A stretch of DNA of 64,000 bases from Chryseobacterium daeguense DSM 19388 (lineage in GTDB: Bacteria > Bacteroidota > Bacteroidia > Flavobacteriales > Weeksellaceae), in the NCBI RefSeq assembly GCF_000430825.1, contig NZ_AUMT01000001.1, positions 366,497 to 430,496 on the forward strand, read 5' to 3'. The position numbers and the translations under genes are program-made. Shown in pieces: positions 1 through 64,000 of this stretch; position 1 is the first letter of the stretch; every line of letters starts with the position of its first letter. Below the pieces are notes generated by a model. The model had not been told where the DNA came from and did not search any database. It saw nothing but the letters and a program-made list of their open reading frames with translations.

Positions 1-1271
1 CACCTATTCAGGAAAAAAGCCTGAAGCCGATCCTTTCCGGCCGTGATGTAATGGGAATTGCCCAGACGGGAACCGGTAAAACATTAGCCTATCTTTTACC
101 TGTTCTTAAAACGTGGAAATACAATAAAAATGGAAATCCAACGGTCTTGGTGCTGGTTCCTACAAGGGAACTAGTGGTTCAGGTAACAGAAATTCTTGAA
201 AAATTAACGGAAAATATTACAGCAAGAGTAATCGGAATTTACGGTGGAAAAAACATTAATACCCAAAAGCTTTTATTTAACAACGGCTGCGATATCCTTG
301 TGGGAACTCCGGGAAGAGTGATGGATCTTGCAATTGATAACGCTATTTCCCTGAAAGAGGTACAAAAACTAATCATTGATGAATTTGATGAAATGCTGAA
401 TCTTGGTTTCAGGCCACAGCTTACCCACATTTTTGAAATGATGAAAGAAAAGAGACAGAATATTCTTTTCTCTGCCACAATGACGGAAGCCGTGGATGAA
501 ATGCTGGACCAGTATTTTGCAAGCCCGGTTGAAATCTCTTTAGCAAAATCAGGAACTCCACTTGAAAAAATAGAACAAACCGCTTATAAAGTAGAAAATT
601 TTAATACTAAAATTAATTTACTTGAATATTTATTGAAAACTGGAACGGATATGTCCAAAGTGCTGATTTTCAATAATAATAAAAAGAATGCTGACTTATT
701 GTTTACAAAAATTGATGAGCTTTTTCCGGGACAGTTTGATGTGATTCACTCTAATAAATCCCAGAATTACAGGCTTAAAGCAATGAAAAGCTTTGAAAAT
801 GAAGAGATCAGAGGCCTGATTACAACGGATGTTATGGCGAGAGGTCTGGATATTTCTGATATTACACATGTCATTAATTTTGAAACACCGGATATTCCGG
901 AGCAGTATATTCACAGGATTGGTAGAACGGGTAGGGCAGACAAGGACGGAAAGGCTATTACTTTTGTAACGAAGAAAGAAGAACCGCTAATTCTTGACAT
1001 TGAACTGTTAATGGATAAGGATTTAAAATTCATCGATTTCCCTGCTGAAGTGAAAATTAATCCTAAAAAAATAGCTTCCGAAGAAGAGCATGTCGCTATG
1101 AAAAATCCGGCACCTGTAAAGCTAAATGAAGGTGGAGGAGCATTCCATGAAAAGAAAGACAAAAACAAGAAAGAAAACTGGGGCGGACCATCAAAAAGAA
1201 AAGCACCAAAGAAATTCGGAGCGAACAGGGCTCAGCAGAAAGCAATTTCAAAATCTAAGAAAAAGAAATAA
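1..1271 (+). CDS. DEAD-box ATP-dependent RNA helicase, 5' end missing
   Basis: Superfamily 2 RNA helicase that unwinds or remodels RNA with ATP. The frame is open to the left edge, so the N-terminus lies outside the window; the first visible residues (PIQ...) are the end of the Q motif. Motif I AQTGTGKT, Ia PTREL, Ib TPGR, III SAT, V ARGLDIS and VI HRIGRTGR are all readable, followed by a basic Lys-rich tail (KKDKNKKENW..., SKSKKKK) typical of RhlE/DbpA-like bacterial helicases and probably RNA-binding. Motif II reads DEFD rather than DEAD. The Met at 51 lies inside the Walker region and cannot be the start. A hairpin terminator follows directly. The family call is secure; the exact orthologue (RhlE, CsdA or other) is not. 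Confidence 0.93.
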   Translation, partial: PIQEKSLKPILSGRDVMGIAQTGTGKTLAYLLPVLKTWKYNKNGNPTVLVLVPTRELVVQVTEILEKLTENITARVIGIYGGKNINTQKLLFNNGCDILVGTPGRVMDLAIDNAISLKEVQKLIIDEFDEMLNLGFRPQLTHIFEMMKEKRQNILFSATMTEAVDEMLDQYFASPVEISLAKSGTPLEKIEQTAYKVENFNTKINLLEYLLKTGTDMSKVLIFNNNKKNADLLFTKIDELFPGQFDVIHSNKSQNYRLKAMKSFENEEIRGLITTDVMARGLDISDITHVINFETPDIPEQYIHRIGRTGRADKDGKAITFVTKKEEPLILDIELLMDKDLKFIDFPAEVKINPKKIASEEEHVAMKNPAPVKLNEGGGAFHEKKDKNKKENWGGPSKRKAPKKFGANRAQQKAISKSKKKK

Positions 1272-1274
1272 AAA

Positions 1275-1300
1275 AATTCCCGAATTTTTCGGGAGTTTTA
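1275..1300 (+). terminator. intrinsic terminator of the helicase gene
   Basis: A cccga/tcggg stem with a short T-rich loop lies a few bases after the helicase stop and is followed by a T-rich run. It also lies downstream of the convergent SGNH hydrolase gene, so it may work in both directions. Confidence 0.7.
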
Positions 1301-1330
1301 GTTTTCAGCACAGTTATTAAGTATCAATTT

Positions 1331-1984
1331 TTATTTCATATAAGGATTCATCACAGAAGTCCATAGCTGGTAGCCTTCGGGAGTCATGTGAAGCATATCT
1401 TCCAGAAAAAGATCTTTTCTTACATTCCCGTTAGCGTCTTTCATCACTTCAGTGATGTCTATGAATTCTGCATTAGGCTCTTTTTTCATAAATGCTGCGA
1501 TCATTTTGTTGGCTTCTTTAATCTGAGGCCAAAGCTTTTCGCGGCTTGGAGAATATTTGATTGAAATATAATCCACTTCGATGTTCGGGAATTTTTGTCG
1601 GATTTTTTTATAGAACGTTTTGAATCTGTCCACTACCACTTCTGCTTTCAGTTTATCATTATCAGCAAAATCATTTTCGCCGCAGTAGATAATAATCTGC
1701 TTAGGCTGGTAATTTAAAAGATCTTTGGCATAAAAATTAAGATCTGTAAGCCTAGAACCTCCAAAACCTCTGTTGATGATGGTTTTTTCCGGGAAATAAC
1801 TGGCTACATCCGTCCACTTTGTGAAAGATGAGCTTCCAATCAATAAAATAGCATTTTTGGGGGGCGCTGTTTCCTGATCTGCTTTTTTGAAATTCTGAAT
1901 GTCCTGCCAGAACATCGGTTTGTTTTCCTGTGAAAAGAAAAGTGCAAAAGACAGCAGTAGAAATGCTGATAGTATCTTCTTCAT
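1331..1984 (-). CDS. secreted SGNH/GDSL-type hydrolase (lipase/acylhydrolase family)
   Basis: Serine esterase of the SGNH fold, 217 aa. A Sec signal peptide (MKKILSAFLLLSFALFFSQ) points to export. The blocks are visible: block I LIGSSSF with the nucleophile Ser (GSSS in place of the classic GDS), block II Gly in NRGFGG, block III GEND with the oxyanion Asn, and block V D-x-x-H in EDMLHMTPEGY. This arrangement matches the PAF-acetylhydrolase-like group common in flavobacteria. The substrate is unknown; ester-linked acyl or acetyl groups are likely. It is monocistronic, convergent with the helicase gene and separated from the upstream lipoprotein gene by a terminator. Confidence 0.85.
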   Translation of the reverse strand: MKKILSAFLLLSFALFFSQENKPMFWQDIQNFKKADQETAPPKNAILLIGSSSFTKWTDVASYFPEKTIINRGFGGSRLTDLNFYAKDLLNYQPKQIIIYCGENDFADNDKLKAEVVVDRFKTFYKKIRQKFPNIEVDYISIKYSPSREKLWPQIKEANKMIAAFMKKEPNAEFIDITEVMKDANGNVRKDLFLEDMLHMTPEGYQLWTSVMNPYMK

Positions 1985-2026
1985 TGTTTAATAATTTTTG
2001 TTTAATATTAAATTCTGTTCCATAAA

Positions 2027-2052
2027 AAACTCCCGGAAGTTCGGGAGTTTGT
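2027..2052 (-). terminator. terminator downstream of the lipocalin-like lipoprotein gene
   Basis: The near-perfect inverted repeat aactcccgg/tcgggagtt is flanked by A and T runs and lies 3 bases past the stop of the minus-strand gene at 2055. It separates that gene from the SGNH hydrolase gene. Confidence 0.75.
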
Positions 2053-2054
2053 TT

Positions 2055-2522
2055 TTATCTTTTATAAGAGATGTAAGTGTAGTCTATCACCAGATCTCCA
2101 TCCTGATCTATATTGTCATACATTTGTTTCAGTCTCATTTCGGTGCTTGTAAGCACTACTACTTTATAAGGTCTTGAGCTGTCATTCTTGTAATTGATCA
2201 CAAGATCTTTAGTATCGGTATTGTAAGTATAAGTACCTTCGCTTTTCTCATCTTCCTGGCAATCAGCCCCAACTCCGGTGTAAGCTGTATAAGAAGTGGA
2301 ATAGTCTGTATTAAAATACGTATTGTCTTTTGCAGAGCAACCTGTAGGAGTGTATGTGGAAATTACTGTTTTGTCATCCTTTCCTGAGATCACTTCTATT
2401 TTGCTGGTTTTCCAATCACCCTTCATCATGTCCATTTCATAGGCTTGGATGTTGTCATCTTCACAAGAAGTAAGCGCTAACGCTGAAAAGGCAAATAAAA
2501 GTAGTTGTTTTTTCATTTTCAC
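2055..2522 (-). CDS. small lipoprotein, lipocalin-like
   Basis: A 155-aa exported lipoprotein. The signal peptide ends in a lipobox (LALTSC), followed by acidic residues EDD, which in Bacteroidota often favours outer-membrane or surface placement. The mature part starts with a Lys/Trp segment (MMKGDWKTSKIEVI) and alternates short beta-like strands, as in the lipocalin-like/DUF4923-type lipoproteins of flavobacteria. No catalytic motif is visible. Two starts are possible (MKM or the following MKK); the choice does not affect the lipobox. Function unknown. Confidence 0.75.
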   Translation of the reverse strand: MKMKKQLLLFAFSALALTSCEDDNIQAYEMDMMKGDWKTSKIEVISGKDDKTVISTYTPTGCSAKDNTYFNTDYSTSYTAYTGVGADCQEDEKSEGTYTYNTDTKDLVINYKNDSSRPYKVVVLTSTEMRLKQMYDNIDQDGDLVIDYTYISYKR

Positions 2523-2621
2523 TGATTTAAGAATATGCTAAAATATAAATAAATTTGAAATATCAGTAATGAAATTACGGTTTTTTAAACGAATGTTTGT
2601 AAAAAAGGCAACTGAGCTAGA

Positions 2622-2709
2622 AGATGGATGCAGGAAGCGGGAAGTTTACTACTATGATGTTGTATTTTAACATAACGAAAATAAAACTTCCAGCCTCCAG
2701 CTTCCATCC
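2622..2709. repeat. imperfect long inverted repeat (GATGGA...GGAAGTTT / AAACTTCC...TCCATC)
   Basis: The left arm at 2623-2647 and the right arm at 2684-2708 are imperfect reverse complements, separated by an AT-rich loop of about 36 bases. The right arm ends next to the aldehyde-reductase stop codon, so it may also act as that gene's 3' hairpin. A related GATGGAAGTT/AACTTCCATC pair occurs at 58701-58880. Confidence 0.6.
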
Positions 2710-2711
2710 TC

Positions 2712-3875
2712 TTAATAACTCATCTCTACGATTTTATAAGCATCCTGCGGAGTCAGCTTTTTATATTCTCCCAAGCCCAGCCAGTTTCTTTCTGTAAAGG
2801 CTTTTTCCACTTTTTCTGCGGTGCCTTTATAATCTTCAGTGTATTCTGAAAGCTTTGTCTGGATTTCCAGGCTGTGAAAAAACTCTTCTAATTTTTTAAT
2901 TCCTGCTTCAGCTTTTTCTTCTGTGGAACCTTCTTTAATTCCCCAGACTCTTTCTGCATACTGAGCCAGCTTTCCTTTTTTTGATTCAAAATTATAGCGG
3001 TAATGTGACGGAGCGATAATCGCTAAGGTTCTTGCATGGTCTATACCGAAATAGGCTGTTAATTCGTGTCCCATCGCATGAACTGCCCAGTCTGTGATTA
3101 CTCCCTTCTGAATCAATCCGTTTAAAGCCATTGTACAGCACCACATGAAGTTTCCGGCTGCATCATAATCAAATTCATCTGCCAGGACTTTCGGAGCCGT
3201 TTCCTGTAAGCTGATCAGGATGCTTTCTGCTATTCTTTCCTGAAGGTCAGCGGAAGAAGGTGCCGTCATATATTGTTCCAGAACATGGGTATAAGCGTCT
3301 GTTAATCCGTTTACGATTTGTCTTTTGGGGATAGACCTTACCACTTCAGGATCCAGAACTGAGAACTGCGGGAAAAGTCCCGGGCCGCCGGTTGACAGCT
3401 TTTCATTGGTTTCTCTTCTTGAAATCACATATCCTGAATTCATTTCTGAGCCTGTTGCCGGTAACGTTAAAACGCTTCCGAAAGGCATTCCTTCACCTTC
3501 GAAAGTTCTTACAGGCTTTTTAAGGATTTCCCAGGGCTCGCCATCGTAATTGGCCGCTGCGGAAAGGAATTTTGTTCCATCAATTACGGAACCGCCTCCT
3601 ACAGCAAGGAGAAGCGTAATGCCTTTTTCTTTGATTATATCTAAAGCTTTGATTAGAACTTCATATTCCGGATTGGCAGGAATTCCGCCGAATTCATATA
3701 CATCATGATTTTTTAAAGCTTCCTTTACCTGGTCGTAAACACCGTTGTTTTTGATGCTTCCGCCACCGTAAATCATTAAAACTTTAGCATCCTGAGGGAT
3801 TTCTTTGGAGATTTTTGCGATTTCACCTTTCCCGAAAAGTATTTTTGTTGGATTTTTAAACTCGAAATTAAGCAT
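2712..3875 (-). CDS. yqhD: iron-containing alcohol dehydrogenase, YqhD-type NADPH-dependent aldehyde reductase
   Basis: A 387-aa group III metal-dependent dehydrogenase that reduces aldehydes, including lipid-peroxidation products in E. coli, with NADPH. It follows E. coli YqhD closely from the N-terminus (NPTKILFGKGEIA, YGGGSIK) through the nucleotide-binding AVGGGSVIDGTKF and LTLPATGSE. The metal ligands known in YqhD (Asp194, His198, His267, His281) line up with Asp193, His197, His266 and His280 here (LTDAYTH, DWAVHAMGHELTAYFGIDHARTL). It is cytoplasmic and probably monocistronic. The family is certain; the physiological aldehyde is not known. Confidence 0.93.
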   Translation of the reverse strand: MLNFEFKNPTKILFGKGEIAKISKEIPQDAKVLMIYGGGSIKNNGVYDQVKEALKNHDVYEFGGIPANPEYEVLIKALDIIKEKGITLLLAVGGGSVIDGTKFLSAAANYDGEPWEILKKPVRTFEGEGMPFGSVLTLPATGSEMNSGYVISRRETNEKLSTGGPGLFPQFSVLDPEVVRSIPKRQIVNGLTDAYTHVLEQYMTAPSSADLQERIAESILISLQETAPKVLADEFDYDAAGNFMWCCTMALNGLIQKGVITDWAVHAMGHELTAYFGIDHARTLAIIAPSHYRYNFESKKGKLAQYAERVWGIKEGSTEEKAEAGIKKLEEFFHSLEIQTKLSEYTEDYKGTAEKVEKAFTERNWLGLGEYKKLTPQDAYKIVEMSY

Positions 3876-3974
3876 GTTCTTAAATTTATTTTAAGCCAAA
3901 TTTACGCATTGCCGAACGAAAATTCAGTTAATAAAATTTTAAAATTACTATAATTGATTTTTATTAAAACAATA

Positions 3975-4538
3975 TTATTTAGCTTGTAATTTCCCGGTTT
4001 TCCTGTTAATGACAACAAAGAAAAATTCCTTATTCGCAGGATTATAATTTGTTTTGGAAAGATATAATGAAACGTTTTTATCATCAATTTTATAGGAACT
4101 GCTCAGCTGATTGTTAGTGTCAACAGCGTATCCATGGGTATTTGCAATTAAAATGGCTTCAGGCAGATTGTCAACATATCCTATAAAATTTCTCAACTGC
4201 TGTTCATTAGAAAAGTATCTTGATTTACCGTTTTCACAGGCAATAAGGTATGAAAAGCAGTTTTCTTCCAGGCATTTTTGGAAAAATCCTTTTTCAGGTG
4301 CCGGATCATTGATGGTCATATTTTTAGGAGCCTGACTTTCGTAAATGATGGCTTTATCAGGATCCGGATTGTTACGAAGGACCGACCAGTAATCATATTT
4401 TTTATCAGGAATGATGAAAGGGTAGAGCAGCTCGGTATTATCCAGAATTTCCGGGATTTTTTTGAAGTCGCCCGGAATGGTTTTCTGGCCGAATACCAAC
4501 CCGGATACTAACAAGAAAGTCGGAAAGAAAAATTTCAT
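3975..4538 (-). CDS. hypothetical exported protein
   Basis: I do not recognise the family. The likely start is the ATG at 4538, giving a clean signal peptide (MKFFFPTFLLVSGLVFGQK); a start further upstream would put nine polar residues before it. The mature part is about 170 aa with two Cys (CLEENC) and mixed alpha/beta character, ending in FFFVVINRKTGKLQAK. It starts 30 bp after the stop of the lipoprotein gene to its right on the same strand and is probably co-transcribed with it. Confidence 0.65.
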   Translation of the reverse strand: MKFFFPTFLLVSGLVFGQKTIPGDFKKIPEILDNTELLYPFIIPDKKYDYWSVLRNNPDPDKAIIYESQAPKNMTINDPAPEKGFFQKCLEENCFSYLIACENGKSRYFSNEQQLRNFIGYVDNLPEAILIANTHGYAVDTNNQLSSSYKIDDKNVSLYLSKTNYNPANKEFFFVVINRKTGKLQAK

Positions 4539-4568
4539 GCTGTTTTTTTGCAAATGTAAGGTCAAAAT

Positions 4569-4973
4569 TTATTCCAATACAATTTTATAATATCCATTTT
4601 CGTCGGTTACGTTTATGTTTACGCCTGTGAAAGTGAGTTTATTAATCTGAAAGCCATCACATCCGGCATTAAATTCTGAGGACTGAATGGAGAAATCAAA
4701 AACTTTAACATTGGAATAAAAAGTATAATTTTTAGTCCCGTCGTAAGCGCCTACATTTTCAAGGATTATTTTGTCGTCAGAAGTTTTGGTTAACTGTATG
4801 TTGGCATTGTTTTCATCCTTGATTGAATAGGTAGTCAGCGTTCCGTTTGTCAGCAGGTTTTCGCCACCAGCATCAACGAATTCAAAAACAATCGGCTGGG
4901 GTGCGTTATAACAATCATCACCGCAAGCTGTGAAAAATAAAACAGGTAAGAGGAATAGTAATATTTTTTTCAT
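4569..4973 (-). CDS. small lipoprotein of unknown function
   Basis: A 134-aa lipoprotein. The signal peptide MKKILLFLLPVLFFTAC carries a good lipobox (FTAC) followed by GDD. The mature part is beta-rich (TFYSNVKVFDFSI, LTFTGVNINVTDENGYYKIVLE) with two further Cys that might form a disulfide, and resembles short immunoglobulin-like lipoproteins. It is probably the first gene of a two-gene unit with the exported protein downstream. No function can be assigned. Confidence 0.65.
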   Translation of the reverse strand: MKKILLFLLPVLFFTACGDDCYNAPQPIVFEFVDAGGENLLTNGTLTTYSIKDENNANIQLTKTSDDKIILENVGAYDGTKNYTFYSNVKVFDFSIQSSEFNAGCDGFQINKLTFTGVNINVTDENGYYKIVLE

Positions 4974-5151
4974 TTGGATATGGATTAGATTGTTATTGTA
5001 AAGATAATAATTAAACTTTTGTGGTCAAAAATTATAAAGAATAAATACAATATTAATAACTTTACAAGTAATCTATATTATTTCAGGTTTTTCATTGCTA
5101 ATAATAAGTTAATACGAAAGATTAAAAACTTCTGATAAAAATTAAAATTAG

Positions 5152-5182
5152 TTTTTGTTAAAAACAAAATCCCCTACATTTG
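5152..5182 (+). promoter_or_regulatory. Bacteroidota-type promoter of ppc
   Basis: TTTTTG (5152-5157) and TACATTTG (5175-5182) match the -33 TTG and -7 TAnnTTTG elements of flavobacterial housekeeping promoters with acceptable spacing. The expected transcript start falls at about 5187, on the ppc ATG itself, which implies a leaderless message. Confidence 0.6.
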
Positions 5183-5186
5183 TTAT

Positions 5187-7721
5187 ATGATACACGACCA
5201 ACGCGCAGAAAAATTCAGGCAGATCGTGGAGAATAAATTCCAGATCTACAACTCATTATTTATGAGTCTGCCTTATGATAAAATGACGAATATCGGGATG
5301 CTGCTTCCGTTTTTATGTGAAGAAAGCAAGACCGGTTATGAAGCCGGAAAAACACCCGAAGAAATTGTCGAAGAGTTTTTTAAAAATCACACCAGTTTAG
5401 AAACCGAAGAACAAAAGCTTGAATTGCTTTTTAAGATTATTCAATATATTGAAAAACAGGTAGTTTTGTTTGATAGTATTGAAGATGCAGCTTTTCCGGA
5501 TCTGCATTCCGGGAATGACAGCGGTACCGTTGCCCACCTTTTTGAACGTTCGCTCCAAGATCACAAATTGGAGAAAGTTCGTGAAAAATTGAAAGATTTT
5601 ACCGTAAAAGTGGTTTTCACAGCACACCCTACACAATTTTATCCCAACTCAGTACAGAGGATTTTGCATGATCTCAGAAATGCGATTACTACAGATTCTA
5701 TCACCAATATTGATATGCTGCTGCAACAGTTGGGAAAAACCCCGTTTGTCAACAAAGAAAAGCCAACCCCGATAGATGAGGCGATGAGCATTATTTACTA
5801 TTTACGGTACGTTTATTACGATACCATCGGTGAGCTTTTTACCAAGATAAAATCCAAATTCGGGAGCGATTATTTTCATCTTCATGAAGATATTATCCAG
5901 CTTGGCTTCTGGCCGGGCGGCGATCGTGACGGAAATCCTTTTGTGACGGCCGATGTTACAAAACGAGTGGCGGAAGAGCTTCATTCTGCAATTTTAAAGG
6001 CATATTACAACAATTTAAAATCGGTAAGAAGAAGATTGAGCTTCAGAGGTGTTTCAGAGGTTTTAACGAAGCTTAGCAATGAATTATACGCAGCTATTTT
6101 CAGAAGTGAAAAACTGACGGCCGATGACATCATCAGCAGGCTTGAAGAAGCGGAAAAAATTTTGGTGGAACAGCACAATTCATTATTCCTGGACTTACTG
6201 ATTGAGTTTAAAGATAGGGTAAAGATTTTCGGGACCCATTTTGCAACATTGGATGTTCGCCAGGACAGCAGAATCCATCAGCAGGTGATTGATACGGTTT
6301 TCGCAAGATTAAATGGAAATACTGAAGCGGATTATGAAGAAAAGTTTAATACATTAATTCAAAATTCGGATACAATAAATCCGGCCGATTTTGAAGATAT
6401 CGTGAAAGACACATTACTTACAGTTTCCCAGGTCGCGGAAATCCAGCAGCTGAACGGATCCAGAGGAATGAACCGTTACATTATTTCAAATTCTGATGCG
6501 GTGAAAGATGTGATGAATGTATATGCATTTTTCAAAATCTGCGGTTATCAGGATGCGGAAATCAATATGGATATTGTTCCACTGTTTGAAACGATGGAAG
6601 GCCTTGCCAATGCAGAAAATGTAATGCAGGATTTATACAGAAACCCGGTTTACAAAAAACATCTCGAAAGAAGAGGAAACCAGCAGACAATCATGCTTGG
6701 ATTCTCAGACGGAACCAAAGACGGCGGATATCTGAAAGCCAACTGGGAAATTTATAAGGCTAAAGAAGTTTTAACCCAACTTTCAGAGCAGAACGGGATT
6801 AAAGTTGTTTTCTTCGACGGAAGGGGCGGGCCGCCGGCAAGAGGTGGTGGAAAAACCCACGATTTTTATGCTTCACAAGGAAAAACAATTGCCAATAATA
6901 AAATTGAATTAACCATTCAGGGGCAGACGATTACCAGCATATTTGGGAATAAGGAACAGGCAAAATATAACTTTGAACAGCTTCTGACCGCCGGTGTGGA
7001 AAATGATGTTTTTAAAAATGTTAAAAAAGATCTTACTGAAAAAGAAAGAGCTTTAATCATGGAGCTTGCCGAAATCAGCTATAAAAAATATTCTGACCTG
7101 AAAGCACATCCAATGTTTGTACCTTATCTTCAGGAAATGAGTACGCTGGAATATTACGGAAAAACGAATATCGGAAGCCGTCCTTCAAAAAGAGGAAGCG
7201 GAAACGAACTGAAATTTGAGGATCTGAGGGCAATCCCTTTTGTGGGATCATGGTCACAGCTGAAGCAGAACGTTCCGGGTTTCTTCGGTTTCGGATTTGC
7301 GATGCAGAAAATGAAGGAGGAAGGCAGGTTTGATGAAGTAAGAGAATTGTACAAAGGATCAGATTTCTTTAAAACATTGGTTCTCAATTCTATGATGAGC
7401 ATGAATAAATCATACTTCCCGTTAACGTATTATATTAAAAATAATCCGAAATTCGGGGAGTTCTGGACGGTCTTATTTGATGAATACCAGCTTTCAAAGG
7501 ATATTATGCTGGAGCTTACAGGGTTTAAAATGCTTCAGGAAGAAGACCCGTTATCCAGAAAATCCGTGAAGATCCGTGAGAGAATAGTGCTTCCGTTACT
7601 GAGCATTCAGCAATATGCTTTAATGAAAATCCAGAAGGGCGAAGGAAATAAGGAAGCGTATGAAAAGCTGGTGACAAGATCACTGTTCGGAAATATTAAT
7701 GCAAGTAGAAATTCAGCTTAA
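5187..7721 (+). CDS. ppc: phosphoenolpyruvate carboxylase
   Basis: Anaplerotic enzyme converting PEP and bicarbonate to oxaloacetate. The 844-aa protein carries the catalytic-His signature FTAHPTQ (His147), the WPGGDRDGNP box, the FDGRGGPPARGGGKTHDF loop, and the LDVRQDSR and SRPSKRGSG segments. It is somewhat shorter than E. coli Ppc (883 aa). The C-terminus reads RSLFGNINASRNSA instead of ending in the usual NTG of the QNTG tetrapeptide. The start codon sits at the predicted transcription start, so initiation is probably leaderless; the next in-frame Met (5262) would remove 25 residues. A lipoprotein gene follows after 8 bp. Confidence 0.96.
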   Translation: MIHDQRAEKFRQIVENKFQIYNSLFMSLPYDKMTNIGMLLPFLCEESKTGYEAGKTPEEIVEEFFKNHTSLETEEQKLELLFKIIQYIEKQVVLFDSIEDAAFPDLHSGNDSGTVAHLFERSLQDHKLEKVREKLKDFTVKVVFTAHPTQFYPNSVQRILHDLRNAITTDSITNIDMLLQQLGKTPFVNKEKPTPIDEAMSIIYYLRYVYYDTIGELFTKIKSKFGSDYFHLHEDIIQLGFWPGGDRDGNPFVTADVTKRVAEELHSAILKAYYNNLKSVRRRLSFRGVSEVLTKLSNELYAAIFRSEKLTADDIISRLEEAEKILVEQHNSLFLDLLIEFKDRVKIFGTHFATLDVRQDSRIHQQVIDTVFARLNGNTEADYEEKFNTLIQNSDTINPADFEDIVKDTLLTVSQVAEIQQLNGSRGMNRYIISNSDAVKDVMNVYAFFKICGYQDAEINMDIVPLFETMEGLANAENVMQDLYRNPVYKKHLERRGNQQTIMLGFSDGTKDGGYLKANWEIYKAKEVLTQLSEQNGIKVVFFDGRGGPPARGGGKTHDFYASQGKTIANNKIELTIQGQTITSIFGNKEQAKYNFEQLLTAGVENDVFKNVKKDLTEKERALIMELAEISYKKYSDLKAHPMFVPYLQEMSTLEYYGKTNIGSRPSKRGSGNELKFEDLRAIPFVGSWSQLKQNVPGFFGFGFAMQKMKEEGRFDEVRELYKGSDFFKTLVLNSMMSMNKSYFPLTYYIKNNPKFGEFWTVLFDEYQLSKDIMLELTGFKMLQEEDPLSRKSVKIRERIVLPLLSIQQYALMKIQKGEGNKEAYEKLVTRSLFGNINASRNSA

Positions 7722-7729
7722 ATTAAATT

Positions 7730-8476
7730 ATGAAGAATTTTTTATGTTTACTGTCTTTCGTGTCTGCACTTGCATTGCCCGTCAGCTGTAAAAAAGAATC
7801 TAAGCCGGATCCTACCCCTGAAGCCAAGCATGAAGCAATGTCTGTTGCAAAAGCCGTACAGGATCATGTAGAAAGTGTTCACAGAAAACCTGCAGATTTT
7901 TTACCGAAAGGTTTTGTTCTTTTTAAAGAAATCCAGGGGGATTTGAATAATGACGGGCTCAAGGACTGTATCCTTATCATCAAAGCAACAGAAAAAGATA
8001 AAATAATAACTGATGAAAACAGAGGAAAGCTCGACAGGAACCGGCGGGGAATTGTTATTTTGTTTAAAACAAAAAACGATGATTATGAATTAATTGTTGA
8101 AAATAAAGCTTGCTTTTCTTCCGAAAATGAAGACGGCGGCGTTTATTTTGCACCGGAGCTGGATGTTTCCATTGACAAAAATAAGCTTTTTGTGCATTAT
8201 GCCCACGGAAGATATGGCTACTGGGCTTATACTTTTAAATATATTAATTCTGATTTTCAGTTAATTGGATATGATTCAAGTGACAATTCCGGGCCGGTGG
8301 TCAACCGTGAAACAAGTATTAACTTTTTGACTGGTAAAAAACAGGAAAAAGTGAATACAAACACTGATGCAGAAGGCGGTGATGAAGTTTTCATGGAAAA
8401 CTGGAGCAAAATTCCTGTACACAAGCCCATTCTACTTTCTGAAATCAAAGATTTTGATGAACTTGAAGCTTCATAA
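7730..8476 (+). CDS. lipoprotein of unknown function, co-transcribed with ppc
   Basis: A 248-aa exported lipoprotein. The signal peptide ends in the lipobox LPVSC followed by KKESKPD. A GDLNNDGLKDCILIIK segment resembles the VCBS/FG-GAP or dockerin-like Asp-rich Ca loop, and the rest is beta-rich (HGRYGYWAYTFKYI), as in a family of Bacteroidota proteins of unknown function with one such loop. It starts 8 bp after the ppc stop, so the two are probably one transcript, closed by the strong terminator after its stop. There is no obvious functional link to PEP carboxylase. Confidence 0.75.
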   Translation: MKNFLCLLSFVSALALPVSCKKESKPDPTPEAKHEAMSVAKAVQDHVESVHRKPADFLPKGFVLFKEIQGDLNNDGLKDCILIIKATEKDKIITDENRGKLDRNRRGIVILFKTKNDDYELIVENKACFSSENEDGGVYFAPELDVSIDKNKLFVHYAHGRYGYWAYTFKYINSDFQLIGYDSSDNSGPVVNRETSINFLTGKKQEKVNTNTDAEGGDEVFMENWSKIPVHKPILLSEIKDFDELEAS

Positions 8477-8505
8477 AAAAGCCTCTCAATTTGAGAGGCT
8501 TTTTC
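8475..8505. terminator. bidirectional terminator
   Basis: The symmetric stem agcctctcaa/ttgagaggct has an A run on the left and a T run on the right. It sits between the converging stops of the lipoprotein gene (8476) and the subtilase gene (8508) and serves both. Confidence 0.9.
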
Positions 8506-8507
8506 AA

Positions 8508-10115
8508 TTATTCTTTGATGAATTTTTCGTAATAGATTTTATTTTTTGTCTGTGCTTTCAGGTAATAAACTCCCTTCGCAAAATCTTCAACTTTTACCGA
8601 TTTCTGGTTCTTTACTTTTGTTATTAATCTTCCTAAATTATCATAAATCTCCATAGAAAGAACGTCGTGTTCAGAAGCGATATTCAGAATGTTTTTAACG
8701 GGATTCGGGAAAATGACCAGCTGTTCTTTTTTCACAAGGTCAGAAGTGCTCAGGACATTGTTATAAAACTTTCCGAAGTTCAGGATTCCAAAACCCATCT
8801 GGTCGGTATGGGAAGGATAGAGCGATGCTGTTTCCCTCAGCCTGTTTCTCATCTGGTCACGGCTCATGGTATTAAAAGCCTGGATAAGACAGGCAATTCC
8901 GCCCGCTGCAACAGGCGTTGCAATGGAAGTTCCGCTCACTGTTGTAGTAGAATTATTCATTACGGTGGTAGTTAAAGTACCCCTTGTACTGCCATCGGGC
9001 TTTACAACTCCCGCAGAATTGGGTCCGTATGAAGAAAAGTTGGATGAAGCACCCGCAGCATCTACTGATCCGATAGTGAAAACTTTAGCATTATCTGCCG
9101 GGGTCATAATATAATGCCAGGGCTGTACCCCGGAGTTTCCGGCTGCAATGGTAACAAAAATACCTTTATTAACGGCAATTTCAGCGGCTCTTGCAATGAA
9201 GGAAGTAGTTCCGTTCATATTGGCATAAGTGTAATTATATTTCGGGTCGTCAAAAACAGCATATCCCAGAGAAGTGGTGATGAGGTCTACACCCTTTCTT
9301 TCGGCTTCTTCGGCGGCTTCTATCCAGTATAATTCCTCTTCTGGAATTTCTACGGTGGCATTTTCACTTCGATATAAATAAAAATCTGCATCCGGGGCAG
9401 ATCCTACAAAGGTATTCTGAATATATCCTCCGATTGCTCCCAAAACTACGGAACCGTGATTGTTTAAGGTAGGATCATAAATATTGGCTGTTTTGGTTAC
9501 AAAATCAAAGCCTCCCTTTATGTGGCTGTTGGTCCATAGTCTTGAAAAAGCAGAACCTGTATCCACCGTTGGAAATCCGGTATCAATCACGGCAATAGTG
9601 ACACCCGTTCCCGTATATCCCGCAAGGTGAAGCGGGCGAAGGTTCACTTGGTCAATCTGCGCAGATCCTGATCCGTAATCAAAAACCGTCAGCGTTTTAT
9701 TGGTAGAATTTATAAAATCATCCCACTTATTCACCTGGCTGGCTTTTGGAATGGTAGAAGAATTTTTTGCAAAGCTTTCCACCGACTGCACATAGCTTTG
9801 AGCCTGAATTGTTGCAATCTGGGCCGGCGTGGCATTTACGGCGGCACCGTTCAGCCATTTGGAATAATCCGTTACCGTAAAGCCCAGTGTCTGCAGATTC
9901 TGGATATAAGACTGCTCAATAGGTGCGTCCTGATCATTAAGAGGAATTCCTAATGCAGTCCGGCGGTTCAGTGATTTCTGAGAGAGTTCAGACAGGGGAT
10001 TTGCGTAAAATGCTGCTTTATTCGGCTTATCTTTGAAATAAACAAAAACCAGCGAAGTCTGTGCAAAAACAGAAGAGTAACCTGCTAGAACACAAAAGAG
10101 TAAAATTTTTTTCAT
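8508..10115 (-). CDS. subtilisin-family (S8) serine protease with type IX secretion sorting domain
   Basis: A 535-aa secreted endopeptidase. After the signal peptide (cleavage near VFAQ) and an N-terminal prodomain-like stretch (about 20-150), the S8 domain shows catalytic Asp178 (VIDTG), His220 (NNHGSVV), oxyanion Asn327 (AAGNSG) and Ser397 (SGTSIATP). The C-terminal 75 residues (FPNPVKNILNI..., GVYYLKAQTKNK) are a type A T9SS sorting domain, which sends the protein across the outer membrane through the gliding/Por secretion system. It is monocistronic with a shared bidirectional terminator. The family call is firm; the substrate is unknown. Confidence 0.95.
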   Translation of the reverse strand: MKKILLFCVLAGYSSVFAQTSLVFVYFKDKPNKAAFYANPLSELSQKSLNRRTALGIPLNDQDAPIEQSYIQNLQTLGFTVTDYSKWLNGAAVNATPAQIATIQAQSYVQSVESFAKNSSTIPKASQVNKWDDFINSTNKTLTVFDYGSGSAQIDQVNLRPLHLAGYTGTGVTIAVIDTGFPTVDTGSAFSRLWTNSHIKGGFDFVTKTANIYDPTLNNHGSVVLGAIGGYIQNTFVGSAPDADFYLYRSENATVEIPEEELYWIEAAEEAERKGVDLITTSLGYAVFDDPKYNYTYANMNGTTSFIARAAEIAVNKGIFVTIAAGNSGVQPWHYIMTPADNAKVFTIGSVDAAGASSNFSSYGPNSAGVVKPDGSTRGTLTTTVMNNSTTTVSGTSIATPVAAGGIACLIQAFNTMSRDQMRNRLRETASLYPSHTDQMGFGILNFGKFYNNVLSTSDLVKKEQLVIFPNPVKNILNIASEHDVLSMEIYDNLGRLITKVKNQKSVKVEDFAKGVYYLKAQTKNKIYYEKFIKE

Positions 10116-10201
10116 GTATTTATTTTGTATAAAGATAAAACAAAATCAATAAAATTTTTGATAGGATTTTAAATTCCTTATTTTTACAGAAATATTTGTT
10201 T

Positions 10202-11326
10202 ATGAAAAAAATTCAAATGGTTGACTTACAAAGTCAGTATTACAAAATAAAAAATGAAGTAGATAATGCAGTTTTAAATGTAATGGATTCGGCGGCTTTT
10301 ATAAACGGCCCTGAGGTAAAGTCTTTCCAGAATGAATTGGAATCTTATTTGGAAGTAAAACACGTCATTCCATGTGCCAACGGTACAGATGCACTGCAGA
10401 TTGCATTAATGGCGCTTGATCTTCAGGAAGGCGATGAAATTATTACAGCAGACTTTACTTTTGCTGCAACCGTGGAAGTTATTCATTTGCTGAAACTTAA
10501 ATCTGTTCTGGTAGATGTGGATTATGATACTTTTACCATCTCTATTGATGCTATTAAAAAAGCTATTACTCCTAAAACAAAGGCAATTATCCCTGTTCAT
10601 ATTTTCGGACAATGTGCGAATATGGAGGAAATTTTAAAAATTGCAGAGCAGCATAATTTATACGTTATTGAAGATAATGCACAGGCTATCGGTTCAGAAT
10701 TTACTTTCTCGGACGGAACAGTAAAAAGTGCCGGAACAATGTCTACAGTAGGCACAACTTCTTTCTTTCCTTCTAAAAATTTGGGCTGTTATGGTGACGG
10801 TGGAGCTATTTTTACCAATAATGATGAACTGGCACACCGCCTGAGAGGAATTGTAAACCACGGAATGTATGAAAGATATTATCATGATGAGGTAGGGGTA
10901 AATTCTCGTTTGGATAGCATTCAGGCAGCGGTTCTAAGGAAAAAGCTTCCTCATCTGGATACTTATAATGAAGCAAGAAGAAGAGCGGCAGATTATTATG
11001 ACGAGGCTTTTGCAGGACATGAAAATATTTTAACCCCAAAAAGAGCAGAATATTCTACGCATGTTTTCCACCAATATACATTAAGAATCCTAAACGGAAA
11101 ACGTAATGAATTACAAAAGTTTCTTACTGAAAAAGATATTCCGGCCATGATTTATTATCCGGTAGCCCTAAGAAAGCAAAAAGCTTACTATCAGGAAAGC
11201 AATGATGCCGATTTTGTGAATACGGATAAGCTTCTGGATCAGGTAATCTCTCTTCCGATGCATACGGAACTGGATGATGAGCAGCTGAAATATATTACGG
11301 ATGCGGTGTTGGAGTTTATGAAATAA
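10202..11326 (+). CDS. DegT/DnrJ/EryC1/StrS family PLP-dependent sugar aminotransferase
   Basis: A 374-aa fold-type I aminotransferase acting on a keto-sugar nucleotide. The PLP-binding Lys is Lys192 (FFPSKNLGCYGDGGAI), with Asp158 in the EDNAQ motif binding the pyridine nitrogen; CANGTDALQIAL is the cofactor-phosphate loop. I use the ATG at 10202; a TTG two codons earlier is possible but less likely. It is the first gene of a forward cluster with galE, a methyltransferase and a nucleotidyltransferase, fitting surface-polysaccharide or modified-sugar synthesis. The closest relatives in memory are WbpE/PglE/QdtB-like enzymes; the exact sugar cannot be told. Confidence 0.9.
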   Translation: MKKIQMVDLQSQYYKIKNEVDNAVLNVMDSAAFINGPEVKSFQNELESYLEVKHVIPCANGTDALQIALMALDLQEGDEIITADFTFAATVEVIHLLKLKSVLVDVDYDTFTISIDAIKKAITPKTKAIIPVHIFGQCANMEEILKIAEQHNLYVIEDNAQAIGSEFTFSDGTVKSAGTMSTVGTTSFFPSKNLGCYGDGGAIFTNNDELAHRLRGIVNHGMYERYYHDEVGVNSRLDSIQAAVLRKKLPHLDTYNEARRRAADYYDEAFAGHENILTPKRAEYSTHVFHQYTLRILNGKRNELQKFLTEKDIPAMIYYPVALRKQKAYYQESNDADFVNTDKLLDQVISLPMHTELDDEQLKYITDAVLEFMK

Positions 11327-11330
11327 AAAT

Positions 11331-11771
11331 ATGCTTCACGACGAAAGGATTTTAAAAAATAAGTTTGCTTATTTTTTGACTATTATCTTTGTTCTGGGAT
11401 GGATAATTTATTATGGTTCAGTTATTATTAGTATTTTATTGAAAGATTATGGTGTAACAGAAGATTATAAGAGCCTTAAAATTTTAATATATTTTTTAAT
11501 TTTTGCAACTTTTATATTGTTAATTTTTACGTTTGTAAATATTTTTAAAGAATCTAAAAGGACGTTTATTTATTTAAACTTATCAATTGTCTTAATAGGC
11601 ATATTATGGTCAATAAGTTTTCTTAATAATTATAAAAAAGGAATGGATGTATATTTATATTCTTTCTTGGTATTTATAGGTTTTCTAATTACTTCAGCAC
11701 TGTTAATAAATTATTTTAGACATACTCCAGCAAAGAATGAGATAGAAAACATAGGAAAACACAATGATTAA
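11331..11771 (+). CDS. small four-helix membrane protein of unknown function
   Basis: A 146-aa protein with four predicted membrane helices (about residues 12-36, 49-69, 77-95 and 103-124), with a charged N-terminus and a polar C-terminal tail. I recognise no family. It starts 4 bp after the aminotransferase stop and ends 18 bp before galE, so it is translated as part of that cluster. It is markedly AT-richer than its neighbours, as small membrane proteins often are, or possibly because it is a recent arrival. Confidence 0.65.
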   Translation: MLHDERILKNKFAYFLTIIFVLGWIIYYGSVIISILLKDYGVTEDYKSLKILIYFLIFATFILLIFTFVNIFKESKRTFIYLNLSIVLIGILWSISFLNNYKKGMDVYLYSFLVFIGFLITSALLINYFRHTPAKNEIENIGKHND

Positions 11772-11789
11772 AAATAACAATTACTAAAA

Positions 11790-12812
11790 ATGGCAATACT
11801 CGTAACAGGAGGTCTTGGATATATAGGTTCGCACACGGTTGTAGAGCTTTTAAATAATAATTTTGATGTTGTTATTGTAGATGATTTATCCAATACGGAA
11901 AGGTTTATTTTAAAAAATATTGAGGAAATTACGGGGAAAAAGCCTGTTTTTTATCCTTTTGATCTAAAAAGGAGAGAGCTTCTGACGCAGGTTTTTGATG
12001 CACATCAGATTGAAGGGTGTATCAATTTTGCGGCTTCAAAAGCGGTAGGAGAAAGCCAGGTAATTCCGGTAGATTATTATGAGAATAATCTTTTCTCATT
12101 GATCAATATTTTGCAGGAGTTTAAAGATAGAGGAATTTCAAACTTTATCTTCAGCTCTTCCTGCACGGTTTACGGACAGGCAGAGAAAATGCCAATCGAT
12201 GAAAATACACCTCTGAAACAGCCTGAAAGTGTCTACGGAAAGACAAAGCAGATGGGAGAGGAGATCATCATTGATTTTGCCAAAGCTTATCACCGAAAGA
12301 TTTCGTTATTAAGATATTTTAACCCAATCGGGGCGCATCCGTCAGCAAAAATTGGTGAATTGCCGGTCGGAATTCCCAATAATTTAGTACCTTACGTTAT
12401 GCAAACTGCTGCAGGAATAAGAGAAAAACTGAATATCTGGGGTGATGATTATGATACGGAAGACGGAACGGCAGTTCGGGATTATATTTATGTGGTGGAC
12501 CTTGCAAAAGCTCACGTAGCAGCTCTGAAAAGGCTGATGGAAGACACTTCCCGAGAAACGAAGATTGATATTTACAATCTCGGAACCGGTAAAGGATCTT
12601 CTGTTTTGGAAGTGGTAAAAGCTTTTGAAATTGCAAATGACGTGAAAGTTCCTTATCAAATCTGTGAAAGGAGGGAAGGCGACATTACCATTGCTTATGC
12701 CAATGCGGATAAAGCTGAAAGAGAGCTGAACTGGAAATCTGAAACTTCATTGGAAGAGGCTTTGAGAACGGTTTGGCAGTGGCAGAAATATTTAGAATCA
12801 AGAAACGCTTAA
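11790..12812 (+). CDS. galE: UDP-glucose 4-epimerase
   Basis: Extended SDR enzyme interconverting UDP-glucose and UDP-galactose (or the N-acetyl forms). The 340-aa protein has the NAD loop GGLGYIGSH at residues 7-15, Ser124/Thr126 (SSSCTVYG), the catalytic pair Tyr149-x3-Lys153 (SVYGKTK), and the typical RYFNPIGAHPS and DGTAVRDYIYV motifs. It lies in the sugar cluster between the small membrane protein and the methyltransferase gene. GalE is more likely than another epimerase, given the length and the DGT-VRDYI box. Confidence 0.93.
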   Translation: MAILVTGGLGYIGSHTVVELLNNNFDVVIVDDLSNTERFILKNIEEITGKKPVFYPFDLKRRELLTQVFDAHQIEGCINFAASKAVGESQVIPVDYYENNLFSLINILQEFKDRGISNFIFSSSCTVYGQAEKMPIDENTPLKQPESVYGKTKQMGEEIIIDFAKAYHRKISLLRYFNPIGAHPSAKIGELPVGIPNNLVPYVMQTAAGIREKLNIWGDDYDTEDGTAVRDYIYVVDLAKAHVAALKRLMEDTSRETKIDIYNLGTGKGSSVLEVVKAFEIANDVKVPYQICERREGDITIAYANADKAERELNWKSETSLEEALRTVWQWQKYLESRNA

Positions 12813-12823
12813 AAAGAAAAGTT

Positions 12824-13588
12824 ATGGCCTGGAATCCGGAAGTATACGATCAGTTTAAAAATGAACGTTCGGCGCCGTTTTTCGATTTGCTGGATTTGGT
12901 GGAACCTATACCGAATCTTTCCGTAATTGATTTGGGATGCGGAACAGGAGAACTGACATCAAAATTACTGGATTATCTGCAGGATTCTAAAGTAACAGGG
13001 ATTGATTCTTCCGCGGAAATGCTTGAAAAAGCAAAACATTTCCAGACCAGCCGACTCACTTTTCAGCAGAGAAGCATTGAAGATCAACTGAATTTAAATG
13101 ATACTTTTGACCTTATTATATCCAATGCGGCCATTCAGTGGTGTAATAACCATAAAGAATTATTTGCCAGGATTATTGGTAAGATCAATAAAGGCGGCCA
13201 ACTGGCGATTCAGATCCCTTCTAATCATGAATTTATCGTGCATCAGCTTCTGAGAAAAGTTGCGGAAACGGAACCTTATAAAACAGCATACAATTTGTGG
13301 ACACGGGAATATTCGGTTTTGAAGATTGAGGATTACGCTAAAATTTTATATGATAATAAAGGAAGCGAGATCACTGTTTTTGAAAAAGTATTTCCCCACA
13401 TTATGGAAGATGCGGAAGCTATTTTCACATGGGCTTCAGGAACTGCAATGATTCCTTACATAGAAAGGCTTCCGGAAGATTTGCAAGAACAGTTTAAAGA
13501 AGATTATAAAAAAGAATTAAAACTTACATTCCCGGAATCACCGGTCTTTTATCCATTTAAAAGAACATTTATTTCGGCAAAATTTTAA
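12824..13588 (+). CDS. tam: SAM-dependent methyltransferase, trans-aconitate 2-methyltransferase-like
   Basis: Class I methyltransferase, 254 aa from the ATG at 12824; earlier in-frame starts fall inside galE and add only a basic tail. Motif I DLGCGTG at residues 36-42 and GIDSSAEMLEKA bind SAM. The N-terminus (WNPEVYDQFKNERSAPF) and the SNAAIQWCNNHKELF and IPYIERLPEDLQEQF segments follow E. coli Tam, which methylates trans-aconitate, an off-product of aconitase. It starts 11 bp after galE. Tam is a good match along the length, but its place beside sugar genes leaves room for another acidic small-molecule substrate. Confidence 0.8.
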   Translation: MAWNPEVYDQFKNERSAPFFDLLDLVEPIPNLSVIDLGCGTGELTSKLLDYLQDSKVTGIDSSAEMLEKAKHFQTSRLTFQQRSIEDQLNLNDTFDLIISNAAIQWCNNHKELFARIIGKINKGGQLAIQIPSNHEFIVHQLLRKVAETEPYKTAYNLWTREYSVLKIEDYAKILYDNKGSEITVFEKVFPHIMEDAEAIFTWASGTAMIPYIERLPEDLQEQFKEDYKKELKLTFPESPVFYPFKRTFISAKF

Positions 13589-13597
13589 ATACACATT

Positions 13598-14050
13598 ATG
13601 AAAACAGAAAGAATAGGCATTACATTTTCCTCATTTGATCTGCTTCATGCCGGCCATATTAAAATGCTGGAAGAAGCTAAAACAGTTTGCGATTATTTAA
13701 TTGTCGGGCTGCAAATAGACCCGTCTCATGACCGCCCTAATAAAAATAAACCAACACAGACTATTGTTGAACGATACATTCAGTTAAAAGCTGTAAATGC
13801 TGTTGACGAAATTATCCCTTATTATACGGAGCAGGACTTGGAAGATATTTTAAAATCATTTGTTATAGATGTAAGAATCATCGGTGATGATTATATGGAC
13901 AAAGATTTTACAGGGAAAAAATACTGCGAAGAAAAAGGCATTGAGATCTTTTACAACAAAAGAGACCACAGGTTTTCCTCCAGTGATCTGAGAAAAAGAA
14001 TCTATGAAGCCGAAATGGAAAAAATAAAAAGAACAGAAACTGTAAAATAA
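13598..14050 (+). CDS. cytidylyltransferase-like (TagD/RfaE type) nucleotidyltransferase
   Basis: A 150-aa enzyme of the nucleotidyltransferase superfamily. The HxGH motif is present (LLHAGH, His17 and His20), preceded by ITFSSFD where relatives have GxFD, and the C-terminal RFSSSDLRKRI plays the role of the ISSTxI/RTxGISTT loop. Glycerol-3-phosphate cytidylyltransferase (TagD) is the nearest named family. It ends the sugar cluster and is followed at once by a terminator. The activated alcohol or sugar is unknown; CTP is assumed from the family. Confidence 0.82.
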   Translation: MKTERIGITFSSFDLLHAGHIKMLEEAKTVCDYLIVGLQIDPSHDRPNKNKPTQTIVERYIQLKAVNAVDEIIPYYTEQDLEDILKSFVIDVRIIGDDYMDKDFTGKKYCEEKGIEIFYNKRDHRFSSSDLRKRIYEAEMEKIKRTETVK

Positions 14051-14051
14051 A

Positions 14052-14076
14052 AAAATCCCGAAATTTTCGGGATTTT
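14052..14076. terminator. bidirectional terminator
   Basis: A 12-bp palindrome arm aaaatcccgaaa and its complement are separated by one base, with A/T ends, between the converging cytidylyltransferase gene and the outer-membrane receptor gene. Confidence 0.88.
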
Positions 14077-14095
14077 CTTTTCTATGTATGACTGA

Positions 14096-16651
14096 TTACA
14101 TCGGGACTTGCTCATCGCCGCCTGCATCATTGGCATTAATGTCTTTTTTCTTCTTAGGCTGCTCGATTTTCTCTCCCTGCTTGAATCTGTAAGTGAAAGA
14201 AAGCGCAAACTGTCTGGGCTGCCACTGCATATAAGAGTCTCTTACGCTGTTTGCAGTATAAGTAGTAGATCTCATTGCTCTGGTATTAAAAATATCCTGG
14301 ATATTGAACGAAATGGTAGCATTTCCATTCCAGATGGTTTTTGAAGCCCCAAAATTGATAGCGTACATATCTTTTCTATCCTGATAAGCTGTTTTCTGAC
14401 CTCCTCTGTAGAATCCTTGAAACTGGAAGCTTAAAGTTTTATCCACCTTTACTGTAGTGGTAAGTCTTGCTCTTGTCGAGAAACCTTTACCTTCGAAGTT
14501 TGCGACAGCCTGTATAGGGTTTAGATTTTGATCGTAGGTATCGTAAACAGTACTTCCTTTTGTATTATATCCAAATACATCTACATTTCCTAAGAATTTT
14601 AGCCAGCTTGTAGCATCCCAGTTGAAGTTTAGATCTAAACCAAAACGATCATCAGTTCCCAGGTTAATCGGTTTGGTATGGGATTCCACTACTTTAGGAA
14701 AAAGGATGTTTCCATTTTCATCTTCTGCTAATTTATTGTACACAAGCATCTTCGTATCGTCAGTCTGATGTCTGTAATATAATGTAGGGTTAATTGTAAA
14801 TTTCTTCTTGGAAATACTGTATCCAAATTCGTATGAATCTACATAAGAAGGGTTCAAATCAATATTACCGTCAAAAATATTCTGGTTATCATTATAATTT
14901 GGGTTCGGAATCATGAAGAATGATCTCGGACGGTCAATTCTTCTTGTATAATTTAATAAAAACTGATTGTCTTTAGCAATTTCATAGCTTAAATAAACAC
15001 TTGGGAATAAATTGTTGTAATTTTTCGTAGTGTTGATTGCTGGTTTGTTAGCAACTAAGTTTTTGTAAAAAATGTCGACATTGGAAAGCTCGTCTCTCAA
15101 TCCCACCTGATAGCCAAGTCTGCCGATTTTACTTTTAAACTGTAGATAGAAAGCATTAAAAGTTTCTTTATAGGTAGCATCGTAAGTATAAAGTGGTAAA
15201 AATGATAAAACAGGCGCCGAATTTGTACTTTGCTGTACATCGTTGCTATAGTCGTTATTGTTGATATCAAGTCTGTAGCCGGCTTCCAATTTTGAATTTT
15301 CACCAATTGGTAACTCATAATCAGCTTTACCAATAACTGTTTTGTTGATGGTATGTTGATTAATGATGTTTCGCAACCCGTCACGGGTGTCATCAATATC
15401 GGTATCATTGTATGATCTGCTTCTCTGTAAACTTAGCGATAATGACAAATTCTGTCCTTTGTCGTCAAATTTATGGTCTAATCCGAAGTCACCCTGAAAA
15501 GCAAGGTTATTGTTTCTTCCGAAAGTGCTTCTGTTTGATGTATAGAAGGGATCCACCAAAGGAGTATAGCTATAATCAATATTACCGAAATTTTCACTGT
15601 CGAATGTTCTTACTGTTCCCGAAGCGTTTACGGAAGTTTTGTCTGTAATATCATATACAATACCTGCAGAAGCATTGTAATTATCATTTTTACTTTTGTT
15701 TTCAGAATCTGTATTTCTTCTTACAAGGGCGTCATCTAAAATTGCATTTGTAAAATAGTCATCATTTCTGCTGGTATTTTTAGATTCCCTGTATCCGCCG
15801 CCGCCATTCAGGAACCATGTGAAGTTTCCTTTTCTCCAGCTTAGGTTGGTATTCAGGTTGGTTTGTGGCAGATATCCTACGGTTCCCGTAACACTACCGT
15901 TGAAACCAGTTTTTTTGTTTTTCTTTAAAATAATATTTAGAATACCAGCTGTTCCGCTCGCCTCAAATTTTGAAGAAGGGTTGGTAATCACCTCAATTCT
16001 TTCAATCTGGTCTGCAGGAATACTTTGAAGCGCATTAGCTCCGTCATCAATTCCCAGAAGAGCAGAAGGTTTTCCGTTAATTAAAAATCTAACGTTTGAA
16101 CTTCCTCTCATGGAGACTGTACCATCCGTATCTACAGAAACCGAAGGCACATTAGAAAGCACATCCTGAAGGTTTCCTCCTTTACTTACGATATCCTGAG
16201 ACGGGTCGTATGTTCTTTTATCTAATTCTACCTTATAAGGTTTTGTAGACTGGGCTGTAATGGTTACCCCTTGAATTTCAGTTGTCTTTGTATTGGTAGC
16301 GCTTACTTCAGGGTCAATGGAAAAAGCGCCGATGTTTCCTGCAGCTGTAATCTGCTTGTTCAGAACACTTTTTTTGTAATCGATTGCCTCAATTGAAATA
16401 TCATAGTTTCCAGGGGCAAGATCTACTTTGTATTGTCCTTTTTCATCGGTAAGAGCTGCATCGCTGTATAATTTATTTGCTTTATTACTGAAGGTAACCG
16501 AAGCATAAGGAACAGGCTGGTTATTTTTATTGACTACCGATCCTGAAATACCTACCTTTTCCTGTGCAAAAGCCAGTGCTGCTGCCGAAATTACAAAAGT
16601 AAGCCCTAAGGTTTTTTTTGTAAAAATGTTAAAGATTTCCGTCTGATTCAT
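14096..16651 (-). CDS. TonB-dependent-receptor-like outer-membrane beta-barrel protein
   Basis: An outer-membrane protein of about 851 aa. I prefer the ATG at 16651 (MNQTEIFNIFTKKTLG...AALAFAQ), which gives an acceptable signal peptide; an ATG at 16675 adds eight residues. An N-terminal carboxypeptidase-regulatory-like beta-sandwich (GISGSVVNKNNQPVPYASV) is followed by a plug domain (LQDVLSNVPSVSVDTDGTVSMRG, VRFLINGKPS) and a large C-terminal barrel ending in FALSFTYRF and a charged Lys-rich tail. This matches the outer membrane beta-barrel family (OMP_b-brl_3) rather than a SusC transporter, and no SusD follows. The ligand is unknown. Monocistronic. Confidence 0.88.
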   Translation of the reverse strand: MNQTEIFNIFTKKTLGLTFVISAAALAFAQEKVGISGSVVNKNNQPVPYASVTFSNKANKLYSDAALTDEKGQYKVDLAPGNYDISIEAIDYKKSVLNKQITAAGNIGAFSIDPEVSATNTKTTEIQGVTITAQSTKPYKVELDKRTYDPSQDIVSKGGNLQDVLSNVPSVSVDTDGTVSMRGSSNVRFLINGKPSALLGIDDGANALQSIPADQIERIEVITNPSSKFEASGTAGILNIILKKNKKTGFNGSVTGTVGYLPQTNLNTNLSWRKGNFTWFLNGGGGYRESKNTSRNDDYFTNAILDDALVRRNTDSENKSKNDNYNASAGIVYDITDKTSVNASGTVRTFDSENFGNIDYSYTPLVDPFYTSNRSTFGRNNNLAFQGDFGLDHKFDDKGQNLSLSLSLQRSRSYNDTDIDDTRDGLRNIINQHTINKTVIGKADYELPIGENSKLEAGYRLDINNNDYSNDVQQSTNSAPVLSFLPLYTYDATYKETFNAFYLQFKSKIGRLGYQVGLRDELSNVDIFYKNLVANKPAINTTKNYNNLFPSVYLSYEIAKDNQFLLNYTRRIDRPRSFFMIPNPNYNDNQNIFDGNIDLNPSYVDSYEFGYSISKKKFTINPTLYYRHQTDDTKMLVYNKLAEDENGNILFPKVVESHTKPINLGTDDRFGLDLNFNWDATSWLKFLGNVDVFGYNTKGSTVYDTYDQNLNPIQAVANFEGKGFSTRARLTTTVKVDKTLSFQFQGFYRGGQKTAYQDRKDMYAINFGASKTIWNGNATISFNIQDIFNTRAMRSTTYTANSVRDSYMQWQPRQFALSFTYRFKQGEKIEQPKKKKDINANDAGGDEQVPM

Positions 16652-16820
16652 AAGGTATTTTTTGTGTAAAATCATAAAAGATTTAATCTTAATATTACGA
16701 AATCGTTAAACTTATTAATTTCAAAATATTAAGGCTGATTTATTATTTGTAACTATATATGTCGCTTTAAAAAGCTAAATGTTAATTATTAATTTGTTAA
16801 AATAAAGTTAAATTTATTTT

Positions 16821-17846
16821 CTATTTTATATTTTTAGAATTCAGCCAGTCCTGGTACGCTTTTGCGTTGATGGCATGCTGCTCTGCGCTGGCCGTAAATT
16901 TGTGATAACCAAACCTTGCCGGATCCGCGCACATGAAGATGTAATCATTCTTTTCAGCATCTAAAACTGCATCTACAGAATTTTTATCTACCACACAGAT
17001 CGGTCCCGGAGGAATGCCTGCATTGGCGTAGGTGTTGTAAGGCGAAGGTGTTGTTAAATGCTTGTATAAAACCCTTTTTATAGGTTCCTTAAAATTTGTC
17101 TGTTTATTGATCGCGTATATTACCGTAGGGTCAGATTGCAGTTTCATGCCTTTTCTGTAACGGTTCAGGTAGAGCCCGGCGATGGTTTTCATCTCATCCT
17201 TTTTACCTCCTGATTCTTTATAAACAATGGAAGCAAGGGCATAAATCTGGTCTCTCGTAAGGCCGGACTGCTGCTCTTTAGCTTTTCTTTCACTGTTCCA
17301 GAACTCGTTGTACTGGTCATCAAATTTCTTGAAAAATTCTTTCGGGGTTACCGTCCAGAAAAAATTATAAGTATCAATAAAGAAATATTTTTTAAGATCT
17401 TCAGCGTTTTTGTAGCCTTTTTCAAGGGCGATTGCATTAAGATCGTTCATGAATTTTAAAGAATCCAGCTCTGTTTTTTTGGTTACCTTACCTACCATCT
17501 GGTAAATGTCTCCAAAATCACCAATTCTGAAACTATTCTCGGTTTGATTTCCTGCTTTTATCATATTTACAAGATTGGAGTTACCCATTCCTTTCTGAAA
17601 ATGATAACGGCCCGGCTTGAAATATTTATCGAGATCTTTTTCTTTGGATACGGCTTCGAAAGATTCTTTATTATCCACATATTTGGCTGCAGAATCCAGG
17701 ATTTGTTTGAAGCTCGCTTCATGAGGAATCAAAACATATCCGTCTTTTTCGATATTGTTCCCGTAATATTTATTATAAAATCTCAAACCTAAAAATCCTC
17801 CTATCACAACAACAAGAAGGATAACAATGAGAATAGCTTTTTTCAT
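16821..17846 (-). CDS. mltG: endolytic murein transglycosylase
   Basis: Inner-membrane lytic transglycosylase that cuts nascent glycan strands. The 341-aa protein has a single N-terminal membrane helix (AILIVILLVVVIGGFLGL) and the YceG fold. ALASIVYKESG contains the Glu211 that aligns with catalytic Glu218 of E. coli MltG; QSDPTVIYAI and TPSPYNTYANAGIPPGPIC are family signatures. It lies downstream of dapF on the same strand, with a repeat-filled gap of 232 bp between the two coding regions. Both genes serve peptidoglycan metabolism. Confidence 0.93.
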   Translation of the reverse strand: MKKAILIVILLVVVIGGFLGLRFYNKYYGNNIEKDGYVLIPHEASFKQILDSAAKYVDNKESFEAVSKEKDLDKYFKPGRYHFQKGMGNSNLVNMIKAGNQTENSFRIGDFGDIYQMVGKVTKKTELDSLKFMNDLNAIALEKGYKNAEDLKKYFFIDTYNFFWTVTPKEFFKKFDDQYNEFWNSERKAKEQQSGLTRDQIYALASIVYKESGGKKDEMKTIAGLYLNRYRKGMKLQSDPTVIYAINKQTNFKEPIKRVLYKHLTTPSPYNTYANAGIPPGPICVVDKNSVDAVLDAEKNDYIFMCADPARFGYHKFTASAEQHAINAKAYQDWLNSKNIK

Positions 17847-17894
17847 TTATTATTTGATTAAAAGTTTCTGTTTTTAAAACTGTTTATATTTATA

Positions 17895-18060
17895 CTGTTA
17901 ATTTCCTTAATATAAATAAACTTTGTTTATTCTTTATTTTAAACATTAAGAATTTAAGCGTTTAAAATATTGCTAAAATTAAGAATCAATAAATTGCTTT
18001 TTTAAAGTTCATTAAGCATAAATCTTAATTCCTTAATGTTTTAAATATTTATCAAAAAAT
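17895..18060. repeat. AT-rich intergenic repeat, copy A
   Basis: Contains the palindrome AATAAACTTTGTTTATT followed by CTT(T)ATTTTA(A)ACATTAAG and several TTAA-type direct repeats. The same core occurs at 47325-47440 and, less exactly, at 49070-49225. All copies are intergenic next to minus-strand genes. Confidence 0.6.
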
Positions 18061-18069
18061 TTAAACAGA

Positions 18070-18837
18070 CTAAATAAGATCAATTTTTCCTTTAAAAACC
18101 TGTTTTGCAGGACCTTCCAGCCAGATGTTCTGGAAAGAATTTCCGCTTTTTTCAGCATATACTTTAAGATTTCCACCTAAAGTTTTAACTTTTACAGAAA
18201 TTAGATTGTTATTTTGCAGAAAAGTTAAAGCCGAAGCTGTAACTCCTGTTCCGCAGCTGTATGTTTCGTCCTCAACACCTCGTTCATAGGTTCTTACGAA
18301 AATTTCATCATCCGTAATTTTTTCCACAAAGTTCACATTGATTCCTTTTTCCTTATAATTTTCGGAATTTCTGATGTCTTTTCCTTGTGCGAAAACATTG
18401 TAATTCACCAAATCTTCAACATATTTTACGTAATGTGGCGAGCCGGTATTCATTACCGTATCCGTTCCGTCATTGGAAATGGCTTTTACATCGCTCATTT
18501 TTAATTTTACAATCCCGTTGTGGATTTCAGCTTCATGCTCACCATCTATGGCAATAAATTTACAGTTTCCTTCAAAAATATCAAGGAAAAAAGCAAATGC
18601 AACCGAGCATCGGGCGCCATTGCCGCAAAAGCTTTTCGAACCGTCTGAATTATAATAATCAACTTCAAAATCATAGCCTTCTGCAGTATTGATTTTAATA
18701 AGACCGTCTGCACCAATTCCGAAACGGCGGTCACAAAGTTTTTGGATATCGGGAATTGAAAGATCATTCCATTCTCCGGAACGGTTGTCTATCATTACGA
18801 AATCATTTCCTGTACCCTGATATTTATAGAATTCCAT
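18070..18837 (-). CDS. dapF: diaminopimelate epimerase
   Basis: Converts LL- to meso-diaminopimelate for lysine and peptidoglycan. The 255-aa protein is read from the ATG at 18837 (MEFYKYQGTGNDFVMIDNR); an upstream in-frame ATG would add 18 residues not seen in the family. The two catalytic cysteines are visible: Cys77 in CGNGARCSVAF and Cys195 in ETYSCGTGVTAS, and GSPHYV is conserved. Its neighbour mltG also serves the cell wall. Cytoplasmic, PLP-independent. The call is secure. Confidence 0.96.
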   Translation of the reverse strand: MEFYKYQGTGNDFVMIDNRSGEWNDLSIPDIQKLCDRRFGIGADGLIKINTAEGYDFEVDYYNSDGSKSFCGNGARCSVAFAFFLDIFEGNCKFIAIDGEHEAEIHNGIVKLKMSDVKAISNDGTDTVMNTGSPHYVKYVEDLVNYNVFAQGKDIRNSENYKEKGINVNFVEKITDDEIFVRTYERGVEDETYSCGTGVTASALTFLQNNNLISVKVKTLGGNLKVYAEKSGNSFQNIWLEGPAKQVFKGKIDLI

Positions 18838-18839
18838 AT

Positions 18840-19078
18840 CTTGATTTAATATTTGCTTAAAAATTAATTTTTTTAACCATAAAAGAGACAAAGATATTTT
18901 CAGTATTATTTAGTAGAAACAAAAAATTCTCAAAAAGAATAAAAATCAAAGATTTTTTTAAACTAATGTGGTTAATAATAAACTTAAAATAACTAATGTG
19001 TTAATCTTTTGTTTTCTTTTATGGTTGAAAGTTTAATATTCTGCTTAAAATTGAACATGCAAAATTACTACAATTAAA
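18840..19078. other. AT-rich intergenic stretch between dapF and a lipoprotein gene
   Basis: Very AT-rich, with short direct repeats (CTAATGTGgTTAAT at about 18963 and CTAATGTGTTAAT at about 18992). It should contain the dapF promoter on the minus strand. No open frame of note. Confidence 0.4.
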
Positions 19079-19079
19079 A

Positions 19080-19108
19080 CAAAAACGAACAGTGTTAGCT
19101 GTCCGTTC
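19080..19108 (-). terminator. terminator of the pnuC-lipoprotein unit
   Basis: On the minus strand a 9-bp stem (aacggacag with one mismatch to cTGTTCGTT) is followed by TTTTTGTTTT, 18 bases past the lipoprotein stop. Confidence 0.65.
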
Positions 19109-19126
19109 TCTTATTTATAATCGTTA

Positions 19127-19777
19127 TTATCTAAATCCGCCTCCGCTTCTGTTCGAGTTGTTATTCTGCTGAGAAGAAGATGAGTTCTGCTGGGAGCTGG
19201 ACCCGGAATTTCTAAATCCGCCGCTGTTTGAATTCGAGCTGCTGTTATTAGACGAATTGTTCCTGAAGCTGCCACTGTTCGAACTGCTGCTGTTGGAAGA
19301 ATTATTTCTGAATCCGCTGTTGGAATTTCCGTTGGAAGAGTTATTTCTAAAACCTCCGCTGTTATTCTGGGGTCTCTGGGTATTCTGTTGATTTCTGAAG
19401 CTGCCGTTATTTTGCCCGCTGTTCTGTCTGAATCCGCCGTTGTTTGAGTTTCCTCTGAAACCGTTATTCGGTCTTGCGGAAGTCGTACCACCGGATGATC
19501 TTCTTTCTACATATACCTTTCTTCTTGAGTTATTATAATCGTAGTAATAATAAGGTACTCCGTTGTCGTAATAGTAATTAACATCATTTCGGTAATAATA
19601 CCCGTCATTCCCCCAATATCCGCCATTACCATAATATCCCTGAGGAGCATAATAATATCCGTTATTGTAATAAGGGTCTCCATAACCGCCACCGGCATAA
19701 GGATCGGAATAAACCGCACAAGATGTTAAACTAGCGATAGTTATGATGCTAAATGCTATTTTAAATAAATTTTTCAT
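19127..19777 (-). CDS. low-complexity lipoprotein with GFR/Asn-Ser repeats
   Basis: A 216-aa lipoprotein: signal peptide ending in LTSC, then a Tyr/Gly/Asn-rich segment (about 22-85: YYNNGYYYAPQGYYG, VPYYYYDYNNSRRK) and a C-terminal half of Asn/Ser runs punctuated by GFR or SFR motifs and ending in GGGFR. Such composition suggests an unstructured surface or envelope polymer-like protein. It starts 6 bp after the pnuC stop and is probably translated from the same mRNA. Other frames over the repeat are open only because of codon bias. Function unknown. Confidence 0.75.
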   Translation of the reverse strand: MKNLFKIAFSIITIASLTSCAVYSDPYAGGGYGDPYYNNGYYYAPQGYYGNGGYWGNDGYYYRNDVNYYYDNGVPYYYYDYNNSRRKVYVERRSSGGTTSARPNNGFRGNSNNGGFRQNSGQNNGSFRNQQNTQRPQNNSGGFRNNSSNGNSNSGFRNNSSNSSSSNSGSFRNNSSNNSSSNSNSGGFRNSGSSSQQNSSSSQQNNNSNRSGGGFR

Positions 19778-19783
19778 GACTTT

Positions 19784-20482
19784 TTATAAACTTTTTTTCT
19801 TTAAACTTTTTTTCCAATTAAGGTATCCGAGGATAGCCATTATAGTAAATACCAAATATTGCACCGAAGTGATTCCAAGTCCCTTATAAATCATCATCGG
19901 CATGCAAATAAAATCTCCGATGATCCAGAAAATCCAGTTCTCAATGCGCCTTTTGGCCATAAACCACATCCCGACTAAAAATATTGAAGTGGTTGCCACA
20001 TCCATCCAGTTTCCCCAATCCAGATGATACAGCCCCAGGTTAGCACCTTCCATAGAAAACTGATTATCAATATAAGGTTTGTAATAATAGATTACAGTTA
20101 CTAAGATTAAACTTAAGGCAAAAAGTAAAATCCCGTACCCCCATTCTTTTTTTGTAGTCCATGTAACATCCACATGAACGTGATCTTTTGAGTTCTTTGC
20201 CCAGAGAACCCATCCATATACACTCATTACAGTATAATAGACGTTAATCATACAGTCTCCCAGCAATCCGAAGTTAAATAATATATAAACATAAATAAGC
20301 GTAGAGACAATACCGGTAGGGTAAACCCAGATATTTTTTTTGATGGAAAAATAGACGCTCAGAATCCCGAATACTGATGCAAATGATTCTAGGAAAATCT
20401 GAAGCAAAGTGTAGCTTTCATAGGGCTTTACGAAAAGATCGTATACATTCATGTGATCAAAAATAAACAAAAATTCAGACAC
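19784..20482 (-). CDS. pnuC: nicotinamide mononucleotide/riboside transporter
   Basis: Inner-membrane facilitator for nicotinamide riboside uptake (NAD precursor). The 232-aa protein has seven or so membrane helices. Family landmarks are NIWVYPTGIVSTLIYVYI, NVYYTVMSVYGW and RIENWIFWIIGDFICMPMMIYKGL, which contains the NWxxW substrate-site region. The start is either 20482 or the ATG at 20452 (MNVYDLFVKPYESY), which would remove ten hydrophobic residues. I see no NAD or TPP riboswitch upstream. It is followed within 6 bp by the lipoprotein gene. Confidence 0.9.
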   Translation of the reverse strand: MSEFLFIFDHMNVYDLFVKPYESYTLLQIFLESFASVFGILSVYFSIKKNIWVYPTGIVSTLIYVYILFNFGLLGDCMINVYYTVMSVYGWVLWAKNSKDHVHVDVTWTTKKEWGYGILLFALSLILVTVIYYYKPYIDNQFSMEGANLGLYHLDWGNWMDVATTSIFLVGMWFMAKRRIENWIFWIIGDFICMPMMIYKGLGITSVQYLVFTIMAILGYLNWKKSLKKKSL

Positions 20483-20617
20483 CTGAAAATGATTTAAATA
20501 TTATGAAAATCAGTTTTTTAAATTTTTTCTTTTAAAATAAATGATTAAAGTTTATGAATAAACGTTAAGGTTTCTAAAATTTTTATATTTTCGTAAATCT
20601 TTAATAAATAATAAAAT

Positions 20618-22147
20618 ATGTCAAAAATTTGGGTTAAAAAACCAATGAGCGCGTATGAGGCTGATATCAAAAAGAGCCAGCTGAAGCGTGTTTTAGGAAA
20701 ATGGAGCCTTACTGCTATTGGGATCGGAGCTATTATAGGTGGAGGAATCTTTGTACTTACAGGAACGGGAGCTTATTATAATGCAGGACCTGCATTGGCG
20801 CTTTCTTTCGTAATTGCGGGGATTGCTTGCGTGTTTGCCGCTCTATGCTATGCGGAGTTTGCTTCTATTCTTCCGGTTGAAGGTTCTGCTTATGCGTATG
20901 CATACGGAACGGTGGGGGAGATTTTCGCCTGGATCATCGGATGGGGATTGATTTTGGAGTATGCTATGGGTTCAATGACGGTCGCCGTTTCTTGGTCCGG
21001 ATACTTTGGTAAGCTCCTCAAAATGTTTGGGCTGCACCTTCCGGATTATCTTACTACGGATCCTCAAACGTATATTGCAGCCGGAAACTCAGGTTTTTCA
21101 ATGAATTTACCTGCATTTTTGATCGTGTTATTTGTAATTTCGATACTTTTAAGAGGAACAAAGGGTGCTGCTAAAGCCAATAACTTTATCGTAATCCTTA
21201 AAGTTTCCGCTATTATATTCGTGATTATTGCCGGAGCTTTCTTCATCAACCCGGAAAACTGGACACCTTTCATTCCTGAGCCTACGGTAATTACAGAAAA
21301 CGGGGTTTCCCACACAGCCTACGGTCTGGGCGGGGTGGTAGCCGGAGCTTCTGCTATTTTCTTTGCTTATGTAGGATTCGATGCGGTTTCCACGCAGGCA
21401 GGTGAAGCTATTAATCCTAAGAAAGATGTACCTTTTGCTATCATTGCTTCATTGATTATCTGTACACTTTTATATATTTTAGTATCTCTTGTTTTAACGG
21501 GGATGATGCATTATACAGACTTTAACCCGCTTGGGAAATATCCTGATGCCATTAAAGCACCGGTAGCGTATGCATTTGATATTGCAGGCCAGGCTTGGGC
21601 CGGATATATCATTACAATTGCTGCAACGGTTGGTTTGATTTCTGTATTGATGGTAATGATCATGGGACAGTCCAGAATTTTCTTAGGAATGTCTAAAGAT
21701 GGTTTGATACCTTCTACATTTGCAAAAGTAAATCCTGAAACAGGGGTTCCAAGAAAAAACCTTATCATTTTAGGAATTGTAATCTCTGTTATTGCTTCTT
21801 TAACACCAATTAATGACCTTGCTCACATGACGAGTTTCGGAACACTATTCGCGTTTACAATGGTTTGTGTTGCAGTTTGGGTATTAAGAGTAAAAGAACC
21901 GAACCTGCAGAGAAACTTCAAAGTTCCTGCATTGCCGGTAATTGCCTGTGCGGGTATTGCGATCAACGTTTATCTGATTATCAACTTAAGCAAAGAGGCA
22001 CAAATGTATTCTCTGGCGTGGCTGGCAATCGGGTTTGTGATTTATTTCCTTTACAGTAAAAAACACTCTAAGCTTCAAAACGGAGGCTACGGTGAAACTT
22101 TCAAGGCAGAGCAGGAGCCTTTGGAAAAACCAGATTTAGATTTATAA
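20618..22147 (+). CDS. APC-superfamily amino-acid permease
   Basis: A 509-aa inner-membrane transporter with about 12 helices, related to the cationic amino-acid transporter (CAT/YfnA) group. The unwound helix 1 motif GIGAIIGGGIFVLTGTGA and the FFAYVGFDAVSTQAGEAINPKKDVPFAI segment in helix 6 are diagnostic. Its substrate could be a cationic or branched amino acid; the sequence does not decide. Monocistronic, closed by a strong palindromic terminator. Confidence 0.9.
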   Translation: MSKIWVKKPMSAYEADIKKSQLKRVLGKWSLTAIGIGAIIGGGIFVLTGTGAYYNAGPALALSFVIAGIACVFAALCYAEFASILPVEGSAYAYAYGTVGEIFAWIIGWGLILEYAMGSMTVAVSWSGYFGKLLKMFGLHLPDYLTTDPQTYIAAGNSGFSMNLPAFLIVLFVISILLRGTKGAAKANNFIVILKVSAIIFVIIAGAFFINPENWTPFIPEPTVITENGVSHTAYGLGGVVAGASAIFFAYVGFDAVSTQAGEAINPKKDVPFAIIASLIICTLLYILVSLVLTGMMHYTDFNPLGKYPDAIKAPVAYAFDIAGQAWAGYIITIAATVGLISVLMVMIMGQSRIFLGMSKDGLIPSTFAKVNPETGVPRKNLIILGIVISVIASLTPINDLAHMTSFGTLFAFTMVCVAVWVLRVKEPNLQRNFKVPALPVIACAGIAINVYLIINLSKEAQMYSLAWLAIGFVIYFLYSKKHSKLQNGGYGETFKAEQEPLEKPDLDL

Positions 22148-22161
22148 AAAATATACATTTA

Positions 22162-22190
22162 AAATCCACAGAATTCTGTGGATTTTTTAT
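22162..22190 (+). terminator. terminator of the permease gene
   Basis: Perfect 12-bp arms aaatccacagaa/ttctgtggattt are followed by TTTTATTTTTG. The tail of the T tract (TATTTTTG, 22189-22196) also resembles a -7 element for the gene starting at 22203. Confidence 0.88.
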
Positions 22191-22202
22191 TTTTGTTTAA
22201 TT

Positions 22203-23225
22203 ATGAAAAAGATTTTACCATTTTTATTCTTTTTTCTGGGCGTATTTTCATTTGCCCAGCAAATTGAAAGCTTTGAAACAATATTTAACGATAAAATCAG
22301 CATCCGCGCATTGGAAATCTATGACAACAAAGTCTGGTACAGCGGAACAGATTCTAAATTCGGTTTTATTGATTTAAAAAATAAAAGCCATCAAAAACAG
22401 ATTAAGTTATCCGAAAAGAAACTGCAGTTTCGCACATTAGCTCAGGATAAGAATTCATTTTATGCCATAAATATTGAGAGCCCGGCTTATTTTTTTAAGA
22501 TTGATAAAAAAAGTTTAAAGCATGAAATTGTTTATACCGATACTGCTAAAGCGGCTTTTTATGATGCTTTGGCTTTTTCCGGAAATAAAGGCATAGCTCT
22601 GGGAGATCCTTACGGAAAATGTATGAATATTGTCAAGACAGAAGATGGCGGAAAAAACTGGAAGGTTTTATCATGTGAAAAACCATTCGAAATTGAGGAA
22701 GGTGAGGCTGCTTTCGCTGCAAGCAATACAAATATCTTTATTCATAATAATGAGTTCTGGTTTGTAACGGGAGGTAAAAAATCAAGACAGTTTTATTCTT
22801 ATGATATGGGTAAAAAGCTCTTTGGTAAAGAAGTTCAGTTTGTAAACGGAACTTCTTCTACAGGAATTTATTCTATGGATATGGATCCTGTTACAAGATT
22901 TGGGATTGCTGTCGGTGGAGATTATACAAAACAAGAGGCAAACATCAATAATATTGCTACAACAAACAATGGCGGTGAAACCTGGCAAATCCAGGCTTCG
23001 GGCAAAAATGCGGGCTATACTACTTGTGTAAAAATAAAACCCGGTTCAAAAGGAAAAGAAATTATTGCAGTGGGCGATCAGCATATCAGCTATTCTTCAG
23101 ATTTTGGAAAAACATGGAAGAAAATTTCTGATGAAAAAGGATTTTTTGTTTGTGAATGGGTTGATGGAAATACACTTGTTCTTGCCGGAAAAGATAAGGT
23201 TTCTTTGATGAAATTAAAATTTTAA
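22203..23225 (+). CDS. exported BNR/Ycf48-like beta-propeller protein
   Basis: A 340-aa protein with a signal peptide (...FFLGVFSFAQQ). Asp-box/BNR-type repeats are seen at TEDGGKNWK, TNNGGETWQ and SSDFGKTWKK, spaced as blades of a propeller similar to Ycf48/photosystem-assembly-like and sialidase-type repeats. Sialidase catalytic residues are not evident, so it is probably a binding or scaffold protein in the periplasm. It is often annotated as an oxidoreductase, for which I see no support. Monocistronic as far as visible. Confidence 0.78.
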   Translation: MKKILPFLFFFLGVFSFAQQIESFETIFNDKISIRALEIYDNKVWYSGTDSKFGFIDLKNKSHQKQIKLSEKKLQFRTLAQDKNSFYAINIESPAYFFKIDKKSLKHEIVYTDTAKAAFYDALAFSGNKGIALGDPYGKCMNIVKTEDGGKNWKVLSCEKPFEIEEGEAAFAASNTNIFIHNNEFWFVTGGKKSRQFYSYDMGKKLFGKEVQFVNGTSSTGIYSMDMDPVTRFGIAVGGDYTKQEANINNIATTNNGGETWQIQASGKNAGYTTCVKIKPGSKGKEIIAVGDQHISYSSDFGKTWKKISDEKGFFVCEWVDGNTLVLAGKDKVSLMKLKF

Positions 23226-23300
23226 ATGTAAATTAAAGGTACTTCTCTGTAAAACGTTTTTCGATATTTGTTTGGTTAAATTTTAAATACAATTTTTTAA

Positions 23301-24197
23301 ATGAGAAATTTGAAAATATTCCTGCTGCTTATACTTCCTGCTTTTTTTTATACACAAAAAATAAGAGTTTTCATTCTTGCCGGACAATCGAACATGAATG
23401 GCTTCGGGTATAATAAAGATCTTCCGAATGATTTAAAAACTTTTAAAGATGTCTATATTTTTCAAGGAAATTCTGTTCCGGACGGTGATTTAAACGGGGG
23501 AATAGGAAAATGGGATATTTTAAAACCCGGGAACGGAACCGGATTTAAAACCGATGGAAAAACCAATGTGCTTTCAGACAGGTTCGGTTTAGAGCTTTCT
23601 TTCGCAAAAAAAATGAAAGAGCTTTTCCCGAATGACAAAATTGCATTAATAAAATACGCCAGGGAAGGAACTTCAATTGATACTTTAGCTGGTGCGAACT
23701 TTGGTTGCTGGGATGCCGATTTCAAAGGCAAAAACGGAATTAATCAATACGATAACTTTTTAAAAACCGTAAAAAATGCTTTAGCAGAAACAGATATTGA
23801 TGGCAACGGTAAAAAAGATGAGATCATTCCGTCCGGAATCCTTTGGATGCAGGGTGAAGGCGATGCAAGCTACACCGAAGAAATTGCAAATAATTATTAC
23901 AATCATTTGAAAATCTTAATGAATCAAATGAGAGCAGCTTTACTCACAGACGATTTACCTGTAGTTATCGGAAAAATATCAGACTCAGGGAAAAATGAAA
24001 GGGGAAAAGTGTGGCCAGCAGGTGAGCTGGTGCAATATGCTCAGGAAAAATTTGTTAAAAATGATAAAAAAGCAGCAATTATTCGTTCGACCGTAAAATA
24101 CAATTATGGAAACGATCCATGGCATTATGACAGCGCAGGTTATATTGATTTAGGGAAGAATTTCGCGGAAGCGGTATTTAGACTCATTATAAAATAA
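23301..24197 (+). CDS. SASA-domain carbohydrate esterase (sialate O-acetylesterase family)
   Basis: A 298-aa secreted SGNH-like esterase. After the signal peptide, FILAGQSNMNGFG carries the nucleophile Ser30 of the SASA family. GILWMQGEGDAS is the block III equivalent, and DPWHYDSAGY supplies the catalytic Asp/His (Asp272, His275). Members remove acetyl groups from sialic acid or xylan; which one applies here cannot be read. The insert DTDGNGKKDEIIP-like segment (DIDGNGKKDE) looks like a Ca-binding loop. Stand-alone gene. Confidence 0.88.
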   Translation: MRNLKIFLLLILPAFFYTQKIRVFILAGQSNMNGFGYNKDLPNDLKTFKDVYIFQGNSVPDGDLNGGIGKWDILKPGNGTGFKTDGKTNVLSDRFGLELSFAKKMKELFPNDKIALIKYAREGTSIDTLAGANFGCWDADFKGKNGINQYDNFLKTVKNALAETDIDGNGKKDEIIPSGILWMQGEGDASYTEEIANNYYNHLKILMNQMRAALLTDDLPVVIGKISDSGKNERGKVWPAGELVQYAQEKFVKNDKKAAIIRSTVKYNYGNDPWHYDSAGYIDLGKNFAEAVFRLIIK

Positions 24198-24251
24198 TTA
24201 GGATAGATAAAGCCTAATATAATTCATGATTTAAAATTCAGAAGTTATAGC

Positions 24252-24259
24252 TAATTTTG
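24252..24259 (+). promoter_or_regulatory. possible -7 element of hemN
   Basis: TAATTTTG matches TAnnTTTG, with the hemN ATG 46 bases downstream. No convincing TTG -33 box is seen, so this is tentative. Confidence 0.35.
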
Positions 24260-24305
24260 CAATGCGAAATTCACTGTAGAATTTTCTTATAAATTTAAAA
24301 TTTTA

Positions 24306-25664
24306 ATGAATTCTTTAATAGATAAATATAATATTCCCGGCCCCCGTTACACATCTTATCCTACAGTTCCTTATTGGGACGAAAGTTCTTTTTCTCCGGA
24401 ACAATGGAAGCAGAGTGTGATCAGGACCTTTAAGGAAACCAATGCAGAAGAGGGAATTTCTATCTATATTCACCTGCCTTTCTGCGAGGCATTATGTACT
24501 TTTTGTGCGTGCCACAAACGCATTACGAAACAGCACAGCGTAGAAATTCCTTACCTTGAAAGCGTGTTGAAAGAGTGGCAGCTGTACCTTCGGCTGTTTA
24601 ATGAAAAACCGAAGCTGAAAGAGCTGCATCTAGGGGGAGGTACGCCTACTTTTTTTTCGCCTCAAAATTTAAAAACCTTATTGGAAGGGATTTTTGAAAC
24701 GGTGGAAATTGCAGAACATCAGGAATTTTCTTTCGAAGGGCATCCGAATAATACTACAAGAGAACATCTTCAAACGTTATATGATCTGGGTTTCAGAAGG
24801 GTAAGCTTCGGGGTTCAGGATTATGATCCGAAGGTTCAGAAGGCTATCAACAGGATTCAGCCTTTCGAAAATGTGCAGAGAGTGACGGAATGGGCTAAAG
24901 AGATTGGTTACAGAGGAATCAGTCATGACCTGGTTTTCGGACTTCCTCACCAGACCTGGGAAGCCATGGAATATACCATCCGCAAGACCATGGAGCTAAA
25001 ACCTGATCGTCTGGCGTTCTATTCTTATGCTCATGTTCCGTGGGTAAAAGGTGTCGGGCAAAGGGGTTTCGATGAAAATGACCTTCCGAGTGGTGAAGAA
25101 AAGCGCCGTTTGTATGAAGATGGTAAAAAATTATTGGAAGATTTAGGATATATTGAGGTTGGGATGGACCATTTTTCTCTGGAGCATGATGATCTGTACC
25201 AATCGTTGATTCATAAAAAGCTGCACCGTAATTTTATGGGCTATACTTCCAGCAAAACCCAGCTGATGGTAGGGCTTGGAATGTCTGCTATTTCAGATTC
25301 CTGGTATGCTTTTGCCCAAAATGTGAAAACGGTGGAGGAGTATCAGAAAATGGTTGAGGAGGGCGAAATTCCGGTTGTTAAAGGACATATCCTGAATGAA
25401 GAGGACCTTACTGTAAGAAGACATATCCTGAATTTAATGTGTCAGCTTGAAACGACTTTTGATGTAAATAATTCTTTCCCGGAATTAGAAAACGCATTGG
25501 AAATGCTGAAGGAAATGGAAAGGGATGAGCTTGTGGAAATCAATGGACATCATGTTCAGATTACAGAAAAGGGAAGAGCTTTTACAAGAAATGTAGCAAT
25601 GGTTTTTGACCTGAGAATGATGAGGAATAAGCCGGAAACAAGAATTTTTTCAATGACGATATAA
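24306..25664 (+). CDS. hemN: oxygen-independent coproporphyrinogen III oxidase
   Basis: Radical-SAM enzyme of heme synthesis that decarboxylates coproporphyrinogen III without oxygen. The 452-aa protein has the [4Fe-4S] cluster motif Cys60-x3-Cys64-x2-Cys67 plus Cys69 (FCEALCTFCACH), the HLGGGTPTF second-SAM motif, and the N-terminal YTSYPTVPYW typical of true HemN rather than HemW. The C-terminal HemN domain (RRHILNLMCQLETTF) is also present. Stand-alone gene. The call is secure. Confidence 0.95.
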   Translation: MNSLIDKYNIPGPRYTSYPTVPYWDESSFSPEQWKQSVIRTFKETNAEEGISIYIHLPFCEALCTFCACHKRITKQHSVEIPYLESVLKEWQLYLRLFNEKPKLKELHLGGGTPTFFSPQNLKTLLEGIFETVEIAEHQEFSFEGHPNNTTREHLQTLYDLGFRRVSFGVQDYDPKVQKAINRIQPFENVQRVTEWAKEIGYRGISHDLVFGLPHQTWEAMEYTIRKTMELKPDRLAFYSYAHVPWVKGVGQRGFDENDLPSGEEKRRLYEDGKKLLEDLGYIEVGMDHFSLEHDDLYQSLIHKKLHRNFMGYTSSKTQLMVGLGMSAISDSWYAFAQNVKTVEEYQKMVEEGEIPVVKGHILNEEDLTVRRHILNLMCQLETTFDVNNSFPELENALEMLKEMERDELVEINGHHVQITEKGRAFTRNVAMVFDLRMMRNKPETRIFSMTI

Positions 25665-25775
25665 TTTTTTAAACAGCTATTAAACTTAATTTATGTTTAA
25701 AAAAAGAATATGTAAAATGAATTTTTAATTGTAGAATTAATAAAATTTCATCAGTTTTTTTCATTTTGCATTATT

Positions 25776-25805
25776 TAAAAAGCCCCAACCAAAAGATTGA
25801 GGCCA
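25776..25805 (-). terminator. terminator of the sugar dehydrogenase gene, minus-strand specific
   Basis: On the minus strand a 9-bp stem (gcctcaatc/ggttggggc) with two G-T wobbles and a tttt loop is followed by TTTTT. Read on the plus strand the same positions become A-C mismatches, so the hairpin works best for the minus-strand gene ending at 25825. Confidence 0.65.
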
Positions 25806-25824
25806 ATAAATATTTAAAATATTT

Positions 25825-27186
25825 TTACTTGATAATTAGTTTCTGACTGTAAGATTTAAGGTCTCCGGATTTTAAATTAATAAAATAAACCCCGGCTGGA
25901 AGACCTGAAATATTAATGCTGTTGTCATTTTCTATTTTTGCCGATTCTATTACTTTTCTACCCTCGAAATTGATGATTTCAGCGGAAATATTCTTGTCTT
26001 TTAAGCCTTCAATGAAAACTTTTTCTGAGGCAGGATTTGGATGAATTTTTATCTGACTTAAATTTTCGTTTTCCTGCGTTCCAAGCGTTGTGGAAGTTAC
26101 CCTGAATATTTTACCGTTGTTGACCGCAGCTACAAAGAGTTCATTTTGATTATTCACCCCAAAAGTTGAAAAATTATTGCCTGAAAATGCTGTTGTCCAG
26201 GTAATTGAATTGTCATTATTCAAGATTCCGATTTGTGTAGAGCAGTAATCCGCAAAAACATATTTGCCCTGTAAGGCCGGATATTGTGTTCCTCTGTAAA
26301 CGTAACCTCCTGTTATAGAACATTTTCCTCCAGAGTGGTCATAAACGGCAACAGGAAAGGTCATTGTTGATTGTGCAGCACAGCCTGCAGTATTGTAAGT
26401 GTTGTTACCTTCATAACACCTCCACCCGTAATTAACTCCGGCCTGCGTAAGGGGAACCCTGTTGATTTCTTCAAATTGTCCCTGTCCTACATCTGCGATC
26501 ATGACGTTTCCGGAAACAGTATCGAAATTGAATTTCCAGGCATTCCTCAATCCGTAAGCCCAGACTTCATCTGCTCCGTCTACCCCTACAAAAGGATTTC
26601 CCGGAGGAATATTGTAAGGCCCTGTAGAATTAATATCCAGCCTTAATAATTTTCCTAAAAGTGAGTTTTTGTTCTGAGCATTATTGTTCGGGTCTCCACC
26701 GCTGCCTCCGTCTCCCGTTACGATCCATAAATTGCCGTCCGGAGCAAAATGAATGCTTCCTCCATTATGATTATCAAACGGTTTGGATTGATTAATGATG
26801 ATTTTTTCAGTAGCCGGATCTGCTACATCGGGATTAGAGCTTCTGGTATACCGCGCCACCGTAATATTGCCGTCTGTGTCATTATAATACACAAAAAAAT
26901 ACCCATTGGTAGAGTATTGCGGATGAAATGCCAGTCCTAATAAGCCTCTTTCACCACCGTAGGTGATCTTTGAGCTTATATTCAGGAAGTTGGTGGGATT
27001 TACTGCGCCATTAGGCTGTACAATCTTAATGATACCGTTCTGCTGAACCACAAACAGCCGGCTGTCATTGGCATTTACAATCTCAACAGGGGCTGTAAAA
27101 CCGGTGGCAAATTCTTGCAGCGTAATATTCTGCGCGTGGAAAGTAATACAGGAAAAAAGACCTGCAAAAAAAAGTAGTTTTTTCAT
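25825..27186 (-). CDS. exported PQQ-type sugar (glucose/sorbosone) dehydrogenase with T9SS sorting domain
   Basis: A 453-aa secreted propeller protein. After the signal peptide the glucose/sorbosone dehydrogenase domain (about 25-355) shows FATGFTAPVEIV, GERGLLGLAFHPQY, NHNGGSIHFAPDGNLWIVTGDGG and DEVWAYGLRNAWKF, all signatures of soluble quinoprotein aldose dehydrogenases. The last 80 residues (IKIHPNPASEKVFIEG..., GVYFINLKSGDLKSYSQKLIIK) are a type A T9SS sorting domain, giving cell-surface or extracellular location. The actual sugar is unknown. Stand-alone gene with its own terminator. Confidence 0.9.
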   Translation of the reverse strand: MKKLLFFAGLFSCITFHAQNITLQEFATGFTAPVEIVNANDSRLFVVQQNGIIKIVQPNGAVNPTNFLNISSKITYGGERGLLGLAFHPQYSTNGYFFVYYNDTDGNITVARYTRSSNPDVADPATEKIIINQSKPFDNHNGGSIHFAPDGNLWIVTGDGGSGGDPNNNAQNKNSLLGKLLRLDINSTGPYNIPPGNPFVGVDGADEVWAYGLRNAWKFNFDTVSGNVMIADVGQGQFEEINRVPLTQAGVNYGWRCYEGNNTYNTAGCAAQSTMTFPVAVYDHSGGKCSITGGYVYRGTQYPALQGKYVFADYCSTQIGILNNDNSITWTTAFSGNNFSTFGVNNQNELFVAAVNNGKIFRVTSTTLGTQENENLSQIKIHPNPASEKVFIEGLKDKNISAEIINFEGRKVIESAKIENDNSINISGLPAGVYFINLKSGDLKSYSQKLIIK

Positions 27187-27364
27187 AATATTTTGATATT
27201 TAGTGTATTAAACAGAATGAAAATTTCATACCAATTAATCTTTGAAAAATTCATTATAATCTGCCGGAAAAATTATTAAATCTGAAATAAAAATAAGAAT
27301 GCCGATATATCTGAAAATAAACGATTTCTGTTGTTAAAAAATTCATAAAATACAAGAAAATGAT

Positions 27365-27372
27365 TATATTTG
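27365..27372 (+). promoter_or_regulatory. -7 element of secDF
   Basis: TATATTTG fits the TAnnTTTG consensus and lies 29 bases before the secDF ATG. The -33 region is only weakly matched. Confidence 0.45.
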
Positions 27373-27401
27373 CCGACTTAATTTAACGTAGTTATAACAA
27401 A

Positions 27402-30299
27402 ATGCAAGGAAAAGGACTTATTACAATTGTTGCTATTGTACTAGGGTTGATTTGCTTAAATGAGCTATTACCAACCTGGTACGCCAGCAAAATTGAATCG
27501 CAGATTGAAGCTGCGAACGGAAACGAGAAGGAGATCAAACGATTGAAGGAAGATACTCTGAATCTTGGTTACACAAAGCTTTATTACACAAAAGCCAAAG
27601 ACAAGGAAATGAAGCTTGGTCTTGACCTTAAGGGCGGTATCAACGTGCTTTTGGAGATCAACCAGAGAGATCTTGTGAATGATTTAACGAATTATTCTAC
27701 AAATCCTGTTCTTATTGAAGCTTTAAACAAGACTGATGAAGTACAGAAGAATTCCACAAAATCTTACATCGACAATTTCTTTGATCAGTTCGATGCTGTT
27801 AACAAAGCTAAAGGTACCAATCTGAAGCTAGCAGATCCGGAAATTTTCGGAAATACCACTCTTTCTGAAGTGAAGTACAACACGCCTGATGATCAGGTGA
27901 AAAGCATTGTGAAAAGAAAAATTGATGCATCTGTAGGAACAGCTTTCGAGGTTATCAGAACGAGAATTGATAAGTTGGGAGCTATCCAGCCAAATGTTCA
28001 GAGAGTACCCGGTACTGCTAGAATTTCTGTGGAAATGCCTGGTATGAAGGACATCGACAAGGTGAAGAAGATGCTTCAGACTTCTGCAAAACTTCAATTC
28101 TGGGAAGTACAACAATATCCTGAAGTAGTGCCTTATTTCCAGACATTATCTACGATGGTAGCCATCAAAGGAGATTCTATGGGAGTGGCTAAAAATGTGA
28201 ATTTTAATAATATTACACAGGGAGGAAAATCTATGAATCCTAGTGCTGTTGCAAGTGTAAAATTATCTGATACAGCTGCTGTAAATAAAATTTTAAATAG
28301 TAAGGTTGCACAGTCTTTACGTCCGGCAAACCTTAAATATACCCAATTCATGTGGGGTTATAAGCCTGATGCAGCAGATACTGAAAGCTTGGTATTATAC
28401 GCTATCAGAGGAAATATAAACCAAAAAGCTCCGGTAGACGGATCTGTGGAAAAAGCAAGCATTACTTACGACGAGCTTGGAAGAGTGGAAGTAAGCATGC
28501 AGATGGATTCCAAAGGTGCAAAAGACTGGAAAACTTTAACAGAAAAAAATATTCAGAAACCGGTAGCTGTAACGCTTGATAACAGAGTGTACAGTGCACC
28601 GAACGTACAAAGTGTAATTCCTAACGGTAGTACAAGAATCTCGGGTAACTATACTCAGGAGGAAGCTCAGGAATTGGTAGACGTTTTGGGTGCCGGTAAA
28701 TTACCTGCAGGTGCAAAAGTGGTTCAGGCTACTGTAGTAGGGCCGTCTTTAGGACAGGAATCTATTGATGCAGGTTTACTATCATTTATTATAGCATTCG
28801 GAATTATCATTGTGTATATCATTTTCTACTATGGCGGAGCTGGTGTATATGCGGTAATTGCAATGATTATCAACTTATTCTATATTTTCGGTATTATGGA
28901 TTCCGGCGACTTTACGCTTACGCTTCCTGGTATCGCGGGTATCGTTCTTACGATGGCTGTTGCGGTTGATACGAACGTTATTATTTATGAAAGAACAAAA
29001 GAGGAATTATTCGCAGGAAAAAGTATTCTTGAAGCCTATAAGGATGGTTTCAAACATGCATTAAATGCAATTATTGACGGTCACTCCACTACATTCTTAA
29101 CGGCTGTTGTATTGTTCTTCTTCGGAACAGGCCCTATTAAAGGTTTCGCATTAACGCTGATGATTGGTATTGCGATGACATTATTTACGTCTGTATTGCT
29201 TTCGAGAGTAATGATCTTCTCAAGATTAAGCAAAGGGAAAGGCCTTTCTGTATGGACTCTGGCTACGAAAAACCTTTTCAGAAATACATGGATAGATTTT
29301 ATCGGAAAAAGAAAATATGCATATATTTTCTCAGCTGTTTTAACGGTGGTTTGCATCATTTCAATTGCTACACACGGCTTCAAATACGGTATCGACTTCA
29401 CAGGGGGTAGAAACTACGTGGTAAGATTCGACAAGCCGGTGAAAGCTGAAGATATTGAGAGCAAATTAGTAACACTTTTTAAGACTGAAGACGGTAAAAA
29501 CTCTTCCGTAGAAGCTAAAACTTACGGAAATGACAGCCAGCTGAAAATTTCTACAGATTACCTTATCGAAGATGAATCTTTAAAAGCTGACCAGATCATT
29601 GAACAAAAATTATTTGAAGGTTTAAAAACAAACCTACCTGCAAATATGACGTTGAAAGATTTCAAATCTGCTGACAAAGAACACGCAGGAATCATTTCTT
29701 CTGAGAAAGTAGGGCCTTCTGTAGCAGATGATATCAAAATTCATGGTATTTATGCAGTTTTAGGTGCATTGGGGATGATCTTTATCTATATCTTATTAAG
29801 ATTTAGAAAATGGCAGTTCTCTCTTGGTGCGGTTGCTGCTTTGTTCCACGATGCGGTGATCATTTTGGGAGCGTATTCATTGCTTCACAAATATATGCCG
29901 TTCAACATGGAAATTAATCAGGATTTCATCGCTGCAATCCTTACGGTGCTGGGGTATTCAATCAACGATACGGTAATTATTTTCGACAGAATCAGAGAAT
30001 ATCTGAGAGAAAAGAAATCTGTTACATTGGCGGGATTATTTGATGATTCAATTTCCAGTACTTTGGGTAGAACGTTCAATACTTCATTTACTACAATCCT
30101 AGTAATCCTGGCGATCTTTATCTTCGGTGGAGATAACCTGAGAGGATTCATGTTTGCGATGTTAATCGGTATCGGATTCGGTACATATTCATCAATCTTC
30201 GTAGCTTCGGCTATTGCTTACGACTTCCTGAAAAAAGGTAAGGAAGAAGAAGTTCATGGTAAAACCACCACGAACAAAGAAGTACTTGCTTCAAAATAA
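27402..30299 (+). CDS. secDF: protein translocase SecD-SecF fusion
   Basis: Inner-membrane RND-type proton-driven motor that assists SecYEG export. The 965-aa single chain joins SecD (about 1-630: LGLDLKGGINVLLEI, RIDKLGAIQPNVQRVPGTARISVEMPG, a P1 domain and the VDTNVIIYERTKEE helix 4) and SecF (about 640-965: YGIDFTGGRNYVVRF, GYSINDTVIIFDRIRE). Fusion is usual in Bacteroidota. It contains twelve membrane helices and two periplasmic domains. Monocistronic between a promoter and a strong terminator. No defect visible. Confidence 0.96.
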   Translation: MQGKGLITIVAIVLGLICLNELLPTWYASKIESQIEAANGNEKEIKRLKEDTLNLGYTKLYYTKAKDKEMKLGLDLKGGINVLLEINQRDLVNDLTNYSTNPVLIEALNKTDEVQKNSTKSYIDNFFDQFDAVNKAKGTNLKLADPEIFGNTTLSEVKYNTPDDQVKSIVKRKIDASVGTAFEVIRTRIDKLGAIQPNVQRVPGTARISVEMPGMKDIDKVKKMLQTSAKLQFWEVQQYPEVVPYFQTLSTMVAIKGDSMGVAKNVNFNNITQGGKSMNPSAVASVKLSDTAAVNKILNSKVAQSLRPANLKYTQFMWGYKPDAADTESLVLYAIRGNINQKAPVDGSVEKASITYDELGRVEVSMQMDSKGAKDWKTLTEKNIQKPVAVTLDNRVYSAPNVQSVIPNGSTRISGNYTQEEAQELVDVLGAGKLPAGAKVVQATVVGPSLGQESIDAGLLSFIIAFGIIIVYIIFYYGGAGVYAVIAMIINLFYIFGIMDSGDFTLTLPGIAGIVLTMAVAVDTNVIIYERTKEELFAGKSILEAYKDGFKHALNAIIDGHSTTFLTAVVLFFFGTGPIKGFALTLMIGIAMTLFTSVLLSRVMIFSRLSKGKGLSVWTLATKNLFRNTWIDFIGKRKYAYIFSAVLTVVCIISIATHGFKYGIDFTGGRNYVVRFDKPVKAEDIESKLVTLFKTEDGKNSSVEAKTYGNDSQLKISTDYLIEDESLKADQIIEQKLFEGLKTNLPANMTLKDFKSADKEHAGIISSEKVGPSVADDIKIHGIYAVLGALGMIFIYILLRFRKWQFSLGAVAALFHDAVIILGAYSLLHKYMPFNMEINQDFIAAILTVLGYSINDTVIIFDRIREYLREKKSVTLAGLFDDSISSTLGRTFNTSFTTILVILAIFIFGGDNLRGFMFAMLIGIGFGTYSSIFVASAIAYDFLKKGKEEEVHGKTTTNKEVLASK

Positions 30300-30321
30300 T
30301 TTATACTACAATAAATAAGAG

Positions 30322-30352
30322 AAAAGCCTTTCAATTTGAAAGGCTTTTTTTT
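30322..30352 (+). terminator. terminator of secDF
   Basis: The stem aaaagcctttcaa/ttgaaaggctttt ends in eight Ts. Confidence 0.9.
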
Positions 30353-30400
30353 GCCCGACAGCTTGTCATCCGCAATGATCTAAAAAAAATAATTATAGGT

Positions 30401-30480
30401 CCTTCGACTTCGCTCAGGATGGCAGCTCTAAAACTAACTGTTTTTAATCTTCATATTGTCATCCTGAGCGAAGTCGAAGG
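30401..30480. repeat. palindromic repeat of the CTTCGACTTCGCTCA family
   Basis: Perfect 21-bp arms (30401-30421 and 30460-30480; CCTTCGACTTCGCTCAGGAT and its complement) are separated by 38 bases. A second full copy lies at 60218-60315, and relatives lie at 43623-43679 and 55683-55764. The 311-bp gap between secDF and the MFS gene holds the terminator, this repeat and a run of CTATCAA direct repeats (about 30503-30535). Confidence 0.8.
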
Positions 30481-30595
30481 ATATCAAAAAACATTATCAT
30501 TAAACTATCAACTATCAATAAGAAACTATCAACAAGCAATAACACCAAAACTCACCAATTATATAATTTAGAATCATTATTTTTTCTGATTTGTT

Positions 30596-30603
30596 TACTT
30601 TTG
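30596..30603 (+). promoter_or_regulatory. -7 element of the MFS transporter gene
   Basis: TACTTTTG fits TAnnTTTG and ends only 7 bases before the ATG at 30611, implying a 5' leader of about three bases or fewer. The -33 box is weak. Confidence 0.45.
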
Positions 30604-30610
30604 CACAGTT

Positions 30611-31846
30611 ATGGAAAACTCTAAGAAAAAAGCCGCTATTGGCTTCATATTTATTACATTACTGATTGATATTACGGGATGGGGGATTATCATTCCGGTG
30701 GTTCCGAAGCTTATTGAGGAACTTATTCATAGTGACATAAGTGAAGCTGCAAAATATGGCGGCTGGCTGGGTTTTGCTTATGCATTTACACAATTTATTT
30801 TCTCACCTGTTGTGGGAAACCTCAGTGACAAATACGGAAGAAGACCAATTATCCTGATTTCACTTTTCGGATTTGCTGTGGATTATATTTTCCTTGCTTT
30901 GGCTCCGACGATCTGGTGGCTGTTTCTGGGAAGAGTGATCGCAGGAATTACGGGAGCCAGTGTAACCACCGCAAGTGCTTATATTGCTGATATTTCTACA
31001 GATGAAGACCGTGCGAAGAATTTTGGCTTAATTGGTGCAGCATTCGGGCTTGGTTTTATTATCGGGCCGGTTTTAGGAGGTGTTTTAGGACATTACGGAG
31101 CGAGAGTTCCTTTCTATGCGGCGGCCGGACTTTGTTTATTGAACTTCCTTTACGGATATTTCATCCTTCCTGAAAGTTTGGATAAAGATAAAAGAAGAGA
31201 ATTCAACTGGAAAAGAGCAAATCCTATCGGTTCATTTAAATTTTTAGGAAAACATCCTGAAATTTCAGGACTTATTGTATCATTAATTTTAATTTACATT
31301 GCAGGACACGCCGTTCAGAGTAACTGGAGCTTTTTTACAATGTATGAGTTTAGCTGGACAGAAAGAATGGTAGGAATCTCACTCGGAGTTGTGGGACTAT
31401 TGGTTGGCCTTGTACAGGGAGGTCTCATCCGGTGGACAACCCCGAAATTAGGAGAACAGAAAAGCATTTATTATGGTCTGGCGCTTTATGCTGTAGGAAT
31501 GCTGCTGTTTGCCTTTGCTACGCAGGGTTGGATGATGTTTGTATTTCTAATCCCTTATTGCCTGGGTGGAATCTGCGGGCCGGCTCTTCAATCCGTGATT
31601 ACGAAAAGTGTTCCGTCTAACGAACAGGGAGAATTACAGGGCGCATTGACCAGCCTTATGAGCGCCACTTCAATCATCGGGCCGCCTATGATGACCAATT
31701 TATTTTACTTCTTTACCCATGATAAAGCACCGTTTAAGTTCTCGGGGGCACCATTTTTCCTGGCGTTTATATTAATGGCTATAAGTGTGGTTATCACTTA
31801 CTTTAATTTTAAGAATAAAGAAATCAAAAAAGATTTATTGGAATAA
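30611..31846 (+). CDS. MFS transporter of the TCR/Tet drug-proton antiporter type
   Basis: A 411-aa, 12-helix drug:H+ antiporter. TetA-like landmarks are the helix 1 [14 protein letters not shown], the loop 2-3 motif [15 protein letters not shown], and the motif C-like [16 protein letters not shown] in helix 5, which marks exporters. The C-terminal half has [25 protein letters not shown]. Chromosomal TCR/Tet pumps are widespread in this genus; resistance to tetracycline cannot be assumed. Stand-alone gene with a nearly leaderless start. Confidence 0.85.
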
Positions 31847-32178
31847 AAATAAACCGAGACATCAGAGCGATGTCCCGATTTCATTGGAAATATAATGTTT
31901 GAAAGAATATCGGGAGATTAAATTTTTATCATTTTTTGATGAATGAAAAGTTAAGTTAAATCAATTTGATGTGAATTAATTATATATTAACTCTTATTTA
32001 AATAATGATGAATAGATGATGTTGGGATAAAAGTTTTAATTAAAATTATAGGAATAACCTCCAATAAACAACAAATAACTTTTAACTCTCATTCATAACC
32101 GTCTCTCTTTTCTTAAAATTTGTTTAAAATTGATAATTAACATAATACAATTGTATAAACTTTCGTAATTTTGTTCTC
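31847..32178. other. 332-bp intergenic region between the MFS gene and tatA
   Basis: Holds a GACATC/GATGTC hairpin at 31859-31877 that may terminate the MFS transcript (poor T tract), a CCCGAT/ATCGGG pair around it, long AT-rich sequence without an open frame, and the tatA promoter region (TAATTTTG, 32166-32173). Nothing else is seen. Confidence 0.5.
32166..32173 (+). promoter_or_regulatory. -7 element of the tatA operon
   Basis: TAATTTTG fits TAnnTTTG and lies 5 bases before the tatA ATG, again implying a leaderless or nearly leaderless mRNA. No clean -33 box. Confidence 0.45.
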
Positions 32179-32514
32179 ATGGAACTAAGCTTTGGAGAAA
32201 TGGCGCTGATTGCTGTGGCAATCGTAGTATTATTCGGACCGGATAAACTTCCTCAGATTGCACGTGACTTGGGATCAGGTGTAAGAAAAATGCGTGGTGC
32301 GGTGGAAGATATCAAAACCGAAATAATGAAAGAAACTGATAACCCGGTTTCTGAAATAAAACGCGAAATAGAGAAAGTAAAGGACGCCGCAAAAGATTTC
32401 AACCCAATGAAAGATATTGAAAAAGATGTCCTTACCGAGCCCCAGGCTTCCAATGAACCTCCAAAACCAAAGCCTTCTGAAGATGAAACATACGAAGGGC
32501 CAGTAAGCAGATAG
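32179..32514 (+). CDS. tatA: Sec-independent translocase TatA/E family protein
   Basis: Pore-forming subunit of the twin-arginine translocase. The 111-aa protein has a short N-terminal membrane helix (EMALIAVAIVVLFGPDKLPQ) with the FGP hinge, an amphipathic helix (IARDLGSGVRKMRGAVED) and a charged, Pro-rich tail. TatB-like rather than TatA function cannot be excluded from sequence alone. It begins a tight operon: the PAP2 gene starts 2 bp after its stop. Confidence 0.93.
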   Translation: MELSFGEMALIAVAIVVLFGPDKLPQIARDLGSGVRKMRGAVEDIKTEIMKETDNPVSEIKREIEKVKDAAKDFNPMKDIEKDVLTEPQASNEPPKPKPSEDETYEGPVSR

Positions 32515-32515
32515 G

Positions 32516-33082
32516 ATGGAGGAGATTATTCAGGAAGATAAGAAAGTGTTTTTGTTTCTCAATAATTTGGGAAGCTCTTCTTTTGACCAGTTTTGGATGC
32601 TGATTTCAAGCACCTGGATCTGGGTTCCGCTGTACGTTATTTTCTGTTATTTTTTATATAAAAATTATAAGCTGAGATCCTTAATTTTTATATTGATATT
32701 TGTAGCAATTGGGGTAACGGTTTCCGATCAGGTTGCTGGTATTTTCAAGCATGGAATTGAAAGGTTAAGACCCTGCCATGATCCTACACTAGAACATCAC
32801 ATGAGGATTGTAAAATGTGGCGGACAATATGGATTCTATTCTGCCCATGCTTCAAATACGTTTTTTCTGGCAACTTATTTAAGTATTTTATTAAAAAATA
32901 AGCTTAAATGGTTTCCTTATGCTATATTTGTATGGGCTGCAGTTATTTCCTACAGCCGTATATATTTAGGAGTGCATTTCCCGATAGATATTTTGGTAGG
33001 GGCGTTTGTTGGAACTTTGTTGGGTGTGATTTTCGGTGCACTTGCAAAAAAAGTGATCAACAAGCAAACTATACAATCATGA
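32516..33082 (+). CDS. PAP2-family membrane phosphatase
   Basis: A 188-aa integral membrane phosphatase acting on lipid phosphates or undecaprenyl pyrophosphate. The three PAP2 motifs are visible: K-x6-RP (KHGIERLRP), YSAHASN in place of the usual PSGH with the catalytic His retained, and SRIYLGVHFPID with the nucleophile His. About five membrane helices. It starts 1 bp after the tatA stop and overlaps the TPR gene by 4 bases (ATGA), so translation of the three genes is probably coupled. A BacA-independent UppP-like role is possible. Confidence 0.9.
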   Translation: MEEIIQEDKKVFLFLNNLGSSSFDQFWMLISSTWIWVPLYVIFCYFLYKNYKLRSLIFILIFVAIGVTVSDQVAGIFKHGIERLRPCHDPTLEHHMRIVKCGGQYGFYSAHASNTFFLATYLSILLKNKLKWFPYAIFVWAAVISYSRIYLGVHFPIDILVGAFVGTLLGVIFGALAKKVINKQTIQS

Positions 33083-33894
33083 AAAAACATTTATTTCTTT
33101 TAGCAATAGCTTTTTTTTCTCAACAATTTTACGCGCAGGATAAAAAAAAGGCTGAAGAATGTTTTCAAAAAGCCGATTATAAATGTGCTGAGGAACAATA
33201 TTCGGCATTGGCTCAAAGTGAAAAAATCCAGCAGATCCAATCGGAGTATTATAATTATCTGGGAACTGCCCAGCGAAGATTGGGAAAAACAAATTCCGCT
33301 TTCAAATCCTACGAATCAGCTTTAAAAGCAAACCCTATGTCAGCTGCTGTGTACGCTAATCTGGGGTCAATTCACGGGCAGAAAGGTAATAAGCAGGCCG
33401 CTTTGAACTATCTCAACAAAGGTCTTTCTATAGAGCCGGAAAATGCAGATATGTATATTACACGAGCCAAAGTATATGAGAATTTGGGCAAAAAAGATCT
33501 GGCAGCTAAGGATTTAAACCAGATTTTAAGCTTCGTACCGGATAATATTTATGCAAGAACCGGTCTTGCCAACCTGAAAAAGAACAGCGGCGATCTGGAA
33601 GGTGCCTTAAAGGATTATAATCAGTTGATTTCAGAAAAGCCGGAATCTCTTTTATACAGCGGGAGGGGGGATGTTTATTATAAATTAAAAAAGAATAAAG
33701 AAGCACTTGCCGATGTTAATAAAGCAATTTCCATAGATCCTAAGTTTGCACAGGCTTATGTGAATAAAGCATTAATTTTGTTTGATACCGCAAAACCGAA
33801 AGAAGCATGCGCCACCCTTGATAAAGCGGTAAGTCTGGGGTATGAAAAACCTCTTTTGCTGGAATATTATTCTAAATGTGAGGTTAAAAAATAG
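33079..33894 (+). CDS. exported TPR-repeat protein
   Basis: A 271-aa protein with a signal peptide (MKKHLFLLAIAFFSQQFYAQ) and about six tetratricopeptide repeats spanning nearly all of the mature part (for example SAAVYANLGSIHGQKGNKQAALNYLNKGLSIEPENAD, written here only to name its type; residues about 95-131). The start is the ATG at 33079, overlapping the PAP2 stop by 4 bases; a longer frame reaching back to 32908 lies inside PAP2 and is not real. TPRs mediate protein contacts in the periplasm; the partner is unknown. A very strong hairpin follows the stop. Confidence 0.85.
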   Translation: MKKHLFLLAIAFFSQQFYAQDKKKAEECFQKADYKCAEEQYSALAQSEKIQQIQSEYYNYLGTAQRRLGKTNSAFKSYESALKANPMSAAVYANLGSIHGQKGNKQAALNYLNKGLSIEPENADMYITRAKVYENLGKKDLAAKDLNQILSFVPDNIYARTGLANLKKNSGDLEGALKDYNQLISEKPESLLYSGRGDVYYKLKKNKEALADVNKAISIDPKFAQAYVNKALILFDTAKPKEACATLDKAVSLGYEKPLLLEYYSKCEVKK

Positions 33895-33895
33895 T

Positions 33896-33946
33896 TTCTG
33901 TTTTGAGGGTTTCGGCGGCGAAGCCGCCGAAACCCTCAAAACAGAA
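33896..33946. terminator. 24-bp perfect hairpin after the TPR gene
   Basis: Two 24-base perfectly complementary arms (33896-33919 and 33923-33946) flank a GAA loop, starting two bases after the TPR stop. It lies between convergent genes and probably stops both transcripts. The T tract is poor on the plus strand and offset on the minus strand (acTATTTTTT). Confidence 0.6.
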
Positions 33947-33980
33947 CAAACCCAAATTCCTTAAATTTAAACCTTAAACC

Positions 33981-34454
33981 CTAATCATTATGATAAGGTT
34001 TTCCCTGTAAAATCTGATCAGCGCGGTACACCTGCTCCACAATAAAAAGACGGATCATCTGATGGGTAAACGTCATTTTGGAAAGCGACATTTTTTCATT
34101 TGCCCTGGTGTAAACTTCTTCAGCAAAGCCGTAGGCACCACCTATTAAAATGTGAATTTTCTTTACGGAAGAATTCATCCATGCATCAATTTTCTGAGCA
34201 AATTCGCGGCTTGTAAACTGTTTCCCTTTTTCATCCAGGATGATGACAAGGTCATTTTTATCCATATAATTCTGAAAAAGTTTTGCTTCTTCCTTTTTTA
34301 AAAGATCAGGAGAAAGATTCTTCGCATTTTTTACATCCGGAATTTCGATGATGGTAAAATTCCAGTGCTTTGGAAGTCGTTTCAGATAATAATTGATAAG
34401 TGTTGTAATTTCTTTATCATCAGTTTTCCCGATACAAAGCAAATTGATCTGCAT
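33981..34454 (-). CDS. rlmH: 23S rRNA (pseudouridine-1915-N3)-methyltransferase
   Basis: SPOUT-class methyltransferase modifying helix 69 of 23S rRNA in 70S ribosomes. The 157-aa protein matches the family in length. It shows LDEKGKQFTSREFA, the SAM knot IGGAYGFAEEVYTRA, and the conserved C-terminal MTFTHQMIRLFIVEQVYRADQILQGKPYH (residues about 127-155). Monocistronic. The call is secure. Confidence 0.96.
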   Translation of the reverse strand: MQINLLCIGKTDDKEITTLINYYLKRLPKHWNFTIIEIPDVKNAKNLSPDLLKKEEAKLFQNYMDKNDLVIILDEKGKQFTSREFAQKIDAWMNSSVKKIHILIGGAYGFAEEVYTRANEKMSLSKMTFTHQMIRLFIVEQVYRADQILQGKPYHND

Positions 34455-34570
34455 TTTTTATTTTTATAATTTGCCTCAAAGATATTCATAAATTGAAGAA
34501 CGTCATAATTACCAATCTGTAAGTATAAATTTAAAACTAAAAAAATCATTACTTTTGTAATTACACCAAA

Positions 34571-34633
34571 ATGATGAAGCTGATTTTCATTTTTGTCTTT
34601 TCGGTAATTCCAGAAACTGTGATAAACAGATAA
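34571..34633 (+). CDS. possible 20-residue hydrophobic small ORF upstream of the BrkB-like gene
   Basis: ATG to TAA encodes MMKLIFIFVFSVIPETVINR. A TACTTTTG -7-like element lies at 34550-34557, 14 bases before its ATG, and the BrkB gene starts 12 bases after its stop. It could be a leader peptide or small membrane protein, or chance. Weak support. Confidence 0.25.
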   Translation: MMKLIFIFVFSVIPETVINR

Positions 34634-34645
34634 TATTTGAAGTAA

Positions 34646-35659
34646 ATGGCCATAAAACTACCGAGATTTATCTTGAAGATTCAAGAGTTTTTTGATGATA
34701 TTCATATTCCTGTGCTGGGGATATCGCTTTGGCAGATGTTCCAGATTTATATCAGGGGGATTTTCAAGGGACAGATAGGGCGAAAGGCTGCTGCTATTTC
34801 ATGGAGCTTTACGATAAGCTTGTTCCCGTTTTTACTTTTCCTGCTGTCTGTTTTGCCTTATATGCCTCACTATGACAAGCTTCAGTTTTATATTTTCGAA
34901 GTATTGATGCACAATGTTTTCCCATCTAATATGGAAGGGGATGTAAGAAGTTATATTGAAACGAATATTATTCCCAATATGAAGGGAATCAGTAATTTAA
35001 CTATTGTTCTGGCTTTGGTTTTTGCTACCAACGGAACTTTTTCTCTTATTAATGGATTCAATGAAAATACAGATGAAAAAATGACTGATGTCAAAGAATT
35101 CATCCTTTCGTTTTTTATTACCATCGGGTTTATTTCAATAGTCTTTCTTACCCTTTTTGGTGTATATTATTCCGAAGTTGTTTTAAAGTTATTTACACCG
35201 GTTTACGATGTTTCATGGCTCGTAGATAATCTTTCCAAGATCATTGGATTTGTATCATTTCCACTGTTTTATTTTATACTTTTAACATTATTTTACTGGC
35301 TGGGAACTGTGAGAATTTCAAGGTTCAGGCAGGCCATTCCCGGCGCCATCCTTACAACGATTCTGTTTGTGGTTACAACATACGGATTTGCTCTGTATGT
35401 CAAAAATATTGCCCGCTACAACGTTTTGTACGGTTCCATAGGAAGTATGATTCTGTTGATGGTTTGGGTAAACGTAAATGTGTATCTCCTGTTATTCGGA
35501 AATGAATTGAATATGGCAATCAGGAAGTTAAGGATCGAAAAGCTGTTATCTGACCAGATTAAAAAAGAAGCAAAGAAGTATCATGCCCACACTAATGAGC
35601 CTGAATTAAATGTCGACGGAAATCATAATTGGAAAATTAATAACGATAAAAAGGATTAG
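34646..35659 (+). CDS. YihY/virulence factor BrkB family membrane protein
   Basis: A 337-aa inner-membrane protein with six helices. The family signature is clear: GQIGRKAAAISWSFTISLFPFLLFLLS near the N-terminus, then PNMKGISNLTIVLALVFATNG, and GAILTTILFVVTTYGFALYV with the conserved YGSIGSMILLMVWVN before the last helix. The old ribonuclease BN name for this family is not supported. The function is not settled. It overlaps the convergent nhaA by 3 bases at the stops. Confidence 0.9.
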   Translation: MAIKLPRFILKIQEFFDDIHIPVLGISLWQMFQIYIRGIFKGQIGRKAAAISWSFTISLFPFLLFLLSVLPYMPHYDKLQFYIFEVLMHNVFPSNMEGDVRSYIETNIIPNMKGISNLTIVLALVFATNGTFSLINGFNENTDEKMTDVKEFILSFFITIGFISIVFLTLFGVYYSEVVLKLFTPVYDVSWLVDNLSKIIGFVSFPLFYFILLTLFYWLGTVRISRFRQAIPGAILTTILFVVTTYGFALYVKNIARYNVLYGSIGSMILLMVWVNVNVYLLLFGNELNMAIRKLRIEKLLSDQIKKEAKKYHAHTNEPELNVDGNHNWKINNDKKD

Positions 35660-36834
35660 TTTTCTTCTTCAATTAATTGATTTTTACCACTTAAGCTTAA
35701 AATTACATATCCTAAAACAGCAGCTACAAAAGAAGCGATAAGAATTGCAAATTTAGATTCATCCTGTATTTCAATTTCTCCTTTGAAAGAAAGAAGTGCA
35801 ATAAAAATTGACATGGTAAAGCCAATTCCTGCCAGAAAACCTACACCAATCATGTGTGTCCAGTTACTGTTTTGAGGCAAAGAGCTGATTCTAAGCTTAA
35901 TCGCCAGCAAAGAAAATAAACCGATGCCTGCCAGTTTTCCTACAATTAATCCCCCGATAATACCAAAGCCCAGTGTGCTCCACAATCCGGAAACCATATC
36001 ATCATTAAAGGTAATATTCGTATTGGCCAAGGCAAAAATCGGCATAATTAAAAAACTTACCGGGAAATGCAATGTGTGCTCAAGCTTTTCTAATGGTGAA
36101 ATTTCTACATCAGATGCATTTGTGGGTATTGAAAACGCTAATAAAACTCCTGCAATTGTAGCATGTATTCCCGAATGATGAAGGAAATACCATAAAAACA
36201 GTCCCGGAATCAGATAAAAAATAATTTTAGTTACTTTTAAGTAGTTTAATAAAAATAATAAAGCGGTAACTCCAAAAGATAATAATAAATACATCCAGTG
36301 GATTTGATCTGTATAAAATATTGCAATCACTAAAATAGCTCCCAGATCGTCAACAATAGCCAGTGCAGCCAGGAAAATTTTAATTGAATTCGGAACTTTT
36401 TTTCCCAACATAGAAACGATAGCCAATGAAAAGGCAATATCTGTTGCCATAGGAATTCCCCATCCGTTTGCATAGGCCGTGCCAGCGTTGAAGATGGCAT
36501 AAATAACGGCAGGAACCACCATCCCCCCAATGGCAGCAAAAATCGGAAGCGAGGCATTTTTGAAAGAAGAAAGTTCTCCTTCCACAAGCTCCCTTTTGAT
36601 CTCGAGTCCTACCAAAAGGAAAAAAACGGCCATCAATCCATCATTGATCCAGGTATTTACAGAATATTTCAATTCAAAAATATCTGTTCCCACTTTTTGA
36701 TCCAAAAACTGCTGAAAAACTTCAGCTGCAGAAGTGTTGGCAATTAATAATGAAGCTAAAACACAGAAAATCAAAATGATACCTGAGGATTGACTGCTCG
36801 TAAAAAATTTTTTAAAATATAGGGTTAAATTCAT
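35656..36834 (-). CDS. nhaA: Na+/H+ antiporter NhaA
   Basis: Electrogenic antiporter exporting Na+ for two H+. The 392-aa protein has twelve helices. The adjacent aspartates of the ion site are present in LAALAIVDDLGAILVIAIFYT (equivalent to E. coli Asp163/Asp164), with the VFFLLVGLEIKRELVEGEL and GIGFTMSIFIALLSF signatures. It begins 3 bp after the stop of the (p)ppGpp synthetase gene, so the two are co-transcribed; stress adaptation to salt or pH may be linked to the stringent response by this arrangement. Confidence 0.95.
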   Translation of the reverse strand: MNLTLYFKKFFTSSQSSGIILIFCVLASLLIANTSAAEVFQQFLDQKVGTDIFELKYSVNTWINDGLMAVFFLLVGLEIKRELVEGELSSFKNASLPIFAAIGGMVVPAVIYAIFNAGTAYANGWGIPMATDIAFSLAIVSMLGKKVPNSIKIFLAALAIVDDLGAILVIAIFYTDQIHWMYLLLSFGVTALLFLLNYLKVTKIIFYLIPGLFLWYFLHHSGIHATIAGVLLAFSIPTNASDVEISPLEKLEHTLHFPVSFLIMPIFALANTNITFNDDMVSGLWSTLGFGIIGGLIVGKLAGIGLFSLLAIKLRISSLPQNSNWTHMIGVGFLAGIGFTMSIFIALLSFKGEIEIQDESKFAILIASFVAAVLGYVILSLSGKNQLIEEEN

Positions 36835-36837
36835 AAT

Positions 36838-39048
36838 CTAAGATTGTAATCGTCTGACTCTTGAAATCCCGTTTATATCATTAAGTTTTTTAAATGTTTG
36901 TTCCAATTGGCTTTTGTTTTTTACCTCAAGATTGATTGTACCTGTAAAAACTCCGTCGTTTGACTCAATAGACATACTTTTCATATCCATTCCCATTGCG
37001 CCGCTGATGACGGTGGTGATATCATTAATCATCCCCATCCTGTCGAGGCCTTCGATCTCGATTTTCACCCTGTTTTTGAAGCTTTCTGCGTTTACCCATT
37101 TTGCAGGAATCACCCTGTAGTCGTACTGAGCACGCAGGTTAATAGCATTGGGGCAATTATCGCTGTGAACTTTGATTCCGTCTGAAATGGTGATGAAACC
37201 AAAGATTTTATCCCCGGGAATTACCGTACAGCATTTTGCATAACTGTAATTCAGTTTTTCTTCATCTTTACCAAAGACAATCATATCCAGATTCTGCTCC
37301 TTCGGCTCTATATAAGCCGTATTTTTTACAGGAGATTTTCTGAATCTTGAAAGTAAATTATTAAATACATTCTTACTTTCGATGTATTTTCTTAAGCTGC
37401 TTGCATCCAGTTCGTTACTCTGGAATTTTATAAACAGCTCCTGTGAAGTTTTTAAATTGAAGAATTTTTGAAGTTTGTTTACTTCTTCATCATTAAAATT
37501 AATTTTTGCGTGACGAAGCTTTCGTTGAAGAATTTCTTTGCCTTCTTCTACCAATTGGTTTTTTTGCGAGTTTAAATAACTCTTAATCTTTGATTTAGCC
37601 TTTGATGTAACTACAAATTCCAGCCAGTCGGATTTTGGTTTCTGGTTTTGGGAAGATAAAATATCTACCTGATCCCCATTTTGCAGTACATAAGAAATCG
37701 GAACCAGCTTTCCGTTTATTTTTGCACCTAAACACTTCATTCCCAGATCGGAGTGAACCGAAAAAGCGAAGTCAAGCGCCGTTGCATTCGTAGGTAAAAT
37801 TTTAATTTCACCTTTTGGAGTAAATACAAAGACTTCTTTTGAATACAAATTTAATTTGATATTATCCAAAAGCTCTGAAGTAGTAAGGTTTTGCTGCTGT
37901 TCCAGAACTTCCCGGATCTCCGCAACCCAATTTTCAAAATTACGGTCGTCCGAGGTTTGTTTATAACCTTCTTTATATTTGTAGTGCGCAGCAACGCCTT
38001 TTTCGGCGATTTCGTCCATTCTTTCGGAACGGATTTGCACTTCAATCCATTTTTTATCAGGTCCGAGTACCGTTAAATGTAAGCTTTCATATCCTGTGGA
38101 ACGCGGCTGTGTGATCCAGTCACGCATTCTTGAAGGGTTACTGTGATAAACGTCCGTTACGATAGAATAAATCTTCCAGGCAAGAAATTTTTCGTTCTTA
38201 GCATCTGATTTATAGATAATTCTGATTGCGTAATTATCATACACCTCTTCAAAGGAAACTCCCTGCTTCAGCATTTTCCTATAAATGGAAGAAATTGCTT
38301 TTGCACGGCCTTTTATAGTAAAATTTAAACCTTCTTCTTTAAGTCTTTCAGAAACTTCGGTTTTAAATTCATCTATATATCTTTCGCGGCTTTCTTTCGC
38401 GAGCTCTAATTTTTCCGTTATTTCATTAAAAACCTCGGGATTATTATATTTTAAAGATAAATCTTCAAGTTCGGATTTAATGTTATATAAGCCAAGACGG
38501 TGCGCCATTGGGGCATAGATATAAACCGTTTCCGAAGCAATCTTTTTCTGTTTGTCCGGGGCCATGCTTTCCAGCGTACGCATATTGTGAAGACGGTCCG
38601 CAATCTTAATCAGTATTACTCTAAAATCCTCAGAGAGAGTAAGTAATAGCTTTCTGTAGTTCTCAGACTGAACGGAAATATTCTGGTGATTCATGATGGA
38701 AATCTTCGTAAGTCCATTCACAACATCGGCAATTTTTTCACCAAAAATCTTCTTCAGATCTTCATACATGTAGTCTGAATCTTCAATCACATCATGCAAA
38801 AGCGCGCAGGCAATAGAAGATGCTCCCAAACCAATTTCCGTCGCTACAATTTTGGCAACAGCGATAGGGTGGTAAATGTAAGGTTCACCAGATTTTCTTC
38901 TTTGATCTTTATGTGCATCGAGTGCAATATCAAATGCTTTTCGAATGAGCTTGTTATTTTCCTCATTCAAAGTTCGGTATGTGTTAGAAATCAGATCCTT
39001 ATATCGGGCCAGGATTTCTTTATTCTCTTGTTCTAAATCGTAACTCAT
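36838..39048 (-). CDS. rel: bifunctional (p)ppGpp synthetase/hydrolase (Rel/SpoT)
   Basis: Stringent-response enzyme, 736 aa. The HD hydrolase domain is intact (about 40-190: YIYHPIAVAKIVATE, LLHDVIEDSDY). The synthetase domain covers about 240-360 (WITQPRSTGYESLHLTVLG, EVQIRSERMDEIAEKGVAAHYKYK), followed by TGS (about 400-460: VFTPKGEIKILPTNATALDFAFSVHSD, named by position only) and a C-terminal ACT domain (about 660-736). Both active sites look complete, so it is a Rel-type bifunctional protein, as expected for a Bacteroidota genome. nhaA follows after 3 bp. Confidence 0.95.
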   Translation of the reverse strand: MSYDLEQENKEILARYKDLISNTYRTLNEENNKLIRKAFDIALDAHKDQRRKSGEPYIYHPIAVAKIVATEIGLGASSIACALLHDVIEDSDYMYEDLKKIFGEKIADVVNGLTKISIMNHQNISVQSENYRKLLLTLSEDFRVILIKIADRLHNMRTLESMAPDKQKKIASETVYIYAPMAHRLGLYNIKSELEDLSLKYNNPEVFNEITEKLELAKESRERYIDEFKTEVSERLKEEGLNFTIKGRAKAISSIYRKMLKQGVSFEEVYDNYAIRIIYKSDAKNEKFLAWKIYSIVTDVYHSNPSRMRDWITQPRSTGYESLHLTVLGPDKKWIEVQIRSERMDEIAEKGVAAHYKYKEGYKQTSDDRNFENWVAEIREVLEQQQNLTTSELLDNIKLNLYSKEVFVFTPKGEIKILPTNATALDFAFSVHSDLGMKCLGAKINGKLVPISYVLQNGDQVDILSSQNQKPKSDWLEFVVTSKAKSKIKSYLNSQKNQLVEEGKEILQRKLRHAKINFNDEEVNKLQKFFNLKTSQELFIKFQSNELDASSLRKYIESKNVFNNLLSRFRKSPVKNTAYIEPKEQNLDMIVFGKDEEKLNYSYAKCCTVIPGDKIFGFITISDGIKVHSDNCPNAINLRAQYDYRVIPAKWVNAESFKNRVKIEIEGLDRMGMINDITTVISGAMGMDMKSMSIESNDGVFTGTINLEVKNKSQLEQTFKKLNDINGISRVRRLQS

Positions 39049-39103
39049 TTGTGTAAAAGCCTATAATCAGACGAAAATACGAAATTTTTTACACTTTTCA
39101 AAG

Positions 39104-39130
39104 ACAAAAAATCCGTAGGCGACTACGGAT
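39104..39130 (-). terminator. terminator of the small gene at 39159
   Basis: On the minus strand the stem atccgtag/ctacggat with a tcgc loop is followed by TTTTTTG. It also lies in the promoter region of the rel-nhaA unit. Confidence 0.75.
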
Positions 39131-39158
39131 TGAGGTTATTAGTTCTTATGTTTGAGTG

Positions 39159-39524
39159 TCAGAATTTCACTTCAGAGTCCATTCCGCTTGTAGAACCTTT
39201 GATTCTTACATCCGGGCTGTTGTGTATTTCTGCTTTGTTTCTGGCATCGATATATCTTTTTAAATGGGCATAATCTGCCTGATCAATACTCATGTTTTCG
39301 AAAAGGTATGTTTTGAGTACCGAATTCTGGCTGAAAATACTTTTCGCATCGTCAGCCTGGCTGTGATCATTCACGGCAACACTTGCCATGTATTTGGAAT
39401 TGTGAACCGGGTCATTAAGATACACGATGTAATCTGAATTTTGGAAACCGAAATTTTCAAGATCGGCTTCAAGCTTTTTATAATCGCTGTGATGTTCAAA
39501 TAATCCAGCTAATATATTTGACAT
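39159..39524 (-). CDS. small cytoplasmic protein of unknown function
   Basis: A 121-aa protein from the ATG at 39524; two residues more would need a TTG start. No signal peptide or membrane helix. The sequence (MSNILAGLFEHHSDYKKLEA..., YIVYLND, ASVAVND) has the rhythm of a small alpha/beta ferredoxin-like fold seen in general-stress/DUF-type proteins. I do not recognise a named family. Monocistronic, with its own terminator. Confidence 0.65.
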   Translation of the reverse strand: MSNILAGLFEHHSDYKKLEADLENFGFQNSDYIVYLNDPVHNSKYMASVAVNDHSQADDAKSIFSQNSVLKTYLFENMSIDQADYAHLKRYIDARNKAEIHNSPDVRIKGSTSGMDSEVKF

Positions 39525-39698
39525 AAGCAATAAGTTTTAAATTTGTACCTTAAAGATAATAAAAATATCTGAATTATTTTATTGAATATTTAATAAATTT
39601 ACTAATTAGTTGTTTTGTCTATAAAATTCAGCTAAAATTTTTGAGAATGTCTATTGAACAGCTGTTTGATTTATTGTTAAATTTCTGGTTTCAAATAA

Positions 39699-39724
39699 TA
39701 AAGCGCAGAATCTATCTGCGCTTT
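39699..39724 (-). terminator. terminator of the acetate locus, after acs
   Basis: The stem aagcgcaga/tctgcgctt (39701-39709, 39715-39723) lies 17 bases past the acs stop, followed on the minus strand by TATTATTTG. Confidence 0.7.
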
Positions 39725-39740
39725 GGTTTTATGATGGGTA

Positions 39741-41651
39741 TTAATTTATTCTCTCGTTTTTAATTTCTTCAACAATTTCCGGATTTAAAAGGGTAGAGAT
39801 ATCACCAAAATTACTGAAATCACCTTCTGCTATTTTTCTCAGAATTCTACGCATAATCTTTCCTGAACGTGTTTTAGGTAGTCCTGAAACAAACTGAATT
39901 TTATCTAGTTTCGCAATTGGACCAATCTGGTCTGAGATCAGTTGGTTAATTTCCTTTTTAAGATTGTCTTTCTGACGGCTTTCCCCGGATTCTTTTAAAA
40001 TTACAAAACCATAAAGCGCATTTCCCTTAATGTCATGTGGATAGCCAACAATAGCGGATTCCGCTACGGCAGGGTGTTCGTTGATACTGTCTTCAATAGG
40101 TGCAGTTCCTAAATTGTGCCCCGAAACGATGATCACATCATCCACACGGCCCGTAATTCTGTAATATCCGACCTCGTCTCTCAAAGCACCGTCGCCTGTG
40201 AAATATTTTCCAGGAAAGGCTGTGAAATAGGTCTCTTTATAGCGTTGGTGGTCACCCCAGATTGTTCTTGCAATTCCCGGCCATGGAAAACGGATACAAA
40301 GGTTTCCTGTCACCTGATTTCCTGAGATTTCATTACGCTTATCATCCATTAAAACAGGCTGGATTCCCGGTAATGGAAGGGTAGCATACGTAGGTTTGGT
40401 CGGCGTTACGAAGGGAAGCGGTGAAATCATTATTCCTCCGGTTTCTGTCTGCCACCAGGTATCTACGATAGGGCATTTTTTCTTTCCGACATGATCATTG
40501 AACCAATGCCAGGCTTCCTCATTAATAGGCTCTCCTACGGAACCAATCACTTTTAATGTGCTTAAATCATGCTTATCCACCCATTCTGCACTTTCTTTTG
40601 CTAAAGAACGTATTGCAGTGGGAGCGGTGTAGAATTGGGTAATTTTATGTTTTTCAATGACTTTCCAGAATCTATCGGGTTCAGGATATGTTGGGACACC
40701 TTCAAAAATAACTGTAGTGGCTCCATTTAATAAAGGACCATAAAGAATATAGGAGTGGCCTGTGATCCAGCCAATATCGGCAGTACACCAGTAAATATCA
40801 TTTTCTTTATAATTAAATACATTTTTGAATGTATAAGCCGTGTAAACCATGTATCCCGCACAGGTGTGAAGCATTCCTTTAGGTTTTCCGGTAGAGCCGG
40901 AAGTGTACAAGATAAACAGTGGATCTTCTGCATCCATAATCACGGTTACAAAATCTGCAGAAGCTTTTTCATAAAGATCAGCAAGCCAGAAATCTCTTCC
41001 TTCCTTCATTTTGATCTCGTTGCGTGTTCTTTTTACCACCAAAACTTTTTCAACAGTAGGAGTTTTTTCCAAGGCTTCATCAACGATACTTTTCAGGTCC
41101 AACACTTTATTTCCTCTATAGCTTCCGTCTGATGTAATGATCATTTTTGCCTCACAGTCATTGACTCTTGATGCAACAGCCGAAGCAGAAAATCCTGCAA
41201 AAATTACCGAATGAACGGCACCCAGTTTTGCACAGGCCAGCATGGTAACGGCCAGTTCGGGAATCATGGGTAGGTAGATGCAGACCCTGTCGCCCTTTTC
41301 AATGCCCATGTCTTTTAAAACATTAGCTGTTTTGTTGACTCTTGTATATAATTCGTTGTAAGAAATATGCTGTGCTTCTTCTTTTGGGTCGTTCGGTTCC
41401 CAGATAATAGCGGTTTTTTCGCCTCTTACGGAAAGATGCCTGTCCAGACAGTTTTTGGTAATGTTAAGCTTTGCACCTTTAAACCAGGTGATTTTTGCTT
41501 CATTCATATCATATTTTACCACCTTGCTCCATCTTTGGTACCATACAAAATTTTGATCAGCAATCTTGTCCCAGAATTTTTTCGGATTTTTAATAGATTT
41601 TTTATACTCCTCAAAATAGTGCGGTAAATCTTCTATTAGGTAATTTCTCAT
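39741..41651 (-). CDS. acs: acetyl-CoA synthetase (acetate--CoA ligase, AMP-forming)
   Basis: Converts acetate, ATP and CoA to acetyl-CoA. The 636-aa ANL-superfamily enzyme has the P-loop YTSGSTGKPKG, the WWQTETGG core motif that fits acetate by its Trp, the YFTGDGALRDEVGYYRITGRVDD hinge region, and the catalytic/regulatory Lys in TRSGKIMRRILRKIA, which is acetylated in other bacteria. It is the last gene of a minus-strand series, 49 bp after the PrpE-like ligase gene. The call is secure. Confidence 0.95.
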   Translation of the reverse strand: MRNYLIEDLPHYFEEYKKSIKNPKKFWDKIADQNFVWYQRWSKVVKYDMNEAKITWFKGAKLNITKNCLDRHLSVRGEKTAIIWEPNDPKEEAQHISYNELYTRVNKTANVLKDMGIEKGDRVCIYLPMIPELAVTMLACAKLGAVHSVIFAGFSASAVASRVNDCEAKMIITSDGSYRGNKVLDLKSIVDEALEKTPTVEKVLVVKRTRNEIKMKEGRDFWLADLYEKASADFVTVIMDAEDPLFILYTSGSTGKPKGMLHTCAGYMVYTAYTFKNVFNYKENDIYWCTADIGWITGHSYILYGPLLNGATTVIFEGVPTYPEPDRFWKVIEKHKITQFYTAPTAIRSLAKESAEWVDKHDLSTLKVIGSVGEPINEEAWHWFNDHVGKKKCPIVDTWWQTETGGIMISPLPFVTPTKPTYATLPLPGIQPVLMDDKRNEISGNQVTGNLCIRFPWPGIARTIWGDHQRYKETYFTAFPGKYFTGDGALRDEVGYYRITGRVDDVIIVSGHNLGTAPIEDSINEHPAVAESAIVGYPHDIKGNALYGFVILKESGESRQKDNLKKEINQLISDQIGPIAKLDKIQFVSGLPKTRSGKIMRRILRKIAEGDFSNFGDISTLLNPEIVEEIKNERIN

Positions 41652-41699
41652 ATCTCTTTCGTTTTTTGAATTTGAATTTTATTGATTTTAAATGTATAC

Positions 41700-43598
41700 T
41701 TAATTTCTTATTTTGGACCTGTATTCCTCGATTTTTTGCTGAATTTCTTCAATGATTTTTTCATCATCAATGGTTGAAGGAAACTGAAATTCCTTTCCGT
41801 CCAGTAAGGTTCTGATCAGTTTTCTTAAAATTTTCCCGGAACGTGTTTTGGGTAAGCGTTTGACGGTCATTACATTTTTAAGACATGCCACCGCCCCGAT
41901 TTTTTCACGAACCATTTTCACAATTTCTTTTTCTAAATCTTCTTCAGAAATTGTAGAACCATTCTTTAAAACTACCGAAGCAAAAGGAACCTGCCCTTTC
42001 AATTCATCATCAATTCCCACAACTGCACATTCTGCAACATGGGGATGAGACGAAACGATTTCCTCCATTTCTGAAGTCGAAAGCCTGTGACCGGCAACAT
42101 TGATGACGTCATCCACTCTTCCTGTAATGAAAACATAACCGTCTTCATCTTTTATCGCACCGTCTCCGGAAAAATAATAGCCTTTATACTGCGATAAATA
42201 ACTTTCCTGAAAACGTTCATTATCATTCCATATTCCAAGTAAAGCACCCGGCGGAAGGGGAAGTTTTATAATTAAATATCCCTCCTGATGGGCATTCAGT
42301 TCATATCCGTTTTCATCAAAAATTTTAATGTCATAGCCGGGAATTGGTTTTCCGGCAGATGCTCTTTTAATCTTATAATTGTTGTCAAAAGTCAATAAAC
42401 CCAACATCGGCCAGCCGGATTCTGTCTGCCACCAATGATCGATTGCAGGAACCCCGATATGTTTTTCAAACCAATCCAGTGTTGCAACATCGCATCTTTC
42501 GCCGGCTAAAAATTGTTTTTTAAAATGGCTTAGGTCATATTTTTTCACCAGTTCTCCGTCCGGATCTTCTTTTTTGATAGCGCGAATCGCTGTCGGAGCC
42601 GTAAACATCGCGGAAACTTTATATTCGGAAATGATCCTCCAAAAGGTTCCCGCATCAGGCGTCATGATAGGTTTTCCTTCAAAAATAATCGTAGTATTTC
42701 TGTTAATCAACGGTCCGTACACCGAAAAACTGTGCCCGACTGCCCATCCAAAATCGGAGGCCGCCCAAAAGGTTTCTCCTTCTTTAATTCCATAAATATA
42801 TTTCATGGAAAACTTCAAAGCAGTTGCGTAACCTCCTGTATCTCGGGTAATTCCTTTTGGTTTTCCTGTAGTTCCTGATGTGTACAGCAAATAGAGCGGG
42901 TGAGTGGACTCTACAGAAATGCATTCAACAGACTCTGATTTTTGAACCAATTCTTCATAATCAATTAAACCATCGAACATTTCGTGCTGATTATCCACTA
43001 ATTTTCTGTTGTAAACGATGATGTTTTCAACTTTATCCTGTGCCAGTTCAATTGCTTTTTCAACGAGTGGTAAGTAGGGAATTCGCTTCGCAATTTCTAC
43101 TCCGGCGGTTGCTGTAATTAAAGCTTTTGGCTTGCAGTCATCAATTCTCACCACCAATTCATTTGGTGCAAAACCTCCAAAAACGACATTGTGAATCACT
43201 CCGATTCTCGCACAAGCCAGCATCGCAAAAAGAGTCTGCGGAATCATTGGCATGTAAATAACAGCCGTATCGCCTTTTTTTAAGCCTAAAGACGCCAGAC
43301 CTCCCGCCAGTTTTGAAATTTCTTCTTTCGCATGATTGAAAGTGTAGGTCTTTTTCTGATTGGTAACCGGAGAATCATAAACAATTGCAGTCTGCTCTCC
43401 GAAACCGTCTTCAATATGTTTGTCAATACATAAATAGCACAGATTCAGTTTTCCATCGGAAAACCATTGGGTGTAATCATTATTATCTTCTGAAAGAATT
43501 TGTGTAGGAAATTCAAACCATTGGATTTCCTGAGCCTGCTCTTTCCAGAAATTCTCTTTGTCTTCTATGCTTTGTTGAAATAAAATATCTGTATTCAT
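41700..43598 (-). CDS. acyl-CoA synthetase, propionate/acetate type (PrpE-like)
   Basis: A 632-aa ANL-superfamily ligase from the ATG at 43598 (MNTDILFQQ); an upstream frame runs into a repeat and is not used. YTSGTTGKPKGITRDTGGY matches PrpE-type enzymes, which have GI-RDTGG after the P-loop, and WWQTESGWP replaces the acetate-type WWQTETGG, pointing to propionate or another short acyl substrate. The Lys loop TRSGKILRKLIR is present. It lies directly upstream of acs, so the pair would activate acetate plus a slightly longer acid. Confidence 0.88.
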   Translation of the reverse strand: MNTDILFQQSIEDKENFWKEQAQEIQWFEFPTQILSEDNNDYTQWFSDGKLNLCYLCIDKHIEDGFGEQTAIVYDSPVTNQKKTYTFNHAKEEISKLAGGLASLGLKKGDTAVIYMPMIPQTLFAMLACARIGVIHNVVFGGFAPNELVVRIDDCKPKALITATAGVEIAKRIPYLPLVEKAIELAQDKVENIIVYNRKLVDNQHEMFDGLIDYEELVQKSESVECISVESTHPLYLLYTSGTTGKPKGITRDTGGYATALKFSMKYIYGIKEGETFWAASDFGWAVGHSFSVYGPLINRNTTIIFEGKPIMTPDAGTFWRIISEYKVSAMFTAPTAIRAIKKEDPDGELVKKYDLSHFKKQFLAGERCDVATLDWFEKHIGVPAIDHWWQTESGWPMLGLLTFDNNYKIKRASAGKPIPGYDIKIFDENGYELNAHQEGYLIIKLPLPPGALLGIWNDNERFQESYLSQYKGYYFSGDGAIKDEDGYVFITGRVDDVINVAGHRLSTSEMEEIVSSHPHVAECAVVGIDDELKGQVPFASVVLKNGSTISEEDLEKEIVKMVREKIGAVACLKNVMTVKRLPKTRSGKILRKLIRTLLDGKEFQFPSTIDDEKIIEEIQQKIEEYRSKIRN

Positions 43599-43622
43599 AT
43601 TAATTTTTTGTGTTTTAGCAAA

Positions 43623-43679
43623 GCAACGAAGCAATCTTATTCCTTGAAATAACCTTTGAGATTGCTTCACTTCGTTCGC
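43623..43679. repeat. palindromic repeat (GCAACGAAGCAATCT / AGATTGCTTC..TTCGTT)
   Basis: The left arm at 43623-43637 and the right arm at 43659-43679 pair, with a two-base bulge. It belongs with the other interrupted palindromes at 30401, 55683 and 60218 in style and size, and lies between the response-regulator gene and the ligase gene. Confidence 0.65.
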
Positions 43680-43726
43680 AAATGACGGTGTAGGAGTCTT
43701 TTATCTTTTCTCTATCATCTCCAAGT

Positions 43727-44089
43727 CTACTCAAACATTTCTTCTATCTGCTGCATCAGTTTTTTTATAGAATAAGGTTTTGTTACATACGCATAAGCAC
43801 CCATTTCCAAGCCTTTTTCGATATCCCTGGGATTATTTTTAGCACTCAGGAAAATCACTTTTGTATCCTTTAATTTTTCATCTTGTTTAATGATGTCCAG
43901 GGTGCTGTATCCATCAAGATTGGGCATCATGATGTCCAATAAAATAACATCAGGAACCATGGTTTTTAAAAATTCCAAAACTTCGGTTCCGTCCCGGGCA
44001 ATGTAAACATCGTAGCCGTTTTTCTTAAAACTATACTCGAGCGACATTAATATCTTATGTTCATCATCTGCAATAATTATCTTTTTCAT
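43727..44089 (-). CDS. receiver-only response regulator
   Basis: A 120-aa CheY-like protein. The phosphoacceptor is Asp52 (VILLDIMMPN), with the acidic pair Asp8/Asp9 (IIADDEH), Ser82 (FLSAKN) and Lys104 (YVTKPYS). It consists of the receiver alone, without a DNA-binding or enzymatic output domain. It starts 12 bp after the symporter-kinase stop, so it is the evident partner of that kinase. How it reaches its target (a second protein, or phosphorelay) is not visible here. Confidence 0.92.
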   Translation of the reverse strand: MKKIIIADDEHKILMSLEYSFKKNGYDVYIARDGTEVLEFLKTMVPDVILLDIMMPNLDGYSTLDIIKQDEKLKDTKVIFLSAKNNPRDIEKGLEMGAYAYVTKPYSIKKLMQQIEEMFE

Positions 44090-44101
44090 TGTGTATTTTC
44101 T

Positions 44102-46798
44102 TTATGATTCAACTGCATTTTTACTCTTTATTTTTTTGGGAAGGGTGATAGTGAAAGTTACCCCCAGCCCGCTGTTTTCTGCTTTGATGGTTCCGCCCTG
44201 AGCCTGAACGATTTTCTTTGAAATAGCCAGTCCCAGTCCGCTTCCTGTTGGCTTTAAAATGTTTTGATTTTTTGACTGGTAAAATTTATCAAAAATCATT
44301 TCAAGATCTTCTTCGGGAATATGTTTTCCGGTGTTGAAAATTGTAATGATCAACTGGTTTTCCTTTTCAGATAATTTAGTCTGGATCGTTCCCTGCTCAT
44401 CGGTAAATTTTAAAGCATTTCCTAAAATATTCTGAAATAACTGAATCATTCTCGCTTCATCATATTCAAATAAAACATTATTAAGAAGGTTTACTTCACT
44501 TAAATGTATATTTTTCTGCTGAATCAGATGCAACAGCGGATTTAATGCTTTTTTATAGGTTTCAATAATATTATTTTCCTGAATGTGTAAAGCGATTTCG
44601 CCATGCTGAAGTTTATCCAGATACAGAATGTCGTTAATAATTTCGCTTAATCTGTCGGATTCCGTGATGATATTATTTAAAAATTCTCTTTTGATATCTA
44701 GAGGAATATCGTCATCATCCGCTAGAATTTCTCCGGCCGAGCGGATGGCTGTAATCGGGGTTCTCAATTCGTGTGCTACAGAATCCAGGAAATCGTCTTT
44801 TTGATGGTCTTTAATGATTAGGCTTTCATTGGCTTTGCGCAAATCATCTGACAGTTTTTGGAGTTCTTCCGACTGTTCGGTCAGTTTTTTATTTAAAGTA
44901 ATATTTTCTTTAGATTCTTCTAAAATGTTTAAAACTTCCTTTAAGGATATTTTATCTTCTTTGGTAACGCCTTCAATTAAAATCTTTGCGGAAGCAGTTC
45001 CAATTCTTCCTGCCAGAAGGTTTTCCGAGAATTTGATGAATCTAGAATCCGCCGTTTCTGTCTGGGAATTAATATTATATTTAAGATTGAAAATTCTTAA
45101 TGCCTGTTCAGTTTTGTTTTTGCCTAAAAATCGTTCCAGAATATTTTTAATGTCTGATACGTAGGCTGTTCCACGCCAGATAAAAGCATTTTCATGATTT
45201 TGAATATATTTATCGATATCTACATACAGTTCGGCGAAATTTCTCTCACGGTAATTTCCTTTTACACTTACAGAAATAATGCTGAAAAGTGCTGTATTAA
45301 CCAGAATCGACCAGAAAAAAATCTGCGGAATTCTCCCTAAAAAGGAAATTTTAAAAAAGTCGAATGCATCATACATATCTCTTAAAACTCCTTTGAATTC
45401 CTGATTGTAAGAGAAATAATACTGTGGGATAATCAGTCCGAAATAGCAGATTGTCAAACCTGCCAACAGCCCGATTACCGCCCCTTTGTAAGTTCCTCTT
45501 CTCCAGAAAATTGCTCCGAAAAAAGCCGGCGCCAGCTGCCCGATCACGACAAATGAAATTAAGCCTACAGAATCCAGCGAGGTTTTTAAAATGAAATATT
45601 TATAAAAGGCAAATGCCATAATAATGAGCGCAAAAATGCTGAATTTTCTGATATTGGTAATATTTCTGGTGTTCTGAACTTCATTTTCAGATTTAAATTT
45701 CCCCAACAATCCGTACGGAATGATTAAATTATTGGAAAGCATGATGGATAAGGTGATTGTGGAAATGATAATCATTGAAATACAGGAGCTTAAGCCTCCA
45801 AGGAATACACACACCGTAATCCATGTATTATCGAAATGCTGCGGGATTAAAATAGAGTAGAATTCAGGATTTACTTTTTGCCCGTCGAAAATCAATCTTC
45901 CGCCCCATGCAATCGGGAAAATAAAGATGGTGAAAATCAATAAATAAAGTGGAAAAAACCAGATGGCTGTCTTGATGTGTTTTTCCTGTCTGTTCTCAAT
46001 AATGGCCGTGTGAAACTGTCTTGGAAGAATGCAGATTGCCGTTCCTGAAATCAGGCAGAGAACCATCCAGTTCATGGCGCCTTCAATTCCGTTGAAGGTA
46101 TTTTTTGCTTTAAAATCTTCAAATCGGCTTGCTTTTTCATAAATATCTGAAAACCCGTCAAACACAAAATAAATCACGAAAAATCCTAAAATAACAATAA
46201 AAAAAAGCTTTAAAAAGCTTTCCAGAGCAATGGCTGAAATAATTCCCAGACGCTTTTCTGAAGCATCAACATATTTTGTTCCGTAATATGAAGAAAATAA
46301 GGCAATTAAAATAACAACAAAAGTCGCATTGTCTGTCAGAATATTATTGGACATTTCGGTTTCGGTCACAAGGTGAAAAGTTTCTGAAATGGCCTTGATC
46401 TGTAAACCGATATAAGGAACAATCGCCAGAAGACAGACTATCGTAATAATCGCACTGAAGCTTCTGCTGTTACCGTATCTCAGGGAAATAAAATCTGCCA
46501 GGCTGCTTATTTTATTCACCCTTGAAATGCGTACAATTCGGGTATTAATGTAAATCCATGCCGGAATGATCATGATGGGACCAATGTAAATTGGAAGGTA
46601 GTTGAGCCCGCTTGTTGCTGCAACACCGATGCTTCCGTAGTACGTCCATGCTGTGCAGTACACCGCCAGAGAAAGCGCGTAAATGTAAGGATTGTTGATC
46701 CAAAGCTTACTCTTTTTCTTTTCCGCCAAATGAGCGACTAAGAACAAAAGTGCCAGGTAAAACAAAACCACGGTAAACAACGCGAAACTACTCATCAT
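44102..46798 (-). CDS. sodium:solute symporter-histidine kinase fusion (CrbS-like sensor)
   Basis: An 898-aa membrane sensor. Residues about 1-490 form a Na+/solute symporter (SSS/PutP) domain with 12-13 helices. A linker with coiled-coil character (about 610-665: LNILEESKENITLNKKLTEQSEELQ, cited by position) leads to HisKA with phosphoacceptor His676 (SVAHELRTP) and an HATPase domain (NILGNALKFT, GSGLGLAISKKIV). This is the CbrA/CrbS architecture. In Vibrio and Pseudomonas CrbS-CrbR controls acs; here the gene lies upstream of acs on the same strand, which supports an acetate-sensing role by inference. It overlaps the small membrane-protein gene by 11 bp. Confidence 0.92.
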   Translation of the reverse strand: MMSSFALFTVVLFYLALLFLVAHLAEKKKSKLWINNPYIYALSLAVYCTAWTYYGSIGVAATSGLNYLPIYIGPIMIIPAWIYINTRIVRISRVNKISSLADFISLRYGNSRSFSAIITIVCLLAIVPYIGLQIKAISETFHLVTETEMSNNILTDNATFVVILIALFSSYYGTKYVDASEKRLGIISAIALESFLKLFFIVILGFFVIYFVFDGFSDIYEKASRFEDFKAKNTFNGIEGAMNWMVLCLISGTAICILPRQFHTAIIENRQEKHIKTAIWFFPLYLLIFTIFIFPIAWGGRLIFDGQKVNPEFYSILIPQHFDNTWITVCVFLGGLSSCISMIIISTITLSIMLSNNLIIPYGLLGKFKSENEVQNTRNITNIRKFSIFALIIMAFAFYKYFILKTSLDSVGLISFVVIGQLAPAFFGAIFWRRGTYKGAVIGLLAGLTICYFGLIIPQYYFSYNQEFKGVLRDMYDAFDFFKISFLGRIPQIFFWSILVNTALFSIISVSVKGNYRERNFAELYVDIDKYIQNHENAFIWRGTAYVSDIKNILERFLGKNKTEQALRIFNLKYNINSQTETADSRFIKFSENLLAGRIGTASAKILIEGVTKEDKISLKEVLNILEESKENITLNKKLTEQSEELQKLSDDLRKANESLIIKDHQKDDFLDSVAHELRTPITAIRSAGEILADDDDIPLDIKREFLNNIITESDRLSEIINDILYLDKLQHGEIALHIQENNIIETYKKALNPLLHLIQQKNIHLSEVNLLNNVLFEYDEARMIQLFQNILGNALKFTDEQGTIQTKLSEKENQLIITIFNTGKHIPEEDLEMIFDKFYQSKNQNILKPTGSGLGLAISKKIVQAQGGTIKAENSGLGVTFTITLPKKIKSKNAVES

Positions 46799-46982
46799 AT
46801 TTTTTTACAATTACAAAAGAAATAATGATGGAAATCATCCAGACTGCGAAAATATAGATCAGGATCATCGGATAGCCAAAAACTTCCTGCTCACTGTTGA
46901 ACAACAATGAAATAGGAATGCTGAAGGCTGTCATAAGCCCGATGCTTAAAATGATCAGCTTTTGTTCGTGTCTCTTTTTCAT
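46788..46982 (-). CDS. small two-helix membrane protein next to the symporter-kinase
   Basis: A 64-aa protein from the ATG at 46982 (MKKRHEQKL); the longer frame upstream runs through a repeat. Two membrane helices (about 10-25 and 36-57) with a short acidic loop and a Lys-rich end (KKYDE). The stop overlaps the start of the symporter-kinase by 11 bp, implying translational coupling. In length and context it recalls the DUF3311/DUF485-type small partners of SSS transporters, but I cannot assign it to either by sequence alone. Confidence 0.7.
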   Translation of the reverse strand: MKKRHEQKLIILSIGLMTAFSIPISLLFNSEQEVFGYPMILIYIFAVWMISIIISFVIVKKYDE

Positions 46983-46983
46983 A

Positions 46984-47046
46984 AAAGATAATTGATGAAA
47001 GATAATTGATGAACAGATGAAAATCATTCATCAATTATCATTCATC
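46984..47046. repeat. GATAATTGATGA direct and inverted repeats
   Basis: AGATAATTGATGA occurs twice in tandem, and GATAATTGATGA (47001-47012) pairs perfectly with TCATCAATTATC (47028-47039). It fills the gap between two tiny membrane-protein genes. Confidence 0.65.
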
Positions 47047-47055
47047 GTTTATAAA

Positions 47056-47283
47056 TTAAACTTTATCGTCAGAATACTCTCCTGTCAGCGAATAGTAGCC
47101 GAAAATGGCCATTCCGCCAGAGATAATCGGCATCAGTACAAACAGGATGATGATTCCGAATACCAGATCTTCCTGTTTTCCTGAAGAGATTTTAGGGATT
47201 CCCAACACTGTAATTCCGAAATATCCCACCACCACTGCGATGGCTATCCATAGTATGCCTAATATTTTTTTTAGTCCGTTCAT
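47056..47283 (-). CDS. small two-helix membrane protein
   Basis: A 75-aa protein (MNGLKKILGILWIAIAVVVG...) with two membrane helices joined by a loop (GIPKISSGKQED) and a short acidic tail. I recognise no named family. It sits between the MHS transporter gene and the symporter-kinase pair on the same strand, so it probably belongs to the same acid-uptake/sensing locus, perhaps as a transporter accessory subunit. Confidence 0.7.
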   Translation of the reverse strand: MNGLKKILGILWIAIAVVVGYFGITVLGIPKISSGKQEDLVFGIIILFVLMPIISGGMAIFGYYSLTGEYSDDKV

Positions 47284-47324
47284 TTTAGTTGTTTTAAAAT
47301 TAATATATTTTATTGTCTTTCCAT

Positions 47325-47440
47325 TTATTTTCTTAATTAAAATAAACTTTGTTTATTCTTATTTTAACATTAAGGATTTAAGTAAAGTATCTTTAAATCT
47401 TAACTTCTTAATGGTGAAAATAAATATCAATTTAAATAGG
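47325..47440. repeat. AT-rich intergenic repeat, copy B
   Basis: Shares AATAAACTTTGTTTATTCTT and the following ATTTTAACATTAAG with copy A at 17895-18060. It lies between the small membrane-protein gene and the MHS transporter gene. Confidence 0.65.
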
Positions 47441-47448
47441 CTTTGAGC

Positions 47449-49029
47449 TTAATCATGAATATTATTGTTCTTGTTTTTAAGATAAAATAATCCGATCAGT
47501 AAGCAGACTCCGGCAACCCCGATCGGATACCAAAGCCCTTCCAGATACCATGTGGCGTGTCCTGCTTCTTTACTTGTTGTTACCAGATATGTTGCAACTG
47601 CAGGAAGCAATCCTCCAAATACACCATTTCCTATGTGATAAGGCAGAGACATCGATGTATAACGGATTCTCACCGGGAACATTTCTACTAAAAATGCTGC
47701 AATCGGGCCATAAACCATCGTAACAAAAATAACTTGAATGAATACCAGAAATACAAGATACCATTTCGTATTGTCTGCCAGTTTTACGGTTTGTGAAACT
47801 TTCGGTTCTTCTGTTTTTCCTTCTTTCATGACAGGTCCTGTTGCTGACCAGTGAACCACACTGTCTTTCTTGATTAAAGTTCCGTCTGTGTAAAGTGTTT
47901 CTTTATGAAAACTTATTAAGCTGTCGGTCGTGATTTTATCATGGGTTTTTGCGGTTCTTTTTTCTGTAATTCCGTTGGCTGCTATCGTTTTATTTTCAAG
48001 GCTGACACTTTTGAACATAGAATCATAAATGGGTCTGTAGGCCAGAATAGCGATTAACATTCCGGTCATCATTACAGCTTTTCGTCCAATTTTATCTGAA
48101 AGCCACCCGAAGAAAACGAAGAAAGGTGTTCCTAAAAACAATGCCGTTGCCATTAAGGAATCTACCTGTGCAGATTCTACATTCATTACTTTTTGGAGAA
48201 AACTCATCGCGTAGAACTGTCCGGTGTACCAGATAACCCCTTGCCCCATCGCAGCTCCAAATAATGCTAATAAAACAAATTTGAAATTGAATTTATTTCC
48301 GAAACTTTCTTTTAAAGGATTTTTTGAGGTTTTTCCTTCACTTTTAGCTTTTGCGAAAAGCGGAGATTCTTTCATATTTCTTCTGATCACGTAAGAAACT
48401 CCCACCATTAAAATTGAAATCCAGAACGGAATTCTCCAGCCCCAACCGTCAAATTCCTCAGGAGAAAGTGTAGTTTTTGTAACTAAAATCACAATTAATG
48501 AAATGAAAAGTCCAGCCGTTGCCGTTGTCTGGATCCAGGAAGTCCAGTAGCCTCTCCGGTGCGGTTGAGCATATTCTGCAACATACGTCGCGGCTCCACC
48601 GTATTCTCCGCCTAACGCTAATCCTTGTAATAATCTTAAAATTAAAACTAAAACCGGCGCCATAAAACCGATAGTTTCATAACTTGGGATGCATCCGATG
48701 AGGAATGTTGAAAATCCCATAATTAATAAAGTGACCAAAAAGGTATATTTCCTTCCAATAATATCTCCCAGTCTTCCAAAGAATAAAGCCCCGAAAGGTC
48801 TTACCACAAATCCTGCTGCAAAAGTAGCCAGCGTAGATAAAAATGCTGCGGTAGGATTGTCTGACGGGAAAAATTTAGTTGCTAAAACTACGGCTAAACT
48901 TCCAAAGATATAGAAGTCGTACCATTCTATCAATGTGCCGAGTGATGAAGCAGTGATAACGCTCCAAATGGTGCGGTTCTTCTGCTTATCGGTCATATTT
49001 TCATAGGTATCGTGATGATTTTCGCTCAT
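47449..49029 (-). CDS. MFS transporter, metabolite:H+ symporter (MHS) family
   Basis: A 526-aa, 12-helix proton symporter of the ShiA/ProP/KgtP type. Landmarks are LGTLIEWYDFYIFG in helix 1, RPFGALFFGRLGDIIGRKYTFLVTL (loop 2-3, by position about 75-100), LRLLQGLALGGEYGGAATYVAEYA and GYWTSWIQTTATAG. It is about 80 residues longer than usual MHS proteins: a hydrophilic insertion lies at roughly 335-415, between two helices of the C-terminal half. Given the neighbours, short organic acids (acetate, propionate or related) are likely substrates; this is inference. Confidence 0.88.
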   Translation of the reverse strand: MSENHHDTYENMTDKQKNRTIWSVITASSLGTLIEWYDFYIFGSLAVVLATKFFPSDNPTAAFLSTLATFAAGFVVRPFGALFFGRLGDIIGRKYTFLVTLLIMGFSTFLIGCIPSYETIGFMAPVLVLILRLLQGLALGGEYGGAATYVAEYAQPHRRGYWTSWIQTTATAGLFISLIVILVTKTTLSPEEFDGWGWRIPFWISILMVGVSYVIRRNMKESPLFAKAKSEGKTSKNPLKESFGNKFNFKFVLLALFGAAMGQGVIWYTGQFYAMSFLQKVMNVESAQVDSLMATALFLGTPFFVFFGWLSDKIGRKAVMMTGMLIAILAYRPIYDSMFKSVSLENKTIAANGITEKRTAKTHDKITTDSLISFHKETLYTDGTLIKKDSVVHWSATGPVMKEGKTEEPKVSQTVKLADNTKWYLVFLVFIQVIFVTMVYGPIAAFLVEMFPVRIRYTSMSLPYHIGNGVFGGLLPAVATYLVTTSKEAGHATWYLEGLWYPIGVAGVCLLIGLFYLKNKNNNIHD

Positions 49030-49069
49030 ATTGCTTAAATTTTGATGTTAGTTTAAATTGATATTGAGT

Positions 49070-49225
49070 TTTTAAAAGTTTATTTTTTATTTTAACATTA
49101 AGAAACTTCAGAGACTTTGCATTTAAATGATTAAGGTTTGGCTTCGTCAAATAAAGCATTACGCTTAAAAACATCTTTGATGTTTTCTTAATTTATCTTA
49201 ACCACTTAAATGATCTTAATGTTTA
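49070..49225. repeat. AT-rich intergenic repeat, copy C (degenerate)
   Basis: Contains GTTTATTTTTTATTTTAACATTAAGAAACTT-like sequence (cited by position 49078 onward in shortened form), then repeated TTAA/CTTAA motifs ending in ATCTTAATGTTTAAAA. It is related to copies A and B but lacks the left half of the palindrome. Confidence 0.5.
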
Positions 49226-49236
49226 AAATCCAATGA

Positions 49237-50616
49237 TTACAAGTAAATCTGGAACTGTACAATAAATTCTCCTTTTGATTTCGGGCTTTCCGTGGGACTT
49301 GTGTAAGTTGGTCTTGTGGAATATTGTGTTGTAATTTTTGCATGATGACCATCGATGAACCAGTTGGCTCCCACATCAAATTGTGATGAAGATTTATCAA
49401 ACGCTTCAAAGTTTTTATGAGTATAAGCAGCGAATGGCTGAATTCTGATTTTTGGCTTCTCCGCCTGGCTTGGTAAAAGTAAACCGGCCTGCGCGTAGAT
49501 AATATTACCTGTTCCGATGGTCGGCTGTAGATTTCCGGGTCCTGCAATGGCTCTGTCGCCGATAAAATTAGGGTCTGCAGAAGCAATGTTCATAATCCCT
49601 AAATTTCTGATATAGTTCGGACCGAACTGATAGTTGTAATAACCCGCATACGCTGAAACGGCCATTTTGTTTTTAGCATTTCCCAACGGAATATCTGCAA
49701 AAGCATCAATGGCAACAAGGGTAATGTCATGTTTTTCAATGTTTGAATTAACTGAAGTCCGAGTTCCGTCTTTTTGATGGTAAAAACCGGCGCCGACATT
49801 GAAAACTTTTTTCGTTCCCAGGTAAGAACCTACTTTGAAAGGCAGTAAATTGGATTCTTCGTCTAAAAACTGATATTCTACATATCCCGCTTTTGAAAAG
49901 TTTGGATTTCCGTTATTGTCCACCGCTACGGCTTTTGAAGGGTCTGTGACGTTTGCCGGAATTAAATCTGTTGCAAATGGTTTGTTTAAGCTGAGGCGAT
50001 ATTCAAATTTACCATATTTTCCTTTAGCAAACATGCCCAGCTGTCTTGCGAACTGGTCGGAATTATCAATCAGAGGCCAGGTAAAAATAGGGGAGTCAAC
50101 CGTAAGGAAATTCAGTGTGGAAGCCATCGTCATACGGGATAGCCCCATGTAATAATGCAAGCCGGCTCCTAAGGTAAGACTAAATTTTCCTGCTTCTCCG
50201 GGCATAATAACAGCGTATTCGTTCCATGCATCATGAAAAAACATTTGAGGCTTTTTGCCGTTTCCATAACCTCCTGTTCCGGAAGTTCCGGAGCCTCCGC
50301 CATTGATAAACGTTTGATTATTAATCCCAAAATGAGCCAGAATCATATATCTTTTGGAAATCTGAGCATACGCGAGAGTTCGTAACCGCCTGTTTCCCAA
50401 ACTCCACGAATTATCGGTGGGTTCTCCTCCCACCATACTTCCTGGGTTCATTTCTGTATTTCTTAACCAAAATTGGTCCCATAAAATAAATCTTATGTAT
50501 TTATCGCCTTGCTGATTAAGGTTTATTTTTAATCCGCCTCCATAATCAGGAGAACCTTGAGAATATAAAGAATTGCTGATTAAAGCCAATCCAATAAAAG
50601 TGAGAATTTTCTTCAT
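49237..50616 (-). CDS. outer-membrane porin
   Basis: A 459-aa beta-barrel protein with a signal peptide (MKKILTFIGLALISNSLYSQ). Amphipathic strands run throughout (FRLSLNKPFATD-type alternation; KYGKFEYRLSL; KIRIQPFAAYTH), and the C-terminus FIVQFQIYL ends in an aromatic/hydrophobic strand with terminal residues typical of outer-membrane barrels. It resembles DcaP/phosphate-porin-like proteins of Bacteroidota. It is the first gene of the minus-strand acid locus and would let the substrate through the outer membrane for the MHS transporter. Confidence 0.78.
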   Translation of the reverse strand: MKKILTFIGLALISNSLYSQGSPDYGGGLKINLNQQGDKYIRFILWDQFWLRNTEMNPGSMVGGEPTDNSWSLGNRRLRTLAYAQISKRYMILAHFGINNQTFINGGGSGTSGTGGYGNGKKPQMFFHDAWNEYAVIMPGEAGKFSLTLGAGLHYYMGLSRMTMASTLNFLTVDSPIFTWPLIDNSDQFARQLGMFAKGKYGKFEYRLSLNKPFATDLIPANVTDPSKAVAVDNNGNPNFSKAGYVEYQFLDEESNLLPFKVGSYLGTKKVFNVGAGFYHQKDGTRTSVNSNIEKHDITLVAIDAFADIPLGNAKNKMAVSAYAGYYNYQFGPNYIRNLGIMNIASADPNFIGDRAIAGPGNLQPTIGTGNIIYAQAGLLLPSQAEKPKIRIQPFAAYTHKNFEAFDKSSSQFDVGANWFIDGHHAKITTQYSTRPTYTSPTESPKSKGEFIVQFQIYL

Positions 50617-50856
50617 AAATTATCAATTTTTGGCGTTGTTTTTTGTGAAAGCCAAATTGTAATTAATAATTTGTTTGTGAAAATTTAATATATATTATTG
50701 GAAAGTATATCGTTATTGGTTTTAAGTTATGAATTATGAATTCTTGAAAATGTGTACTTATTTAATTTATAAATTTGATTAACTGTAAGTTGTGTTTTAT
50801 TTTATTCAATAAAAAAACTTATAACTCATGACCAATAACTCATAACTTTTCAAAGC
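50617..50856. other. intergenic region with degenerate (AACTCATAACT) repeats
   Basis: AAGTTATGAATTATGAA-like sequence at 50724-50741 faces AACTCATGACC/AACTCATAACTT at 50823-50848 in inverted orientation. The region also contains the porin promoter on the minus strand. No gene. Confidence 0.45.
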
Positions 50857-51273
50857 TTATTTTTTAAAACGCTCCCATTTAATCAGCATATATTTATCTG
50901 CAAACTGAGTAATAATTAATCCTGAATTTTTAAGATTTTCCTCCTTACTCATATATTCAATCAATTCATTTTGTTTTAAAATTTTATACACCGGATGAAA
51001 CTCCGAATGGGGCGGTCTTGTGATGTTATATTTTTTGATCCACGAACTGATTGTAACGTGAGAAACACCAATAATCCTCTCTATTTCACGAAAGCTTAAG
51101 CCCTCAAGATAAAGTTGCAATGCCTTTATCACGTAGTAGTCGTCAATCTGTTTTCCTAGTTTTTTTACAGTAAAATAATAGGTACAGTTTTTACACAGGA
51201 AGCGTTGTTTTTCATTTACGATTCCACTTTTTACGACTTTGGTACCACCGCATTTCGGACACTGATTTTCCAT
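50857..51273 (-). CDS. IS1 InsA-like zinc-ribbon/HTH protein, probably domesticated
   Basis: A 138-aa protein. The N-terminus is a zinc ribbon (CPKCGG...CKNC, residues 5-8 and 27-30) with the pattern of InsA/IS1-type transposase heads. It is followed by a helix-turn-helix (ALQLYLEGLSFREIERIIGVSHVTISSWIKKY, about 54-85). There is no DDE catalytic domain, no terminal inverted repeats are seen, and the C-terminal 45 residues are not InsB. I infer a transposase-derived DNA-binding protein. It is divergent from the arginine operon with 160 bp between start codons, which makes it a candidate local regulator. Confidence 0.72.
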   Translation of the reverse strand: MENQCPKCGGTKVVKSGIVNEKQRFLCKNCTYYFTVKKLGKQIDDYYVIKALQLYLEGLSFREIERIIGVSHVTISSWIKKYNITRPPHSEFHPVYKILKQNELIEYMSKEENLKNSGLIITQFADKYMLIKWERFKK

Positions 51274-51284
51274 AGCTATATCTT

Positions 51285-51316
51285 TTTAGCAAATATATAA
51301 TAATTTAGCAAAATAT
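51285..51316. promoter_or_regulatory. direct repeat TTTAGCAAA, possible operator
   Basis: TTTAGCAAATAT (51285-51296) and TTTAGCAAAATAT (51304-51316), with start positions 19 bases apart, lie just upstream of the InsA-like gene and within the divergent arg promoter region. They could be an autoregulatory site. Tentative. Confidence 0.35.
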
Positions 51317-51380
51317 TAATTTTATATAAAGATAAAATTACCTGTATATTAATTTAATTCAATAAAATTATCTTTTTAAT

Positions 51381-51412
51381 TTGGATTTAAAAGAAATTAT
51401 ATTTTAAATTTG
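51381..51412 (+). promoter_or_regulatory. promoter of the arginine operon
   Basis: TTG (51381-51383), 21 bases, then TAAATTTG (51405-51412) is a textbook Bacteroidota promoter. The GNAT ATG follows 21 bases later, with no Shine-Dalgarno. Confidence 0.65.
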
Positions 51413-51433
51413 CCGAAAAATTTAGATAAATAA

Positions 51434-52033
51434 ATGGAAATAGAAATTTCCTCATCCATACATCTGATGTATGTGAGTGAAATACAGCAGGAAATGTATG
51501 ATTCTGCACAGCGAAGAGGAACGGGTATTGCAAAACGTTCGATAGAATATTTAAGTAAAAAGATTTCAGATGGTAATGCTGTAATAGCCACTGAAAACGG
51601 GAAGTGGGTAGGTTTCTGCTATATAGAAACCTGGTCGCACGGCCAGTTTGTAGCCAATTCCGGATTGATTGTTTCACCAAAATTCAGGGAAAGAGGTGCT
51701 GCAACTTTAATCAAAAATAAAGTTTTTCAGTTATCCAGAGATAAATACCCGAAAGCCAAAGTTTTTGGGTTGACAACAGGTTTGGCGGTAATGAAAATTA
51801 ACAGTGACTTAGGCTACAAACCGGTAATCTATTCAGAACTGACTCAGGATGAAGAATTCTGGGATGGTTGCAAAAGTTGTGTGAATTATGAAATTTTAAT
51901 GAAAAAAGAACGTAAAAACTGTCTTTGTACAGCAATGCTTTTCATTCCCGATAATCATAAAGTAAATGGTGTTGTAAATAATCAACCCGAAAATAGATAT
52001 AAAAATGAACAAGAAAGTCATCTTAGCGTTTAG
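51434..52033 (+). CDS. GNAT-family N-acyltransferase, candidate N-acylglutamate synthase
   Basis: A 199-aa GNAT enzyme and first gene of the arginine operon. The acyl-CoA fold is seen as NAVIATENGKWVGFCYIETW, then ANSGLIVSPKFRERGAATLIKNKVFQL with the pyrophosphate-loop pattern (RERGAA). No argA or argJ is present in the operon, so this protein is the natural candidate for the first step, acylating glutamate from acetyl-CoA or, given the neighbouring carbamoyltransferase, succinyl-CoA. A comparable GNAT heads the arg genes of Bacteroides. Its last 29 bases overlap argG in another frame. Confidence 0.8.
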   Translation: MEIEISSSIHLMYVSEIQQEMYDSAQRRGTGIAKRSIEYLSKKISDGNAVIATENGKWVGFCYIETWSHGQFVANSGLIVSPKFRERGAATLIKNKVFQLSRDKYPKAKVFGLTTGLAVMKINSDLGYKPVIYSELTQDEEFWDGCKSCVNYEILMKKERKNCLCTAMLFIPDNHKVNGVVNNQPENRYKNEQESHLSV

Positions 52034-53198
52034 CGGAGGTTTAGATACCTCTTACTGTGCTAAATATCTCAGTGAAACACTGGGATATGATGTGTATGCA
52101 GTCACTGTAAATACCGGAGGTTTTTCTAAAGAAGAGGAAAAAGAACTGGAGGAAAAAGCTTTTAATCTTGGGGTAAAACAATACAGGTGCATTGACGCTC
52201 AAGAAGATTATTACAATTCTTGTGTAAAGTATCTGATCTTCGGTAATGTTTTGAAAAACAATACGTATCCATTATCTGTAAGTGCTGAACGTACAATACA
52301 GGCACAGAAGATTGCAAAATACGCCATTGAAATCGGTGCTGATGCTATTGCACATGGAAGTACAGGTGCCGGAAATGACCAAGTTCGTTTTGATTTGATT
52401 TTTCAGGTAATGTGCCCGAAGGTGGAAATCATTACGCCGATTCGGGATATGGCTTTATCTCGTGAAGAAGAAATTGAATTTTTGAAAAATCACGGCTACG
52501 AAATGGAATTCCAAAAAGCGCAATATTCCGTCAATAAAGGACTTTGGGGAACTTCAGTCGGAGGAAAAGAAACGTTGACGTCAAGAAATTATCTTCCTGA
52601 AGAAGCTTTTCCATCACAAATTAAGGAAACTCAGCCTTCAGAACTGGAAATTGAGTTCGAAAATGGTGAGATTGTAGCTGTAAACGGAGAAAATTTTGAA
52701 CATTCTGTTTACGCAATTCAAAAAATTGAAGAATTGGCTTCAGCGTACGGAATCGGTAGAGATATCCACGTTGGAGATACAATTGTAGGAATTAAGGGAA
52801 GAGTTGGTTTTGAAGCGGCGGCCGCATCTGTTATTATCAAAGCGCACCATTTATTGGAAAAACATACGCTTTCAAAATATCAGCAGATGATGAAATCTCA
52901 ATTGTCTGACTGGTATGGAAACTGGCTTCATGAAGCACTATTCCTGGATCCTGTAATGAGAAATATCGAGTCTTTTTTGGTTGATTCTCAAAAAACGGTC
53001 AGCGGAAAAGTTTTTGTAACGCTCCATCCTTATCGATTTATTTTGAATGGAATTGAATCTAAACATGATCTAATGTCTGATAAATTCGGAAGCTACGGCG
53101 AAGCAAACAGAGCATGGACGGGCGATGATGTTAAAGGCTACACAAAAATCGTAAGCAATTCTTTAAATATATATCATCAGATAAATTCAGCATTATGA
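52005..53198 (+). CDS. argG: argininosuccinate synthase
   Basis: Joins citrulline and aspartate with ATP to make argininosuccinate. The 397-aa protein has the N-type ATP pyrophosphatase loop LAFSGGLDTSYC at residues 7-18 and the family motif AIEIGADAIAHGSTGAGNDQVRFD (cited by position about 108-131). Length is normal. The start at 52005 overlaps the GNAT gene by 29 bases, suggesting coupling. A repeat unit fills the gap to argC. Confidence 0.96.
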   Translation: MNKKVILAFSGGLDTSYCAKYLSETLGYDVYAVTVNTGGFSKEEEKELEEKAFNLGVKQYRCIDAQEDYYNSCVKYLIFGNVLKNNTYPLSVSAERTIQAQKIAKYAIEIGADAIAHGSTGAGNDQVRFDLIFQVMCPKVEIITPIRDMALSREEEIEFLKNHGYEMEFQKAQYSVNKGLWGTSVGGKETLTSRNYLPEEAFPSQIKETQPSELEIEFENGEIVAVNGENFEHSVYAIQKIEELASAYGIGRDIHVGDTIVGIKGRVGFEAAAASVIIKAHHLLEKHTLSKYQQMMKSQLSDWYGNWLHEALFLDPVMRNIESFLVDSQKTVSGKVFVTLHPYRFILNGIESKHDLMSDKFGSYGEANRAWTGDDVKGYTKIVSNSLNIYHQINSAL

Positions 53199-53201
53199 TG
53201 G

Positions 53202-53255
53202 TGAACCCGAAGGGTTCAATATGAATAGCCATAGGTGCAACCTGTGGACGGAAAA
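53202..53255 (+). repeat. two-hairpin repeat unit, single copy between argG and argC
   Basis: Hairpin 1 GAACCC-GAA-GGGTTC, a spacer ending in GAATAGCC, then hairpin 2 CCATAGGT-GCA-ACCTGTGG. This is the same plan as the arrays at 61984-62215 and 63780-64000 but with its own stem sequences. Confidence 0.8.
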
Positions 53256-53274
53256 ATCAATGTAAAAAAGAAAA

Positions 53275-54240
53275 ATGAAAAAAAATATCGGAATCATCGG
53301 AGCCAACGGCTACACAGGCAGTGAACTGGTTCGTCTGCTGGCTTTTCATCCTAATGTGTCATTGAGTTTTTTATATAGCCGTTCAAATTCGGGGACAAAA
53401 ATTTCAGATTTGTACCCGGATTTAGAGGCGGTTTGTGAGATGGTTTTAACAGACCAGCCGGAAGAAGTAGAAGTTTTGTTCTTATGTCTTCCTCACAAAC
53501 AAAGCCAGAATTGGCTGACTCAAAATCCTGTAAAAGATTCAACGTTGGTTATTGATTTAGGAAATGATTTTCGTTTGGAAGGTAATTTAGGAGAAAGAAA
53601 TTTCATCTACGGTTTGCCTGAAATCAACAAAAAACAACTTTCAGGAGCAAAGAGTATTGCGAATCCGGGATGTTTTGCGACAGCGATTCAATTGGCCTTG
53701 CTTCCATTAGCTCAAAAAGGTTTATTGGATGATGTTTACACGACAGGAATTACAGGTTCAACGGGGGCCGGTCAGTCTTTACAGGCAACGACACATTTTA
53801 CCTGGAGGAATGATAATATTTCAGCCTATAAAACATTGACACATCAGCATGTGGATGAGATTTTACAGCAGTTAATTTCTTTTAATAAAAATGAAATCAG
53901 TCTGAATTTTGTTCCATGGAGAGGGGATTTTGCGAGAGGAATTTTTACGAGTTCCACGGTGAAAACAGATTTAGAACTTTCAGATATTAATCAATTGTTC
54001 GAAGATTTTTATGTAGATGCGCCTTTTGTAAAGGTAAGCGAGAAAGCAATTGATTTAAAACAGGTTGTCAACACAAATCGCTGTGTGATTCATATCGAAA
54101 AAAGTGGAAATGTTGCAGTTATTCACTCAGCGATTGACAATTTGTTGAAAGGAGCTTCCGGACAGGCAGTTCAAAACATGAATATTGCAATGGGCTGGGA
54201 AGAAAATTCAGGATTGAATTTAAAACCAATCGCATTTTAA
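53275..54240 (+). CDS. argC: N-acyl-gamma-glutamyl-phosphate reductase
   Basis: NADPH-dependent reductase making the N-acylglutamate semialdehyde. The 321-aa protein has a Rossmann GANGYTGSELVRLL at residues 9-22 and the catalytic Cys133 in ANPGCFATAIQ. The GITGSTGAGQS and HRHVPEI-type (HQHVDEI) motifs match the family. If the pathway is succinylated, it would act on N-succinylglutamyl phosphate. Spaced 76 bp from argG by a repeat unit. Confidence 0.95.
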   Translation: MKKNIGIIGANGYTGSELVRLLAFHPNVSLSFLYSRSNSGTKISDLYPDLEAVCEMVLTDQPEEVEVLFLCLPHKQSQNWLTQNPVKDSTLVIDLGNDFRLEGNLGERNFIYGLPEINKKQLSGAKSIANPGCFATAIQLALLPLAQKGLLDDVYTTGITGSTGAGQSLQATTHFTWRNDNISAYKTLTHQHVDEILQQLISFNKNEISLNFVPWRGDFARGIFTSSTVKTDLELSDINQLFEDFYVDAPFVKVSEKAIDLKQVVNTNRCVIHIEKSGNVAVIHSAIDNLLKGASGQAVQNMNIAMGWEENSGLNLKPIAF

Positions 54241-54470
54241 AACGGACAATAATCCGACCTAGGAAAATGGAGCGTTAAGAAAAATAGTTTTGTTAACGTT
54301 AAGAAAATTCTACTGTTCGAAGCGCGAGAAAAATGTCGAATCAAGAACAAATGTCGATTTCGCGCAAGTTTTAGAGTTTTTAGAGAACAAAAATATTTTT
54401 TAGCGAAAGTTTCCAGTCTTGAACTTTTGTTTCTTTTGCTTCAAGGCAAAAGAAAAATTAGAAATAAAAT
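54241..54470 (+). repeat. dispersed intergenic element with GAAGCGCGA core and terminal hairpin
   Basis: Direct repeats GTTAAGAAAA (54274, 54298) and the core CTGTTCGAAGCGCGA (54313-54327) lead to a perfect 10-bp hairpin TTTCTTTTGC-ttcaag-GCAAAAGAAA (54430-54455). The core recurs as CTGTTTGAAGCGCGA at 58787-58801, also preceded by GTTAAaAAAtTC. It occupies most of the 283-bp argC-argD gap; no ORF. Confidence 0.65.
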
Positions 54471-54523
54471 AAAGATGAAGTTGTAAAACCAGCAACTATC
54501 AATCAATAACAATCAACCAGAAA

Positions 54524-55663
54524 ATGAATTTATTCAACGTATATCCATTATTTAACATCAATCCAATAAAAGCTCAGGGATCATTTCTTTGGGATGATAA
54601 AGGAGAAAGATATCTTGATTTTTACGGAGGTCATGCTGTAATTTCTATAGGGCACAACCATCCGCATTATCAAACTCAATTAAAAAATCAGTTAGATAAA
54701 ATATCTTTCTATTCAAACTCGGTTCAGAATGAATTACAGATTGAATTGGCTGAAAAATTAGGAAAACTTTCAGGTTTGGAAGATTATAATCTGTTTTTGT
54801 GTAACTCAGGAGCTGAAGCGAACGAAAATGCTTTAAAACTGGCTTCTTTTCATAACGGAAAAAGCAAAGTGCTGTATTTCTCAGGTTCTTTTCACGGAAG
54901 AACTTCGGCGGCAGTTTCTGTGACTGATAATCCAAAAATTGTAGCTCCGGTAAACTACGACGAACGATTCATTAAATCTGAATGGAATAATATTGAACAA
55001 CTTGAAGCCATTTTTGAAAATCAGGGAAATGAAATTTCATCTGTAATTATTGAAGGAATTCAGGGAGTTGGCGGAATCATGATTCCAACGGTTGAATTTT
55101 TAACTAAAATTAAAGAATTATGTGAAAAACATGATGCTGTTTTGATTTTAGATGAGGTTCAGTCAGGCTACGGAAGAAGCGGGTATTTCTTCGCCCATCA
55201 AGAATTCGGAATTGAAGCCGATATCATCACGACAGCCAAAGGAATGGGAAATGGCTTTCCAATCGGTGGTGTTTTAATTCACCCAAGATTTCAGGCAAGT
55301 AATGGTTTGCTGGGAACCACTTTCGGAGGAAATCATTTAGCTTGCGTGGCTGCGATTGCAGTTTTAGACGTGATGAAAGATGAAAATCTCATCAAAAATG
55401 CTCAGGAAATGGGCGAATATATTGGAAATGAATTGAAAGATCTTCCACATATTAAAACCATTCGAAGGAAAGGCCTGATGATTGGAATTGAACTCGACAG
55501 GGATTCTTCAGAAGTGAGGAACAGCCTGTTGTACAATCATCATATTTTCACAGGAAATTCTAATGATAAGGCTGTGTTGAGGCTTCTTCCGGCGCTTAAC
55601 ATTAAAAAGGAAGAAACTGATTTGTTCGTCAGTGCTTTAAAAGAAGTATTAGAGAATATTTAA
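54524..55663 (+). CDS. argD: acyl-ornithine aminotransferase
   Basis: PLP enzyme transferring an amino group from glutamate to the N-acylglutamate semialdehyde. The 379-aa class III aminotransferase has the PLP-phosphate motif NSGAEANENALKLA, Asp210-Glu211-Val-Gln (ILDEVQSGYGRSG) and the Schiff-base Lys239 (TTAKGMGNGFPIGG). Normal length. Downstream of the repeat element and upstream of a palindrome, but in line with the rest of the operon. Confidence 0.94.
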   Translation: MNLFNVYPLFNINPIKAQGSFLWDDKGERYLDFYGGHAVISIGHNHPHYQTQLKNQLDKISFYSNSVQNELQIELAEKLGKLSGLEDYNLFLCNSGAEANENALKLASFHNGKSKVLYFSGSFHGRTSAAVSVTDNPKIVAPVNYDERFIKSEWNNIEQLEAIFENQGNEISSVIIEGIQGVGGIMIPTVEFLTKIKELCEKHDAVLILDEVQSGYGRSGYFFAHQEFGIEADIITTAKGMGNGFPIGGVLIHPRFQASNGLLGTTFGGNHLACVAAIAVLDVMKDENLIKNAQEMGEYIGNELKDLPHIKTIRRKGLMIGIELDRDSSEVRNSLLYNHHIFTGNSNDKAVLRLLPALNIKKEETDLFVSALKEVLENI

Positions 55664-55682
55664 GCTGTGAAAATTATACGGT

Positions 55683-55764
55683 CTGTCATTCTGACGAAGG
55701 AAGAATCTATTAATATGATAAAAAGAGATTCTTCACTACACTTTGTTTCGTTCAGAATGACAGA
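55683..55764. repeat. palindromic repeat (CTGTCATTCTGA / TCAGAATGACAG)
   Basis: The outer arms TCTGTCATTCTGA and TCAGAATGACAGA pair perfectly, and the inner AGAATCT/AGATTCT pair as well; the right side carries a 13-base insertion. It lies in the 127-bp argD-argF' gap. Confidence 0.7.
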
Positions 55765-55790
55765 TTAAAAATCTTAAAATCAATTCAAAA

Positions 55791-56750
55791 ATGAAAAAAT
55801 TCACCACTGTAAGTGATGTTGAAAACTTACAGGAAATCATAAAAAAAGCGTTACAAATTAAAGAAAATCCTCTTTCGGAACCTGAAAAAGGAAAAGGAAA
55901 AACAATCGGACTTGTATTTTTAAATTCAAGTTTAAGAACACGTTTAAGCAGTCAGATTGCAGCGCAAAATTTAGGTTTAAATGTATTAACGTTAAACGCA
56001 GCTCAAGAGGCTTGGAATCTGGAATTTGCAGACGGTGCGGTGATGAATGGCGACACTGTTGAGCATATTAAAGATGCGATTGAAGTATTAAATCAGTATT
56101 GCGATATCATTGCAGTTCGTTGTTTTGCAGGTATGAAAAGCAAGGAAGATGATTTTAACGAAAGCATTTTAAGTCAGTTCGAACAACATGCGAAAGTTCC
56201 GGTCATTTCTCTGGAATCTGCAACACGTCATCCTTTGCAAAGTTTGGCAGATTGTATCACAATTACAGAAAACTGGAAAGGAGCGCGCAAGCCAAAAGTA
56301 GTTTTAACCTGGGCGCCTCACATTAAACCGATTGCTCATGCGGTAGGAAATTCCTTCGCAGAATGGATGCAGGAAATGGATGTTGAGTTGGTAATTGCTA
56401 ATCCTAAAGGCTATGATTTGGATAAAAATTTTACAAAAGATGTGAAAATTATTCATGATCAGGATGAGGCGTTAAAAGATGCAGATTTTATTTATGTGAA
56501 AAACTGGTCTTCTTTTGATGATTATGCCGCTATGCCTGAAGTCAAAGAAAACTGGATGCTGACGAATGAAAAATTAGCGAATACCAATCAGGCAAAGGTA
56601 ATGCACTGTCTTCCGGTTCGTCGAAATATAGAATTGAGTGATGAGGTGATGGATGGTGAAAACTCGATTATTTATCAGCAGGCAAAAAACCGGATTTTCT
56701 CTGCGCAAGCGGTTTTTTCGGAAATTCTGGACGAAATTAATTCGAAATAA
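55791..56750 (+). CDS. argF': N-acyl-ornithine carbamoyltransferase, predicted N-succinylornithine type
   Basis: Carbamoylates N-acylornithine to N-acylcitrulline. The 319-aa protein has the carbamoyl-phosphate loop SSLRTRLSSQ (residues 46-55) and MHCLPVRRN, and follows Bacteroides fragilis SOTCase along its length. At the residue that discriminates substrates (Glu92 in Xanthomonas acetylornithine enzyme, Pro90 in B. fragilis succinylornithine enzyme; aligned VMDGDxxEHI) it has Val90 in VMNGDTVEHI. From memory, replacing Xanthomonas Glu92 by Val gave succinylornithine activity, so I predict the succinyl substrate. Ordinary ornithine carbamoyltransferase is ruled out by the motif set. Confidence 0.92.
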   Translation: MKKFTTVSDVENLQEIIKKALQIKENPLSEPEKGKGKTIGLVFLNSSLRTRLSSQIAAQNLGLNVLTLNAAQEAWNLEFADGAVMNGDTVEHIKDAIEVLNQYCDIIAVRCFAGMKSKEDDFNESILSQFEQHAKVPVISLESATRHPLQSLADCITITENWKGARKPKVVLTWAPHIKPIAHAVGNSFAEWMQEMDVELVIANPKGYDLDKNFTKDVKIIHDQDEALKDADFIYVKNWSSFDDYAAMPEVKENWMLTNEKLANTNQAKVMHCLPVRRNIELSDEVMDGENSIIYQQAKNRIFSAQAVFSEILDEINSK

Positions 56751-56754
56751 CATC

Positions 56755-56811
56755 AAACCTAACGGGTTTCCGAAACCCGTTAGGTTTACACTCACAAACC
56801 TTGACAAGGTT
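56755..56811. repeat. two hairpin repeats between argF' and argB
   Basis: AAACCTAACGGGTTT-ccg-AAACCCGTTAGGTTT (15-bp perfect arms, 56755-56787), then AACCTTG-a-CAAGGTT (56797-56811). The first starts 4 bases after the argF' stop and the second ends 16 bases before argB. Confidence 0.75.
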
Positions 56812-56827
56812 CTCAAAAAGATTTGCA

Positions 56828-57622
56828 ATGAAAGAAAAACTATACATCATAAAAATTGGCGGAGCATTAATCGATGATGAGGAATTATTGAATGATTTTC
56901 TGGATCAGTTTTCTGAAATTCAGGAAAGGAAAATTCTTGTTCATGGAGGCGGAAAATTAGCAACGACATTAGCTGATAAATTAGGCGTTGAACAGAAAAT
57001 GGTCAACGGACGAAGAATTACAGATAAAAATACGCTGGATATTGTGGCGATGGTGTATGCAGGAGGTATCAATAAAAATATTGTGGCAAAGCTTCAGCAG
57101 AAAAAATGTAAAGCAATAGGTTTTTCTGGAGCTGATGCCAATTTGATTAAAGCCAAAAAAAGAAAGCATGCCGAAATAGATTTCGGATTTGTCGGAGATA
57201 TTACGCAAAAAAGTATCAATAAAAAACTGATTTCCAAATTGCTTAAACTGAACTTGGTTCCTGTGTTTTCAGCAATCACTCACGACAAAAAAGGAAATCT
57301 TTTCAATACCAATGCAGACACGATTGCTTCGGTAATTGCTCAGGCTCTGTCTGAAAAATATGATGTTGAATTATTGTATTGCTTTGATAAAGAAGGAGTT
57401 TTAGAAGATGTCGAAAATCCGGATTCTGTCATCAAAAATATTTCCGAAGAAGAATTTTCAACATTAAAAAATCAAGGAAAACTTCACAAAGGAATTTTGC
57501 CCAAACTGGAAAACGCTCTTGTAGCTGTAAAAAATAATGTGAAAAAGGTGTTCTTAATAAAAGAAACCGAACTAAAAAATCATATAGAAAACCATCATGC
57601 AGGAACTGAAATCTGTTTATAA
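56828..57622 (+). CDS. argB: N-acylglutamate kinase
   Basis: Phosphorylates N-acylglutamate with ATP. The 264-aa protein is read from the ATG at 56828 (MKEKLYIIKIGGALIDD). The KIGG phosphate loop, the LVHGGGK motif and FNTNADTIASVIAQAL are typical of the amino-acid kinase family. Its last 26 bases overlap argE. Arginine feedback inhibition cannot be judged: the N-terminal helix that marks arginine-sensitive NAGKs is absent, suggesting the insensitive form. Confidence 0.93.
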   Translation: MKEKLYIIKIGGALIDDEELLNDFLDQFSEIQERKILVHGGGKLATTLADKLGVEQKMVNGRRITDKNTLDIVAMVYAGGINKNIVAKLQQKKCKAIGFSGADANLIKAKKRKHAEIDFGFVGDITQKSINKKLISKLLKLNLVPVFSAITHDKKGNLFNTNADTIASVIAQALSEKYDVELLYCFDKEGVLEDVENPDSVIKNISEEEFSTLKNQGKLHKGILPKLENALVAVKNNVKKVFLIKETELKNHIENHHAGTEICL

Positions 57623-58679
57623 TAAAGAAGAATTACTGAATAACGCAGTGGATTTGCTGAAAAAATTAATTGAAATCCCTTCATTCAGCAAGGATGAATA
57701 TAATACGTCCGTAGAGATTGAAAATTTTTTCAAAAAAAATCAGATTCCTACAAAACGTTTTAAAAATAACATTTGGGCGGTGAATAAAAATTTTGATGTT
57801 TTCAAGCCGTCAATTTTGCTGAATACGCATCACGACACGGTAAAACCAAATAAAGCTTACACTTTAGACCCGTTTTTAGCGATTGAAAAGGATGGAAAGT
57901 TATTCGGATTGGGGAGTAACGATGCCGGAGCTTCTTTGGTTTCGATGGCGCAGGTTTTTTTACATTTTTATGATAAAGAAGATTTACAATATAATTTAGT
58001 TATTGCTTTGACGGCAGAGGAGGAGATTTCAGGGTTTGACGGAATTGAAGCTTTGCTTCCCCAGCTACCCAATATCGAGCTTGCTATTGTAGGGGAACCA
58101 ACGCAGATGAATCTGGCAATCGCGGAAAAAGGATTGTTGGTTATTGACGGGGAAATGAAAGGTACTCCTTCTCACGCCGCTCATCCGAATGACGATAATT
58201 CAATTGTAAAATGTATGGCAGATTTGCAGCAGATTTTAAGCTTTAAATTTCCAAAAGTTTCAGATTATTTGGGTGAAATTAAAGTTACTTTGTCAGGAAT
58301 TCATGCCGGAGTTCAGCATAATGTAGTTCCTGAATCTTGTTCTTTCACTTTAGATGTGAGGGTTACCGATGAATATTCCAATAAAGAAGCCTTTGAAATT
58401 ATCCAATCTCAGATGAAGTCAACCTTAAAACCAAGATCTTTCAGGCTAAATTCTTCAAAAATCGAAATGGATCATCCATTTGTAAAGGCAGGTCTGGAAA
58501 TCGGCAGGGCAACTTACGGTTCGCCAACTTCATCCGATCAGGCCATTATTCCTTGTACTTCTGTAAAGCTTGGACCTGGCGACAGCAGGCGCTCTCACAC
58601 AGCAGATGAATTTATTGTCATCGAAGAAATTGCGGAAGGCATTGAGATTTACATTCGAATTTTGGAAAAGATTTTATAG
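57597..58679 (+). CDS. argE: N-acylornithine/acylcitrulline deacylase, M20 metallopeptidase
   Basis: Removes the acyl group, probably from N-acylcitrulline in this pathway (the carbamoyltransferase acts before deacylation). The 360-aa M20 enzyme has the metal/catalytic set His78-x-Asp80 (NTHHDTV), Asp109 (GSNDAG), Glu141-Glu142 (TAEEEISG) and a lid domain with HAGVQHNVVP. It starts inside argB with a 26-base overlap. Named argE by context; the true substrate would be succinyl- or acetyl-citrulline. Confidence 0.92.
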   Translation: MQELKSVYNKEELLNNAVDLLKKLIEIPSFSKDEYNTSVEIENFFKKNQIPTKRFKNNIWAVNKNFDVFKPSILLNTHHDTVKPNKAYTLDPFLAIEKDGKLFGLGSNDAGASLVSMAQVFLHFYDKEDLQYNLVIALTAEEEISGFDGIEALLPQLPNIELAIVGEPTQMNLAIAEKGLLVIDGEMKGTPSHAAHPNDDNSIVKCMADLQQILSFKFPKVSDYLGEIKVTLSGIHAGVQHNVVPESCSFTLDVRVTDEYSNKEAFEIIQSQMKSTLKPRSFRLNSSKIEMDHPFVKAGLEIGRATYGSPTSSDQAIIPCTSVKLGPGDSRRSHTADEFIVIEEIAEGIEIYIRILEKIL

Positions 58680-58694
58680 GCTGGTAGCGGGGAG

Positions 58695-58885
58695 ATTGAT
58701 GATGGAAGTTTATGAAGTCTGTAAAAAGCGACTTAGGAAGCGGAGGCGTTAAAAAAATTGAAATTTAATCCGTTAAAAAATTCCCACTGTTTGAAGCGCG
58801 AAACTCTTAGGAATGACAAAATCAAACTAATAAAGAAGATAAAGCAGTTGGTAGTACACTTCTATCACCCAACTTCCATCTTCAG
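58695..58885. repeat. composite repeat region between argE and argH
   Basis: Outer arms GATGGAAGTT (58701-58710) and AACTTCCATC (58871-58880) frame a stretch that contains GTTAAA repeats and the GAAGCGCGA core (58787-58801). It looks like one element inserted in another. Related outer arms occur at 2622-2709. No gene in the 222 bp. Confidence 0.55.
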
Positions 58886-58901
58886 ACAAAAATAATTACT
58901 T

Positions 58902-60206
58902 ATGAAAAAAATATGGCAAAAAGACGATAATGCCACCAATATATTAGTTAATAAATTCACGGTCGGAAAAGATCTTGACTTTGATGAGCGTTTGGCAAAA
59001 TACGATGTTAAAGGTTCAATGGCGCACTGTACAATGTTGGCAGAAGTTGGAATTATTTCCAATGAAGAATCAAAGCAGATGTTGTCTGTTTTGGAAGAAA
59101 TTTTGAAAAATATCGAAAACGGTACTTTTGAAATTGATAAAAATGCAGAAGATATTCATTCGCAGATTGAATCTATTTTAATTGAAAAACTAGGAGACAC
59201 AGGAAAGAAAATTCATACAGCACGTTCAAGAAACGATCAGGTTTTATTGGATATTAAACTGTATTTAGTGGATGAAATCCGTGAAATTACTGCGTTGACA
59301 GATGAATTTTTTCAGATATTAATCAAATTAGCAGGTCAGCATAAAAATATCCTTCTTCCGGGCTATACCCATTTACAGATTGCAATGCCTTCATCTTTCG
59401 GATTGTGGTTTGGAGCGTATGCAGAAGCGCTTTTGGATGATGTAGAAATGCTTTTTTCAGTTAAAAATATCATTAATAAAAATCCACTGGGCTCGGCGGC
59501 GGGATATGGTTCGTCTTTCCCTATTGACCGTGAAAGTACAACGTATAATTTAGGCTTTCAAACAATGAATTATAACTCGGTGTATGCTCAGATGACACGT
59601 GGGAAATCAGAGAAAATGCTATCGATGGCAATGGCGACTTTGGCAGGAACGTTGGGGAAATTTGCCTATGATGTCTGTTTATATTTAAGCCAGAATTTTG
59701 ATTTTATAAGCTTTCCAAAGGAGTTTACAACAGGAAGCAGCATTATGCCCCACAAGAAAAATCCTGATATTTTCGAGTTGGTTCGTGCGCGTTGCAACAG
59801 AATTCAGTCGTTGCCGAATGAGTTTATTTTATTAACGAATAATCTTCCTTCTGGGTATCACCGTGATATGCAGTTGACGAAGGAAATTCTTTTCCCTGCT
59901 ATTGACTCTTTAAAGGAATGTCTGGAGATTTTAAATTACACCTTGCCGAATATTCAGGTGAAGGACGGAATTTTAGAAGATGAAAAATATCAATATCTTT
60001 TCAGTGTTGAGAAAATTAATGAAGAAGTGAAAAAAGGAAGCTCATTCCGTGATGCTTATGTAAAAGTAGGGCAGGAGATTGAGAATAATGAATTTGATTT
60101 TGAAATTGAAAATCTGAATCATACACACCAGGGAAGTATTGGGAATCTCTGCCTGGATAAAATTCAATATCAGTTTAATAAACTGAAAAATAAGTTGCTG
60201 GGTTGA
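58902..60206 (+). CDS. argH: argininosuccinate lyase
   Basis: Splits argininosuccinate to arginine and fumarate. The 434-aa protein carries the superfamily signature GSSIMPHKKNPD with the catalytic Ser (about residue 279), HTARSRNDQV and LPGYTHLQIAMPSSFGLW (near 150-170). It starts with MKKIWQKDD; slightly shorter than the E. coli enzyme (457 aa). Last gene of the arginine operon, followed by a palindromic repeat and the convergent Lrp gene. Confidence 0.95.
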   Translation: MKKIWQKDDNATNILVNKFTVGKDLDFDERLAKYDVKGSMAHCTMLAEVGIISNEESKQMLSVLEEILKNIENGTFEIDKNAEDIHSQIESILIEKLGDTGKKIHTARSRNDQVLLDIKLYLVDEIREITALTDEFFQILIKLAGQHKNILLPGYTHLQIAMPSSFGLWFGAYAEALLDDVEMLFSVKNIINKNPLGSAAGYGSSFPIDRESTTYNLGFQTMNYNSVYAQMTRGKSEKMLSMAMATLAGTLGKFAYDVCLYLSQNFDFISFPKEFTTGSSIMPHKKNPDIFELVRARCNRIQSLPNEFILLTNNLPSGYHRDMQLTKEILFPAIDSLKECLEILNYTLPNIQVKDGILEDEKYQYLFSVEKINEEVKKGSSFRDAYVKVGQEIENNEFDFEIENLNHTHQGSIGNLCLDKIQYQFNKLKNKLLG

Positions 60207-60217
60207 TAGATTTTTCT

Positions 60218-60315
60218 AGATGCTTCGACTTCGCTCAGCATTACATCTCTAATACTGTGCGTTTTATTAGCGAGTTATTTGTAGGAGTGTCATGCTGAGC
60301 GAAGTCGAAGCATCT
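60218..60315. repeat. palindromic repeat of the CTTCGACTTCGCTCA family
   Basis: Perfect 24-bp arms (60218-60241 and 60292-60315; core CTTCGACTTCGCTCA and complement) are separated by 50 bases, between the convergent argH and lrp-like genes. It is the best sibling of 30401-30480; the arms differ by compensating changes (GG...CC versus GC...GC at the ends). Confidence 0.8.
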
Positions 60316-60355
60316 TTAGATTGTTAAGTTAAAATGTTTTAATTTAAATAAAAAA

Positions 60356-60817
60356 TTAATCCAGATCAATCTTAAATTTAGTCGATTTTTTAACCTCATG
60401 AAGAACGATAGAACTGTGATATTGCCCGATATTAGGAATATTTGAAATCACATTCACGGTAAAATCATTATAAGAATTAATGTCTTTAGCGATGATCTTC
60501 AGCATATAGTCATATTCGCCGGAGAGGCTGATAATTTCCTGAACTTCATCGTACTGCATGATATTTTTCTCAAAAGTTTCCAGTACTTTTTTAGATTGTT
60601 CCTTCAGGCGGACGTTGCAGTAAACTACAATATTGAGTCCTAATTTTTCACGGTTCAAAAGACCAACATATTTCTCAATAATTCCCTGTTTTTCCAGCTG
60701 TTTGATGCGTTCATAGGTCGGGGTAAAGGTAAGTCCTATCTTTTCAGAAATTTCCTTTACAGAATAAGTGGAATCTTCCTGAATAATGCTGAGAATCATT
60801 TTGTCTTTTAAATCCAT
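60356..60817 (-). CDS. Lrp/AsnC-family transcriptional regulator
   Basis: A 153-aa feast/famine regulator. The N-terminal HTH (about 1-60: YSVKEISEKIGLTFTPTYERIKQLEKQGII, cited as position) is followed by a RAM ligand-binding domain with the GEYDYMLKI effector loop (about 100-108). It lies between the arginine operon (convergent) and pyrB (divergent), both consumers of carbamoyl phosphate. It may respond to an amino acid and act on either; this is positional inference. A TATTTTTG -7-like element on the minus strand (60841-60848) precedes it. Confidence 0.92.
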   Translation of the reverse strand: MDLKDKMILSIIQEDSTYSVKEISEKIGLTFTPTYERIKQLEKQGIIEKYVGLLNREKLGLNIVVYCNVRLKEQSKKVLETFEKNIMQYDEVQEIISLSGEYDYMLKIIAKDINSYNDFTVNVISNIPNIGQYHSSIVLHEVKKSTKFKIDLD

Positions 60818-60906
60818 ATAATAGCCAAGTTGAGTTGTAACAAAAATAGTATTTATAAATGAAAGTAAACAGAGTTTAAGATTTTTTAATTTAAATCAAA
60901 TTTTGG

Positions 60907-60938
60907 TTTTGTCAGTTTCTAAAATTGTTGTATCTTTG
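60907..60938 (+). promoter_or_regulatory. promoter of the pyrB attenuator transcript
   Basis: TTTTG (60907-60911), 19 bases, TATCTTTG (60931-60938) is a canonical Bacteroidota promoter. Transcription should begin near 60943-60946, practically at the leader ORF ATG (60945). Confidence 0.75.
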
Positions 60939-60944
60939 CACCTA

Positions 60945-61016
60945 ATGAATAACACAGTATTTATATCATTAGAATTACCGGGCGCAGACGCCCTTTACGA
61001 TATTTATTTATTTTAA
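60945..61016 (+). CDS. pyrB leader peptide (23 codons), pyrL-like
   Basis: ATG to TAA, reading MNNTVFISLELPG... and ending ...DIYLF. It begins at the predicted transcript start and ends with its stop codon (61014-61016) overlapping the first bases of the terminator stem. The last codons are T-rich. There is no run of one amino acid, so coupling to UTP-dependent transcription speed, not to charged tRNA, is the likely sensor. Too short for usual gene finders. Function inferred from architecture. Confidence 0.75.
   Translation: MNNTVFISLELPGADALYDIYLF
60980..60993 (+). promoter_or_regulatory. GC pause hairpin inside the pyrB leader
   Basis: The stem GGGCG/CGCCC with a CAGA loop lies within the leader ORF and is followed directly by 21 bases with 14 Ts (60994-61014). 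An RNA polymerase pause here, prolonged when UTP is scarce, would let the ribosome catch up. Confidence 0.6.
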
Positions 61017-61043
61017 GCGAAGATGTTTCTTCGCTTTTTTTTT
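61015..61043 (+). terminator. attenuator (intrinsic terminator) before pyrB
   Basis: The 9-bp perfect stem AAGCGAAGA/TCTTCGCTT with a TGTT loop is followed by nine Ts, between the leader ORF stop and the pyrB ATG (61062). A terminator in front of a biosynthetic gene and directly behind a translated leader marks transcription attenuation. Confidence 0.85.
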
Positions 61044-61061
61044 GTAAAAAATTTAGATAAT

Positions 61062-61952
61062 ATGTTTACGATTACAGAACTAAGCACCGAGAGAATCAAC
61101 AGTATACTGACAGAAGCGATGGCTTTTGCCAATGGGAAAACTGCTAAAATTGAAGGAGAAGTTTTTTGCTCAAACCTTTTCTTTGAAGACAGCACAAGAA
61201 CAAAAACAAGCTTTGATATTGCCGAAAGAAAATTAGGATTACAGGTTGTTCTTTTCGATGCATCACACAGTTCGGTAAATAAAGGTGAAAGTCTTTATGA
61301 TACGGTAAAAACAATTGAAAGCTTAGGAGTGAATCTGGTCGTAATCAGAGATAAGAAAGACAGATACTTTGATGAGTTAAAAAATATAAAAATCCCTGTA
61401 ATCAACGGAGGAGACGGGACGGGAAACCATCCATCCCAATGTATGCTGGATCTGATGACCATTTATCAGGAGTTCGGAAAGTTTGAAGGCTTAAAAGTAG
61501 GAATTGTAGGAGATGTAAAACACAGTCGCGTAGCCAATTCAAATGCAGAAGCGTTGAGAAGACTGGGCGCAAAAGTATACTTCTCGGGACCTGAACAATG
61601 GTTCGATGAAGGCGCTTTAATTAATGGAACCTATCTTAGCGTAGATCAGCTGATTGCTGAGGTTGATGTATTAATGCTATTAAGAATCCAGCATGAAAGA
61701 CATGATTCAAAAATGAGTTTTTCCGCATCAGATTACCATAGAAAATACGGTTTGACGAAGGAAAGAGAAAGGGCAATGAAAAAAGAAGCCATCATCATGC
61801 ATCCTGCACCGATTAATAGAGGAGTTGAAATTGATACAGATTTAGTAGAATGCGAACGTTCAAGAGTTTTCAAACAGATGCAGAACGGCGTTTTCGCAAG
61901 AATGGCCATTTTAAAAGAAGCCTTGGAAAAAGAAGGGTATACCTTTAAATAA
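61062..61952 (+). CDS. pyrB: aspartate carbamoyltransferase catalytic subunit
   Basis: First committed step of pyrimidine synthesis, making carbamoyl aspartate. The 296-aa protein is read from the ATG at 61062 ([12 protein letters not shown]), after the attenuator; an earlier in-frame ATG at 61023 lies inside the terminator stem. The carbamoyl-phosphate motif Ser44-Thr-Arg-Thr ([11 protein letters not shown]), the HPSQCMLD segment and [12 protein letters not shown] are diagnostic. No pyrI follows; a repeat array and carA come next. It is controlled by the attenuator described. Confidence 0.96.
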
Positions 61953-61983
61953 GAGCCAAGCTAAAAGTAATAAGTAAAAGTTT

Positions 61984-62215
61984 AGCGAGCCCTGGAAGGG
62001 CGGCCTGTTAATAGCCATGGGTGAAACCCATGGAAAAAGAAAAGATAGTGTGAGCCCTGGAAGGGCGGCCCGTTAATAGCCATGGGTGAAACCCGTGGAA
62101 AAAGAAAAAGATAGTGAGAGCCCCGAAGGGGCGACCTGTTAATAGCTACGGATGCAACCCGTGGAATAATGAAAATAAATTTATATCAGCCCTGGAGGGC
62201 GACCTGCTAATAAAA
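61984..62215 (+). repeat. array of 3.5 two-hairpin repeat units between pyrB and carA
   Basis: Units begin at 61988, 62053, 62119 and 62188 (periods 65, 66, 69; the last is truncated). Each has hairpin 1 (GCCCT-gga-AGGGC or GCCCC-gaa-GGGGC), a spacer ending in TTAATAG, and hairpin 2 (CCATGGGT-gaa-ACCCATGG and variants). Stem changes between units tend to keep pairing. It fills most of the 289-bp gap; no ORF. Confidence 0.9.
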
Positions 62216-62241
62216 TAAATAATAAGAGATAAAAGTTTAAA

Positions 62242-63315
62242 ATGAAGAAAAAATTAATACTGGAGTCCGGTGAAGTGTTTCATGGAGAAGGTTTCGGAGC
62301 AGAATTGGAAACTGCAGGAGAGGTAGTTTTCAATACCGGAATGACAGGGTATCAGGAACTGATATCTGACCCGTCTTACTGCGGTCAGATTGTTTGTATG
62401 ACCTATCCGCTTATCGGAAACTATGGGATTAATAGAGATGATTATGAGAGTATAGAGCCGGCAATCAAAGGACTTATCGTAAAAGAACTTTGTGATCTGC
62501 CATCCAATTTCCGTACTCAGATTACTTTAGATGAATTATTTAAAAAGAAAAATCTTTCAGGAATTTCGGGAATCGATACCAGAAGACTGACAAGAATTCT
62601 TCGTAACCACGGTGTTGTGAAAGGTAAAATCGTAAATGCTGATACCGATGAAAATACAGTGGTTTCAGAATTGAAATCAACAACTTTCCCTACCGACCAG
62701 GTGGCAACAGTTTCTACAAAAACGCCGTACGCTAACCCAGGAAGAGGATTTAAAGTTGTTCTTGTAGATTTTGGTTCAAAATTGGGAATTATCAGAGAAT
62801 TATCTCAAAGAAATTGCGATATCACTGTAGTTTCTCACGATGTAACTGCAGAAGAAATCTTATTGATGAATCCGGACGGCGTAATGTTGTCAAATGGTCC
62901 CGGTGATCCGGAAGATAATCAGCAGGCTCTTGAAATGATCCGTGGAATCTTAGGAAAGGTTCCGATTTTCGGAATCTGCTTAGGACATCAATTGATAGGT
63001 CTGGCTTGTGGAGCGAAAACATTCAAGTTAAAATTCGGGCACAGGGGAGGAAACCACCCGGTGTTGGATTTAGAGAGAAACAAAGTGGCAATTACTTCTC
63101 AAAACCACGGTTACGCCGTTGATCAGGAAAGTTTGAAAGGAACAGATTTAATTGAAACCCACATCGCACTGAACGACAGAACAAACGAAGGTCTGAAACA
63201 CAAAATTCACCCTTGTTTCTCAGTTCAGTATCACCCGGAAGCTAGCCCAGGCCCTGAAGATGCGAACTACTTGTTTGATGAATTTATCCATTTAATGGAG
63301 GATTTTAAGAAATAA
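62242..63315 (+). CDS. carA: carbamoyl-phosphate synthase small (glutaminase) subunit
   Basis: Hydrolyses glutamine to feed ammonia to CarB. The 357-aa protein has an N-terminal CPSase domain (GYQELISDPSYCGQIV, GISGIDTRRLTRILR) and a class I glutamine amidotransferase domain with nucleophile Cys246 (GICLGHQ), SNGPGDPEDN, and the HPEASPGP segment bearing the catalytic His-x-Glu. Usual length. carB is not in the window; the Y1 transposase gene and repeats follow instead. Probably co-regulated with pyrB if transcription crosses the repeat array. Confidence 0.96.
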   Translation: MKKKLILESGEVFHGEGFGAELETAGEVVFNTGMTGYQELISDPSYCGQIVCMTYPLIGNYGINRDDYESIEPAIKGLIVKELCDLPSNFRTQITLDELFKKKNLSGISGIDTRRLTRILRNHGVVKGKIVNADTDENTVVSELKSTTFPTDQVATVSTKTPYANPGRGFKVVLVDFGSKLGIIRELSQRNCDITVVSHDVTAEEILLMNPDGVMLSNGPGDPEDNQQALEMIRGILGKVPIFGICLGHQLIGLACGAKTFKLKFGHRGGNHPVLDLERNKVAITSQNHGYAVDQESLKGTDLIETHIALNDRTNEGLKHKIHPCFSVQYHPEASPGPEDANYLFDEFIHLMEDFKK

Positions 63316-63324
63316 GTAATAAAG

Positions 63325-63771
63325 ATGTCAACATTTCGCCAAATATACTATCAGATTGTATTTAGTACGAAACACAGAGCTCCTGTGTTGAATATTAAGC
63401 ATGAAGATCAATTGTATAAGTACATTTGGGGAATTGTAAAAAATAAAAACTGTAAACTTTATAGGATTAATGGAATGCCGGATCATATTCATTTATTTAC
63501 AGATCTTCATCCATCTGTTTCTTTAAGCAGTTTTGTAAAAGATATTAAGGTTTCAAGCAACTTATGGATCAAACAAAGCGGATTATTTCCTGATTTCGAA
63601 GAATGGCAAAATGGTTATGGTGCATTCACCTATTCTGAAAAAGAGAAAAATATGATCATCAATTATATTAAAAACCAAAAAGAACATCACAAAAATGAAT
63701 CTTTTGAGGATGAATATAAAAATTTGCTAATCTCTCATGGAGTTGAATTTGATGAAAAATATCTGTGGTAA
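63325..63771 (+). CDS. IS200/IS605-type Y1 (HUH) transposase, TnpA or RAYT-like
   Basis: A 148-aa single-strand DNA transposase. The HUH motif is His54-Ile-His56 (MPDHIHLF), and the nucleophile is Tyr114 with Gln118 (NYIKNQKEHH, the Y-x3-Q pattern). Full length and without frameshift. It begins only 9 bp after the carA stop, leaving no room for a left-end hairpin of its own, and is surrounded by the two-hairpin repeats. That fits a chromosomal REP-associated transposase better than an ordinary IS, though IS200-type membership is the firm part. Confidence 0.9.
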   Translation: MSTFRQIYYQIVFSTKHRAPVLNIKHEDQLYKYIWGIVKNKNCKLYRINGMPDHIHLFTDLHPSVSLSSFVKDIKVSSNLWIKQSGLFPDFEEWQNGYGAFTYSEKEKNMIINYIKNQKEHHKNESFEDEYKNLLISHGVEFDEKYLW

Positions 63772-63779
63772 ATAATATT

Positions 63780-64000
63780 CAACCCATTTCATGGGTTGTC
63801 GGAACGGCTTAATTATCCAATCCATAGGTTTCACCTACGGCTATTAAAATTCAGCCACTTCGTGGCTGCTTAAAAAAGAAGAGCTAACCATGAAAATGGT
63901 TAAACAATAATAGCCGCGGATAAAATCCGTGGAAATGAAAAAAACAACCATTAACCGAACCATGAAATGGTTCAACAATAATAACCACGGGTGAAACTCG
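63780..64000. repeat. two-hairpin repeat array downstream of the transposase, cut by the window end
   Basis: Contains the hairpin CAACCCAT-ttc-ATGGGTTG (63780-63798), a reverse-oriented unit (hairpin 2 at 63822-63840, hairpin 1 CAGCCAC-ttc-GTGGCTG at 63852-63868), then forward units with TAACCAT-gaaa-ATGGTTA (63885-63902), CCGCGGAT-aaa-ATCCGTGG (63914-63932), GAACCAT-gaa-ATGGTTC (63957-63973) and the start of another hairpin 2. Spacers end in AATAATAGCC or AATAATAACC. Confidence 0.88.

Follow-up and report, generated by a model that had tools for sequence, protein, structure and literature searches.

Organization of the pyrB Upstream Region

The window, by which we mean the whole stretch of 64,000 nucleotides that was analysed, carries the gene for the catalytic subunit of aspartate carbamoyltransferase, pyrB, with carA downstream of it (62242–63315). 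The divergent gene upstream of pyrB encodes an Lrp-like protein (below the cut-off of the Lrp model), and the putative attenuator described here is located between these two genes (Table 1).

Table 1. Features of the pyrB leader region, in coordinates of the window.
Feature	Position	Strand	Evidence
Promoter: -33 TTTTG (60907–60911), N19, -7 TATCTTTG (60931–60938)	60907..60938	+	
5' hairpin pairing the leader start codon	60942..60972	+	Folding
Leader ORF, 23 codons and TAA, MNNTVFISLELPGADALYDIYLF-stop	60945..61016	+	Open to the terminator foot
GC hairpin GGGCG-CAGA-CGCCC, probable pause hairpin	60980..60993	+	Folding, conservation, covariation
Spacer from hairpin to U tract, A-rich family-wide	60994..61002	+	Genus-weighted composition, 24 genera
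U-rich tract, probable UTP-sensitive pause region	61003..61014	+	Genus-weighted composition
Intrinsic terminator (attenuator): 9-bp stem, 4-nt loop, T run (stem arms 61015–61023/61028–61036; nine T 61035–61043)	61015..61043	+	Folding, covariation
pyrB, aspartate carbamoyltransferase catalytic subunit	61062..61952	+	NF002032, 355.8 bits (cut-off 263)

A sequence-only reading of this DNA had described a promoter, a short ORF, a hairpin, a series of Ts, an overlap between the leader stop and the terminator stem, and pyrB itself; when the sequence was read again, all of these lay where that reading had placed them. The segment 60994–61014 contains 14 Ts, the leader stop codon TAA (61014–61016) overlaps the terminator stem, and this stem is separated from pyrB by 25 nt. 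Two features can be added, namely a 5' hairpin that pairs the leader AUG and a very short 5' UTR. The 121-nt leader folds with -29.7 kcal/mol (z = -4.9), a value that none of 200 shuffled sequences equalled. The TAnnTTTG-type promoter box occurs at chance density in the window (89 against 85 expected), and so does the terminator (1 in 1800 bases against 1.8 expected). It is conservation, rather than the promoter or the terminator singly, that decides that the element is real.

Other sequences were noted near pyrB. The gap between pyrB and carA contains similar palindromic repeats (61988–62164), which match the Rfam family Acido-Lenti-1 weakly, at E = 0.0005 and with a score under the gathering threshold. 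Just past carA lies an IS200-family transposase gene (63325–63771), whose product also resembles REP-associated transposases, below the cut-off of that model.

Leader Sequences Included in the Comparison

The nearest named matches to the PyrB protein, from 97% down to 92%, are titled Chryseobacterium (79) or Weeksellaceae bacterium (1); the NCBI lineage of Chryseobacterium is Weeksellaceae, Flavobacteriales, Bacteroidota. All 80 named loci carry the element between the promoter and pyrB. The counts by genus and family given below refer to groups of the genome set, g1 (the window's genus) and f1 (the family), of which the names were inferred.

We examined the region before pyrB in the window's genus (45 genomes) and in other genera of the family (68 loci), keeping genus g17 apart. 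A script accepted 112 of these 113 loci, taking the box nearest an ATG where several promoter boxes were present, and this yielded 91 distinct leaders from 25 genera; the leader counts for the window's genus cover the 45 genomes only. The leaders share descent (30 of the 91 come from one genus and 21 from another), so the counts are not independent. Left out of the counts were L049, which the promoter script missed and which fits by eye (99.5 bits with R1, the covariance model of the element), L002, which belongs to another carbamoyltransferase, and L115–L118 of genus g17, which have another layout and are not matched by R1 at E values up to 10. The inclusion of genus g13 depends on L069 from genome G159, which is probably contamination, since it lies on a short contig and its leader is closely like that of another genus. 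A few genomes gave weak second R1 matches; one of these, G159:C11, likewise sits upstream of a pyrB, and this other G159 leader also fits by eye.

Promoter and 5' Hairpin

At 105 of the 112 loci, 6 nt separate the promoter box from the leader ATG. In Flavobacterium psychrophilum the sigma-A box is placed at -12 to -5 (excerpts of PMC9723704), and because the TAnnTTTG box has this position in F. psychrophilum, a member of a related family, transcription is predicted to start near 60943, approximately 2 nt before the leader ATG. The leader mRNA is thus predicted to be nearly leaderless, with the ATG 6 nt past the -7 box and about 2 nt past the predicted start; a leaderless attenuator ORF is known from Sinorhizobium meliloti trpL (excerpts of PMC7298713). 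Neither an exact TAnnTTTG box nor a sigma-70-like site was found between the terminator and pyrB.

In single folds, at least two of the three bases of the leader AUG are paired within a 5' hairpin in 82 of the 91 distinct leaders, with p ≤ 0.05 against mononucleotide shuffles in just 56 of them. The helix is weaker than the other two: in the one register that was counted, 70.6% of cells are paired (69 leaders), and as the register differs between genera the single folds are the better guide. We can only guess at its role; possibly the hairpin closes the time window for ribosome loading.

The Leader Open Reading Frame

In 89 of the 91 distinct leaders the frame set by the promoter-proximal ATG reaches without interruption to within 8 nt of the terminator foot, compared with 2 and 20 leaders for the other two frames and with 0.20 expected from mononucleotide shuffles. 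By genus, the frame is open in 23 of 25, with g3 and g4 as exceptions, and the other frames have any open leader in 2 and 9 of the 25. Taken modulo 3, the distance between the ATG and the terminator motif gave no information. Leader length is 21–26 codons at 98 of the 112 loci, and the stop codon lies no more than 7 nt from the terminator foot at 97; at 13 the ORF extends into the terminator or beyond it, as in Escherichia coli pyrL, and at the remaining 2 it stops 11 and 16 nt short of the foot.

Two single loci show a deviating arrangement. L067 has 123 nt from the terminator stem to pyrB and a leader stop 16 nt before the foot, and possibly represents an insertion or a decaying attenuator. 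In L020 the hairpin is separated from the terminator by 17 nt, where 21 is usual; the usual stop is gone and the frame closes 9 nt into the terminator stem.

Among the 19 distinct leader ORFs of the window's genus, 4 synonymous and 18 nonsynonymous changes from the consensus were counted, where random change would give 40:149; the corresponding ratio for pyrB in 45 genomes of the genus is 468:159. There was no sign of purifying selection on the leader peptide, a result that rests on 22 changes and is read with the restraint that the stems also impose on third codon positions. An open frame with no sign of selection on the peptide speaks against both amino-acid sensing and arrest peptides and is in keeping with the pyrBI type of control. 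The leader peptides are richer in Asn and Asp than six proteins encoded in the window (N, 0.103 versus 0.060; D, 0.071 versus 0.059). NNN is found in 8 of the 91 leaders, the longest run of a single residue in any leader is 3, and in 18 of the 91 no residue occurs twice in a row.

Middle Hairpin, U Tract, and Terminator

A middle hairpin of varied sequence is present in 88 of the 91 distinct leaders, with p ≤ 0.05 in 69 of the 91, and was not found in the other 3. As the best hairpin was chosen for each sequence, its presence is partly circular, and the test lies in the shuffle values and the steady position. In 69 leaders, standard pairs occupy 77.9% of cells of the middle hairpin, with changes on both sides at 5 of 5 pairs. 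The covariation score is 0.245 against 0.142 in shuffles (a control that related sequences can exceed), and 85% of cells are paired against 29–56% when the columns are slid. These covariation figures lean on middle-hairpin columns chosen by the analyst; the alignment itself was not fitted to the structure. RNAalifold, run on the whole alignment, recovered the terminator alone; the middle hairpin was recovered once its columns had been named. In the terminator, 98.9% of cells are paired and changes on both sides occur at 5 of 9 pairs (69 distinct leaders).

The composition downstream of the middle hairpin changes at a fixed distance. With genus weighting (24 genera), positions 1–9 after its 3' end have 36–65% A and 12–36% T, and positions 10–23 have 53–89% T with little G or C, the last positions being represented by fewer genera. 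In the his and trp pauses, the exit channel releases the hairpin 10–12 nt behind the active site of the polymerase. The U tract begins about 10 nt past the hairpin, and hence would lie at the active site of a polymerase that has just released it. Equating the middle hairpin with a pause hairpin is nevertheless uncertain, as the pyrL pause in E. coli was judged unlikely to depend on RNA structure (excerpts of PMC9291695).

A search of the 91 leaders for an antiterminator revealed no upstream pairing with the 5' arm of the terminator beyond that of shuffled sequences, the mean longest pairing being 4.8 bp against 5.0 bp after shuffling.

Distribution of the Element and of PyrR

Covariance model R1 matches 202 of 246 genomes of the family, in 24 of 33 genera; a PyrB match (E ≤ 0.001) was obtained in 213 of the 246, a number to which g17 and one or more very weak matches contribute. 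Each of 24 genomes of the window's genus has one R1 match, by position before pyrB. In a sample of the order, strong R1 matches (E < 1e-8) were found in 20 of 20 genomes of the family and in none of 128 others; weak matches in 5 of these 128 (E 0.006 to 0.05) are at about chance level. The sequence-only reading had proposed aligning the upstream regions of relatives in search of a conserved leader ORF and terminator. The comparison came out in its favor: the leader ORF, the overlap of its stop with the terminator, the hairpin and the U tract are kept across most of the family.

The regulator PyrR has the opposite distribution. In the sample of the order it exceeds the cut-off in 0 of 20 family genomes versus 93 of 128 others, and a profile search of 120 family genomes gave no protein over the 138-bit cut-off, which was passed in 6 of 14 controls. 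Weak matches to the PyrR model in 97 of the 120 (best 37 bits) are presumably other phosphoribosyltransferases. Outside the family we examined 8 loci of the order and 20 of the class; the genomes with a match there number 112 in the order and 112 in the class, the order figure including weak matches that are probably to other carbamoyltransferases. PyrR lies directly ahead of pyrB at all 8 order loci (two by NCBIfam, all 8 by position) and just before pyrB at 15 of the 20 class loci; 4 of the 20 lack PyrR and show no attenuator by eye, and one further locus was too short. Over the matched parts, the PyrB proteins of the family share approximately 35–46% identity with those of other Bacteroidia. 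The simplest account of this distribution is that PyrR control was lost in the family and that a leader-peptide attenuator took over.

Some members of the family differ. Genus g17 has a more divergent PyrB (51–52%), and in L116, L117, and L118 an open frame of 75–84 codons, without an ATG before the terminator, crosses a terminator that starts 86–110 nt before pyrB, somewhat like E. coli pyrL; L115 is without it. This leader is possibly a second form of attenuator. The sampled genomes of 6 of the 33 genera (g8, g10, g19, g28, g29, and g31) gave no PyrB match, and R1 likewise finds nothing in them; these are possibly pyrimidine auxotrophs, or use a different enzyme.

Comparison With Known Attenuators

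Attenuation of pyrBI is textbook knowledge in enteric bacteria: in E. coli, RNA polymerase pauses in a UTP-dependent manner and the ribosome blocks the terminator. The family leaders share with this system the position before pyrB, a leader ORF near the promoter, a hairpin, a T-rich tract and an intrinsic terminator. In pyrL of E. coli MG1655 the hairpin is followed by 10 nt and then TTTTTCTT, and the same 10-nt spacing is seen in the family leaders, a common geometry that is suggestive of pyrBI-like pausing, not proof of it. The proposal that pyrBI-like logic operates in a distant phylum is thereby supported, since the order and spacing of the parts resemble those of pyrL from MG1655.

There are also clear differences from pyrL. 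In the family the ATG is about 2 nt from the predicted start, lacks a Shine-Dalgarno sequence and is contained in a hairpin; the leaders typically have 21–26 codons, whereas pyrL has 44, and their stop lies at the terminator foot, whereas that of pyrL is 44 nt past it. In the window no pyrI is present between pyrB and carA, unlike E. coli pyrBI. At E values up to 10, R1 does not match the MG1655 region, a result with which very old common descent is also compatible; the attenuator of the family probably evolved separately from that of E. coli pyrBI.

PyrR-controlled pyr operons have the target gene pyrB in common with the element, but no PyrR over the cut-off was found in the 120 family genomes and the leaders have no Rfam match. 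The amino-acid attenuators of trp, his, and ilv also combine a leader ORF with a terminator; unlike in those, no alternative hairpin and no run of regulatory codons were found here, and the stop touches the terminator. In the window the two overlap, whereas they are more than 20 bp apart in amino-acid attenuators, and in E. coli a translated stop codon 5 bp before a terminator reduced termination from approximately 90% to less than 10% (both from excerpts of PMC4824070).

Searches of the open literature yielded no account of a leader-peptide attenuator for pyr genes in Bacteroidota. A term search of the main text of a survey of premature terminators did not return pyrB, pyrimidine or Bacteroid- (PMC2965389). 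For Bacteroides thetaiotaomicron, leader-like short ORFs are mentioned without being specified (excerpts of PMC7366714).

Interpretation

We consider it very likely from the sequence comparisons that pyrB is subject to ribosome-coupled attenuation, whatever the signal. That pyrB of this family is controlled by a UTP-sensing attenuator of the E. coli pyrBI type, in which the ribosome is coupled to the polymerase, is the reading we favor, with a probability of about 0.78. The site of initiation, leader translation, polymerase pausing, and UTP as the signal are inferred. The polymerase would start approximately 2 nt before the leader ATG, such that a ribosome could load at once, and the GC hairpin would form behind the polymerase when the active site is at the start of the U tract. 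With ample UTP the polymerase would outrun the ribosome, the terminator would fold, and transcription would stop near 61043. With scarce UTP the polymerase would linger in the U tract, allowing the ribosome to catch up and to reach the stop codon at the terminator foot, where it would cover the 5' arm of the terminator and permit read-through into pyrB.

The same anatomy would answer any change in the distance between polymerase and ribosome, and the spacer is rich in A, so that a ribosome-coupled attenuator might sense general coupling, the rate of translation, or a nucleotide other than UTP in particular. Such a sensor is unlikely given that the U tract, with little G or C, is conserved at the expected pause position, and that the element is placed before pyrB. 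Attenuation of the trp type, with the ribosome stalling at scarce codons such as those for Asp or Asn, could account for the leader ORF and terminator as well as for the enrichment of Asn and Asp and the NNN runs in 8 of 91 leaders, and leader-peptide attenuation has been reported for amino-acid operons of F. psychrophilum (excerpts of PMC9723704). We regard it as quite improbable here: antiterminator pairing does not exceed that in shuffles, 18 of the 91 leaders have no doubled residue and no run exceeds 3, the peptide shows no sign of selection, and the distance between leader stop and terminator, above 20 bp in amino-acid attenuators (excerpts of PMC4824070), is at most 7 nt at 97 of 112 loci.

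Three conserved hairpins, strong nucleotide conservation within the genus and the weak PyrR-model matches in 97 of 120 genomes (best 37 bits) might instead point to an RNA element that binds a protein or a ligand, of the PyrR type or a riboswitch, with leader translation playing no part. This is very improbable, as none of the 120 family genomes reaches the 138-bit PyrR cut-off, the leader strand of the element in the window matches no Rfam family up to E = 5, no Rfam family reaches its gathering score at 20 loci of the family, and the sequence between the hairpins differs from genus to genus, with the reading frame kept open. It is harder still to believe in an unregulated terminator or a chance hairpin, with pyrB transcribed from its own downstream start. 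Neither the promoter box nor the terminator is indeed more frequent in the window or region than chance predicts, but 98.9% of cells in the terminator preserve their pairing (69 leaders), and the terminator stem is followed by only 25 nt before pyrB, which contain no exact TAnnTTTG.

The UTP-sensing attenuator could be elaborated into a kinetic sensor with two gates on a leaderless transcript, arisen separately from pyrBI in a lineage that had lost PyrR. The start codon would then be reachable by ribosomes only until the 5' hairpin closes. Since the strand that closes this hairpin is itself rich in U in the window's genus, a shortage of UTP would lengthen the time available for ribosome loading, in addition to holding the polymerase in the second U tract. 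We put this forward as a speculative and rather unlikely extension.

If the pyrBI-type reading is right, the logic of pyrBI would also serve most of a family in another phylum, without detectable likeness in sequence. It would then likely be a case of convergent RNA control, with the same order of hairpin, spacer of approximately 10 nt, U tract and terminator. The lack of a PyrR over the cut-off in the family, against the PyrR-pyrB arrangement at most of the other Bacteroidia loci examined, makes this a testable replacement of one regulator by another. Since an attenuator of this design depends on tight coupling of transcription and translation, it would also offer a way to test for that property in Bacteroidota.
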